From positions 1-38,221 of IMG/VR virus record IMGVR_UViG_3300033142_000225: a stretch of 38,221 bases of DNA, one strand, 5' to 3'. Positions 1 to 38,221 of this stretch are shown here, in pieces. Positions within the stretch are counted from its first letter, which is position 1, and every line of letters begins with the position of its first letter. Source of the stretch: a virus. The position numbers were made by a program, and so were the translations under genes. Below the pieces are notes generated by a model. That model was not told the origin of the DNA. It did no database searches and saw only the letters and a list, made by a program, of their open reading frames with translations.

Positions 1-322
1 AATCTAATTGCATTGTCACCTCTTCGCCTACAATATACACGAGCATATTTACGAGGCTTTCGGCGTTGTCGTAGCTTCTCACGGCATCAGCTCCGAACGT
101 TTCGCGCTCGTAGTCTTGAACGAAATTGATTGCCTCAAATACTGAAACATCATGTTTTTTTAACCACTGTTCCGCCTGATAATAACCGATTATATAGTAA
201 TCTTCATTAAATGCTTTGTGATGTAATTCTTGCCCGTCATAAATTTCATGAATATCACTTCTCAAATCTTTAATGAAATTGTCTAAGTAATTTTTTAACT
301 CTTCTTTGATTGAATTTCTCAT
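1..322 (-). CDS. Conserved phage protein of unknown function (C-terminus cut by window edge)
   Basis: An ATG at 322 reads leftward for 107 codons to the window edge with no stop, so the gene is partial. It starts MRNSIKEELKNYLDNF and is rich in aromatic and acidic residues. It includes GYYQAEQWLKKHDVSVFEAI at about 46-65, FVQDYERETFG at about 67-77 and VNMLVYIVGEE near the edge. This pattern (a GYYxAExWL helix, then an acidic ExExFG stretch and an NMLVYIxGEE helix) recalls a small helical family I associate with phages of marine bacteria, with no known biochemical role. There is no signal peptide or membrane segment. It is the only gene in the left part read leftward, so it probably begins an oppositely transcribed, perhaps early, region outside the window. 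The reading frame is clear; the function is unknown. Confidence 0.75.
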   Translation of the reverse strand, partial: MRNSIKEELKNYLDNFIKDLRSDIHEIYDGQELHHKAFNEDYYIIGYYQAEQWLKKHDVSVFEAINFVQDYERETFGADAVRSYDNAESLVNMLVYIVGEEVTMQLD

Positions 323-363
323 TTTGTCAGTTTTTAATTTGCGTTTCGTTTTCAAATCTTTTG

Positions 364-395
364 CAAGATACAGTAAAACTTTTTTAATATCCAAA
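364..395 (-). promoter_or_regulatory. Possible leftward Bacteroidetes-type promoter
   Basis: Read on the minus strand, TTTG (392-395) is followed after 20 bases by TATCTTGC (364-371), which matches the -7 consensus TAnnTTTG at all fixed positions except the last two. The spacing lies inside the 17-23 bases known for Flavobacteriia. It lies about 42 bases upstream of the leftward start at 322. A second exact TAnnTTTG on the minus strand (392-399) has no good -33 partner. Confidence 0.4.
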
Positions 396-409
396 TTTAT
401 TTGTAAGTT

Positions 410-740
410 TTTTTAAAATCCTAGTCCTGGCGCGGGTTCCCGAGCGATATTTTTTTTTCTTTGTTTATTTATTTGTCTTGGTTTGGGGGTATAAAAGGGA
501 AGGTTTAAACGTGCAAAGGGTTTAAAACTTTTTTTGATCCCTGGAATGTTTGTAGGTCCAACAGTTCCAACGGCTAGAGGACCGCAAAAAATAACCGCGT
601 AAAACGGGGACGGGGGGCGAAACGGGGACGGGGTGCGCGGGGGTGCCTAGGCAAAAAGCCAAAAAAATCCGAGGAAATTTTTTAAAAGTTACCCCCCACC
701 CATTTTTAAATATCAACTTTTTTTTGGGGGCAGCATTGCG
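410..740. other. Divergent intergenic region with G/C runs; no gene supported
   Basis: Between the leftward gene and the rightward genes lies a stretch unlike its AT-rich surroundings. It holds a GC-rich palindrome-like block around 430-446 (CGGGTTCCCG), a 5-bp inverted repeat GGTCC/GGACC (555-559, 579-583), and a near-duplicate AAACGGGGACGGGG (602-615 and 620-633). A C-run (691-696) and a G-run (725-730) follow. A 64-codon minus-strand frame and a longer, startless Pro-rich minus-strand frame cross it, but neither is convincing. A regulatory or replication role is inference. Confidence 0.5.
606..643 (+). other. Quadruplex-capable G-run cluster
   Basis: Runs of four, six, four and four G occur at 606-609, 612-617, 624-627 and 630-633, separated by 2, 6 and 2 bases. 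A fifth run of five G lies at 639-643. This fits the usual intramolecular G-quadruplex pattern. It is the densest G cluster seen in an otherwise AT-rich window and sits between divergent transcription units. Confidence 0.6.
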
Positions 741-785
741 TATAATAGTATATTATGTAATACTCCCGTGTATCTAATATTTTTG

Positions 786-793
786 TATCTTTG
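786..793 (+). promoter_or_regulatory. Promoter -7 element (TATCTTTG)
   Basis: This is an exact match to the Bacteroidetes -7 consensus TAnnTTTG, only three bases before the ATG at 797. A transcript from here would be leaderless or nearly so. No TTG is seen at the expected -33 distance. It probably drives the two small genes at 797-1116. Confidence 0.5.
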
Positions 794-796
794 CCT

Positions 797-937
797 ATGG
801 ATTGGCAGATAGAATTTCACAACAGATTAAACGTAGGGTTTACATTAGGTTGGGCTTATTATTCTAGAGATGTTAATCATGACTGGTCTGAAATAAATAT
901 ATATATTGGACTTATAGGAATAACTTTAAAATATTAA
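797..937 (+). CDS. Small protein, 46 aa, possibly membrane-associated
   Basis: A complete frame starts at the ATG just behind a TATCTTTG promoter element and ends with TAA at 937. It begins MDWQIEFHNRLNVGFTLGWA and ends with the hydrophobic stretch INIYIGLIGITLKY. The composition (W, Y, I, G) suggests a short beta-hairpin or membrane-associated peptide. No catalytic motif is present. Two bases separate it from the next gene, with which it forms a two-gene unit closed by the terminator at 1138. Similar short proteins occur in marine phages from memory, but no role is known to me. Confidence 0.6.
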   Translation: MDWQIEFHNRLNVGFTLGWAYYSRDVNHDWSEINIYIGLIGITLKY

Positions 938-939
938 TT

Positions 940-1116
940 ATGAAAGATTACGTAGACGGATTGTATGTAAAAGATGGTAGACTTCAAAACTCTAGGCCTA
1001 ATTCAATCACAGGAATTGAACAAGCTGCTCAATTAAGAAAAATGGTTAAGTACAACGATAAGGTTGATATGATAGCTGATGGAATTGCAAGGTCTGAATA
1101 CAGAAAAATATTTTAA
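940..1116 (+). CDS. Small hypothetical protein, 58 aa
   Basis: The ATG lies two bases after the previous stop and the frame ends with TAA 22 bases before a terminator. It starts MKDYVDGLYVKDGRLQNSRP and continues with a charged helix (EQAAQLRKMVKYNDKVDMIA). It is soluble and mixed-charge, with no Cys and no membrane segment. Co-transcription with the 46-aa gene upstream is likely, because both lie between one promoter element and one terminator. I do not recognise the family. Confidence 0.6.
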   Translation: MKDYVDGLYVKDGRLQNSRPNSITGIEQAAQLRKMVKYNDKVDMIADGIARSEYRKIF

Positions 1117-1137
1117 ATATATATTAAAACTTAAATT

Positions 1138-1161
1138 AACCGCTTTATTAGCGGTTTTTTT
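1138..1161 (+). terminator. Rho-independent terminator
   Basis: The stem AACCGC/GCGGTT (1138-1143, 1151-1156) has a 7-base loop and is followed by a run of T to 1161. It closes the 797-1116 unit. Confidence 0.85.
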
Positions 1162-1505
1162 ATGCAATAAATTTAAGTACAATCAATAAATGTTTGTGAA
1201 TTGTTTGCGATCCAACCAAACTAATATAATTTTTAAATCACATAAAGTATAAAAATGTTGATTATCTACATTCTCATGTAGATTTTATGTTGATTTTTTT
1301 TAGCTAAGTTATTGATTGATAATATCAAATGTTGAAATGTTGATTTTTTACTTAGAAATAAGAAAATTAAAAATAATAAAATAGGTAATCTCTTATATAA
1401 GAAAATAAGTTTTGCTTTTTTATACATTTTTCTACATTTCTACATAAGCTTTTAATGTCTTGTAATATTTTTTATTACCTTTGTTGTAATCAAATTTAAT
1501 TTAAA
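1162..1505 (+). promoter_or_regulatory. Repeat-rich AT leader upstream of groEL
   Basis: These 344 bases hold no convincing gene. They contain a perfect 8-bp hairpin ATCTACAT-TCTC-ATGTAGAT (1264-1283) and a perfect 6-bp palindrome TTGATA-A-TATCAA (1316-1328). ATGTTGATT-like words occur three times between about 1255 and 1350. TCTACAT occurs at 1265, twice in direct repeat at 1431 and 1439, and once inverted at 1276. The groEL promoter element sits at the right end. The repeats could be operators or replication iterons. Confidence 0.5.
1476..1483 (+). promoter_or_regulatory. groEL promoter -7 element (TACCTTTG)
   Basis: An exact TAnnTTTG match lies 22 bases before the groEL ATG. The -33 TTG is not at the usual distance (nearest at 1460-1462, only 13 bases away), so the upstream TCTACAT repeats may matter for activation. 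Confidence 0.6.
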
Positions 1506-3116
1506 ATGAATCAATCTGGAGGATACTCACCAAAAGATCTGCACTTCGCGGACAAGGCACAAAAGAAATTACTTAATGGAATAACTAAGATGGCAAATGC
1601 TGTCAAGAGCACTTTAGGTCCGATGGGTCAGACTGTTCTTATAGAATCACCAGAGCATACTAATGGACTTACTGTTACTAAGGACGGAGTTACAGTTTCT
1701 AGGAGTATAAATTTACTAGACCCTGTTGAAAATCTTGCGGTACAGATGATGCGTCAGGCTGCTAACAATACTGCGAGTAGTGCTGGTGATGGAACTACAA
1801 CTGCTATTGTATTAGCTGAGGCCCTTTCTTATTATGGGTTTAGTCATATAGGTGATGATCAGAACAGAACGGAAGTTTTAAGGGAGATGTCTAATATCTC
1901 TAATGATATAATAAAAATATTAAAGAAGCAATCTCAGCCTGTAACAAATAAAAGGTTATTGGATGTTGCTACTATTTCTGCCAACAATGATAAGGAGGTG
2001 GGGAAGATAATATCGGACACTTATAAGAGTGTTGGAAATAATGGGGTTGTTACTGTAGAGAAATCTCAGGGATCTGAGACTACATTTGAAACCACAAATG
2101 GAATTAAGGTTGATCGCGGATTAGGTTCTCCGCTATTTATTAACGACCATAAAAAAGATGAGTGTGTATTGGAGGACTGTTATATATTAGTATCAGATTC
2201 TGATATAAATAATATATTAGATATAGAGACAGTTCTTAGACCTATCATCGCAGAAAAGAAAAAACTATTAATAATTGCGCCATGTTCTACTAATGTAGTA
2301 AACACACTTGCGGCTAATGTTCAGAAGAACGATCTTCAACTATGTCAAATAGTCCCTCCACAGTTTGGCTGGAAAAAGGAAGAGCTTCTAAATGATATAG
2401 CTTTAAGTGTAGGCGCAAATTATTTTTCTGCTTCTACCGGAGATGATCTTAGTATAATTAAGATGAGTGATTTGGGTAAAGCTTCAAAAGTTATTATAGG
2501 TAGAGATTCTACATTAATAATTAGAGACAGCGATCACGTTAATGATTCTGATATAAACGATAGGATATCTCAGTTAAAGGATTCTCATAAGATAGCAAAG
2601 ACAAAAGAAGATGGTGAGTTTATTCTTTCTCGAATAGCTTCACTTGCCGGAGGAATAGGAACTATAAGTGTTGGCGGTCAAACTGATCTTGAGCAAAAGG
2701 AATTATATGATAGAGTTGACGATGCCGTTTGCGCAGTACGTTCTGCTTTGGAGCAGGGGATTTTACCAGGTGGTGGAGTTGCTTTAGCCAATGCCGCTTT
2801 AGCTTTAGACCCTAACAAGTATAGTAGCGATTCTCAAAAGACAGCTTTAAATATATTAAGAGAGGCTCTTGTTACTCCAATCAAACAAATACATGAAAAT
2901 GCAGGGCGAGACCTCAACTTTGAAGAGTTTAAAGATCTACACTCTGGGCATGGTCAAAATATTAAGACAGGTCAGTTTGGAAATATGATAAAGATGGGTG
3001 TTATTGATCCTATGAAAGTAACGAGCTCAGCTTTACAGAATGCAGTTTCGGTAGCTACAACTATACTTTCTACCAATGCTATTGTAACTATGGCGAGAAC
3101 TTTTGAAGCAAAATAA
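1506..3116 (+). CDS. groEL: Phage-encoded chaperonin GroEL (Hsp60)
   Basis: This is a cytoplasmic ATP-driven folding chaperonin; group I members form 7-mer rings capped by GroES. The 536 residues span the whole family, close to the 548 of E. coli. ATP-site landmarks are visible: LGPMG (37-41), KDG (59-61), GDGTTTA (94-100), RVDDA with the catalytic Asp at 406, PGGG (421-424) and VIDP with Asp501. The apical domain (about 195-385) keeps the hydrophobic GSPLFIND helix-loop region. The C-terminus ends MARTFEAK, so the Gly-Gly-Met tail of cellular GroEL is missing. A short GroES lies 685 bases downstream in the same unit. The phage probably uses it to fold its own virion or replication proteins. 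Identity is very sure; the substrate is unknown. Confidence 0.97.
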   Translation: MNQSGGYSPKDLHFADKAQKKLLNGITKMANAVKSTLGPMGQTVLIESPEHTNGLTVTKDGVTVSRSINLLDPVENLAVQMMRQAANNTASSAGDGTTTAIVLAEALSYYGFSHIGDDQNRTEVLREMSNISNDIIKILKKQSQPVTNKRLLDVATISANNDKEVGKIISDTYKSVGNNGVVTVEKSQGSETTFETTNGIKVDRGLGSPLFINDHKKDECVLEDCYILVSDSDINNILDIETVLRPIIAEKKKLLIIAPCSTNVVNTLAANVQKNDLQLCQIVPPQFGWKKEELLNDIALSVGANYFSASTGDDLSIIKMSDLGKASKVIIGRDSTLIIRDSDHVNDSDINDRISQLKDSHKIAKTKEDGEFILSRIASLAGGIGTISVGGQTDLEQKELYDRVDDAVCAVRSALEQGILPGGGVALANAALALDPNKYSSDSQKTALNILREALVTPIKQIHENAGRDLNFEEFKDLHSGHGQNIKTGQFGNMIKMGVIDPMKVTSSALQNAVSVATTILSTNAIVTMARTFEAK

Positions 3117-3121
3117 ATATT

Positions 3122-3196
3122 ATGGGAATACAAGAGATAATAACTGTAATTGTTGTATGGGAATTTTTAAAATATGTATTTAAAAAAATACCTTGA
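3122..3196 (+). CDS. Tiny hydrophobic peptide, 24 aa
   Basis: An ATG five bases after the groEL stop opens a 24-codon frame, MGIQEIITVIVVWEF followed by LKYVFKKIP. It has a hydrophobic helix of about 12-14 residues and a basic end, like a single-pass membrane peptide. Its TGA (3194-3196) overlaps the TTG start of the next gene (3193-3195), which suggests translational coupling. It may be a real micropeptide or simply an upstream frame that delivers ribosomes to the next gene. Confidence 0.4.
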   Translation: MGIQEIITVIVVWEFLKYVFKKIP

Positions 3197-3447
3197 ATAA
3201 GTTCCTTAAAAGCTTAGTAAAAAATCGAAGGCTTACGCCTTTGGAGAGGATGGCTAATAGAATTGCTTATTCTGGCGCTGTCTTTATAATGATATCCCCT
3301 TATTTACTTCCGGATCCTATAGGAGCAATAACTTATGTGATAGGTGGATTATTGTCAATACCCCAGTGCTATTTAGCAAAACAATGGAATATTGTTATAG
3401 TAAATTTAAACGTTGTGTTTGGTTATTTAGTATATTTATACTTATGA
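3193..3447 (+). CDS. Small membrane protein, 84 aa, TTG start
   Basis: The frame starts at TTG, overlapping the stop of the 24-aa peptide; no in-frame ATG is available before residue 20 (MANRIAYSG). A basic N-terminus (MNKFLKSLVKNRRLTPLER) is followed by two or three hydrophobic segments (about 25-43, 46-60 and 66-84), so it is an inner-membrane protein with the N-terminus probably cytoplasmic. The stop overlaps the next ATG as ATGA (3444-3447). I do not recognise a family. Its place between groEL and groES may reflect co-regulation only. Confidence 0.6.
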   Translation: MNKFLKSLVKNRRLTPLERMANRIAYSGAVFIMISPYLLPDPIGAITYVIGGLLSIPQCYLAKQWNIVIVNLNVVFGYLVYLYL

Positions 3448-3791
3448 AAAAAGATCAAATAGTTGAGTTAGTTAAAAAAAAATTAGACTCTAGAAGTAAG
3501 CTAGGGATAGGAAAATATAACACCACTTTATTCGATAGCCCTGACGGCTTTTATGTATTTTTAAATCATTTACAGGAGGAGTTATTTGATGCCTCTCTTT
3601 ACATAGAGAAACTTAAGCAAATTAATTCTTCAGGGCATTCAGATAATGAAAGCATTAACGATATAAAAGTAAATCCTGAAATATTATCGGTCAGAAAGCC
3701 TTTAGACGCTGAAGGAAGTTGGAATTGTCTTTCATGCGGTAGATTGCATTCTAGCTATCTATCTGATTGTCAGGTATGTGGAAAAAAATAA
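3444..3791 (+). CDS. Zinc-ribbon protein, 115 aa, function unknown
   Basis: The start is taken at the ATG overlapping the previous stop, because upstream codons in this frame lie inside the membrane-protein gene. The N-terminus is basic (MKKDQIVELVKKKLDSRSK). A helix HLQEELFDASLYIEKL resembles the acidic EExxD helix of MazG-like nucleotide pyrophosphohydrolases, but no full MazG domain is present. The C-terminus holds CLSCG and CQVCG 15 residues apart, a CxxC...CxxC zinc ribbon ending in KK. It could bind nucleic acid or a protein partner. The MazG resemblance is weak and rests on one helix. Confidence 0.65.
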   Translation: MKKDQIVELVKKKLDSRSKLGIGKYNTTLFDSPDGFYVFLNHLQEELFDASLYIEKLKQINSSGHSDNESINDIKVNPEILSVRKPLDAEGSWNCLSCGRLHSSYLSDCQVCGKK

Positions 3792-3801
3792 AATTTAATT
3801 T

Positions 3802-4059
3802 ATGAAGCCAATAGGAAAAAATATAGTTATTAAGAGTATAGAGGAGGAAATAGTTACTGAAAGTGGACTACTACTTAGCGCGGATGATGCTAGTAATCTG
3901 AGATATAAAAAAGGATTGGTTGTAAAGCCAGGGACTGATGTAAACGTTATAAAAGAAAACGACTCTATATATTACGACAAAAGATCTGGTTATACTATGC
4001 TGATTGACGGAACGGCCTATACCATCATATCAGAGAATGATATTGTAGTGGTATTATAA
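3802..4059 (+). CDS. groES: Co-chaperonin GroES (Cpn10), short form
   Basis: This is the lid of the chaperonin cage, working with GroEL. The 85 residues (E. coli GroES has 97) follow the Cpn10 order: an N-terminal strand PIGKNIVIKSIEEE, a mobile-loop region ESGLLLSADD whose hydrophobic tripeptide matches the IVL that docks on GroEL, KGLVVKPG in place of GEVLAVG, NDSIYYDKRSGY for the VGDIVIF strand, and the C-terminal ENDIVVVL. The loop and roof are shortened. The same-strand location four genes after groEL supports the pairing. The 3' end overlaps the convergent regulator gene by six bases. Confidence 0.85.
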   Translation: MKPIGKNIVIKSIEEEIVTESGLLLSADDASNLRYKKGLVVKPGTDVNVIKENDSIYYDKRSGYTMLIDGTAYTIISENDIVVVL

Positions 4060-4542
4060 TTGATTATTTCTTTTACTAGCTCTCATTTTTCTAAGGTCTT
4101 TATTCATTTGAATAATAAAATTTTTATAAACCTTACTTTTAAAACTCACGTTCTTGTAGAAAATAGGGTTGTTCATTAGGGACTCAGGTATTTCTTCTCC
4201 GCTTAATTTTTTATAGATAGAATTAACCACGCGTTTTGTTTTGTAGGACACTTCGTAAAGAGCCTTACTTCCTCTCTTTCCGTTTCCTTGTCTCCAAGGT
4301 TCTATCCATTCTTCGTCTATAAGTTTTTTTAGCCTACCTTTATTCCAACTTAGTAGCTCATTAAATTCATTATATTTTTCATGTCCGAATATCTCTTCGT
4401 CATGTAAAAATAAAAGCATGTCTAATTCTCCGCTTGTCAGCTTGTATTTCTCTTGAACCCAAAACTTAATAACTCTCCAGTATTTTAAATAATTGGTTAT
4501 CATGGGCCTAGCCAAAGCCCTTTCCTCTGTCTGCCTGTTCAT
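4054..4542 (-). CDS. Winged-helix (MarR-like) transcriptional regulator
   Basis: This 162-aa basic protein is encoded leftward, opposite to every other gene from 797 on. The core has YWRVIKFWVQEKYKLTSGELDM (19-42, helix), LLFLHDEEIF (43-52), the recognition helix region FNELLSWNKGRLKKLIDEEW (60-79) and a wing IEPWRQG...ALYEVSYKTKRVV (80-106), followed by a dimer-type helix NSIYKKLSGEE. This order is that of MarR-like winged-helix proteins. The C-terminus is Lys/Arg-rich. It probably binds DNA and may control the divergent operon at 4587 and the upstream chaperonin unit. Its promoter overlaps that of the divergent operon. The exact family and targets are unproven. Confidence 0.7.
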   Translation of the reverse strand: MNRQTEERALARPMITNYLKYWRVIKFWVQEKYKLTSGELDMLLFLHDEEIFGHEKYNEFNELLSWNKGRLKKLIDEEWIEPWRQGNGKRGSKALYEVSYKTKRVVNSIYKKLSGEEIPESLMNNPIFYKNVSFKSKVYKNFIIQMNKDLRKMRASKRNNQL

Positions 4543-4569
4543 TTGATTAAATTTTATTCATTACCTTTG
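4542..4569 (+). promoter_or_regulatory. Rightward promoter of the small-protein operon
   Basis: TTTG (4542-4545), then 16 bases, then TACCTTTG (4562-4569) is nearly the full Flavobacteriia promoter. The ATG at 4587 lies 17 bases downstream. The -33 element overlaps the first codon of the leftward regulator gene. Confidence 0.65.
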
Positions 4570-4572
4570 CTG

Positions 4573-4580
4573 TAAAGATA
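4573..4580 (-). promoter_or_regulatory. Leftward -7-like element of the regulator gene
   Basis: On the minus strand this reads TATCTTTA, one base from TAnnTTTG. It is separated by only three bases from the rightward TACCTTTG, so the two promoters face each other and cannot be occupied at once. No clear -33 is seen. Confidence 0.4.
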
Positions 4581-4586
4581 CAAATT

Positions 4587-4760
4587 ATGAAAGGAACTGC
4601 ACAGAACCCGTCAAATGAATTATCTAGTCAAGAGTTAAAAAAACAAATCACTGAGTTAAATATGAATCTAGCTCAATTGATTGAATACTTTGAAGAAGAA
4701 AAAAGTAATGTTCGATATTATAAGAACACTAATCATTGGAATACAAGTATAACTTATTAA
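4587..4760 (+). CDS. Small coiled-coil protein, 57 aa
   Basis: The ATG is 17 bases behind a TACCTTTG element. The protein starts MKGTAQNPSNELSSQELKKQ and continues with a leucine/isoleucine-spaced helix (ITELNMNLAQLIEYFEEEKS), suggesting a short coiled coil. No Cys and no membrane segment are present. It is the first gene of the rightward unit that reaches at least 6378. The function is unknown. Confidence 0.6.
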   Translation: MKGTAQNPSNELSSQELKKQITELNMNLAQLIEYFEEEKSNVRYYKNTNHWNTSITY

Positions 4761-4767
4761 AAATAAA

Positions 4768-4968
4768 ATGGCAAAACAAAAAAAATATCCAGTAGGACAT
4801 CTTAAGTACGGAAATCAAGACACCTTGACTAAAAAAGAATATGATAATATATCATTTAAAAATAAATCTATAGATAAAATAAAATCGAATTCACCTAAGA
4901 GAATTATAAGTAGTGACGGTGAATTTGGAACTATATTCTTAAGTAAAAAACCTAAAATAAAAGCTTAA
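4768..4968 (+). CDS. Small lysine-rich protein, 66 aa
   Basis: Seven bases after the previous stop, this frame encodes MAKQKKYPVGHLKYGNQDTL and about 17 Lys in 66 residues, with no Cys. The high positive charge without a membrane segment suggests nucleic-acid or capsid-DNA contact. It is the first of a run of similar basic mini-proteins. No family is recognised. Confidence 0.65.
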   Translation: MAKQKKYPVGHLKYGNQDTLTKKEYDNISFKNKSIDKIKSNSPKRIISSDGEFGTIFLSKKPKIKA

Positions 4969-4971
4969 ATT

Positions 4972-5142
4972 ATGCCAACAGTAAAATACAAATGCCCAAA
5001 TAGCGGAACGATAAAATCAAAAACATTTCCTTATAATGCAGTGGGAAAAGCTCAAGCTCAAGAATTTGCAAGCACTATGCGGGGCTCAGTTAAAAACAAC
5101 CCTGGGTATGGAATGGAAAAGAAAATGAAGTCTAGCTATTAA
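4972..5142 (+). CDS. Small basic protein, 56 aa
   Basis: The frame opens at ATG three bases after the previous stop and ends at a TAA that overlaps the next ATG (TAATG). It starts MPTVKYKCPNSGTIKSKTFP and ends GYGMEKKMKSSY. One Cys sits in KCPNSG, like half of a zinc knuckle. It is basic and probably soluble. The function is unknown; membership in the cluster of basic phage mini-proteins is the main clue. Confidence 0.6.
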   Translation: MPTVKYKCPNSGTIKSKTFPYNAVGKAQAQEFASTMRGSVKNNPGYGMEKKMKSSY

Positions 5143-5297
5143 TGGCAAAGAGATTAAAAAAGAAAAGCAATAAAATTTGTCCATCAGGCATTGCTTGGGC
5201 TAAGCGTACTTTTGATAAGTACCCATCGGCCTATGCAAATATGGCTGCAAGCAAATATTGCAAAGACCCTAATTACGCTAAAAAAAGTAAGAAATGA
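5142..5297 (+). CDS. Small Lys/Cys protein with YPSAYAN motif, 51 aa
   Basis: TAATG coupling joins it to the gene before and ATGA to the gene after. It carries KICPSGIAWAKRTFDKYPSA followed by YANMAASKYCKDP: two Cys flank an aromatic YPSAYAN core, with Lys-rich ends. I recall this Cys...AKRxFxxYPSAYAN...CK pattern from many small proteins of aquatic phages, of unknown function. The two Cys could form a disulphide or join a metal site. A virion-associated role is inference. Confidence 0.7.
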   Translation: MAKRLKKKSNKICPSGIAWAKRTFDKYPSAYANMAASKYCKDPNYAKKSKK

Positions 5298-5416
5298 GTA
5301 AGCTAAGTAAAAAACAAAGAAAGATTGCTAAAGCTGCATACCCTTTAAATAAAATTACTGGAGCAGATTTTAAAGCTTTAAAAAAGAAGAATGGGAGAGC
5401 TAAAAAAATGGCGTGA
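5294..5416 (+). CDS. Very small lysine-rich protein, 40 aa
   Basis: Starts at ATGA overlapping the preceding stop. It begins MSKLSKKQRKIAKAAYPLNK and ends KKKNGRAKKMA, strongly basic (about one third Lys/Arg). It overlaps the next gene by 26 bases, unusual here but consistent with the tight packing. The overlap leaves some doubt, but the position, start type and composition match its neighbours. Confidence 0.55.
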   Translation: MSKLSKKQRKIAKAAYPLNKITGADFKALKKKNGRAKKMA

Positions 5417-5624
5417 TCAGAAGTGGGTTCGCATAGGAACTGACGGAAAGATTAAGGGTGCTTGTGGCACAAGTAAAAACAAAAAAAATCCCGACAGATG
5501 TCTTCCTTTAGCGAAAGCAAAACGTCTTAGTAAAAAAGCGTTAGCAGCAACAGCTAGAAAGAAAAAAGCTTCTGGGGGTAAAACTCAATTTATAAAAAAC
5601 ACTTCAACTGTAAGAAACGCATGA
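5391..5624 (+). CDS. Small basic Cys protein, DUF5872-like, 77 aa
   Basis: MGELKKWRDQKWVRIGTDGK is followed by IKGACGTSKNKKNPDRCLPL and a long Lys/Ala stretch ending VRNA. The W(V)xI...GxCGTSK...PxRCLP arrangement matches, from memory, the small DUF5872-type proteins of tailed phages and giant viruses. Two Cys flank a KNKKNPDR loop. About a quarter of the residues are Lys. The stop overlaps the next start as ATGA. The function is unknown; a DNA-binding or capsid-packed role is inference. Confidence 0.7.
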   Translation: MGELKKWRDQKWVRIGTDGKIKGACGTSKNKKNPDRCLPLAKAKRLSKKALAATARKKKASGGKTQFIKNTSTVRNA

Positions 5625-6088
5625 GCACAATACCGACTGGAACAAAATTTCATGGAGTAGCACCTGTAGTAGACACTGTAGATAAAGGGTCTGCTCTTGT
5701 AGACACATTAAGAGAGGCGTATACTATAGATGATATAGCTTCTTATACATACACAGGAACAACAGCTACTTTAGAACCTGAGTTTATGACAGTAACTCCA
5801 GGTGGAGCTTCTACTATAACAACTAAAAAGAATATTATAGACCTTACTTGGGTAGGAAGCTCAGGAACTCATACATTAACTTTACCTTCAGCGGCAGAGA
5901 TACCCTATCGTTTTTTAAGAATAGTAAATGATTCTACAATAGTAGCTTCAGACAAAGTTGATATTGCCGCTCCTGTTGGCGAAACAATTGATGGAGCTGC
6001 AACTTATGAAATAAACAAACCATATAATGGGGTTGCTGTTTGGTCTGACGGATCAAACTGGATAGTGATTCAAGCAAAATCAACATAA
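5621..6088 (+). CDS. Virion structural protein, fibre/head-spike type, 155 aa
   Basis: ATGA and TAATG overlaps join it to its neighbours. The N-terminus MSTIPTGTKFHGVAPVVDTV with KGSALVDTLREAYTIDDI resembles attachment segments of marine-phage virion proteins. The rest is Thr/Val/Gly-rich beta structure (TLEPEFMTVTPGGA..., HTLTLPSAAEIPYRFLRIVN) ending in AVWSDGSNWIVIQAKST, a frequent end of phage fibre proteins. No enzyme motif. It probably sits on the head or tail surface. Confidence 0.65.
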   Translation: MSTIPTGTKFHGVAPVVDTVDKGSALVDTLREAYTIDDIASYTYTGTTATLEPEFMTVTPGGASTITTKKNIIDLTWVGSSGTHTLTLPSAAEIPYRFLRIVNDSTIVASDKVDIAAPVGETIDGAATYEINKPYNGVAVWSDGSNWIVIQAKST

Positions 6089-6378
6089 TGGCCGATAAAA
6101 GTAAAATGAAATGTAATGTCGTTACTAAAAGCGACAGAGCTGGAAAAAAGAAAATGGTTAAGGCTTGTTCTGGAGGAAAAGAAAAGCTTATACATTTTGG
6201 GGCAAAAGGCTACGGTCATAATTATTCTGCTGCTGCTCGTAAATCTTTTCGGGCTAGACATAAATGTTCAACGGCAACTTCAAAACTTACCGCTAGGTAT
6301 TGGTCTTGTAAAAAATTATGGGCCGGAAAAGGGGGGTCAACCAAATCATCTCCTAAAAATATTAAAGGAAAATATTAG
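6088..6378 (+). CDS. Small basic protein with HFGAKG...ARH signature, 96 aa
   Basis: TAATG coupled. It contains KSDRAGKKKMVKAC, EKLIHFGAKGYGHNYS, AARKSFRARHKC and LTARYWSCKKLWAG. The order KSxxxGKK - HFGAKG - FRARHKC - YWxCxxLW recalls a family (DUF5754-like) shared by tailed phages and giant viruses, here with several Cys and His that could bind zinc. Its C-terminus is GKGGSTKSSPKNIKGKY, Lys/Gly-rich. The biochemical role is unknown. It closes the first part of the basic-protein cluster. Confidence 0.7.
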   Translation: MADKSKMKCNVVTKSDRAGKKKMVKACSGGKEKLIHFGAKGYGHNYSAAARKSFRARHKCSTATSKLTARYWSCKKLWAGKGGSTKSSPKNIKGKY

Positions 6379-6386
6379 TATCTTTG
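6379..6386 (+). promoter_or_regulatory. Promoter -7 element (TATCTTTG)
   Basis: An exact TAnnTTTG match starts directly after the stop at 6378, 22 bases before the ATG at 6409. No -33 TTG at 17-23 bases. It probably starts a new unit for the rest of the small genes and the virion surface genes. Confidence 0.6.
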
Positions 6387-6408
6387 TAGTCAACAAAAAG
6401 ACACAAAG

Positions 6409-6564
6409 ATGAAAAAGCAAGGTTACAATGCTCGTTTAGACGATTCTTTAGGAGCGAAGCACGGAAAAAAGTCTCAAAACTATAAGGCTAGAAGAGATGA
6501 ATCTAAAGGTATGATGAAGTACTTTGGGGAGCATCCTTACTCTAGTGATAAAGATATGAGCTAG
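6409..6564 (+). CDS. Small charged phage protein, 51 aa
   Basis: MKKQGYNARLDDSLGAKHGK with RRDESKGMMKYFG and HPYSSDKDMS. The GYNxRLDxSLG...SRRDESKGM...HPYSS order is one I recall from many small proteins of marine phages. It is soluble and carries both charges. It starts 22 bases after a TATCTTTG element. The function is unknown; it is often found next to virion genes. Confidence 0.7.
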   Translation: MKKQGYNARLDDSLGAKHGKKSQNYKARRDESKGMMKYFGEHPYSSDKDMS

Positions 6565-6567
6565 CAG

Positions 6568-6732
6568 ATGGCTAAAGATAAAAATTTTATTCAAAAAGTT
6601 TTTCAAGGAGCTAAAAAAAGAGGCACTCTAGGGGATTGTACTGGAAAAAAATACGGAAGTAAAAGTTGCCCGGTAGGATCAAAAAAATATAATTTCGCTA
6701 AAACAATGCGAAAAATAAATAAGTCTAAATGA
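6568..6732 (+). CDS. Small lysine-rich protein with two Cys, 54 aa
   Basis: The start is three bases after the previous stop, and the TGA overlaps the next ATG. MAKDKNFIQKVFQGAKKRGT is followed by LGDCTGKKYGSKSCPVGSKK. Two Cys ten residues apart flank GKKYGSKS. The basic charge and repeated neighbours suggest the same class as the genes at 4768-6378. No specific function is visible. Confidence 0.6.
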   Translation: MAKDKNFIQKVFQGAKKRGTLGDCTGKKYGSKSCPVGSKKYNFAKTMRKINKSK

Positions 6733-6827
6733 TTAAAAACATTAAATGTACGTGGAATAAAATAATTTTATTCTTAACTTTTTCTTTATCTGAGTGCGAA
6801 GATGGTAAATGTAAATGTAAAAAATGA
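6729..6827 (+). CDS. Tiny putative lipoprotein, 32 aa
   Basis: ATGA overlap on both sides. MIKNIKCTWNKIILFLTFSL followed by SECEDGKCKCKK has a basic start, a short hydrophobic core and a Cys in a lipobox-like context (LSEC). If cleaved it would leave a 10-residue Cys/Lys lipopeptide in the outer or inner membrane. The residue before the Cys is Glu, unusual for signal peptidase II. It could be a small envelope or lysis peptide, or a coupling frame only. Confidence 0.5.
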   Translation: MIKNIKCTWNKIILFLTFSLSECEDGKCKCKK

Positions 6828-6970
6828 AGTCAAAAGGATTTGGGGATACTGTAGCTAAGTTTACTAGGGCCACTAAAATAGATAAAGTCGTGAAGACTGT
6901 TCTTCCTGGAGGCTGCGGATGTGACGATAGACGTGACACTTTAAATAGAATGTTTCCTTATAAAAAATAA
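6824..6970 (+). CDS. Small protein with CGCDxRR...LFPY-type C-terminus, 48 aa
   Basis: MKSKGFGDTVAKFTRATKID leads to GGCGCDDRRDTLNRMFPYKK. The pattern (KGxGDTxAKxTxATxIDKxVK...CGCDxRxxxLNxxFPYK) is one I know from small conserved proteins of Bacteroidetes phages, typically encoded near virion genes. The CGCD motif may bind a metal. No role is established. Confidence 0.7.
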   Translation: MKSKGFGDTVAKFTRATKIDKVVKTVLPGGCGCDDRRDTLNRMFPYKK

Positions 6971-6976
6971 ATAATT

Positions 6977-7489
6977 ATGGCATACCAAAAATTACAAGCT
7001 GGCAGAGCATGGTCAGTTTATCCTAGTGACAATACAAACATACCTGATATTAGTACGTCAGGACCTACAGGAACTACTGATGCAGTAGGGGCTGGGAGTT
7101 TACTTCTTATTGATAATAATAGAACTGGAACAGATACATCAGATCCAGCTACTCTATCTTTTACTTTAAGTGGTTTAAAGCCAGGGATGATAATAATCAA
7201 CACTAGCACGGGTACTCAATCAGAGTTAGTTTCTGTTGTTAACGGAACTACATTACAAGTTAAAGATGCTATATTTGCAGCTCAACCAGCAGGATATTCT
7301 ATTTACGGGGGTGTTCAAGGAGGAGCTGTTTTATATATAGGAGCTGGAGGAGATTTAAGAGTAACTACCGTAGGTGGTGATGATCTTACATTTGTAGGTG
7401 TAAATACCGGGACATTCTTTCCTGTTCAAGTTTTAAAAGTATGGGCTACAGGAGGAACTACAGCTACTAACATAGTTGCGCTCTGGTAA
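6977..7489 (+). CDS. Virion surface protein, spike-base/decoration type, 170 aa
   Basis: MAYQKLQAGRAWSVYPSDNT begins the protein. The family often starts MAYQKLQ...xVxPSDxxxIP and occurs in many marine phages. The middle is beta-rich (SLLLIDNNRTGTDTSDPATL, QSELVSVVNGTTLQVKDAIF) and the end reads FFPVQVLKVWATGGTTATNIVALW. This ending (PVQVxxVxATGTTAxxIxALW) is close to the spike base protein of the Rhodobacter gene transfer agent, so a capsid spike or decoration role is likely. No enzyme motif. Confidence 0.65.
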   Translation: MAYQKLQAGRAWSVYPSDNTNIPDISTSGPTGTTDAVGAGSLLLIDNNRTGTDTSDPATLSFTLSGLKPGMIIINTSTGTQSELVSVVNGTTLQVKDAIFAAQPAGYSIYGGVQGGAVLYIGAGGDLRVTTVGGDDLTFVGVNTGTFFPVQVLKVWATGGTTATNIVALW

Positions 7490-7513
7490 TTGCAATAATT
7501 ACAAACATATAAT

Positions 7514-7585
7514 ATGCCTAGTTTGATAGCGATAGCAAATTTTATTGGATTCGATCAACCTGAAGGGACTGCTGCGCCTGTCGGT
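7514..7585 (+). repeat. Virion-anchor module, copy 1
   Basis: These first 24 codons of the lectin-like fibre are repeated at 9191-9259; 18 of the first 20 residues are identical (differences L/F and D/N), and most codons match at DNA level. Confidence 0.85.
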
Positions 7586-8857
7586 AGTCTAATATTTGAA
7601 CCTGCAAGTTCAGTAGCATCAGGACAAATTAATGCTAATAAACCGCTTGACCAAAACTTTACTTTTACAAGAGCATCAACAGCTACGTTTTTAGGTAGTA
7701 ACAATTTATTACAAACAGCGGCTTCTGGAGTGCCAAGAATAGATTATGTTGGAGACAGTTCAGGACACATCTTACTTGAACCGTCAAGAACAAATGTATT
7801 TCAACAAAGTAACAATTTAGTCAATAATACTTGGTGGGCTGAAGTAAACGGTGTAAGTATTACAAGTTCAGATAAAAACATTACAAGTCCAACAGGTGCG
7901 GGTAATGATGCTTGGACATTGACAACAGATAGTGGTGGAAGTCTAAAGAAAGTAGGTGTACGGATGAGAAACAATGGTACAAACAATCACACAATACCTG
8001 CATCTACAAGCAAAGCTATGTCAATATTTGTTAAGAAATCAAGTTATGATTTTATATATTTTAATTCTAAAAGTTTTCAGTCAGATATGAATGGAGATAC
8101 TTGGTTTAACATATCAAACGGTACTTTAGGCACAATAAGTTCAAATCACACATCAACAAAAATAGAAGATTATGGTAATGGATGGTATCGTTTAAGTGCT
8201 GCAGTCACGGCTCCTGCAAGTCCGACAGATAATGTAGGGCAATTTTCTTGGAACGTTGCAAACTCAGATGGTGGTACAAGTGTAATTGAAGACGGAACAA
8301 GCACATCGTTTTGGTATGGTGGTCAGATTGAGGTTGGAAAATATGGGACAAGTTATATTGAAACAGGTAGTGCAGATGTTACAAGAGTAACAGAAACAGC
8401 TTCAGGTGCAGGTAATTCAACCTTATTTAACGATTCAGAAGGGGTGTTGTTTGCGGAGATTAGTGGGTTTGTTGATACTGATAATTATCGTATGATTTCA
8501 ATAAATGCAGGAAATTCATCAAACACTTTATTTGTAGGATTAAGAAATGACACAGGTAATGTATATTTTTTCTTAATAAGTAATGGTAGTACTCAAGCAA
8601 GTTATATTAGTAATGTAAATGCTACAAATACAAATGTAAAATTAGCAGTTAAGTACAAGGAAAATGATGTTTCTTTTTATGTAAATGGCTCTAAATTATA
8701 TCAAGATACCTCTGCAACAATGATTTCAGGATTAAATCAATTAGATTGTAATTATGGAAACCCAAGTAGTAATTTTCCTTTCTATGGAAAAATAAAACAA
8801 ATAAAAGTATTTAACACTGCATTAACAGACGCAGAATTAGCATCATTAACAACATAA
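7514..8857 (+). CDS. Tail fibre/adhesin with lectin-like C-terminal domain
   Basis: The 447 residues show three parts. Residues 1-26 (MPSLIAIANFIGFDQPEGTA and on) form a short module also present at 9191. Residues 40-95 carry FTFTRASTATF and PRIDYVGDSSGHILLEPSRT, a signature of many marine-phage fibres. A carbohydrate-binding-like middle holds YGNGWYRLSAAV and WYGGQIEVGKYGTSYIET, and a concanavalin/LamG-like domain (about 305-447) holds AVKYKENDVSFYVNGSKLY and GKIKQIKVFNTALTDAELAS. It probably binds host surface glycans. The N-terminal segment would anchor it to the virion. Confidence 0.75.
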   Translation: MPSLIAIANFIGFDQPEGTAAPVGSLIFEPASSVASGQINANKPLDQNFTFTRASTATFLGSNNLLQTAASGVPRIDYVGDSSGHILLEPSRTNVFQQSNNLVNNTWWAEVNGVSITSSDKNITSPTGAGNDAWTLTTDSGGSLKKVGVRMRNNGTNNHTIPASTSKAMSIFVKKSSYDFIYFNSKSFQSDMNGDTWFNISNGTLGTISSNHTSTKIEDYGNGWYRLSAAVTAPASPTDNVGQFSWNVANSDGGTSVIEDGTSTSFWYGGQIEVGKYGTSYIETGSADVTRVTETASGAGNSTLFNDSEGVLFAEISGFVDTDNYRMISINAGNSSNTLFVGLRNDTGNVYFFLISNGSTQASYISNVNATNTNVKLAVKYKENDVSFYVNGSKLYQDTSATMISGLNQLDCNYGNPSSNFPFYGKIKQIKVFNTALTDAELASLTT

Positions 8858-8858
8858 T

Positions 8859-9182
8859 ATGGCAACTTTATTTAAGAAATACGAATTTGATTCAGAGGAA
8901 AAAGTACAGTCTAAGATAGACGCTCTGCCACACGTTCAAGATGAAGATGGTAACGATGTACCAAACCACAAACATGCTATAGTTAAACTAGGTTATCTGT
9001 GGACAACAGAACCCACATACAATGAAGAAGGAGAAGTAGAAACAGAAGGAGTGCGTAGTACTAAATACTCAGTAGACGTACTTTGGAATGATCTAGAAAC
9101 CTCCCCTTATGGTTGGGCGTCTAAAGAAATAGAAGTAGTAGGAAACGGAGTCCATACATTTGCAGGACATAATTTTAGTTAA
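8859..9182 (+). CDS. Conserved acidic phage protein, 107 aa
   Basis: MATLFKKYEFDSEEKVQSKI, LPHVQDEDGNDVPNHKHAIV, and ending VGNGVHTFAGHNFS. It is acidic, without membrane segment or Cys. The arrangement KYEF...ALPH...HKHxIVxLG...KYxVDVxW...GNGVHTFxG is shared, from memory, with proteins located among fibre genes of marine phages. One base separates it from the fibre gene upstream. It may be a fibre assembly factor or minor virion protein; this is inference from position. Confidence 0.6.
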   Translation: MATLFKKYEFDSEEKVQSKIDALPHVQDEDGNDVPNHKHAIVKLGYLWTTEPTYNEEGEVETEGVRSTKYSVDVLWNDLETSPYGWASKEIEVVGNGVHTFAGHNFS

Positions 9183-9190
9183 TATGTAAT

Positions 9191-9259
9191 ATGCCTAGTT
9201 TTATAGCGATAGCGAATTTCATTGGATTCAATCAGCCTGAAGGGACTGCGCCCATCGGT
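9191..9259 (+). repeat. Virion-anchor module, copy 2
   Basis: Second copy of the module at 7514-7585, one codon shorter (TAP instead of TAAP). The copies flank the lectin-like fibre body and the 107-aa gene, so recombination between them could delete or swap that segment. Confidence 0.8.
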
Positions 9260-9349
9260 ATTAAAGATATAGTAACTGAATTAGGTTTGCAGATGATTAC
9301 GGAAGATGGAACGGGATTACCTAACGAAGACATGATAACAGAACAATAA
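9191..9349 (+). CDS. Short protein made of the duplicated anchor module, 52 aa
   Basis: MPSFIAIANFIGFNQPEGTA repeats the N-terminus of the 447-aa fibre. It is followed by PIGIKDIVTELGLQMITEDG and TGLPNEDMITEQ, an acidic tail unrelated to that fibre. The frame is intact from ATG to TAA. It could be a true small virion protein, the anchor part of a fibre that has lost its distal domain, or the recipient stub left by module exchange. DNA similarity to 7514-7585 shows recent duplication. Confidence 0.7.
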   Translation: MPSFIAIANFIGFNQPEGTAPIGIKDIVTELGLQMITEDGTGLPNEDMITEQ

Positions 9350-9373
9350 TAATAAAAAATACAAGAAAATAAA

Positions 9374-11206
9374 ATGGCAGTAAAATTTTCTCAATTCACA
9401 AACGCAACAGACGCGGCTACTATAGATAAGGTAGTGGGGTATAAGGTTGCTGGAGACTTAAATGTTCAAATACCTCCCTTAAATTTAGATACAACTTATG
9501 CTATGACTACAGCAGATGGTGTATCTCCTGTTTTAACTCTTACTGGAACTAAACCAGGGAGTACAGCGGCAAATAGCGGAATAGCTTTTTCTGGTACAGG
9601 AGCGATAACTGTAACAGGAACGGCGGCAACAAATGATATAGTAATATCAGCACCCGGAGCAGTAGTTGAGAGCGGGACACCTACAATTGGAAATATTCCT
9701 TTATTTACATCAGCTAACGCTATAGGAGATTCAATAGTTAGTCAAAGCACTCAGTCTGCCATCACTTTAAACGTAGGCTCGGGTTTTATTCCAGCAACTC
9801 CAAGTAGTGGATCTGTTTCGCTTCCTATTTCACTTTCCTCTAATCCTTTTGGGACTGGAGCAAATGATCTTTCTCAGTTTTATGTAGATTTTGGTAGTCA
9901 AGCTCAAGCGGATATTTTCAGAAATGCTACAGGGTGGCCTGCATTTACTCCTCCTTATAATACAAATTCAACGGATATAACTTTTACTTTTACGTTTTCT
10001 GGAGGAGGAACATTAACCTTTACTCAGCCTGCGGGTCAAAATGCAGCCAATGGCGCATCTACTATACGTATAGGTTATTGTCCTAACTGTTCAGGAGGTG
10101 GTCTAAATGGGACTCAATTAGTTTATGTTTCAGGTTCTGGATCAATTTCTTCTGGAGATACTGTCGATTTAATCACCGCAAGTACTTCGGTTTCTATAGG
10201 TGGCCAACTTAGTATGGCTACTAATAAAATAACAAACGTAGTTGATCCAACAGGCGCTCAAGATGCCGCAACAAAATCTTATGTAGATGCTTCAGGTGAC
10301 ACGTACACATTAAACGCTGGCACTAAAGCAGGATCTAGTGTTCCTTTAAATTTAGATGCGGCTGCAGGAACAGACTCTACTGTTAGTTTAACAGAAGGAA
10401 CCGGTATAACGCTAACTAGAACATCAGCTACAGAAATAACAATAGATAATGATGGAGCTACAACCTTTAATGGGCTAGGCGGAGGATTAGCATTTTATGC
10501 TGCTGCAGGTGGACAGGCAACAAAACAGATAACTAGTGATGCAAATCTTGTTGTTGATTCAAATTTAAATATAGGTATTGGAACTCCTTCTCCTCAATAT
10601 AGCGTAGATATTCATGAGAATGCTAGTGATCCGACTTTAAACTTACGTGCGAATTCGAGCACTAACGAGTTGCAATTTAGCGCTAGTCAAACCTTAGGTA
10701 ATCCTTCTATTATTAATTCTACTACAACTGACTTAAATATTCAAGGAGGTGGCTCTAACATACTTACGTTAGGAGTTAATAATGATCCGGGATCTGCGAT
10801 ATTAGGTCAGTATGGACAAGGTACTAAAACAGGTACAGCCGCATATAATTTAGCGGTAAATAATGTCGGAAAAATAATAGAGGTTGCTGCTGGAGGTTCA
10901 CTACAAACTCAGACAGTTTCAGTTGGAGGAAGCGTCGGTGTTATATTAGACACTTTATATGTTTTAACTTCTCCGAGTTCAGTTTTCTTAGACCTACCTA
11001 GTAACCCAAGTGATGGAGATTCTTTTAGTATCGCTAATCAAGGTGTAGCTTCTGGAGGAAATGTTAGTAATGTAATTCAGCAAGCCGCTTCAAACGAACC
11101 TATAATGGGCTCTTCATCTAACCTTACAATAAATAACGCTAACGCTTCGTTTGATCTTGTTTATAGTTCAGGAACTAATGGATGGACAATAGTTGGAGCT
11201 TCTTAA
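9374..11206 (+). CDS. Large tail fibre/virion surface protein, 610 aa
   Basis: A Thr/Ser/Gly-rich, repetitive beta protein starting MAVKFSQFTNATDAATIDKV. It contains DPTGAQDAATKSYVDASGDT (about 292-311), the G-AQD-AATKSYVD segment found in many phage fibres, then YTLNAGTKAGSSVPLNLDAA repeats and a C-terminal part (SSPSSVFLDLPSNPSDGDSF and on) ending GTNGWTIVGAS. A CPNC motif lies near 236. No peptidase motif is seen. It probably forms part of a fibre or head spike; homologues in marine phages are common and variable. The exact position in the virion is unknown. Confidence 0.7.
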   Translation: MAVKFSQFTNATDAATIDKVVGYKVAGDLNVQIPPLNLDTTYAMTTADGVSPVLTLTGTKPGSTAANSGIAFSGTGAITVTGTAATNDIVISAPGAVVESGTPTIGNIPLFTSANAIGDSIVSQSTQSAITLNVGSGFIPATPSSGSVSLPISLSSNPFGTGANDLSQFYVDFGSQAQADIFRNATGWPAFTPPYNTNSTDITFTFTFSGGGTLTFTQPAGQNAANGASTIRIGYCPNCSGGGLNGTQLVYVSGSGSISSGDTVDLITASTSVSIGGQLSMATNKITNVVDPTGAQDAATKSYVDASGDTYTLNAGTKAGSSVPLNLDAAAGTDSTVSLTEGTGITLTRTSATEITIDNDGATTFNGLGGGLAFYAAAGGQATKQITSDANLVVDSNLNIGIGTPSPQYSVDIHENASDPTLNLRANSSTNELQFSASQTLGNPSIINSTTTDLNIQGGGSNILTLGVNNDPGSAILGQYGQGTKTGTAAYNLAVNNVGKIIEVAAGGSLQTQTVSVGGSVGVILDTLYVLTSPSSVFLDLPSNPSDGDSFSIANQGVASGGNVSNVIQQAASNEPIMGSSSNLTINNANASFDLVYSSGTNGWTIVGAS

Positions 11207-11222
11207 TAAATAAATAAATAAA
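11207..11222 (+). repeat. Tetranucleotide AAAT repeat before an adhesin gene
   Basis: Four tandem copies of a TAAA/AAAT unit lie between the fibre stop and the ATG at 11224. Copy-number change would alter the leader length of the glycine-rich adhesin. Confidence 0.5.
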
Positions 11223-11223
11223 T

Positions 11224-12186
11224 ATGAGCAATTTTACAGATTTTTTTCCCGCAGCTGAAGGCGGAGGCGGAGGAGCAATACCTGATCTAGTAGGTTTAGA
11301 ATATTTAATTTTAAGTGGAGGTGGCGCTGGCGGCGGCATATCTGGAGCAACTTACGGCGGCGGCGGCGGCGGTGGCGGTACATTGCTTAATGATTATTTT
11401 TACGCCAATAAAGACACTACTATACCAGTATTAGTAGGAGCTGGGGGAGCTTACTCAGGGGGAACTACCACGCCTGGTGGAAATTCTGAAATAGGAGTAG
11501 ATGTTAATAAAGTAACAATACTAGGCGGCGGCGGCGGAACATATAGCACAACGCCTACTACTGGAGGTACTTGCCTTGGAGGAAGAGGTGTGACCTCAGG
11601 TACAGGAAATACTCCGGGAGATATGGGATATGGTTTTAACCAAAAAGGCAAACAATTAGCAAGACTAAACGATACAGATTTAATTATAGCTGACACATCT
11701 ATAAATCAAACAACAGAGGCGTATCTTAATGGCCTTGTGGTTGGTAGAAGTGGTGGTGGAGCTGCAGGTTTAGGCGGCCCGGGCGTAAGTACAGGTAATT
11801 GGCAAACCGGCGGAACAGGAGGTATTGGATTAGACCCAACTACTGTAACATCTAGCTTTTTAACACAAGCTGAATTGCAAACAGAACTCATAGGCGAGGT
11901 AACCACCGGTATTTCTTACATAGGTGGCGGCGGCACGGGATATGGTGCAGTTGCAACTAATCCAAGAGCAAACCCGCCTGGAGGATGTGGTAGAGACACT
12001 GTAGATGCTTTAGCTAATACAGGCGGCGGCGGCGGCGGCCTCTCAAGTGGAGGATCAGGTTTTACTATGATTAGAGTTTTAACATCTCAATCTGTAACAA
12101 CTACAGGAACGCCCAGTACATATACTCAAGGAGCATATACAATATATGTATGGAAAAACACAGGTTCAATAACAATAAATTCTTAA
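11224..12186 (+). CDS. Glycine-rich tail adhesin, copy 1 (320 aa)
   Basis: MSNFTDFFPAAEGGGGGAIP starts a protein dominated by polyglycine runs (45-52, 101-105, 234-237, 267-272) between short beta segments such as LVGLEYLILSGGGAGGG and the C-terminal YTIYVWKNTGSITINS. This is like the polyglycine-sandwich adhesins of T-even-type phages (gp38) and the glycine-rich domain family of phage fibres. The ends match the paralogue at 12584, while residues about 122-180 differ strongly. GGC/GGA codon runs form trinucleotide repeats. The role is probably receptor recognition at the fibre tip. Confidence 0.75.
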   Translation: MSNFTDFFPAAEGGGGGAIPDLVGLEYLILSGGGAGGGISGATYGGGGGGGGTLLNDYFYANKDTTIPVLVGAGGAYSGGTTTPGGNSEIGVDVNKVTILGGGGGTYSTTPTTGGTCLGGRGVTSGTGNTPGDMGYGFNQKGKQLARLNDTDLIIADTSINQTTEAYLNGLVVGRSGGGAAGLGGPGVSTGNWQTGGTGGIGLDPTTVTSSFLTQAELQTELIGEVTTGISYIGGGGTGYGAVATNPRANPPGGCGRDTVDALANTGGGGGGLSSGGSGFTMIRVLTSQSVTTTGTPSTYTQGAYTIYVWKNTGSITINS

Positions 12187-12204
12187 ACAATAAATTATTA
12201 AATT

Positions 12205-12573
12205 ATGGCGCATTTCGCACAATTAGACCAAAATAATAAAGTAATAAACGTTATCGTGGTAAGTAATCAGGATACGGCTAATGGTCCTGGAACAGAAGAA
12301 GAAAACGGCCTTGCTTTTTTAGAGCATATTATGCCAAACATAGTTTTTAAACAAACATCTTATAATGGTAATTTTAGAAAACAATACGCAGGAATAGGAG
12401 GTACATACATAGAATCTATAGATTCTTTTGCATCCCCACAACCTTATGAAAGTTGGACGCTAAATGAAACTACAGGAGATTGGGATCCTCCAATTCCTAA
12501 GCCCGAGGGGAATTACGAGTGGAATGAAGAAACTCAAGAATGGGTAGAAGAGAACGAAATTCCTAATGAATAA
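12205..12573 (+). CDS. Conserved virion-associated protein, 122 aa
   Basis: MAHFAQLDQNNKVINVIVVS, then NGLAFLEHIMPNIVFKQTSY, NGNFRKQYAGIGGTYIESID and ENYEW-type acidic C-terminus with EWNEETQEWVEENEIPNE. The order MAHFAxLDxNNxVxxVIVV...QTSYNGNxRKxYAGIGxTY...W...PPIPxPE is a well-known conserved protein of cyanophages and other marine phages, usually near fibre genes and of unknown function. It sits between two paralogous adhesins, which suggests the block duplicated around it or that it helps fibre assembly. Confidence 0.75.
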   Translation: MAHFAQLDQNNKVINVIVVSNQDTANGPGTEEENGLAFLEHIMPNIVFKQTSYNGNFRKQYAGIGGTYIESIDSFASPQPYESWTLNETTGDWDPPIPKPEGNYEWNEETQEWVEENEIPNE

Positions 12574-12583
12574 ATAAATATAT

Positions 12584-13552
12584 ATGAGTAATTTTACAGA
12601 CTTCTTTCCTGCTGGCGGTGGAGCTGGCGGCGGTGCAATACCTGACTTAGTAGGTTTAGAGTATTTAATTCTAAGTGGAGGTGGCGCTGGCGGAGGTATA
12701 CCTGCAGCAAGTTATGGCGGCGGAGGCGGCGGCGGTGGAACGTACGATAATAATTATTTTTACACAGTAAAAGATGTTGTCACTCCTGTTGTAGTAGGCG
12801 CCGGAGGGGCTTGGGCGTCGGGAGCTACGACTCCTGGAGGAAGTGCCACAATAGGGTCTGGAATTAATCAAGCAGTTATCTTAGGTGGTGGAGGCGGAAC
12901 ATATAACTCAACGCCTACTACTGGAGGAACGTGCTCAGGCGGAAGGGGAAGGACAAGCAGTGGAACTACTACATCCAGCATAGGAAATGCTTTTGATGTA
13001 AGGGGTAGAGCGTTTGGATCTCTAGATGATGCCGCTATAATAGCAAGCCAAGCATTTATAAATAAATATACACAAGCATACAGGACTGGATCCCTTGGAG
13101 GAGCTTCTGCTGTTGGTGGCGCAGGTTTAGGGGGAGTTGGTCAGAACTTAGGAACTTATTGGCAACGTGGCGGAACAGGAGGTATTGGTGTTGATCCAAC
13201 ATCAGTAAATCCATCTTATGATTTTCTAACTCAAGCAGAGCTTCAAACAGAATTGATAGGTGAAGTTACTAATGGCATTACTTATATAGGTGGTGGAGGC
13301 ACTGGATATGGTGCGTCTATAACATTCCCAAGAGCAGACCCACCCGGAGGATGCGGTAGGGATACTGTAAATGCCTTAGCTAATACAGGTGGTGGAGGCG
13401 GAGGTCTCTCGAGTGGTGGCTCAGGCTTCACTATGATTAAAGTTCCAAACTCATTATCTGTAACAACTACAGGAACGCCTAGTACCTATGTTAGGACCTC
13501 GTTTACAATTTACGTGTGGAAAAACACGGGTTCGATAATAATAAATTCTTAA
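12584..13552 (+). CDS. Glycine-rich tail adhesin, copy 2 (322 aa)
   Basis: Paralogue of the protein at 11224. The N-terminal 50 residues (MSNFTDFFPAGGGAGGGAIP...) and the C-terminal 100 residues (LTQAELQTELIGEVTNGITY, then PGGCGRDTVNALANTGGGGG) are nearly the same, while the centre (about 122-185: RTSSGTTTSSIGNAFDVRGR and on) is different in sequence. The polyglycine-sandwich layout is kept. The two copies probably give two receptor specificities or hetero-oligomeric tips. The DNA repeats could recombine across the 122-aa gene in between. Confidence 0.75.
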   Translation: MSNFTDFFPAGGGAGGGAIPDLVGLEYLILSGGGAGGGIPAASYGGGGGGGGTYDNNYFYTVKDVVTPVVVGAGGAWASGATTPGGSATIGSGINQAVILGGGGGTYNSTPTTGGTCSGGRGRTSSGTTTSSIGNAFDVRGRAFGSLDDAAIIASQAFINKYTQAYRTGSLGGASAVGGAGLGGVGQNLGTYWQRGGTGGIGVDPTSVNPSYDFLTQAELQTELIGEVTNGITYIGGGGTGYGASITFPRADPPGGCGRDTVNALANTGGGGGGLSSGGSGFTMIKVPNSLSVTTTGTPSTYVRTSFTIYVWKNTGSIIINS

Positions 13553-13556
13553 AATA

Positions 13557-13715
13557 ATGAATTTAACTGATTTGAAAATATACACAATAAACATATCTAC
13601 ATTAGCTATATCAATGTCTGAAATTGATATACTATTAAAAGTAATTCTTTTGTCAGTATCTATAGGATACACTATACATAAATGGTATTTAATGGGGAAA
13701 AAAAATAATAAATGA
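13557..13715 (+). CDS. Small membrane protein of the lysis cassette, 52 aa
   Basis: MNLTDLKIYTINISTLAISM is followed by a hydrophobic helix (IDILLKVILLSVSIGYTI, about 23-40) and a basic end (HKWYLMGKKNNK). One clear membrane segment with a possible second at 8-20 fits a small holin-like or pinholin-like protein. The stop overlaps the next start as ATGA. The position before a membrane protein, peptidase and holin supports a lysis-related role, but homologous short proteins in marine phages have no tested function. Confidence 0.6.
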   Translation: MNLTDLKIYTINISTLAISMSEIDILLKVILLSVSIGYTIHKWYLMGKKNNK

Positions 13716-14131
13716 ATCTACCTAAGAACGGAATAGCGAGAGAATTACGTCACTACATAGGGAGTTTATTTATATTCTTACTTGTAATGGCAATCATATT
13801 TATACTAATGCAGTATCCTGTTTTAGACACAAACAAGGAGGTTGTAATGATGTTAATCGGTACAATCAGCGCGTCTATTGGTATTGTTGTTAGTACAATT
13901 ACAGGAGCTAAGCCTGACGATGTTAATGCTTTAAAATCTAGCTTAGAAAAAAAGGAGCATCAAATTGAGTTGTTGGTTGCGGCAAAAGATAACCTCGAAA
14001 ATATGGTGATCGAACTACAAAAACAAATGCTTGAAAATCAAGATAATGTTATGGATAAGATAATACTAAAAGCTGCATTAGACTTTGACGACAGGGATTC
14101 TGCAAATAAAACTTTAAAGGATAAAAAATGA
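13712..14131 (+). CDS. Two-TM protein with coiled coil, holin/spanin candidate, 139 aa
   Basis: After MNLPKNGIARELRHYIG come two hydrophobic segments (about 18-35 and 43-66), then a charged coiled coil (about 70-125, ALKSSLEKKEHQIELLVAAK and on) and a Lys-rich end. The location is ATGA-coupled upstream of the M15 peptidase, the usual spot of holins. The long cytoplasmic or periplasmic coiled coil is more than a simple holin needs and could mediate complex formation. A spanin-like role is possible since no Rz/Rz1 pair is seen. Confidence 0.6.
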   Translation: MNLPKNGIARELRHYIGSLFIFLLVMAIIFILMQYPVLDTNKEVVMMLIGTISASIGIVVSTITGAKPDDVNALKSSLEKKEHQIELLVAAKDNLENMVIELQKQMLENQDNVMDKIILKAALDFDDRDSANKTLKDKK

Positions 14132-14484
14132 AGCTAAAGTATTTTACGGATAAAGGAGACTTTAAAGGAAATATAGACAAAATGAACCCTAAGATACTAG
14201 GGATGCTTGATGCTTTAAGAGTTGAGTACGGATCGCCTATAGTTATAAATTCTTCTTACAGGTCTACCGATCATCCAATTGAAGCTAAAAAAGAAAAACC
14301 TGGGGAGCACACGTATGGCGCTGCTGTAGATATTAAATGCGTAGGCGGAGAAGCCACGTATCTTTTAGTAGCGGCTGCAATTAAATGTGGGTTTAAAAGA
14401 ATAGGGATATCCAGAAAAAGTAATTTTGTTCATGTAGGTATTGGATACCCTGGAGCTCCTAATATGACTATCTGGACTTATTAA
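14128..14484 (+). CDS. M15-family peptidase, endolysin
   Basis: A 118-aa single-domain peptidoglycan peptidase that would cut the peptide stem during lysis. The M15 landmarks are SSYRS (42-46, substrate-binding Arg45), H61-TYGAAV-D68 (zinc His and Asp) and H102 in FVHVGIG (third zinc ligand). The length matches phage M15_3 proteins. No acidic residue is seen in the usual ExxH/DxxH place before H102 (the residue at 99 is Asn) or directly after it (HVG instead of HVD), so the catalytic base is unclear. It is flanked by membrane proteins with ATGA overlap upstream, forming a lysis cassette. Confidence 0.85.
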   Translation: MKLKYFTDKGDFKGNIDKMNPKILGMLDALRVEYGSPIVINSSYRSTDHPIEAKKEKPGEHTYGAAVDIKCVGGEATYLLVAAAIKCGFKRIGISRKSNFVHVGIGYPGAPNMTIWTY

Positions 14485-14487
14485 TAT

Positions 14488-14901
14488 ATGAGTAAAAAGA
14501 AATTTAAAGACACTAAGGTTGGTCAGTTTTTGCTAGAAAAAATACCTAGTGTTGTTGGCTCAATAGCTGGTGACACTCCTGTTGGATCTGTGATACAGGC
14601 TATAATCGGAGGCAGCGATATGTCTCCTGAAGATAAAGAGGTTGCTTTAGAGAAACTAAAAATTGAACGTGCAGAAATTGATGGCACAACAAGAAGGTGG
14701 GTGGCAGACTCTAGAAGTGGGAGCTGGTTGGCTAGTAACGTAAGACCTTTGACTTTAATTTTCTTAGTAATTTCCTATGTTTGCGGATGGTACTTAGGCT
14801 ATCCTTTGGATGATATCACTGGGCTTTTAACTATAGTGATTGGTGGATACTTCGGGTCTCGAGGTGTTGAAAAAGTTTTCGGAAACAACAAGCATAGATA
14901 G
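14488..14901 (+). CDS. Holin of the GTA_holin_3TM type, 137 aa
   Basis: MSKKKFKDTKVGQFLLEKIP, a GSIAGDTPVGSVIQAIIGGS segment, then a charged helix DKEVALEKLKIERAEIDG. The core signature WVADSRSGSWLASNVRPLTL leads into membrane segments LIFLVISYVCGWYLGY and DITGLLTIVIGGYFGSRGVE. The R(W)xxDxxSGSWL(x)xNVRPL pattern is that of the 3-TM holin family described for gene transfer agent release. It would permeabilise the inner membrane for the M15 peptidase encoded three bases upstream. Confidence 0.85.
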   Translation: MSKKKFKDTKVGQFLLEKIPSVVGSIAGDTPVGSVIQAIIGGSDMSPEDKEVALEKLKIERAEIDGTTRRWVADSRSGSWLASNVRPLTLIFLVISYVCGWYLGYPLDDITGLLTIVIGGYFGSRGVEKVFGNNKHR

Positions 14902-14926
14902 GTAAAAACCTAAAGCAAATAATTTA

Positions 14927-14934
14927 TATCTTTG
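14927..14934 (+). promoter_or_regulatory. Promoter -7 element (TATCTTTG)
   Basis: Exact TAnnTTTG match, 22 bases before the ATG at 14957, in the 55-base gap after the holin gene. It probably drives the packaging genes up to the portal. Confidence 0.65.
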
Positions 14935-14956
14935 TATTACAATTAAATTAAATACA

Positions 14957-15181
14957 ATGGATATTAGAAAAATATCAATCGGACCTGATTACAAGACTGG
15001 TGCAATGCACTACTTAGTCGGACAAGAAGTTTTAGGCGGTAAATACTTTATACACTTAATAAAGAGCGATCCTGAAACTAATACTATAAAAATTTGGATT
15101 CAAAGAGAAGATGAAGTTCTTTTGTGGAAAGAATTTAGTCCTACTATGCCTATATCAACAGAGTATAACATTAATTTTTAA
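14957..15181 (+). CDS. Conserved phage protein of unknown function, 74 aa
   Basis: MDIRKISIGPDYKTGAMHYL, VGQEVLGGKYFIHLIKSDPE, and ending TMPISTEYNINF. This is a compact, probably alpha/beta protein without Cys or membrane segment. The MDIRKIS(I/V)GPDYK(T/S)GAMHY start and the WKEF...MPxSxEYNINF end are strongly conserved among flavophage genomes from memory, always just upstream of packaging genes. Function unknown. It is first in the unit behind a TATCTTTG element. Confidence 0.7.
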   Translation: MDIRKISIGPDYKTGAMHYLVGQEVLGGKYFIHLIKSDPETNTIKIWIQREDEVLLWKEFSPTMPISTEYNINF

Positions 15182-15184
15182 TAG

Positions 15185-15358
15185 ATGAATACAGGAGAAT
15201 TACTAGATGAGTTTAATATGTTGACTGAAAAAAAGAAAAAAACTTCTGATTGGATGGAGTCTCTTGAAATTCAAGACAGAATTCATCAGATTGAAATGAA
15301 ACTTAATAATGTAAAGCCTACTGACTCTTCTGTTGATTGCGAGGGGTGTGGATCATAA
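15185..15358 (+). CDS. Small protein ending in CxxCGS, 57 aa
   Basis: MNTGELLDEFNMLTEKKKKT is followed by a helix SDWMESLEIQDRIHQIEMKL and the end DCEGCGS. The CxGCGS tail closes many small helical proteins at this place in marine-phage genomes. It may be a dimeric coiled coil with a Cys pair. It starts three bases after the previous stop and ends two bases before the next gene. The function is unknown. Confidence 0.65.
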   Translation: MNTGELLDEFNMLTEKKKKTSDWMESLEIQDRIHQIEMKLNNVKPTDSSVDCEGCGS

Positions 15359-15360
15359 TC

Positions 15361-15924
15361 ATGAGATCTCCATTTTTTTTTATAGCTAAGCCCTTAGAGG
15401 GGAAGCGATATAACAACACTAAGGAGGTTTCGGGGATAGAATTAATCACTAGTACTTCAGAGGAAAATCATTTAGCCTCAAACAGGATGGCTGTTGTTGA
15501 GTCTACTCCTATAGGCTATAACGGACCTATACAGAAAGGAGATACTCTTTTGGTTCATCATAATGTATTTAAGTTTTATAATGACATGAAGGGCAGGAAG
15601 AAAAGTGGCAAAAGTTTTTTTAAAGATGATTTGTTTTTTATAGAAAACGATCAGTTCTATATGTATAAACACAATGATCATTGGAGTTGTCACGACAGGT
15701 ATTGTTTTGTAGAGCCAATTCCCAAAGAAGATTCTTTCTTATACAAAAACTTTAGGAATGAACCTTTAATAGGAATAATGAAATACTCAAATGAGTATTT
15801 AAAATCTAAAGGAATAAACTCTGGGGATAAAATATGCTTTAAGCCTGAAAGTGAATATCAGTTTGAAGTTGATGGCAAAAAACTTTATAGGATGTTTGAT
15901 CATCAAATAACCTTGAAATTATGA
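15361..15924 (+). CDS. Possible tandem GroES-like protein, 187 aa
   Basis: The start is the ATG at 15361; an upstream TTG would add eight poor residues and overlap the previous gene. The first half follows a Cpn10-like order: FFFIAKPLEGKRYNNTK, then a loop SGIELITSTSEENHLASNRM, AVVESTPIG, KGDTLLVHHNVFKFY, and a long insert before FFIENDQFYMYK. The second half repeats parts of it (RYCFVEPIP, PLIGIMKY, INSGDKICFKPESEYQF, MFDHQITLKL). SGIEL corresponds to the GGIVL mobile loop and KGDTLLVH to VGDIVIF. This suggests two linked GroES-like folds, as a co-chaperonin or virion protein. The assignment is inference; no enzyme motif is seen. Confidence 0.5.
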   Translation: MRSPFFFIAKPLEGKRYNNTKEVSGIELITSTSEENHLASNRMAVVESTPIGYNGPIQKGDTLLVHHNVFKFYNDMKGRKKSGKSFFKDDLFFIENDQFYMYKHNDHWSCHDRYCFVEPIPKEDSFLYKNFRNEPLIGIMKYSNEYLKSKGINSGDKICFKPESEYQFEVDGKKLYRMFDHQITLKL

Positions 15925-16199
15925 AATCTGAAGAATTAAAGATAAAAATAATAAGCGCCGGTAAAAAAGCTGTTGAGCAGTTAATAAAAGTAGCTAAAGA
16001 GGATATAATAAAACATGATCCTGAAGATGAACTTGCCGCAGATAGATTAAAGAATGCTGCTGCTACAAAGAAGTTAGCTATATTTGATGCTTTCGATATA
16101 TTAAATAAGATTGATTTAGAACAGGAAAATTTAAACTTATCTTCACAGCCTAACGTTACTAAAACAAAACAAGGATTTGCAGAAAGAAGATCAAAATAA
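15921..16199 (+). CDS. Putative terminase small subunit, 92 aa
   Basis: ATGA-coupled to the gene before, and overlapping the large terminase by 23 bases. It is mostly helical and charged: MKSEELKIKIISAGKKAVEQ, AKEDIIKHDPEDELAADRLK, NAAATKKLAIFDAFDILNKI, with a Lys/Arg-rich end GFAERRSK. Small terminases are short helical DNA-binding proteins encoded just before the large subunit; this is the main argument. No classical helix-turn-helix is evident, so the call rests on position and size. Confidence 0.5.
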   Translation: MKSEELKIKIISAGKKAVEQLIKVAKEDIIKHDPEDELAADRLKNAAATKKLAIFDAFDILNKIDLEQENLNLSSQPNVTKTKQGFAERRSK

Positions 16200-18423
16200 A
16201 TTATACGAGAAAATTTTTAATGTTGTCCCTAGTGGTGTTTTAAAGAAAAAAAACAAAGCTAAGACTTGGCTTTACGGGTATAACGAAAAATACGATATAG
16301 TTGTTATTTCTAAAACTGGTCAAATAGAGGATATCATATGTATTAATGATGTTCGTATAGCTCTACCTAAGATACCGGATAAAATTTATCAAAGAAGTAA
16401 AAATAAAAAAGAGCAATACTGGGAAAGACATTCTCTTCCTAAAGATCTTACGAAAATCTCCTCTATATTTCATTGGAATGAAATGCCTGATAATTTTAAA
16501 TCTAATTGGGTTGATTATATTGAAGGTGAATTTGATAATAGAGATTTAGGTTTTTGGTTTTATAACAATGGAGCCCCTACATATATAACAGGCTCTCATT
16601 ATATGTATCTTCAATGGACTAGTATTGATGTAGGTTATCCTGATTTTAGAGAAGCTAATAGGATTTTCTTTTTATACTGGGAAGCGTGCAAAGCGGATAA
16701 CAGGTGTTTTGGTATGGACTATTTAAAAATACGAAGATCTGGATTTTCTTTTATGGGCTCTTCTGAATGTGTGAATACAGGTTCTTTAGCGAAAGATTCT
16801 AGAGTTGGAATACTTTCTAAAACCGGTTCTGATGCTAAAAAAATGTTTACCGACAAGGTAGTTCCTATATCAACTAGACTTCCTTTCTTTTTTAAACCCA
16901 TACAAGACGGTATGGATAAGCCTAAAACTGAATTAGCATTTAGAATTCCTGCATCTAAAATAACTAAAAAAAACATGTATGATGTAGTGGATGATGAGTT
17001 ATATGGATTAGACACAACTATTGATTGGAAGAATACAGACGATAACTCCTATGATGGAGAAAAATTACTTTTACTAGTTCACGATGAATCAGGAAAGTGG
17101 GTAAAACCTAATAATATTTTAAATAATTGGAGGGTTACAAAAACTTGCTTGAGGTTGGGGAGTAAAATTATAGGCAAATGTCTAATGGGGTCTACCTCTA
17201 ACTCACTTAGTAAGGGAGGTGATAATTTTAAAAAACTCTACGAAGATTCTAATCCAAAAGAAAGGAATGCTAATGGTCAAACTAAAAGCGGAATGTACTC
17301 TTTATTTATACCTATGGAGTGGAATATGGAGGGGTTTATAGACCTTTATGGAATGCCTGTTTTTTATAAGCCCGAAAAACCTATAATGGGTGTTGATGGT
17401 GAAAAAATAATTAATGGAGCTATAGATTATTGGGAGGCTGAAGTAGATTCTTTAAAGAAGGACGCTGATGCTTTAAATGAATTTTATAGACAATTTCCTC
17501 GAACAGAGTCTCATGCTTTTAGAGATGAAAGTAAATCGTCTTTATTTAATCTAACTAAAATATATCAACAAATAGATTACAATGACTCTTTGATAATGGA
17601 GCATCATGTAACTAGAGGTAGGTTTTATTGGAAGAACGGAGTAAAAGACAGTGAGGTCATTTGGACTCCAGATTCTAGAGGAAGATTTAGGGTTTCTTGG
17701 ACTCCAAAAAAAGGAATGAATAATAATTTATACTCTAAGAATGGAGTTTACTATCCTGGAAATGAGCACATTGGAGCTTTTGGTTGTGACTCTTATGATA
17801 TATCCGGGACTGTTGGAGGCCGAGGGTCTAATGGAGCGCTGCACGGAATGACTAAGTTTAACATGGATGATGCTCCAAGTAGTGAATTCTTTTTAGAATA
17901 TGTAGCCAGGCCACAAACTGCTGAGATATTTTTTGAAGAAGTTTTAATGGCGTGTGTATTTTATGGAATGCCTATACTTGTTGAAAATAATAAACCTAGA
18001 TTATTATATCACTTTAAGAATAGGGGGTATAGAGGCTTTAGTATGAATCGTCCAGATAAGCACTATAATAAGTTGTCGAAGACTGAGCGTGAATTAGGGG
18101 GGATACCTAACACTTCTGAAGATGTGAAACAATCTCATGCCGCTGCAATAGAATCTTACATAGAGAAGCATATAGGAATAGATTTAGATGCAACGTACAG
18201 GGATCCGGATGAGATGGGCAGTATGTACTTTGCTAGAACTTTAGAAGATTGGGCAAAATTCGATATAAACAATAGAACTAAATTTGACGCAAGTATAAGC
18301 TCGGGATTAGCTATAATGGCTAATCAAAAAAATGTTTATTTGCCTGAGCAAAAACAAACAAAAATAAGTCTTAACTTTGCAAGATATAATAATAAAGGAT
18401 CTTTAAGCGAATTAATTAGATGA
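16177..18423 (+). CDS. terL: Terminase large subunit (ATPase-nuclease)
   Basis: Packaging motor of 748 residues. The start is TTG at 16177 inside the previous gene; the first in-frame ATG (Met103) would remove about 100 residues. ATPase landmarks are RRSGF (186-190, in the Walker A region), LLLLVHDE with D303-E304 (Walker B) and the coupling motif MGSTS (337-341). Nuclease acidic residues are seen in FGCDSYD (D538), LVEN (E603) and KFDASISSG (D704), matching the RNase H-like metal site. It acts with the portal encoded directly downstream (ATGA overlap) to cut and pump DNA into the head. Confidence 0.93.
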   Translation: MQKEDQNKLYEKIFNVVPSGVLKKKNKAKTWLYGYNEKYDIVVISKTGQIEDIICINDVRIALPKIPDKIYQRSKNKKEQYWERHSLPKDLTKISSIFHWNEMPDNFKSNWVDYIEGEFDNRDLGFWFYNNGAPTYITGSHYMYLQWTSIDVGYPDFREANRIFFLYWEACKADNRCFGMDYLKIRRSGFSFMGSSECVNTGSLAKDSRVGILSKTGSDAKKMFTDKVVPISTRLPFFFKPIQDGMDKPKTELAFRIPASKITKKNMYDVVDDELYGLDTTIDWKNTDDNSYDGEKLLLLVHDESGKWVKPNNILNNWRVTKTCLRLGSKIIGKCLMGSTSNSLSKGGDNFKKLYEDSNPKERNANGQTKSGMYSLFIPMEWNMEGFIDLYGMPVFYKPEKPIMGVDGEKIINGAIDYWEAEVDSLKKDADALNEFYRQFPRTESHAFRDESKSSLFNLTKIYQQIDYNDSLIMEHHVTRGRFYWKNGVKDSEVIWTPDSRGRFRVSWTPKKGMNNNLYSKNGVYYPGNEHIGAFGCDSYDISGTVGGRGSNGALHGMTKFNMDDAPSSEFFLEYVARPQTAEIFFEEVLMACVFYGMPILVENNKPRLLYHFKNRGYRGFSMNRPDKHYNKLSKTERELGGIPNTSEDVKQSHAAAIESYIEKHIGIDLDATYRDPDEMGSMYFARTLEDWAKFDINNRTKFDASISSGLAIMANQKNVYLPEQKQTKISLNFARYNNKGSLSELIR

Positions 18424-20855
18424 AGGAAGTTAGTGTAAATATTTCATCTGTAGGATTTCCAAGTCAATTTGTTTCAGATGCTGAGAAAGCAACTGAAGAG
18501 TTTGGATTACAGATAGGTCAAGCAATACAATACGAATGGTTTAGAAAAGACTCAGGAGGCTGTAGATATTATAGTCAATGGAGAGATTTCAATAGACTTA
18601 GGCTGTATGCTAGAGGAGAGCAATCGGTTGCTAAGTATAAAAATGAATTAGCTGTTGATGGTGATCTTTCCTACCTTAACTTAGACTGGACTCCTGTTCC
18701 TATAATACCAAAGTTTGTAGATATAGTTGTTAACGGAATGTCTGATAGGTTATTTAAGGTTAATGTTTACGCTCAAGATGCGTTGTCTCAAGCCAAGAGA
18801 AGTAAGTATCAAGAAATGGTAGAAGGTCAAATGGCTGCTAAAGAAGTTCTTCAAACAGTGAAAGACAACACGGGGTTTGATCCTTTTATAATGAATCCCG
18901 ACGATCTTCCCTCTACAGACGAGGAGCTTTCTTTATACATGAATTTAAATTATAAGCCAGCTATAGAGATCGCAGAAGAAGAAGCGATTGATACTATGTT
19001 TGCTGAGAATCATTATTCTGATATACGAAAAAGATTAGATTATGATCAAATGGTTGTAGGAATGAGTGTTGCTAAACATGAGTTTCTTCCAGGATCAGGC
19101 ATAAAAGTTTCTTACGTAGATCCCGCTAACGTGGTTTATAGTTACACAGAAGATCCAAATTTTAAAGATTGCTTTTATTGGGGAGAAATAAAAACTGTTC
19201 CAATTACAGAGTTGAATAAGATTGACACTACACTAACTAATGCTGATCTAGAGGTAATATCTCAATATAGCCAAAGCTGGTATGACTATTTCAATACTGC
19301 TCAATATTACGAGAACGATATTTTTTACAGAGATAGCTGTACGTTAATGTATTTTAACTACAAGTCTACTAAGAAAATAGTTTACAAAAAAAAGAAGTTA
19401 GAGGGTGGAGGTTCTAGAATGATAGAAAAAGATGACACCTTCAATCCTCCTGAAGAAATGATAGAAGATGGAAACTTTGAAAAGATAGAAAAAACTATAG
19501 ATGTTTGGTATGATGGGGTAATGGTTATGGGTACTAATATTTTACTTAAGTGGGAGCTTGCTGAAAATATGGTTCGACCTAAATCTTCTTCTCAGCATGC
19601 AATACCTAATTATGTAGCTACTGCACCTAGAATGTATAAAGGTAATATCGAATCTCTTGTTAGGAGAATGATACCTTTTGCTGATTTAATTCAAATGACA
19701 CATTTAAAACTTCAGCAAGTTATAGCTAAAGTAGTTCCAGACGGAGTGTATATTGATGCGGATGGCCTAAATGAAGTTGACTTAGGTACAGGATCAGCGT
19801 ATAATCCAGAAGATGCTTTAAGATTATACTTCCAAACAGGTAGTGTAATAGGAAGAAGTTATACTCAAGAAGGGGATTATAATCAAGGTAAAGTACCTAT
19901 ACAGCAGCTCACGTCCAATTCAGGAGCCTCTAAGACACAAATGCTTATAGCTAACTATAACCACTACTTAAGCATGATAAGGGCTGTAACAGGCTTAAAT
20001 GAGGCCAGAGACGGGTCTTCTCCTAATTCAGACGCTTTAGTTGGTGTTCAAAAGTTAGCAGCATTAAGTTCAAATACAGCCACTAGACATATTCTAGACG
20101 GTAGTCTTTATATGTATAGAACTTTAGCTGAGGCTTTAACTTATAGAGTTGCAGACATACTTGAGTATTCTGACTTTAAAGATGACTTTATAAATAAAAT
20201 AGGAAAATATAATGTAAGTATTTTAGGGGAGATATCTGAGTTATATATTTATGACTTTGGAGTATTTATTGAATTATCTCCAGATGAAGAAGAAAAAGCT
20301 TTGCTTGAACAGAATATTCAAATGGCGCTATCTAAAGGAGATATTAATCTAGAGGATGCTATTGATATTAGAGAGATAAGAAATCTTAAGTTAGCTAATC
20401 AATTACTGAAAGTTAAAAGAAAGTCTAAACAAGAAATAGACGAAAAGAAAGAAATGCAACGTCAGGCTATAACTGCCCAGCAACAACTTAAGTCTCAAGA
20501 AATGGCAGCTCAAGTAGCTGTTCAAAAAATAGAACTAGAGACTCAAGGTAAAATGAAATATAAGCAAGCTGAAATTGCTTTTGAAATAGAGAAGACAAAG
20601 GCCGAGGCTGAATTAAAGTCTCAACTAATGCAGCAAGAGTTTAATTACAACTTACAGCTACAAGGTATTAGTGATGCTCAGCTAGCTAAAAGAGAGGGTA
20701 ATAGAGAGGAAGCAAAGAAAGATAGAATAAGTCAGCAGAATACCGAGCAATCTCAATTAATAAATCAAAGAAAAAATAATTTACCGCCTAAGAATTTTGA
20801 ATCTAATGAAGATTCTCTAGATGGTTTTGATTTAGCTGAGTTTTCTCCAAGGTAA
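18420..20855 (+). CDS. Portal protein, 811 aa
   Basis: Forms the ring through which DNA enters and leaves the head. It is ATGA-coupled to the large terminase. The core holds EEEAIDTMFAENHYSDIRKR, a DPANVVYSYTEDPNFKD stretch, PMYK-type crown residues (ATAPRMYKGNIESLVRRMIP) and the stem/helix part HYLSMIRAVTGLNEARDGSS with LVGVQKLAALSSNTATRHIL, typical for large portals of podovirus-like phages. The C-terminus (668-785) is a long Gln/Lys/Glu coiled coil reaching into the head, ended by an acidic tail DSLDGFDLAEFSPR. It is larger than the T7 portal (536 aa). Confidence 0.88.
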   Translation: MKEVSVNISSVGFPSQFVSDAEKATEEFGLQIGQAIQYEWFRKDSGGCRYYSQWRDFNRLRLYARGEQSVAKYKNELAVDGDLSYLNLDWTPVPIIPKFVDIVVNGMSDRLFKVNVYAQDALSQAKRSKYQEMVEGQMAAKEVLQTVKDNTGFDPFIMNPDDLPSTDEELSLYMNLNYKPAIEIAEEEAIDTMFAENHYSDIRKRLDYDQMVVGMSVAKHEFLPGSGIKVSYVDPANVVYSYTEDPNFKDCFYWGEIKTVPITELNKIDTTLTNADLEVISQYSQSWYDYFNTAQYYENDIFYRDSCTLMYFNYKSTKKIVYKKKKLEGGGSRMIEKDDTFNPPEEMIEDGNFEKIEKTIDVWYDGVMVMGTNILLKWELAENMVRPKSSSQHAIPNYVATAPRMYKGNIESLVRRMIPFADLIQMTHLKLQQVIAKVVPDGVYIDADGLNEVDLGTGSAYNPEDALRLYFQTGSVIGRSYTQEGDYNQGKVPIQQLTSNSGASKTQMLIANYNHYLSMIRAVTGLNEARDGSSPNSDALVGVQKLAALSSNTATRHILDGSLYMYRTLAEALTYRVADILEYSDFKDDFINKIGKYNVSILGEISELYIYDFGVFIELSPDEEEKALLEQNIQMALSKGDINLEDAIDIREIRNLKLANQLLKVKRKSKQEIDEKKEMQRQAITAQQQLKSQEMAAQVAVQKIELETQGKMKYKQAEIAFEIEKTKAEAELKSQLMQQEFNYNLQLQGISDAQLAKREGNREEAKKDRISQQNTEQSQLINQRKNNLPPKNFESNEDSLDGFDLAEFSPR

Positions 20856-20877
20856 AAAAGTGTCTTTATATTTTTCT

Positions 20878-20885
20878 TAAATTTG
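20878..20885 (+). promoter_or_regulatory. Promoter -7 element (TAAATTTG)
   Basis: Exact TAnnTTTG match 18 bases before the scaffold ATG, in the 48-base gap after the portal gene. No TTG at -33. It would raise expression of scaffold and capsid genes. Confidence 0.55.
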
Positions 20886-20903
20886 TAACTTAAATCAAAT
20901 CAA

Positions 20904-22034
20904 ATGGATATAAAAGTAAGAGAGGTAACGAATGTAGATTCAAAATCTTCACAAGAAATTGAACAAGAGCTACTTGACAAACATGAACAGCAATTTTCTG
21001 AAGAGTCAAGCGAACAGCCTGTAAGTGAAAAGAATGAGATTGATGATACCGAAGAGGAAAAAAAAGAAGAGCCTGTATTAGAAGATAATACTTCTATTAA
21101 AGAAGATTACGAGCTAAAAGAGGAAGATGTTCTTTCATATATTGGAAATAGATATGGTAAAGAAATTAATTCTATTGAAGAATTAATGGAGGCTAAAGAA
21201 GAGGCGGAAGAATTGCCTGAAGATGTAGCCGCTTACTTTAAATATAAAAAAGAAACAGGACGAGGAATTAGTGATTTTGTTAAATTACAACAAGACTACA
21301 CTAAAATGAATCCTGATTCTTTGCTAAGAGAGTACTTTACACTTACGGAAGAAGGTTTAGATTCAGAGGATATCAACTCCATACTAGAGGATTATGATTA
21401 TGATGAAGAGCTAGATGACGAATCGGTGATTAAGAAAACTAAATTAGCAAAGAAAAAAGCTATTGCTAAAGCAACTAGGTTTTTCAATGAACAGCAAGAG
21501 TTATACAAACAACCGCTTGAGTCAATCGGTAGTTCTAACGAAGCTAATGAAGAGCTAAAGGAGTATAGGCAATATTTAAGTACCGCTAAATCTCAACAAG
21601 AGGAAGCAAATCGTAAGCGTGAATGGTTCTCGAAGAAAAGCGACGAGGTATTCAGTTCAGAGTTTAAAGGTTTTAAATTCAAATTGAACGACGCAGATGT
21701 TACGTTTTCTCCAGGTAGCACTTCTGAATTAAAGAAAGCTCAAGAGACTCCTTTGAATTTTGTAAATAAATACTTGGACTCTGATGGACTTTTAACTGAT
21801 GCGGAAGGATACCATAGATCTTTAGCAATCGCAATGAATCCTGATAAATTTGCTCAGTTCTTTTTTGAACAAGGTAAATCACAGGCGACTGAAGATGTGA
21901 TACGCAAGACAAAAAACATAAACATGTCAGAGCGTAGAACTCCAGAGGTTTCTACAAAAGGAGGAATGCAAGTAAAATCTTTATCGAAACCATCGAGTAG
22001 AGGATTAAAAATTAAAAGTATTAAAAGAACCTAA
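20904..22034 (+). CDS. Capsid scaffolding protein, 376 aa
   Basis: A very acidic, low-complexity helical N-terminal part (residues about 15-75, rich in Glu, Gln, Ser), further charged helices (ELMEAKEEAEELPEDVAAYF, DSEDINSILEDYDYDEELDD), a Gln/Glu region, and a basic C-terminus ending SSRGLKIKSIKRT. This charge layout and the location between portal and major capsid protein are those of phage scaffolds, whose basic C-terminus contacts the capsid protein. It is expected to leave or be lost from the mature head. No protease gene is visible nearby. Confidence 0.8.
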   Translation: MDIKVREVTNVDSKSSQEIEQELLDKHEQQFSEESSEQPVSEKNEIDDTEEEKKEEPVLEDNTSIKEDYELKEEDVLSYIGNRYGKEINSIEELMEAKEEAEELPEDVAAYFKYKKETGRGISDFVKLQQDYTKMNPDSLLREYFTLTEEGLDSEDINSILEDYDYDEELDDESVIKKTKLAKKKAIAKATRFFNEQQELYKQPLESIGSSNEANEELKEYRQYLSTAKSQQEEANRKREWFSKKSDEVFSSEFKGFKFKLNDADVTFSPGSTSELKKAQETPLNFVNKYLDSDGLLTDAEGYHRSLAIAMNPDKFAQFFFEQGKSQATEDVIRKTKNINMSERRTPEVSTKGGMQVKSLSKPSSRGLKIKSIKRT

Positions 22035-22051
22035 AAAAAAATTAAAAAATT

Positions 22052-23509
22052 ATGGCTGGATCGGTAAATGCAACCCCGACATTCGCTCTAACTCCAAGTT
22101 CAGAAAGAACACCTGGAACAGAGAATTACATTACTAACTTCGACTTTTTAAATCAGTATCTTCCTGATACTTATGAAAAAGAGTTTGAACGTTATGGAAA
22201 CAGAACTATCTCTTCATTCTTACGTATGGTAGGAGCTGAGATGCCTACAAATTCTGACCTTATAAAATGGGCAGAACAAGGTAGACTACACACTAAATAT
22301 ACTCAAGTAGGTACTGCTGCTCTTATTAATGCAGACCAAGCTACTTTTCAAGTAAATGACGTTATTGACCCTGCTACAGCTCAACAAGTTGTAAGAGTAG
22401 GTCAAACTATTGCTGTTGTACAAAACAGTGGCGCTGGTATGAATAAAGCTGTTGTTACTGCTGTGAATAACGCAGGTGGTGGAGCTGGACAATTTACTTG
22501 TTCTTTCTACGAAGCAGGAGGATTAATCGCTGCTGGAACTGGAGATGCTAACGCTGATGTTACTATCTTTATTTATGGTTCAGAATTTAGAAAAGGAACT
22601 GCTGGAATGGTTGGTTCTCTTGAGTCTAATGACTTTATCTTTGAAAACAAGCCTATCATCTTAAAAGACACATATACTGTTTCTGGATCTGATATGGCTC
22701 AAATTGGATGGGTAGAAGTTACTACTGAAGACGGAGCTACTGGATACCTATGGTATTTAAAATCAGAGCATGAAACTCGTTTACGTTTTGATGACTACTT
22801 AGAGACTGCAATGATTGAAGCTGTACCTGCTGAGCAAAACTCAGGAGCTGCTGCTGCATTAGGTAGCGCTGCTGGTGCTGCAAATCCTGGTGCTGGATCT
22901 GACGGTATCTTCTATTCTGTTTCTCAAAGAGGAAATATCTGGAATGGTGGAAACCCACAAGCTTTAGCAGATTTTGACGCTATCATCTCTCGTTTAGATA
23001 AGCAAGGGTCTATCGAAGAAAATGTTATTTTCCTTGATCGTCAATTTGGATTTGACATTGATGACATGTTAGCTGCACAAAACTCTTACGGAGCAGGTGG
23101 TACTTCTTATGGTCTATTTGACAATGATGAAGAGATGGCATTAAATCTAGGTTTCTCAGGATTCCGTAGAGGATATGACTTCTATAAGACTGACTGGAAA
23201 TACTTAAACGATCCTACAATGCGAGGAGGACTTCCTTTAGGAGCTAACTCTGGACGAGTAAATGGATTACTTGTACCTGCTGGATCTACAAGTGTTTACG
23301 ATCAAATCTTAGGGAAGAACGCTAAGCGACCTTTCTTACACGTTCGTTACAGAGCTTCTGAAACAGAAGATCGACGTTACAAAACTTGGATTACGGGATC
23401 TGCCGGTGGCGCTGCTACTAGCGATATCGATAACATGCAAGTTAACTTCTTGTCTGAGAGAGCTGTTTGTACTTTAGGTGCTAACAACTTCTTCTTATTC
23501 CAAGAATAG
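22052..23509 (+). CDS. Major capsid protein, 485 aa
   Basis: Follows the scaffold by 17 bases. MAGSVNATPTFALTPSSERT leads to an arm and helix (NFDFLNQYLPDTYEKEFERY), then RTISSFLRMVGAEMPTNSDL, the beta domain GSEFRKGTAGMVGSLESNDF, a conserved ARM ETRLRFDDYLETAMIE and C-terminal DRRYKTWITGSAGGAATSDI with VNFLSERAVCTLGANNFFLF. The size, the HK97-like layout and the codon use (more uniform, TCT/GGA/GCT-rich, as expected from a highly made protein) support the capsid assignment. A strong terminator follows. Confidence 0.9.
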   Translation: MAGSVNATPTFALTPSSERTPGTENYITNFDFLNQYLPDTYEKEFERYGNRTISSFLRMVGAEMPTNSDLIKWAEQGRLHTKYTQVGTAALINADQATFQVNDVIDPATAQQVVRVGQTIAVVQNSGAGMNKAVVTAVNNAGGGAGQFTCSFYEAGGLIAAGTGDANADVTIFIYGSEFRKGTAGMVGSLESNDFIFENKPIILKDTYTVSGSDMAQIGWVEVTTEDGATGYLWYLKSEHETRLRFDDYLETAMIEAVPAEQNSGAAAALGSAAGAANPGAGSDGIFYSVSQRGNIWNGGNPQALADFDAIISRLDKQGSIEENVIFLDRQFGFDIDDMLAAQNSYGAGGTSYGLFDNDEEMALNLGFSGFRRGYDFYKTDWKYLNDPTMRGGLPLGANSGRVNGLLVPAGSTSVYDQILGKNAKRPFLHVRYRASETEDRRYKTWITGSAGGAATSDIDNMQVNFLSERAVCTLGANNFFLFQE

Positions 23510-23523
23510 TAGATTGCCTTTTA

Positions 23524-23553
23524 ATGGGGGTGTAAAAACCCCCATTATTTTAT
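23524..23553 (+). terminator. Rho-independent terminator after the capsid gene
   Basis: A perfect 10-bp stem (TAATGGGGGT / ACCCCCATTA, 23524-23533 and 23540-23549) with loop GTAAAA is followed by TTTT. The strong hairpin suits a highly expressed gene and may leave partial read-through. Confidence 0.85.
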
Positions 23554-23583
23554 AAACTTTAAATTAAATCTAAATTATATACA

Positions 23584-24336
23584 ATGAAAAAGAATACAGT
23601 TTTTGTAGATAAACAATACAAATTAGTAAGAGAAACTCCACCATTATCATTAATACTAGCTTCTCGACATACTCAGAGATACCCTTTACTACATTGGGAT
23701 GAAAAAGAAGGAACTAATCGTCCTTTAAGATACGCTAGAAATCAAAAAACACCTTTCCAAGACGAGCAAGATAACAATGCTATTTTAGAGCCAATTGTTT
23801 TTGATGACGGATTTTTAAACGTTCCTAAAAACAATCAAGTGCTACAGCAGTTTTTATCTTTACACCCAGGGAACGGAAGTCTTTTCGTAGAGGTAGATAA
23901 AGCAAAAGAAGCTGCAGAGATTGTTGAAGACTTAAACTTAGAGGTAGATGCCTTAATTGAAGCTAGACAATTAGAATTAGATCAAGTAGAGAATGTAGCT
24001 AGAGTTTTATTTGGAAGTGATGTTTCTAAAATTACGACAGCAGAGCTGCGAAGAGATATATTAATATTCGCAAAGTCTGACCCTAAAGGTTTTTTAACCT
24101 TACTTAAAGATCCTATGTTAAAAATGAACGCTACTGTTCAATCTTTCTTTGATAAGAATTTATTGAGTCTTAGAAATAATAAAAAAGAGGTGTGGTTTAA
24201 TACGCCTTCAAATAAAAAGAAGATGCTTAATGTTCCTTACGGCGAAGACTATATGTATATGGCCGCATCCTTCTTTCAATCAGATGATGGAGTAGAATCA
24301 TACAAACATCTTAGGCAGTTGTCTAAGGATAAGTAA
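23584..24336 (+). CDS. Conserved virion-assembly protein of unknown function, 250 aa
   Basis: MKKNTVFVDKQYKLVRETPP, then RYPLLHWDEKEGTNRPLRYA, a beta stretch with NQVLQQFLSLHPGNGSLFVE, helices rich in Ala/Glu (KAKEAAEIVEDLNLEVDALI), and a C-terminal EVWFNTPSNKKKMLNVPYGE. It is framed by a terminator on each side, so it can be expressed alone at a level different from the capsid gene. Homologues sit just after the capsid gene in related flavophages from memory. A head completion or ring protein is possible, but no motif proves it. Confidence 0.65.
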   Translation: MKKNTVFVDKQYKLVRETPPLSLILASRHTQRYPLLHWDEKEGTNRPLRYARNQKTPFQDEQDNNAILEPIVFDDGFLNVPKNNQVLQQFLSLHPGNGSLFVEVDKAKEAAEIVEDLNLEVDALIEARQLELDQVENVARVLFGSDVSKITTAELRRDILIFAKSDPKGFLTLLKDPMLKMNATVQSFFDKNLLSLRNNKKEVWFNTPSNKKKMLNVPYGEDYMYMAASFFQSDDGVESYKHLRQLSKDK

Positions 24337-24350
24337 GAGGAGATAAATGA

Positions 24351-24380
24351 AGGGGTCAAAAAATTGACCTCTTTTTTTTT
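24351..24380 (+). terminator. Rho-independent terminator
   Basis: A 9-bp stem (AGGGGTCAA 24351-24359 / TTGACCTCT 24364-24372, one G-T wobble) with an AAAA loop is followed by a run of nine T to 24380. Confidence 0.9.
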
Positions 24381-24391
24381 GCTTATCTTTG
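24364..24391 (+). promoter_or_regulatory. Promoter overlapping the terminator
   Basis: TTG (24364-24366), then 17 bases, then TATCTTTG (24384-24391) is a full Flavobacteriia promoter. Its -33 element is the right arm of the terminator hairpin. The ATG at 24408 is 16 bases downstream, so tail genes are restarted here. Confidence 0.75.
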
Positions 24392-24407
24392 TGCAAAAGA
24401 ATTAGCA

Positions 24408-25136
24408 ATGATAAATTCTGTACGAAATACAGTTTTAGCGATTATAAATAAAAATAACTATGGTTATATATCTCCATCAGATTTTAACCTTTTTGCGAAG
24501 CAAGCTCAGCTGGATATATTCGATGAATATTTTTATTCATATAATCAACAAATAAATAAAGAGAATTCACGTGTATCAGGAACTGGTTATGCGGACATAA
24601 AGAAAGGACTAGAGGAGGTGATAGATACTTTTTCAGTAACATCAGTTTTATCTCAAGTAGCTTTAAATGTTTTTTCTGTTCCTACTGCAAACACTACTGG
24701 ATCGGATTATTATTTACTAAATAAAATCCTTTGTTCTTCTGGTGGTGTATATAAGGGAGAGGCGGAAAAAGTAAGTCATAGTAAAATAACACTTTTAAAC
24801 AATTCTGTTTTAACAGCTCCCTCTATTGCATATCCCGCCTATACTCAAGAAGGAAATAGTTTGACAATATTTCCAGCAACATATAATACTGCAGGAGATA
24901 TTCAATCACAATATATTAGATACCCTAAAGATCCTAAATGGACCTATACCACTATATTAAGTGGAGACCCTATTTTTGATCAAAGTCAACCTGACTATCA
25001 AGACTTCGAGCTTCCTTTAGATGACGCTAATGATTTAGTGGCTAAGATACTTCAGTATGCAGGTATATCGATAAGAGAAGGAGATGTCGTTAAGTTTGGA
25101 CAATTAGAGGAACAATTACAAAATCAACAGCAATAG
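24408..25136 (+). CDS. Head-tail connector/neck protein candidate, 242 aa
   Basis: MINSVRNTVLAIINKNNYGY is followed by ISPSDFNLFAKQAQLDIFDE YF-type helix, a beta part with AYPAYTQEGNSLTIFPATYN and YIRYPKDPKWTYTTILSGDP, then a helical end with Gln-rich tail. The pattern of a helical start (xxYNxFAxxAQxDIFxEYF) and a middle with a YxRYPxxPxW strand is typical of neck proteins found after the capsid gene in podovirus-like phages of Bacteroidetes. The position next to the 306-aa protein supports a connector pair. Family assignment is from memory. Confidence 0.65.
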   Translation: MINSVRNTVLAIINKNNYGYISPSDFNLFAKQAQLDIFDEYFYSYNQQINKENSRVSGTGYADIKKGLEEVIDTFSVTSVLSQVALNVFSVPTANTTGSDYYLLNKILCSSGGVYKGEAEKVSHSKITLLNNSVLTAPSIAYPAYTQEGNSLTIFPATYNTAGDIQSQYIRYPKDPKWTYTTILSGDPIFDQSQPDYQDFELPLDDANDLVAKILQYAGISIREGDVVKFGQLEEQLQNQQQ

Positions 25137-25138
25137 GT

Positions 25139-26059
25139 ATGGCATACATGGATCAAAAAAAATATTATACTAATGATGGGGTTGCGCCTACGGATGCAAA
25201 TTGGGGTTCGTCTCAATATGTAAGTTTAGCTGATGTAGTTACTAACTTCTTGTTGATGTATGACGGAAACCATTCTTTAATAAACAATGAAAGTAGATAC
25301 AAGGTATTGTTTCATGCAAAAAGAGGTATTCAAGAATTAAATTATGACGCATTTAAAGAGATAAAATCTTTAGAATTAAAAGTTTATGATGATTTAAGAT
25401 TTGTTCTTCCTTCTGATTATGTTAATTGGGTTGACCTGTCTTTATTTAAAGATGGTGTGGTTAGAAAATTAACAGAAAATATACAGGTTCAATCGGCGGT
25501 TTCTTATATTCAAACATCAACAGCAGGATTTACTTATGATGCTAGCGACAATGTTTCTAAAGAGACCTCGGATATAGATACTCAAAGATTAAATGGTAGC
25601 TTAAAAAGTATTTATCTTAATGACGCTATTGATGAAGACGTTAATCCTGGTGTGAATGATTATGATAGTGATATATATAATTCACGTATTGGAGCTAGAT
25701 ATGGTTTAAATACTGAGACCGCTAACATTAACCCAACTTTTACTATAGATAAAAAAGCCGGTGTAATTAATTTTGATTCTACTATGGCTAATCAAAGCTG
25801 CATATTACAGTATATATCAGACGGAATGGAAAATGGAGACGACTCTTTAATTAGTGTCCATAAAATGTTTGAAGAGTATATATATGCGTATATAACTTAT
25901 GCAATATTAAATAGTAAATTTAATGTTCAAGAGTATATTATAAATAGAGCTAGAAAAAACAAAGCGGCTCTTTTAAGAAACGCAAAAATTAGATTAAGCA
26001 ATATTCATCCCGGAAGACTTATTATGAATATGAGAGGGAAGAATAAGTGGATAAAGTAA
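25139..26059 (+). CDS. Tail tubular/neck protein candidate (gp11-like position), 306 aa
   Basis: MAYMDQKKYYTNDGVAPTDA, then SRYKVLFHAKRGIQELNYDA, LELKVYDDLRFVLPSDYVNW, an acidic loop region about 150-195, FTIDKKAGVINFDSTMANQS, and the helical end MFEEYIYAYITYAILNSKFN with RARKNKAALLRNAKIRLSNI. The RxxKxxLxxAKRGIQELNYD...LPxDYVNWV...ILxYISDG...KxxEEYIYAYIxYxILxxK layout is shared with the head-tail connector of flavophages and crAss-like phages (from memory). It would bridge portal and tail together with the 242-aa protein. Confidence 0.65.
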   Translation: MAYMDQKKYYTNDGVAPTDANWGSSQYVSLADVVTNFLLMYDGNHSLINNESRYKVLFHAKRGIQELNYDAFKEIKSLELKVYDDLRFVLPSDYVNWVDLSLFKDGVVRKLTENIQVQSAVSYIQTSTAGFTYDASDNVSKETSDIDTQRLNGSLKSIYLNDAIDEDVNPGVNDYDSDIYNSRIGARYGLNTETANINPTFTIDKKAGVINFDSTMANQSCILQYISDGMENGDDSLISVHKMFEEYIYAYITYAILNSKFNVQEYIINRARKNKAALLRNAKIRLSNIHPGRLIMNMRGKNKWIK

Positions 26060-26060
26060 T

Positions 26061-27110
26061 ATGGCAAAATTAAAAAGGCATTTTATTAAAGGACGCATGA
26101 ATAAAAGCGTCGACGAAAGGCTTGTACCTAACGGAGAGTATATAGATGCTTTAAACGTGAGGCTAGGATCTACTGAAGCTTCTGAAGTTGGGTCGGTAGA
26201 AAACTCTAAAGGTAATAGTGTTTTAACGGCCTTAATATTTACTGACTTTCAAACTCTACAAGAAACACCATTAAGCGAATCTGCAAGAACAATAGGGGTG
26301 CATGAGGATGGTGCAAACGAAACTATATATTGGTTTGTTCACGACCCTAAGTTCCCATTAGGAAATACAGGTAGGTGTGATATGATTGTTTCATTTAACA
26401 CTGTTACAGGTCAAGTAACCTATCATGTGGTTAGTATTGATGACGGAAGCGGGATTCTCACCACTTTAAATTTTAATCCTCAGTATTTAATAACTGGAGT
26501 AAGTTTAATTGGAGATCTTTTATTTTTTACAGATGGTCTTAATCCTCCAAGGTTTATAAACATCAATAATGATTACGCTGACCCTACTGATCAAGGAGCT
26601 GCGACACCTATAGTGTCTTGGTCGTTTACTGCAGGATCAGTGGTTTCAAGTGGAATAGAGACAATTGGTTTTGATCAAGGAACTTTATCTCCATGTCCTA
26701 ATCCTGTGGGGGCAATAGGAGTTGGAGTTGCTCCAACAACTACTCAAATAGCTCTTCCAGGAGTTGATTGTTATACGTTGGGTTCACTAACAAAAACTAA
26801 GGGATATGGTATTCAAGCAATAAACAATTTATCAAACTTCGCTTTAACATCTTTCACTTATCTTCCTTCTACAGGGAAAGGCGAATTTACTATTATAAAT
26901 AGCGGAGGCATAGGTAACCCAGGGTCAGGAAGTCTTTCGGGTACAATAACAGGGGATGATGGAAGTTCTGGAACTTGGGAAGTTGATTATAATCCGGGGA
27001 ATACTTATGTTGATTCAGCAGGAACTGTATTAACTCCTGAGTCTTTAGGTCAGATTACATATACGAACATAGCTTTAGTTAACAATGTAACCTACACCAT
27101 TAATATTTAG
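26061..27110 (+). CDS. N-terminal part of the tail stabilisation/propeller protein, plus extra domain (349 aa)
   Basis: MAKLKRHFIKGRMNKSVDER with LVPNGEYIDALNVRLGSTEA and GSVENSKGNSVL is the start known from large tail proteins (GRMN(K/L)DxDERLxPNGEYxDALNxxxxTSEGxxVGxxxNxxGN). A beta-propeller-like segment follows: ETIYWFVHDPKFP, FNPQYLITGVSLIGDLLFFT, DGLNPPRFININNDY. In relatives the chain would go on directly to the sequence found at the start of the next gene. Here residues about 178-349 are an unrelated Thr/Gly/Ser-rich Ig-like domain ending VTYTINI, with a stop. The next gene begins two bases later in another frame. See finding on the split. Confidence 0.7.
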   Translation: MAKLKRHFIKGRMNKSVDERLVPNGEYIDALNVRLGSTEASEVGSVENSKGNSVLTALIFTDFQTLQETPLSESARTIGVHEDGANETIYWFVHDPKFPLGNTGRCDMIVSFNTVTGQVTYHVVSIDDGSGILTTLNFNPQYLITGVSLIGDLLFFTDGLNPPRFININNDYADPTDQGAATPIVSWSFTAGSVVSSGIETIGFDQGTLSPCPNPVGAIGVGVAPTTTQIALPGVDCYTLGSLTKTKGYGIQAINNLSNFALTSFTYLPSTGKGEFTIINSGGIGNPGSGSLSGTITGDDGSSGTWEVDYNPGNTYVDSAGTVLTPESLGQITYTNIALVNNVTYTINI

Positions 27111-27112
27111 AT

Positions 27113-30100
27113 ATGTCATATATAGATAACTTTAGTGCGGAAAGTATTTTGGTGATAAAAAAACCACCTACTTCATCCCCTACAATAAAACCAATTACAT
27201 TACCAACGCAAAATAATTTTTTAGAAGAAAGATTTGTTTGTTTTGCTTATAGATATGAATATCAAAACGGGGAGTTTTCAGCAACATCACAATTTAGTGA
27301 TCCTGCATTTACCTCTGAACCATATACGTTTAGTTATGATAGCTTTCTAAATGAAGGAATGATTAACTCTTCTAATGCTGCTGAAATAACCTATAATACA
27401 GGAGGACCTTTAGTTATTGCTGTCGAGCTTTTGTTTAAAGAGATGGGCGATAGCACTATAAAGATAATAGAAAGGCTAGATAAAGTTGCCTTAAATTTAG
27501 GTAATGATAATACAGCTACATATGTTTTTGATAATCAAAAAATATTTACAGTACTTCCTGAGTCAGAAATATTAAGACTCTACGACAATGTTCCTTTAAA
27601 GGCTAACGCCCAAACACTTATGGGTAATAGATTGATTTATGGTAATTACACAGAAGGTCATGATTTAGTAGATAAACTCAATAATCCTGTTAAATTTACC
27701 TACAATACTGAGCTTGAGTCTAAAGATGTAGGTTTAGCTGATATCGATATTTCTAATATTAGCGGAGACTATACTATAAGCGGATCATCCATAACTGTTC
27801 CTGAATCTGTATTGTCTATAAATTTAAGCGGTCAGCCGCTATTAGCCGGCTCTAGAATATTTATTGACATTCAATTTTTACACTCTTCTTTTGAAGGTCA
27901 AACTCCTTTGCCTAATGAAACGACTGTAGGCACACTAATTGCTTTTGATTATGTTTTACCTCAAGCTTTTAATAGCGTTCACGAGTTGGCTATTAGCGAT
28001 CATTTTATAGCTTACATAGGGAGTAGCTCGACTATAAAGCCTATGGCTACGTCTTGTGATGGAACAACTTTCACGGATGTTTTTAATTGCTCAATACCTA
28101 ATACTTTAACTACACCAACCGGCACTGTAACTAAATCTAATAGTGGTATATCTGGTGTTGGTCAAGCTATTGAAATAATAAGTACTTCTGGAAGTGATGT
28201 GATAGATCTTCAGATTCCCGCAGTACAATTTGTTGATGACCTAGTAACTCCTACCCAAACTTTATATGAATTCTATCAAATAAATGTATCTTCAGGAACT
28301 TTTCAAGAGTTGTCTAATAATTACAGTTTACACAGTAACAGGGGCTATGAGCTTGGTATTGTGTATATGGATGAATTTAACAGGTCTAGTACTGCTCAAG
28401 TAAGCGTAGACAACACTATCCATATTCCTTGCGGAAAATCTTCTTCTGTAAATAAAATTAAAGCTATAATTCCAGGAGGCCCAGGCCCTGCTTCAACATC
28501 TGTTACTCCAGCTCAAATAGCTCCTTCTTGGGCTACTAGGTATAAATTTGTTATTAAGCCAGATAGAACTACTTACGAGACTATTTATACGAGCACTTAT
28601 TACGATGACCCAGACAGTAATGCGACTTACTTTTTTTTAGAAGGAGAAAACGCTAATAAGGTAGAAGCGGGGGATAGATTAATAGTTAAGACCGACAGTA
28701 GGGGAGTAATATCTAACTGCACTTATACTACTGTACTAGAGAAAGAAGCTAAAACAGAGAATTTTATAACTATACCAGATCCTTTAAACCCTCCTTCAGG
28801 GGGTAACGATGGCGGAACTATACTAGTTCCTGCCGGGGTGTATATGAAAATTAATGCGAACAATTTTGTTATAGAAAATAACGAAGAAGCTGGGGGAAGT
28901 TTTGTGGACGAGGGGACTCTCCATGGTGCTAGCACACGTTCGATAGGCCCTTCTTTTATAGCTTATCCAGTAAATTCAGTTAATCCTGGAGGCACAGGAG
29001 CTACTAGTTATATTGATTATACAGTTCCAGAAGGAAGTGGAGTTCAATATTCTTTTGATTTTACTCAGGCAAGCTTGAGAGCATTTGGTTCTCAAATAAC
29101 AGAAGGTAGGGATTACAACTTAAGCCTCAATATAAGATCTAGAGCAGATTACAACAACTTTAAAGATTTTTGGGACGGAGAAGATTTTAATCTATTAATA
29201 GATAATGGAGTGTCTTCTATTGGGCCAGGAGGAGATCCTTGGGAAATAAACTATAACAGCACATTACAAACGGAAGCTAGAGACCCTTTGTATACTGATA
29301 TGCCTGATACTGCAAGAGATCAAATTGAATTTAAATTTTTCAGAAACTCTGCAACTAATCAACTTTTTCTTTTGTCTGCAGCAGGCAGGGATTCTTATTA
29401 TTCTGTAGCCGGTATCTCTAATGTAAAACACGCTTATACAGACGAAAGAATACAGATTAATAGAGTTCCTAGTGACACCATTGTATTTGAGACTATACCA
29501 TTAGATGGATCTGTTGATATATGGTATGAGAATGATTTGTCTTTTGCTATAGACAACCTAGGTCAACATACTGGTAATATTCAAAATCAACTTATTGATT
29601 TTAATAATGGGGCTACCACTACTCCTCAAGACGCTATTATAGATACAGGGTTTTATAACTGTATTGCTTTTGGTAATGGTGTAGAGAGTTATAAAATTAG
29701 AGACTCTGTAAAAGGTAAGGATTTAAACTTTGGAAATAGAGTAACCACAACTTCTTCTCAGATATATAAAGAATCTAATAGATTTGCGGATTTAACTTAT
29801 AGTGGTGTATTTAATGACGAGAGTAACGTAAATAAATTAAATGAATTTAACTTAGGACTTTTAAACTTTAAGCCTCTTGAAGAGTCTTTTGGGCCTATAG
29901 AAAAATTATACGGAAGAAAAGATGATATACTTACACTTCAAGAAGATAAAATATCTTACGTATTAGTATCAAAAGATTTGTTGAGTGATGCTAGTGGAAG
30001 TGGAGTTTTAACATCTGTTCCTACCATCTTAGGTAAACAAATTCCTAGAATTGAAGAGTACGGAATAAGTTCAAATCCTGAGAGTTTTTCTTCTTATGGT

Positions 30101-31639
30101 GCGAATAAATATTTTACTGATTCTAAAAGAGGGGCGGTGATAAAGCTTAGCGGAAGCTCATTTCAGAACGACACACTAGAAGTTGTTTCTCAGCTTGGTA
30201 TGAGGGGTTGGTTTAGAGATTTTTTCATAGACACTATAAGCAATCAAAAGCTAGGAGCTTATGATCCTTACATGAACGAATATGTTTTAGCTACAAACTC
30301 TCAGACCGAATCTGGTGATGTTAATTGTTTCCCTTGTGGTGTAGCAGAAAACGTTCTTGTTGAGCCTAGCAGAGAGACTATTTACTGTGTTAATGTAGGT
30401 CAAAACGTAGGATCAGTTGTTATTGATTATATTATTCCTAACGCTGAGGAAGATAACGTTATAACTCAGCCAAACACTCCTTCTACAGGAACTGGGTTAG
30501 TTGATATTATAAGTGAATCTAGTAGCGATATAGTTACGGAAACCACCAATACAGGAGTTGGGTATACTATAAACGCCTATTATAATAATGTAGGATACGG
30601 AACAGTAGGGCCTGTATATGTAAGCGGATCTATTACTGTGCCTAAAACTTTAGTAGATGTTACAACTATAACTTTAGTGGTAACAACAAACTCAACAGAG
30701 TCTGATACGATTCAAATAACTACTGGTTGTGTAACTGAAAACATAATGACTCTTTACAATATTACCTTAACTAGCGATAATGAAGCCACTCAAACTATTC
30801 ATAATGAATATTCTTGGATTGACGGACCTTTCTCGTCTTCAGTTCAGTCAAATCAAGTTCAGTTTTCTGGAGGGCAATCTACTCCTGTTATCTCTCAATT
30901 TGCTAGCGGCTCAGGGCCAACGGGTATTTTTGCTCCATCAGCAGGAGCTACTGTAAGTATGATAAGTAATAAGCTAGACACTGATGATTTTGTGTTTGAT
31001 GCTACGTCAAATAAATTCCAATATTTAAGAACAGCTACTACATACGGAAATAATTCAGCAGACATGTTAGCTTTAGTTTCAGCAGCTAATACAGCTACTC
31101 CTGTTGTGGTAAATGGAAATCAAAATTACGCTAACTTTACAATGCCTACAGGTACTGCTTTAGAGAATAAACTGTACATGATATGGGATTATAGAGATTC
31201 AACTAGCGCTATACTAAACGTAGACAATAACTATGTTGATGCTTGTTGTCCTACTATACCAATAGGGCCTGTAGTTGATTGTGGTGTTGCTAACGCTTAT
31301 TCTGGAGGGGTGGTATTTCCTAGCTTATCCAATGTTACGTTAGGATCTATAAACGGAAACGTTGTTCTTGATTACAATGTAGCTTCAGTTCCTTCTAAGA
31401 TATTAGTTAAGTACGATGGAATTGTGGTTATAGATACAGGATATAGAGGAGACTCTTCTTATCAAGGTCAATTAAATAATGCGCTTGCATCTAGAGGTCT
31501 TCCTCCTGAAGTTATAGCAGGGACAGGTACAGGGACAGCTTCATTTACTAAATCTACAGCTACTACAAATGCTGTGATTGAGGTATACTCTCCTTTAAGT
31601 AATAACGTATGGACTACAACATTAAATTGTCCAACTTAA
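27113..31639 (+). CDS. Main part of the tail stabilisation/propeller protein (1508 aa)
   Basis: MSYIDNFSAESILVIKKPPT and FVCFAYRYEYQNGEFSATSQ (about 40-60) continue the family pattern interrupted in the gene before. Residues about 900-1060 hold LNEFNLGLLNFKPLEESFGP, IEKLYGRKDDILTLQEDKIS and MRGWFRDFFIDTISNQKLGA YDPYMNEYVLATN, the conserved core of these giant tail proteins (related in order and size to T7 gp12-like nozzle and crAss-like stabilisation proteins). The rest is Ig-like, Thr/Ser/Gly-rich, with several Cys near the C-terminus (DACCPTIPIGPVVDCG). It probably forms the tail nozzle and carries adhesion domains. Two bases separate it from the upstream part. Confidence 0.75.
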   Translation: MSYIDNFSAESILVIKKPPTSSPTIKPITLPTQNNFLEERFVCFAYRYEYQNGEFSATSQFSDPAFTSEPYTFSYDSFLNEGMINSSNAAEITYNTGGPLVIAVELLFKEMGDSTIKIIERLDKVALNLGNDNTATYVFDNQKIFTVLPESEILRLYDNVPLKANAQTLMGNRLIYGNYTEGHDLVDKLNNPVKFTYNTELESKDVGLADIDISNISGDYTISGSSITVPESVLSINLSGQPLLAGSRIFIDIQFLHSSFEGQTPLPNETTVGTLIAFDYVLPQAFNSVHELAISDHFIAYIGSSSTIKPMATSCDGTTFTDVFNCSIPNTLTTPTGTVTKSNSGISGVGQAIEIISTSGSDVIDLQIPAVQFVDDLVTPTQTLYEFYQINVSSGTFQELSNNYSLHSNRGYELGIVYMDEFNRSSTAQVSVDNTIHIPCGKSSSVNKIKAIIPGGPGPASTSVTPAQIAPSWATRYKFVIKPDRTTYETIYTSTYYDDPDSNATYFFLEGENANKVEAGDRLIVKTDSRGVISNCTYTTVLEKEAKTENFITIPDPLNPPSGGNDGGTILVPAGVYMKINANNFVIENNEEAGGSFVDEGTLHGASTRSIGPSFIAYPVNSVNPGGTGATSYIDYTVPEGSGVQYSFDFTQASLRAFGSQITEGRDYNLSLNIRSRADYNNFKDFWDGEDFNLLIDNGVSSIGPGGDPWEINYNSTLQTEARDPLYTDMPDTARDQIEFKFFRNSATNQLFLLSAAGRDSYYSVAGISNVKHAYTDERIQINRVPSDTIVFETIPLDGSVDIWYENDLSFAIDNLGQHTGNIQNQLIDFNNGATTTPQDAIIDTGFYNCIAFGNGVESYKIRDSVKGKDLNFGNRVTTTSSQIYKESNRFADLTYSGVFNDESNVNKLNEFNLGLLNFKPLEESFGPIEKLYGRKDDILTLQEDKISYVLVSKDLLSDASGSGVLTSVPTILGKQIPRIEEYGISSNPESFSSYGANKYFTDSKRGAVIKLSGSSFQNDTLEVVSQLGMRGWFRDFFIDTISNQKLGAYDPYMNEYVLATNSQTESGDVNCFPCGVAENVLVEPSRETIYCVNVGQNVGSVVIDYIIPNAEEDNVITQPNTPSTGTGLVDIISESSSDIVTETTNTGVGYTINAYYNNVGYGTVGPVYVSGSITVPKTLVDVTTITLVVTTNSTESDTIQITTGCVTENIMTLYNITLTSDNEATQTIHNEYSWIDGPFSSSVQSNQVQFSGGQSTPVISQFASGSGPTGIFAPSAGATVSMISNKLDTDDFVFDATSNKFQYLRTATTYGNNSADMLALVSAANTATPVVVNGNQNYANFTMPTGTALENKLYMIWDYRDSTSAILNVDNNYVDACCPTIPIGPVVDCGVANAYSGGVVFPSLSNVTLGSINGNVVLDYNVASVPSKILVKYDGIVVIDTGYRGDSSYQGQLNNALASRGLPPEVIAGTGTGTASFTKSTATTNAVIEVYSPLSNNVWTTTLNCPT

Positions 31640-31649
31640 ATTAAAATAA

Positions 31650-33101
31650 ATGGCACAAGGAACTTATTATTTTGACGCAGCTACTTTCTCAAGTGCAACC
31701 GCGGTATATACAAATGCAGATCTTAGCGTTTGTGCTCCTGACGGGTTTTATTCTGACGGAGTAATATCTCGTCAACAAGTAAACTGCAGGCTTTTAGAGG
31801 CTCAAACTTGTCCTAATTGTGCAAGCAATCCTACACCACAGCCGCTTGTATTTACGTGTGCTATATCAGGATTTTCTGTAGCCCCAGGTATTGTAGGGGA
31901 TGCAGTTGTAGGTAGTGTTGTTAATGGAACAATAAGCGGCTCTATCAGTCCTTCGACATATCAGTTAGGAACTAATGCTTATACTGTTAGCGTAATAGCC
32001 CCCTTACCTTATACTAATGCCGGAGCAACCATTGGACCTTGTTCCGCTAATGCAGTTGGAACATCACCTGTTGTTCCTCCAGGACCTACATTATATTATT
32101 ATTTCTTGAGAGGTTGTCAAAATAACGCAGGAGTTACTCCTACTAGCGGGTATATGAATTTTACTTCCGAGCCTACTAATAGTCAAAGATATCTTGACGG
32201 GGCAAGTGGCAACTACTATTTCTACGACAACACTCAGCCTATTTTAACATCAACAACTAATCTACTTCCTAATAGCATTAATGCTTTGCCTGGCGAATTT
32301 GGCTGTCCTCCAATAACATCAGGATATATACTTAGAAGATGTAGTGATAGTGAAAATAATTTTTATGTTAGCACTACAGATTCTTTAAGTCTTAATCAAC
32401 GTATGGTTGATAATTCTAGTGTTTATTATGTAATAGACGGAAGTTACTCTGGAGGCGGAGAAATAGAAATACCTAGTGCCACAGTAGTATCCGGTGAAAC
32501 TGGATGCCCTTCTATACCACCTGCAGCACAAAACTTTGAATGTAGTGACGCAGGACTTACTATATCAGACGGAGTGGTTGGAGACCCTGTTGATGCGCAG
32601 GTTGCTAATGGCACGATTGTACCGGGGTCTATTAGCCCTAGTACATATCAAGCTGGAAGTAATACATACTCATTAAACATAGAGGTTACCGCAACTACAA
32701 TTGAAAGAGGAGGAGTGGATGTTCCTGTAGCAAACACTGGATCTACTATTTCTTGTTCGGGTGATGCTACCGGAGAAGCTGTTACCCCTATCTTAAGCAT
32801 GACTCCAGGGTCGTTTAATATTGAAAGAGGATCGGCAGACAATAGACTTCTTTTTATTACCGCAAATGGCCCTTGGGCTATAACATTCAGTGGAGGCGGA
32901 GGTCAAGCTAGCTCATATTTTTCAGTTGGTCAATCTTCAGGAACAGGCAATGCTCAAGTTCCATTATACTATAATGGAGGAACTAACGGATGGACTAACC
33001 CTGGTATTGTTGAATTAAGGGTGGGTAATGCTAGCGGTACTATTGCAGCCACAACAACTATAACTTTATCGGCAGAAGAGATTATTGGAGGAGGTATTTA
33101 A
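31650..33101 (+). CDS. Modular Ig/BACON-like tail protein, 483 aa
   Basis: Ten bases after the giant gene. N-terminal Cys region with CPNC (54-57). Two A modules (about 67-136 and 296-374) share the pattern F-x-C, GxVGDxV, NGTI, GSISPSTYQxG(T/S)N(A/T)Y. Two B modules (148-221, 225-289) share YYxLRxC, a Tyr-rich strand pair and GE(F/T)GCP. The last domain (383-475: LSMTPGSFNIERGSADN, NGPWAITFSGGG, GTGNAQVPLYYNGG, ATTTITLS) fits the BACON fold seen in Bacteroidetes glycan-binding proteins and crAss-like phage tails. Probably a virion adhesin. Confidence 0.65.
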   Translation: MAQGTYYFDAATFSSATAVYTNADLSVCAPDGFYSDGVISRQQVNCRLLEAQTCPNCASNPTPQPLVFTCAISGFSVAPGIVGDAVVGSVVNGTISGSISPSTYQLGTNAYTVSVIAPLPYTNAGATIGPCSANAVGTSPVVPPGPTLYYYFLRGCQNNAGVTPTSGYMNFTSEPTNSQRYLDGASGNYYFYDNTQPILTSTTNLLPNSINALPGEFGCPPITSGYILRRCSDSENNFYVSTTDSLSLNQRMVDNSSVYYVIDGSYSGGGEIEIPSATVVSGETGCPSIPPAAQNFECSDAGLTISDGVVGDPVDAQVANGTIVPGSISPSTYQAGSNTYSLNIEVTATTIERGGVDVPVANTGSTISCSGDATGEAVTPILSMTPGSFNIERGSADNRLLFITANGPWAITFSGGGGQASSYFSVGQSSGTGNAQVPLYYNGGTNGWTNPGIVELRVGNASGTIAATTTITLSAEEIIGGGI

Positions 33102-33116
33102 TCATAGTTAATTATC

Positions 33117-33148
33117 TTGTGCGATTATCGGATTAATTTTTATTTTAC
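33117..33148 (+). promoter_or_regulatory. Weak promoter candidate before the glycosyltransferase
   Basis: TTG (33117-33119), 21 bases, then TATTTTAC (33141-33148), a two-mismatch version of TAnnTTTG, 32 bases before the ATG at 33181. The 79-base gap makes a separate start plausible. Confidence 0.35.
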
Positions 33149-33180
33149 ATAACTTAGCAAGGTAAATTAAATTAATTTAA

Positions 33181-34410
33181 ATGAACACTATATTTATTCA
33201 AATTGCCAGCTATAGAGACCCTCAATTAATACCAACCATCGAGGACTTACTCCGTAATGCAGATAACCCAGAACTATTAAAGATATGTATAGCTCATCAA
33301 CACAGTGAAGAAGATCACTGGGATACTTTACAGAAATACGCAGGAGATGATAGGTTTATTATAATTGATATTCCTTATCAAGAATCATTAGGAGCTTGTT
33401 GGGCTAGAAATCAAATACAACAACACTATTCAGGAGAAAAATACACCCTTCAATTAGACTCTCACCATAGATTTGTCGAAGGCTGGGATTCTGTTTGTAT
33501 AGAAATGATGGAGTCTCTTAAGTTAAAGGGATACAATAAGCCTTTGTTAACGGGCTACATGCCTGGTTATGATCCTTCTAATGATCCTAATGGAAGAGGA
33601 GGTAAACCATGTGGTATGTCATTTGACAGATTTACTCCAGAAGGAGTGGTGTTTTTTCTTCCTTATTATATTGATGAATCAGTTAAAGATCCTGTCCCTG
33701 CTAGATTTTACTCTGCGCATTTTGCCTTTACGCTAGGTTCGTTTTGTAATGAAGTTCAACACGATCCTTCTTTTTATTTTCACGGAGAAGAAATAACAAT
33801 AGGTGTTAGAGCTTATACGTGGGGTTATGATTTGTTTCACCCTCATAAATTAATATGTTGGCATGAATACACAAGAGATAATAGAGTAAAGCATTGGGAT
33901 GACGATAAAGATTGGCATTTAAAAAACGATGTTGCTCATTCAAGAACCAGACGTTTACTAGGTATTGATGGAGAGGTTTGTTCTCCTTGTAATAAAAACA
34001 CTTTTAATGGGTATGATATTGGAAACTTTAGGTCTATAAGTGATTATGAAGCATACAGTGGTATTAGGTTCAAAGACAGATGTATAACAGAATCTTGTTT
34101 ACTTAATAAAAATCCTCATGGCAATTCAAATGACTCTTATTTTTTAGTATTCAAACATTTATTTAAAATATTTAAAAACTTTTTTCCTTACAATGATTAT
34201 GAGTTTGCCGCTTTAATTCTTGAAGATAAAGATAATAATCAATTATATCGAGATGATTTAAATAAAGAAACTATATACAACTTAATTAACGGGCCTCACG
34301 AAAGCATAGACGTGTCTATAGAGTATAATGGACCTACACCCCATCAATGGGTGTTGTGGCCTTACAGCTCTTCTAATGGATGGTCAGATAAAAGAGTGGC
34401 TAAAATTTAA
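33181..34410 (+). CDS. Glycosyltransferase, GlcNAc-transferase (GT60-like) family
   Basis: 409 residues. IFIQIASYRDPQLIPTIEDL (4-23) is the start of PF11397-type GlcNAc-transferases (Skp1 Gnt1-like, GT60). Further landmarks are GACWARN (71-77), LQLDSHHRF with D93-S-H95 (metal/nucleotide-sugar site, DxD-like), GWDSVCIEMM, FHGEE (200-204, probable catalytic acid region) and HPHKLICWHEY (220-230). The family transfers GlcNAc from UDP-GlcNAc to hydroxyproline or Ser/Thr of proteins; the phage substrate is unknown. It sits among virion genes, just before a protein with a Pro-Thr linker. The family call is sure, the acceptor is inference. Confidence 0.85.
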   Translation: MNTIFIQIASYRDPQLIPTIEDLLRNADNPELLKICIAHQHSEEDHWDTLQKYAGDDRFIIIDIPYQESLGACWARNQIQQHYSGEKYTLQLDSHHRFVEGWDSVCIEMMESLKLKGYNKPLLTGYMPGYDPSNDPNGRGGKPCGMSFDRFTPEGVVFFLPYYIDESVKDPVPARFYSAHFAFTLGSFCNEVQHDPSFYFHGEEITIGVRAYTWGYDLFHPHKLICWHEYTRDNRVKHWDDDKDWHLKNDVAHSRTRRLLGIDGEVCSPCNKNTFNGYDIGNFRSISDYEAYSGIRFKDRCITESCLLNKNPHGNSNDSYFLVFKHLFKIFKNFFPYNDYEFAALILEDKDNNQLYRDDLNKETIYNLINGPHESIDVSIEYNGPTPHQWVLWPYSSSNGWSDKRVAKI

Positions 34411-34435
34411 CTTTAATACATTGAGAATAAAATCG

Positions 34436-34443
34436 TAATTTTG
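34436..34443 (+). promoter_or_regulatory. Promoter -7 element (TAATTTTG)
   Basis: Exact TAnnTTTG match 19 bases before the ATG at 34463. The nearest TTG (34421-34423) is only 12 bases upstream, shorter than usual. Confidence 0.5.
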
Positions 34444-34462
34444 TAGCTAGAATATTTTTTAT

Positions 34463-35809
34463 ATGAGTATAGCATTTAGTAGAGAGGTAAGTATAAAAGA
34501 AACAGATAGAGGGTCTGGAACAGTTTATGATTCTAACGGAAATCAATATACTGTAGCTAGAAGTAAAACAGTTACCCTGCCTACTGCACTCACTGTAGGC
34601 ACAGGGACTATAGAAGAAAGGTCGGCCCTATATTTAAATTATAGTGGAGGTGAGGGCGAAATTAGTGTTGAAGGTGTTATACTAAACTCTGTTGGAGAGT
34701 TGGTTATTGACTTCACTAGAACGCCCCCTCTGCTAGTAGACTTAAACAATCCTAATGCAAGCTGGGAAGGAGTAACTGTTAGTGCATCTCCTTTGCCTGC
34801 CGGAGACTATACCATTTATATATTTCCAATGAGCTTGCGAGGGCAGAATCTTACGGGTACTGCAAAATTATATTTCAGGGGTCAAAGAGCAGAACCTGCT
34901 CCTACACCAACACCGGAGCCAACTCCATTACCTACCCCTACTCCAGCTCCTACTCCTACTCCTACTCCTGCGCCTACCTCAACCCCAGTGCCTACACCGC
35001 CACCAAGTAATCCAGTGCCTAATCTTATAGTTCCTTTAGGCCCTCAATACACGCTTACTTACAGTGAGGGAGTTAAAGGGTGGCCTTCTTTTTATTCATT
35101 TAATCCAGACTATATGATAGGAATGAATAATTACTTTTATAGTTTTAGTGGCGGTAACTTATATAGGCATAACACCAACTCTTTATATAACAACTATTAT
35201 GGGACTCAATACACTTCTCGCATAACTAGTGTATTTAATGAATTGCCTTTAGAAAATAAATTATTTAAAACTTTAACTCTTCAATCTGATAAGCCTTGGG
35301 AAACTAGTGTTAATACAGATATAGAGTCTAATGGATACATCAGCAGTAATTGGTATGAAAAGAAAGAAGGGGCGTGGTTTGCTTCAGTAAAAAACACCTC
35401 TCAAGTTCCAGCTATACTAGACACTTTTAGCTTAAGGTCGGTTAATGGTATAGGGAGTGCGACTAGTTATTCTGGGTCGGGATCAAGTAGATTTTTTAAT
35501 GTTTCAGTAGATATAGACTCTATTATTAGTGTTGGAGATTACCTATATTACAATAACCCTTTAACGAATACACCGGCTTTAGCAGGTCAAATTACCGGTA
35601 TAGTTCCAGGGCGTATAACTGTAGATGCTACTATCGAAGGAGCTACAGCTCCAAATAGCGGAAATCCTTTTATAATCGCGTACAAAAATACACTTGCTGA
35701 ATCTCAAGGTGTCTTAGGTCATTATCTTTTATTTACAATAGAAAACAATGACTCAACTACCACCGAATTATTTGCTGTAGAATCACAGGTTATGAAAAGT
35801 TATCCTTAA
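34463..35809 (+). CDS. Virion protein with Pro-Thr linker and conserved C-terminal domain, 448 aa
   Basis: Three parts. Residues 1-142 form a beta domain (MSIAFSREVSIKETDRGSGT, AGDYTIYIFPMSLRGQNLTG). Residues 144-187 are a Pro-Thr-Ala linker made of PTPTP/PAPTP units. Residues 195-448 form a conserved domain: YSEGVKGWPSFYSFNPDYMI, GGNLYRHNTNSLYNNYYGTQ, FKTLTLQSDKPWETSVNTDI, ending FAVESQVMKSYP. The KGWPSFYSxxPDxMIGMNxxFYxFxGGNLYRHN signature is known to me from structural proteins of marine phages. The gene follows a glycosyltransferase gene and has its own promoter element. The linker is a possible glycan acceptor. Confidence 0.75.
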   Translation: MSIAFSREVSIKETDRGSGTVYDSNGNQYTVARSKTVTLPTALTVGTGTIEERSALYLNYSGGEGEISVEGVILNSVGELVIDFTRTPPLLVDLNNPNASWEGVTVSASPLPAGDYTIYIFPMSLRGQNLTGTAKLYFRGQRAEPAPTPTPEPTPLPTPTPAPTPTPTPAPTSTPVPTPPPSNPVPNLIVPLGPQYTLTYSEGVKGWPSFYSFNPDYMIGMNNYFYSFSGGNLYRHNTNSLYNNYYGTQYTSRITSVFNELPLENKLFKTLTLQSDKPWETSVNTDIESNGYISSNWYEKKEGAWFASVKNTSQVPAILDTFSLRSVNGIGSATSYSGSGSSRFFNVSVDIDSIISVGDYLYYNNPLTNTPALAGQITGIVPGRITVDATIEGATAPNSGNPFIIAYKNTLAESQGVLGHYLLFTIENNDSTTTELFAVESQVMKSYP

Positions 35810-35816
35810 AAATTAG

Positions 35817-35824
35817 TATCTTTG
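35817..35824 (+). promoter_or_regulatory. Promoter -7 element (TATCTTTG)
   Basis: Exact TAnnTTTG match seven bases after the previous stop and 22 bases before the ATG at 35847. No -33 TTG found. It may drive the GNAT gene and the internal virion protein genes. Confidence 0.6.
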
Positions 35825-35846
35825 CTAGGAAATCTAATTTAATAGC

Positions 35847-36251
35847 ATGGAGTTTAAGGTAAGGAAGTTAAATCACTCTGATTATGAGGATTATTTAATT
35901 AAATGGTGGAGTGATTGGGGTTGGACACCTCCCTCTAGAGATTTTTTACCTGAAGACGGGCAGGCTGGTTTAATGGTTTTAGATAATGAGACACCTGTTT
36001 GTGCGGGTTTTATATATATGACAAACTCAAAAGTATCTTGGGTTGATTGGATTATATCTAATAAAGATTATAAAGGAAATAGAAAAGGCGCGTTGAGTAT
36101 ATTAATAGAAAGTTTAACAAAAGGATGTGAGCTCAACGGGAGCAGATATATCTATGCCCTTATAAAACATGAAGGTTTAATTAAAACCTACGAGAACTCT
36201 GGCTATGTAGCTGGAGATAGTTACACGAAAGAAATGATAAAAACGATATAA
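35847..36251 (+). CDS. GNAT-like acetyltransferase, 134 aa
   Basis: MEFKVRKLNHSDYEDYLIKW, a Trp-rich segment (WWSDWGWTPP), AGLMVLDNETPVCAGFIYMT (strand pair beta2-3), SWVDWIISNKDY and KGNRKGALSILIESLTKGCE (about 76-95). The last has the place, though not the exact R/Q-xxG-x-G/A form, of the acetyl-CoA pyrophosphate loop and helix, followed by YIYALIKHEGLIKTYENSGY, the usual GNAT end (xxxLIKxYExxGY). Small single-domain GNATs of this kind occur among structural genes of several marine phages. The substrate is unknown. Confidence 0.7.
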   Translation: MEFKVRKLNHSDYEDYLIKWWSDWGWTPPSRDFLPEDGQAGLMVLDNETPVCAGFIYMTNSKVSWVDWIISNKDYKGNRKGALSILIESLTKGCELNGSRYIYALIKHEGLIKTYENSGYVAGDSYTKEMIKTI

Positions 36252-36252
36252 T

Positions 36253-36966
36253 ATGGCGATGTTTTCAACAATTGCAACAGGAATTGGATTAGCAATGAGT
36301 GCAGGAAGTACGGCAGCAAGTTTTATCCAGGCAGGCAAGCAAAGAGATGCAGCTCAGGATGCAGCTGCAGAAGCAGATAAAGCCATGGAGGAGGCTCGAA
36401 AACAACTATCTGTTAATTACCTAGAAGGTTTATCCATAAACAAGGAGGCTTACGAATTAGAGAGAGAAGCTTTTTTATCTGGAGCTCAACAAATTGTTCA
36501 AGCTGGGAAAGAAGGCGAATCTCGTGGGGCAGCAGTAATTGCAGGGAAAGCTTTAGCTGCTTCACAGAAAGCTCAACAAGGATCTAGGATTGGTATGACA
36601 GAAGATTTATTGACGCTACAAAAATTAGCCGCGAAAGAAGACGCTAGGCTTGCCGGTGAATTAACAACAATAGAAACAAAAACAGCTGAAGGATTTCAAA
36701 AACAAGCCGCAGACGCTAGAGCTGCTTCATCTGCAGCAAAGCAACAGGCCGCTACAGGATTAGTGAATATAGGAACTCAAGCATTAAAGCTACCTGGTTT
36801 ATATGGAAAAACAGATGTTCCAATGGTCAATGACTTAGCTCTTCAACAGCAACTTGTACCGACCGGAGGAGTTATTAATAGTGACGCATCTCTAGATCTT
36901 AACAATGATATTTTTGATCAAGGGTACTTAGACGCATTTACAACGAGGAACACTCCTCTAGTTTAA
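36253..36966 (+). CDS. Internal virion protein candidate, Ala-rich, 237 aa
   Basis: MAMFSTIATGIGLAMSAGST begins with a hydrophobic, Gly/Ala-rich helix, then a long Ala/Gln/Glu coiled coil (about 24-175) and a flexible C-terminus. This layout (N-terminal GLxMxAGS-type amphipathic segment, long Ala-rich helix) resembles T7 gp14-like ejection proteins that cross the outer membrane. The place after the tail genes and before another large helical protein matches the internal core protein order in podovirus-like phages. One base separates it from the GNAT gene. Confidence 0.65.
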   Translation: MAMFSTIATGIGLAMSAGSTAASFIQAGKQRDAAQDAAAEADKAMEEARKQLSVNYLEGLSINKEAYELEREAFLSGAQQIVQAGKEGESRGAAVIAGKALAASQKAQQGSRIGMTEDLLTLQKLAAKEDARLAGELTTIETKTAEGFQKQAADARAASSAAKQQAATGLVNIGTQALKLPGLYGKTDVPMVNDLALQQQLVPTGGVINSDASLDLNNDIFDQGYLDAFTTRNTPLV

Positions 36967-36978
36967 ATAAATTATAAT

Positions 36979-38221
36979 ATGGGATACGGTTACGTAAGAG
37001 ACTCTCAACCTACGCAAATAAATTGGGCCGACATCGGTAAACAGATGACGGATGCGATATCAGCAGAAGTAAAAGATAGAGAAGGTAGAAAAGAAGCTAT
37101 TGATGCAGCTAGCTCTAAATACGCAAAAGATTTATTAGATCAACCACAAGGAAGTAATGCTGAAGTAAATAGGTTTATGGCAGATTTTTCTAATGACGCC
37201 ATGGAGCAGGCAAGACAAGATCTTGCAGATTTAAAGTCTGGAAGAATTAAGGAAAGAGATTACTATAAAAAAAGAGCTAACCTAGACCAGGGTACAGCGC
37301 TTATGTTTCAAGCAGGTAAAAGCTTTAATGCTAATTACGACAAAGCTATGGAGCGCGCTCAAACAATGAAGAGCAGTAAGAGAGAGATATATCTCCGAAG
37401 CCAAATGGAAGGGTTTATGAATTTTAGCGGAACGGGAGCTTATATTAATCCGTTAACAGCAGAGGTTAATGTAGCTAAAAGAGATTCTGACGGAAACCTA
37501 TCTTCAAATCCAAATGATTTTTCAAATGTATCTGAACTTCTTAGGTTATCAACTGCGGAGTATGACAGGTATGATGTAAACAAAGCTGTTAAAGACATTG
37601 TTGATAATTTAGGAAATGTCTCTTTTACAGACGAATTTGGTAATAAAGTTAAGATGCCTCTTAATGAAGCCTATGGAACTAAAGAGCGTAGGGAGCAAAT
37701 GAATAAGGCAAAGGAAGATATGATAACTTCTATTTTAGCAAATGAAGACAACACTTCAAGTATACTTGCGGATAATATGTTGGGTTATAATTTTACTAGA
37801 GATAAAAATGAAGCTGCTAAAAACGATAAATTAATATTAATAGAACCTGACGGAAGCGTAAACTTTGAAAGCGTAAACGGAAAAAAACAAATGGAAGCCG
37901 CTCGTCAATACGTCGATGGATTATTTGAATCTTCATTAGATATTGAGGTATCGGAAGCTAATCGTCTTGATAGAGAATATAAAGAGTCTTTTATAAAACT
38001 TAACGAAAGAAAATTGCTTGATCAAAATCCAGGCAAAAAAGATGTTTACAAGCAATTAGCTAACATACAAAATAGGTTTATTGACGATATAGATTTTAGC
38101 GGTATAGATCTTGGGGTGGAAGAAGAGGTGGTTAAGCTTAAGAGCGCTCTTTCAAAATACATAAATATCGAAGAATCAGCTATTGATGATGAGATTACAG
38201 GTAAAGTAGCTTGGAAAGACG
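36979..38221 (+). CDS. Large internal virion protein candidate, 3' end outside the window
   Basis: An ATG 12 bases after the previous stop opens a frame that runs for 414 codons to the edge without stop. MGYGYVRDSQPTQINWADIG with KQMTDAISAEVKDREGRKEA begins a long charged helical protein; it contains NRFMADFSNDAMEQARQDLA, RDYYKKRANLDQGTALMFQA and a repeating Lys/Glu/Asn helix pattern. The start (GYGYVRDSQPTQINWADIGK) and order after the Ala-rich protein suit a second internal core/ejection protein. The rest lies to the right of the window, so its true length is unknown. Confidence 0.65.
   Translation, partial: MGYGYVRDSQPTQINWADIGKQMTDAISAEVKDREGRKEAIDAASSKYAKDLLDQPQGSNAEVNRFMADFSNDAMEQARQDLADLKSGRIKERDYYKKRANLDQGTALMFQAGKSFNANYDKAMERAQTMKSSKREIYLRSQMEGFMNFSGTGAYINPLTAEVNVAKRDSDGNLSSNPNDFSNVSELLRLSTAEYDRYDVNKAVKDIVDNLGNVSFTDEFGNKVKMPLNEAYGTKERREQMNKAKEDMITSILANEDNTSSILADNMLGYNFTRDKNEAAKNDKLILIEPDGSVNFESVNGKKQMEAARQYVDGLFESSLDIEVSEANRLDREYKESFIKLNERKLLDQNPGKKDVYKQLANIQNRFIDDIDFSGIDLGVEEEVVKLKSALSKYINIEESAIDDEITGKVAWKD

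Follow-up and report, generated by a model that had tools for sequence, protein, structure and literature searches.

Viral GroEL/GroES pairs are already known. GroEL is encoded in 36 genomes of the Flavobacteriaceae phage 'group 2' (PMC5332604), both subunits have been described in Maribacter phage Panino (PMC11590407), the annotation of Cellulophaga phage phi38:1 includes the pair, and Marine et al. 2017, as represented in papers citing it, linked subunit gene order to GroEL phylogeny among virioplankton chaperonins. The phi38:1 GroEL, gp054, has been detected in infected cells, where it is reportedly methylated, and in free virions (PMC13288928). Phage T4 supplies gp31, a roofless GroES fold that works with host GroEL; its mobile loop measures 22 residues versus 16 in GroES, and its roof loss is believed to aid folding of the large capsid protein gp23 (PMC6318259). 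The phage-encoded Cpn60 chaperonins of phages EL (gp146), OBP (gp246) and AR9 (gp228) function without any co-chaperonin (PMC9598537).

We analyzed a 38,221-base fragment of an aquatic virus genome, IMG/VR virus record IMGVR_UViG_3300033142_000225, referred to throughout as the window. Its chaperonin locus comprises four genes:

1506 to 3116, plus strand: groEL (Cpn60), 536 aa; PF00118 3.2e-59, 201 bits; phrog_5725 1.2e-131
3193 to 3447, plus strand: hydrophobic frame of 84 aa with a TTG start; homologue found solely in L003, a near-identical contig
3444 to 3791, plus strand: zinc-ribbon protein of 115 aa, CxxC...CxxC at its C end; weak PHROG matches, function unassigned in PHROG
3802 to 4059, plus strand: groES (Cpn10), 85 aa; PF00166 8.1e-13, 48.7 bits (cut-off 21.1); phrog_3188

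The original prediction, made by inspection of the window, was of a full-length GroEL with an intact ATP site and an 85-aa GroES on the same strand, and searches with PF00118 and PF00166 confirm both genes. The GroEL covers PF00118 positions 2-488 of 490, aligns end to end with E. coli GroEL, and contains equatorial, intermediate and apical parts together with the motifs GDGTTTA, RVDDA and PGGG. With E. coli GroEL-GroES the pair has in common the Cpn60 and Cpn10 domains, the ATPase residues and the mobile loop; it differs in its reversed gene order, absent GGM tail, altered groove positions 234, 263 and 264, non-conserved ring-ring contacts and missing GroES roof hairpin. The groEL-groES order is that of the Flavobacterium elemoviruses and Panino, unlike that of Cellulophaga phages phi38:1 and Calle, in which groES is followed by an ORF and then groEL. 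The window GroEL is only about 35-37% identical to the elemovirus and phi38:1/Calle proteins, and the window differs from known aquatic phage pairs in having two extra genes between groEL and groES.

Two small membrane frames and a zinc-ribbon protein had been proposed to separate the pair; the zinc-ribbon protein stands, but the hydrophobic frames number one, not two. The zinc-ribbon protein has one clear homologue beyond L003 (L196, 4e-12). The idea that these intervening genes belong to the chaperonin unit was rejected for want of conservation in the family described below; by sequence comparison, the two are a lineage-specific insertion.

The phage family to which the window belongs is marked by its terminase large subunit (TerL):

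16177 to 18423, plus strand: TerL; phrog_6681 3e-182

TerL identity across family records is 62-100%. The nearest named record, Podoviridae sp. ctfjg026 (MW202828; 60,850 bases, circular), carries adjacent groEL and groES in the same order as the window, with 56% (GroEL), 52% (GroES) and 77% (TerL) identity. At 33-46% identity, the TerL relatives belong to phages whose hosts are Flavobacterium, Cellulophaga, Maribacter and Tenacibaculum, which makes a flavobacterial host likely for this roughly 60-kb phage family. Those in culture grow on Flavobacterium, Cellulophaga and Maribacter, and annotated GroEL/GroES pairs are present in several of them. TerL homologues occur in elemovirus, Panino, phi38:1 and phi19:3, and linked groEL and groES in elemovirus, phi38:1, Calle and Panino.

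Several neighboring genes were also recorded. A convergent gene of 162 aa on the minus strand (4054-4542; phrog_17028) overlaps the groES end by 6 bases, and the MW202828 gene at the equivalent spot beside groES is annotated 'repressor protein'. On the plus strand, a series of small ORFs of about 40-98 aa, very rich in lysine and in some cases carrying several Cys, occupies 4768-6732, and two proteins of the Gly_rich_2 type (PF21722), 320 and 322 aa long, lie at 11224-12186 and 12584-13552, the former with a weak match to a tail-fibre PHROG.

Phage GroEL had been thought uncommon and a complete pair rarer still; neither expectation is supported here: GroEL turns up by tblastn in 247 records of phages, and the pair is universal in the family wherever the contig reaches. 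Briefly, 80 groEL loci fetched from IMG/VR, together with the window locus and MW202828, divide into 67 family loci and 15 distant ones. Of the 67, 64 have a co-directional groES downstream of groEL; L056, L062 and L065, which make up the remainder, all break off inside groEL. Spacing ranges from overlapping to 2.1 kb downstream; the genes overlap or stand no more than 10 bp apart in 26 of the 64 pairs, a spacing that suggests coupled translation. A sample of 14 larger contigs seeded with TerL, and so independent of GroEL, contains groEL in seven (in one case in two frames), namely all seven that reach far enough upstream. The remaining seven end before the groEL position upstream of TerL, L130 stopping beside groES. 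Finally, in all 32 records compared, MW202828 included, groEL runs in the same direction as TerL.

On the contig of L124, GroEL is divided between two frames (L199 and L200) that overlap at profile positions 301-329; a frameshift, an assembly error and a real break are the candidates. A search for a Bacteroidetes-type promoter motif upstream of groEL found none, the window counts lying near the shuffled expectation. The distant loci (36-38% identity, L067-L081) at first scored as lacking GroES, a sensitivity artefact of querying with the window GroES, which missed it. A Cpn10 profile recovers GroES in most of the checked contigs of this group, upstream of groEL in the four examined.

A host groESL operon captured recently, named in the original prediction as the contrary outcome, would explain the pair by transfer from a bacterium. 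The Bacteroidota, the probable host phylum, carry groESL, and the best PDB match of the window GroEL is an ancestral Bacteroidetes-group chaperonin. Against capture, identity to cellular GroELs peaks at 39%, with best matches scattered over many phyla. In a GroEL tree of 68 rows, built by a quick method and with an unsure placement of the long-branched cultured relatives, the family forms one clade (support 100) outside all 35 cellular rows (98). Every family pair reads groEL-groES, the reverse of bacterial groES-groEL; where groES was found at cellular loci it precedes groEL, with one Omnitrophota locus (L239) the sole exception. Finally, GC content is in line with the remainder of the contig. 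On tree, identity, gene order and composition together we reject recent host capture, to which we give almost no credence.

Inheritance with the phage is instead indicated by the covariation of distances. GroEL, GroES and TerL distances are correlated (r 0.70-0.81, 0 of 2000 permutations as high; GroEL-GroES given TerL, 0.52), and inclusion of a second, tandem GroES-like protein described below, across 28 genomes, yields r 0.70-0.86, again with 0 of 2000 permutations as high; the pair was therefore inherited with the phage. The GroEL-GroES correlation was also considered as proof of co-adaptation and set aside: it is no stronger than that between GroEL and TerL, and so reflects shared inheritance. 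Groove residue 263 (A to N) and the GroES tripeptide (LLL to LIM) change together in only two contig groups, and this covariation was likewise rejected as too weak. GroEL and GroES are intact, inherited with phage core genes and carried on the virion-gene strand.

The GroEL apical groove is altered across the family. Residues were mapped in E. coli numbering and compared with 79 cellular GroELs. D52, D87, D398 and D495, the residues of ATP binding and hydrolysis, are retained in all 59 family members counted besides the window (GroEL above 500 aa), a set that includes near-duplicate contigs, so that 59 is not a number of independent events. Position 234, within a stretch (228-244) that aligns without gaps, is E in 59 of 59 family members and in 0 of 79 cellular GroELs, all 79 of which carry L, I, V or M, the cellular sample being the best 80 matches to the query and hence non-random and biased towards likeness to the phage protein. 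Position 263 changes from V to A, N or S in every member (59/59), 264 from V to A in 52 of 59 and 203 from Y to L in 45 of 59; F204 and L237 are unchanged in all 59. The window itself carries L234E, V263A and V264A. L234E is common to the window's clade and Panino, whereas elemovirus GroEL has L and phi38:1 GroEL has A at this position. The GGM tail, correctly predicted to be lacking from the window, is missing from the inspected family members as well, and the distant phage GroEL group often has a Met-rich tail.

In the crystal structure, the GroES IVL sits on GroEL L234, L237 and V264 (PMC3514286). Judged by alignment, the GroES-contacting groove has been rewritten family-wide while the ATPase residues are invariant. 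In E. coli GroEL, L234E belongs to the substitutions that compromise the binding of polypeptide and of GroES, and it could accordingly signify weakened instead of retuned binding.

The GroES of the window departs from its cellular counterparts at a different point from the one anticipated. The sequence ESGLLLSADD had been read as a shortened mobile loop. It is present, but profile and pairwise alignments contradict the shortening: the loop is complete with its SGLLL tripeptide motif, being one residue shorter than in E. coli ahead of the hydrophobic tripeptide and at least two longer behind it, and about 9-11 residues are lost from the roof hairpin instead. The proposal of a complete two-part phage system showing signs of specialisation is supported by a rewritten groove with a preserved ATPase, and loses the shortened loop as evidence. 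An AF2 model (pLDDT 88.5) likewise lacks the hairpin at the roof (E35-42, then loop to E55-59), and all 29 PDB matches below 1e-3 are Cpn10/GroES, with T4 gp31 (1g31), itself phage-encoded and roofless, among the structural matches. Some bacterial GroES proteins (L217, Nitrospirae; L222, Sulfurovum) are roofless too, so roof loss is not a phage-specific adaptation; the missing hairpin is compatible with GroES/Cpn10 membership, as not every member of that protein family has one.

A phage GroEL might act lidless, as in phages EL, OBP and AR9, leaving GroES with a different job. Those chaperonins need no co-chaperonin (PMC9598537), and the ring-ring contact residues R452, E461, S463, V464 and A109, non-conserved across the family, would fit an altered or single ring. 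The relationship is distant, however, the phage EL chaperonin being about 28% identical to the window GroEL over 79% of the query and that of AR9 23%, and GroES, whose SG-hydrophobic loop has an invariant G22, stands beside GroEL throughout the family. We consider a lidless chaperonin very improbable.

The window also encodes a second candidate co-chaperonin near TerL:

15361 to 15924, plus strand: tandem GroES-like (Cpn20-like) protein of 187 aa; phrog_13932 'co-chaperonin GroES' 2.9e-20

Its ORF opens at 15337 with TTG and lies upstream of a 92-aa ORF that is followed by TerL. The protein is conserved in about 110 ORFs, mostly from TerL loci, and copies in relatives are already annotated as GroES; within the literature covered, which is incomplete, no publication treating the tandem form was found. 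The AF2 model (pLDDT 92.5) has chloroplast Cpn20 (7ekq_R) as its top PDB match, over both halves, at 12% sequence identity. The second half matches cellular GroES with an hhalign probability of 93.5, and the first half, with no sequence match to cellular GroES, resembles it only by predicted fold. The first-half loop carries E/D within its hydrophobic stretch, and the loop motif is absent from the second half. As modelled, the protein is thus a candidate co-chaperonin.

These lids bear on the possibility of a mixed machine, in which the phage GroES or the tandem protein caps host GroEL, and phage GroEL is separate or supplementary and served by host GroES. Phage phi19:3 encodes a GroES and a tandem GroES-like protein, and a PF00118 search found no GroEL in it; given that these genes are kept without GroEL, its lid must use host GroEL or act otherwise. 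The window GroES loop retains the G-hydrophobic-hydrophobic-L pattern of bacterial loops, and T4 gp31 provides the precedent (PMC6318259), although the window's phage, unlike T4, encodes its own GroEL. In phage Gundel_1 neither GroEL nor GroES was found. Set against a mixed machine are the constant joint presence of GroEL and GroES in the window's family where the contig permits, and a groove whose contact residues 234, 263 and 264 depart from the host type. We judge it unlikely, while giving it more weight than a lidless chaperonin.

We favor, with a probability of roughly 0.6, a self-matched, late-expressed phage GroEL/GroES pair that folds a virion protein independently of host GroEL/ES. 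The pair would be expressed late, and the phage GroEL ring would use ATP in the usual way. The roofless phage GroES would cap phage GroEL by seating its full-length mobile loop in the altered groove, and the same groove would exclude host GroES and, probably, the majority of host substrates. The resulting wider, open-topped cage may fold a single bulky virion protein or a small number of them, most likely the major capsid or another structural protein, and virion assembly would thereby become independent of host GroEL/ES. For a relative, phi38:1, expression is supported by the detection of its GroEL both in infected cells and in virions.

The altered groove would also fit a changed client set, and the pair might then mainly serve host proteins, keeping host enzymes folded or disturbing a host chaperone or defence step. 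The invariable location of groEL on the terminase and virion-gene strand (32/32 records) and the recovery of a relative's GroEL with free virions (PMC13288928) argue otherwise, and we hold this role to be improbable. A self-matched pair folding virion proteins could also be one portion of a three-part, host-independent system, in which a groove rebuilt around the fixed acidic E234 takes only its own roofless GroES and a few virion clients, possibly in a single ring, and a Cpn20-like co-chaperonin encoded beside the terminase caps either the phage or the host GroEL at a different step of assembly; we offer this extension as speculative and rather doubtful.

In the literature covered, itself incomplete, we found no earlier description of the fixed groove change or of the tandem co-chaperonin. 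What might have been viewed as a rare curiosity is conserved in a widespread group of phages whose relatives in culture include the elemoviruses, Panino and phi38:1, so that the substrates of viral chaperonins become testable in a laboratory host. The fixed L234E predicts a chaperonin without cross-reaction with host GroES, a prediction that bears on how chaperonin/co-chaperonin specificity evolves.
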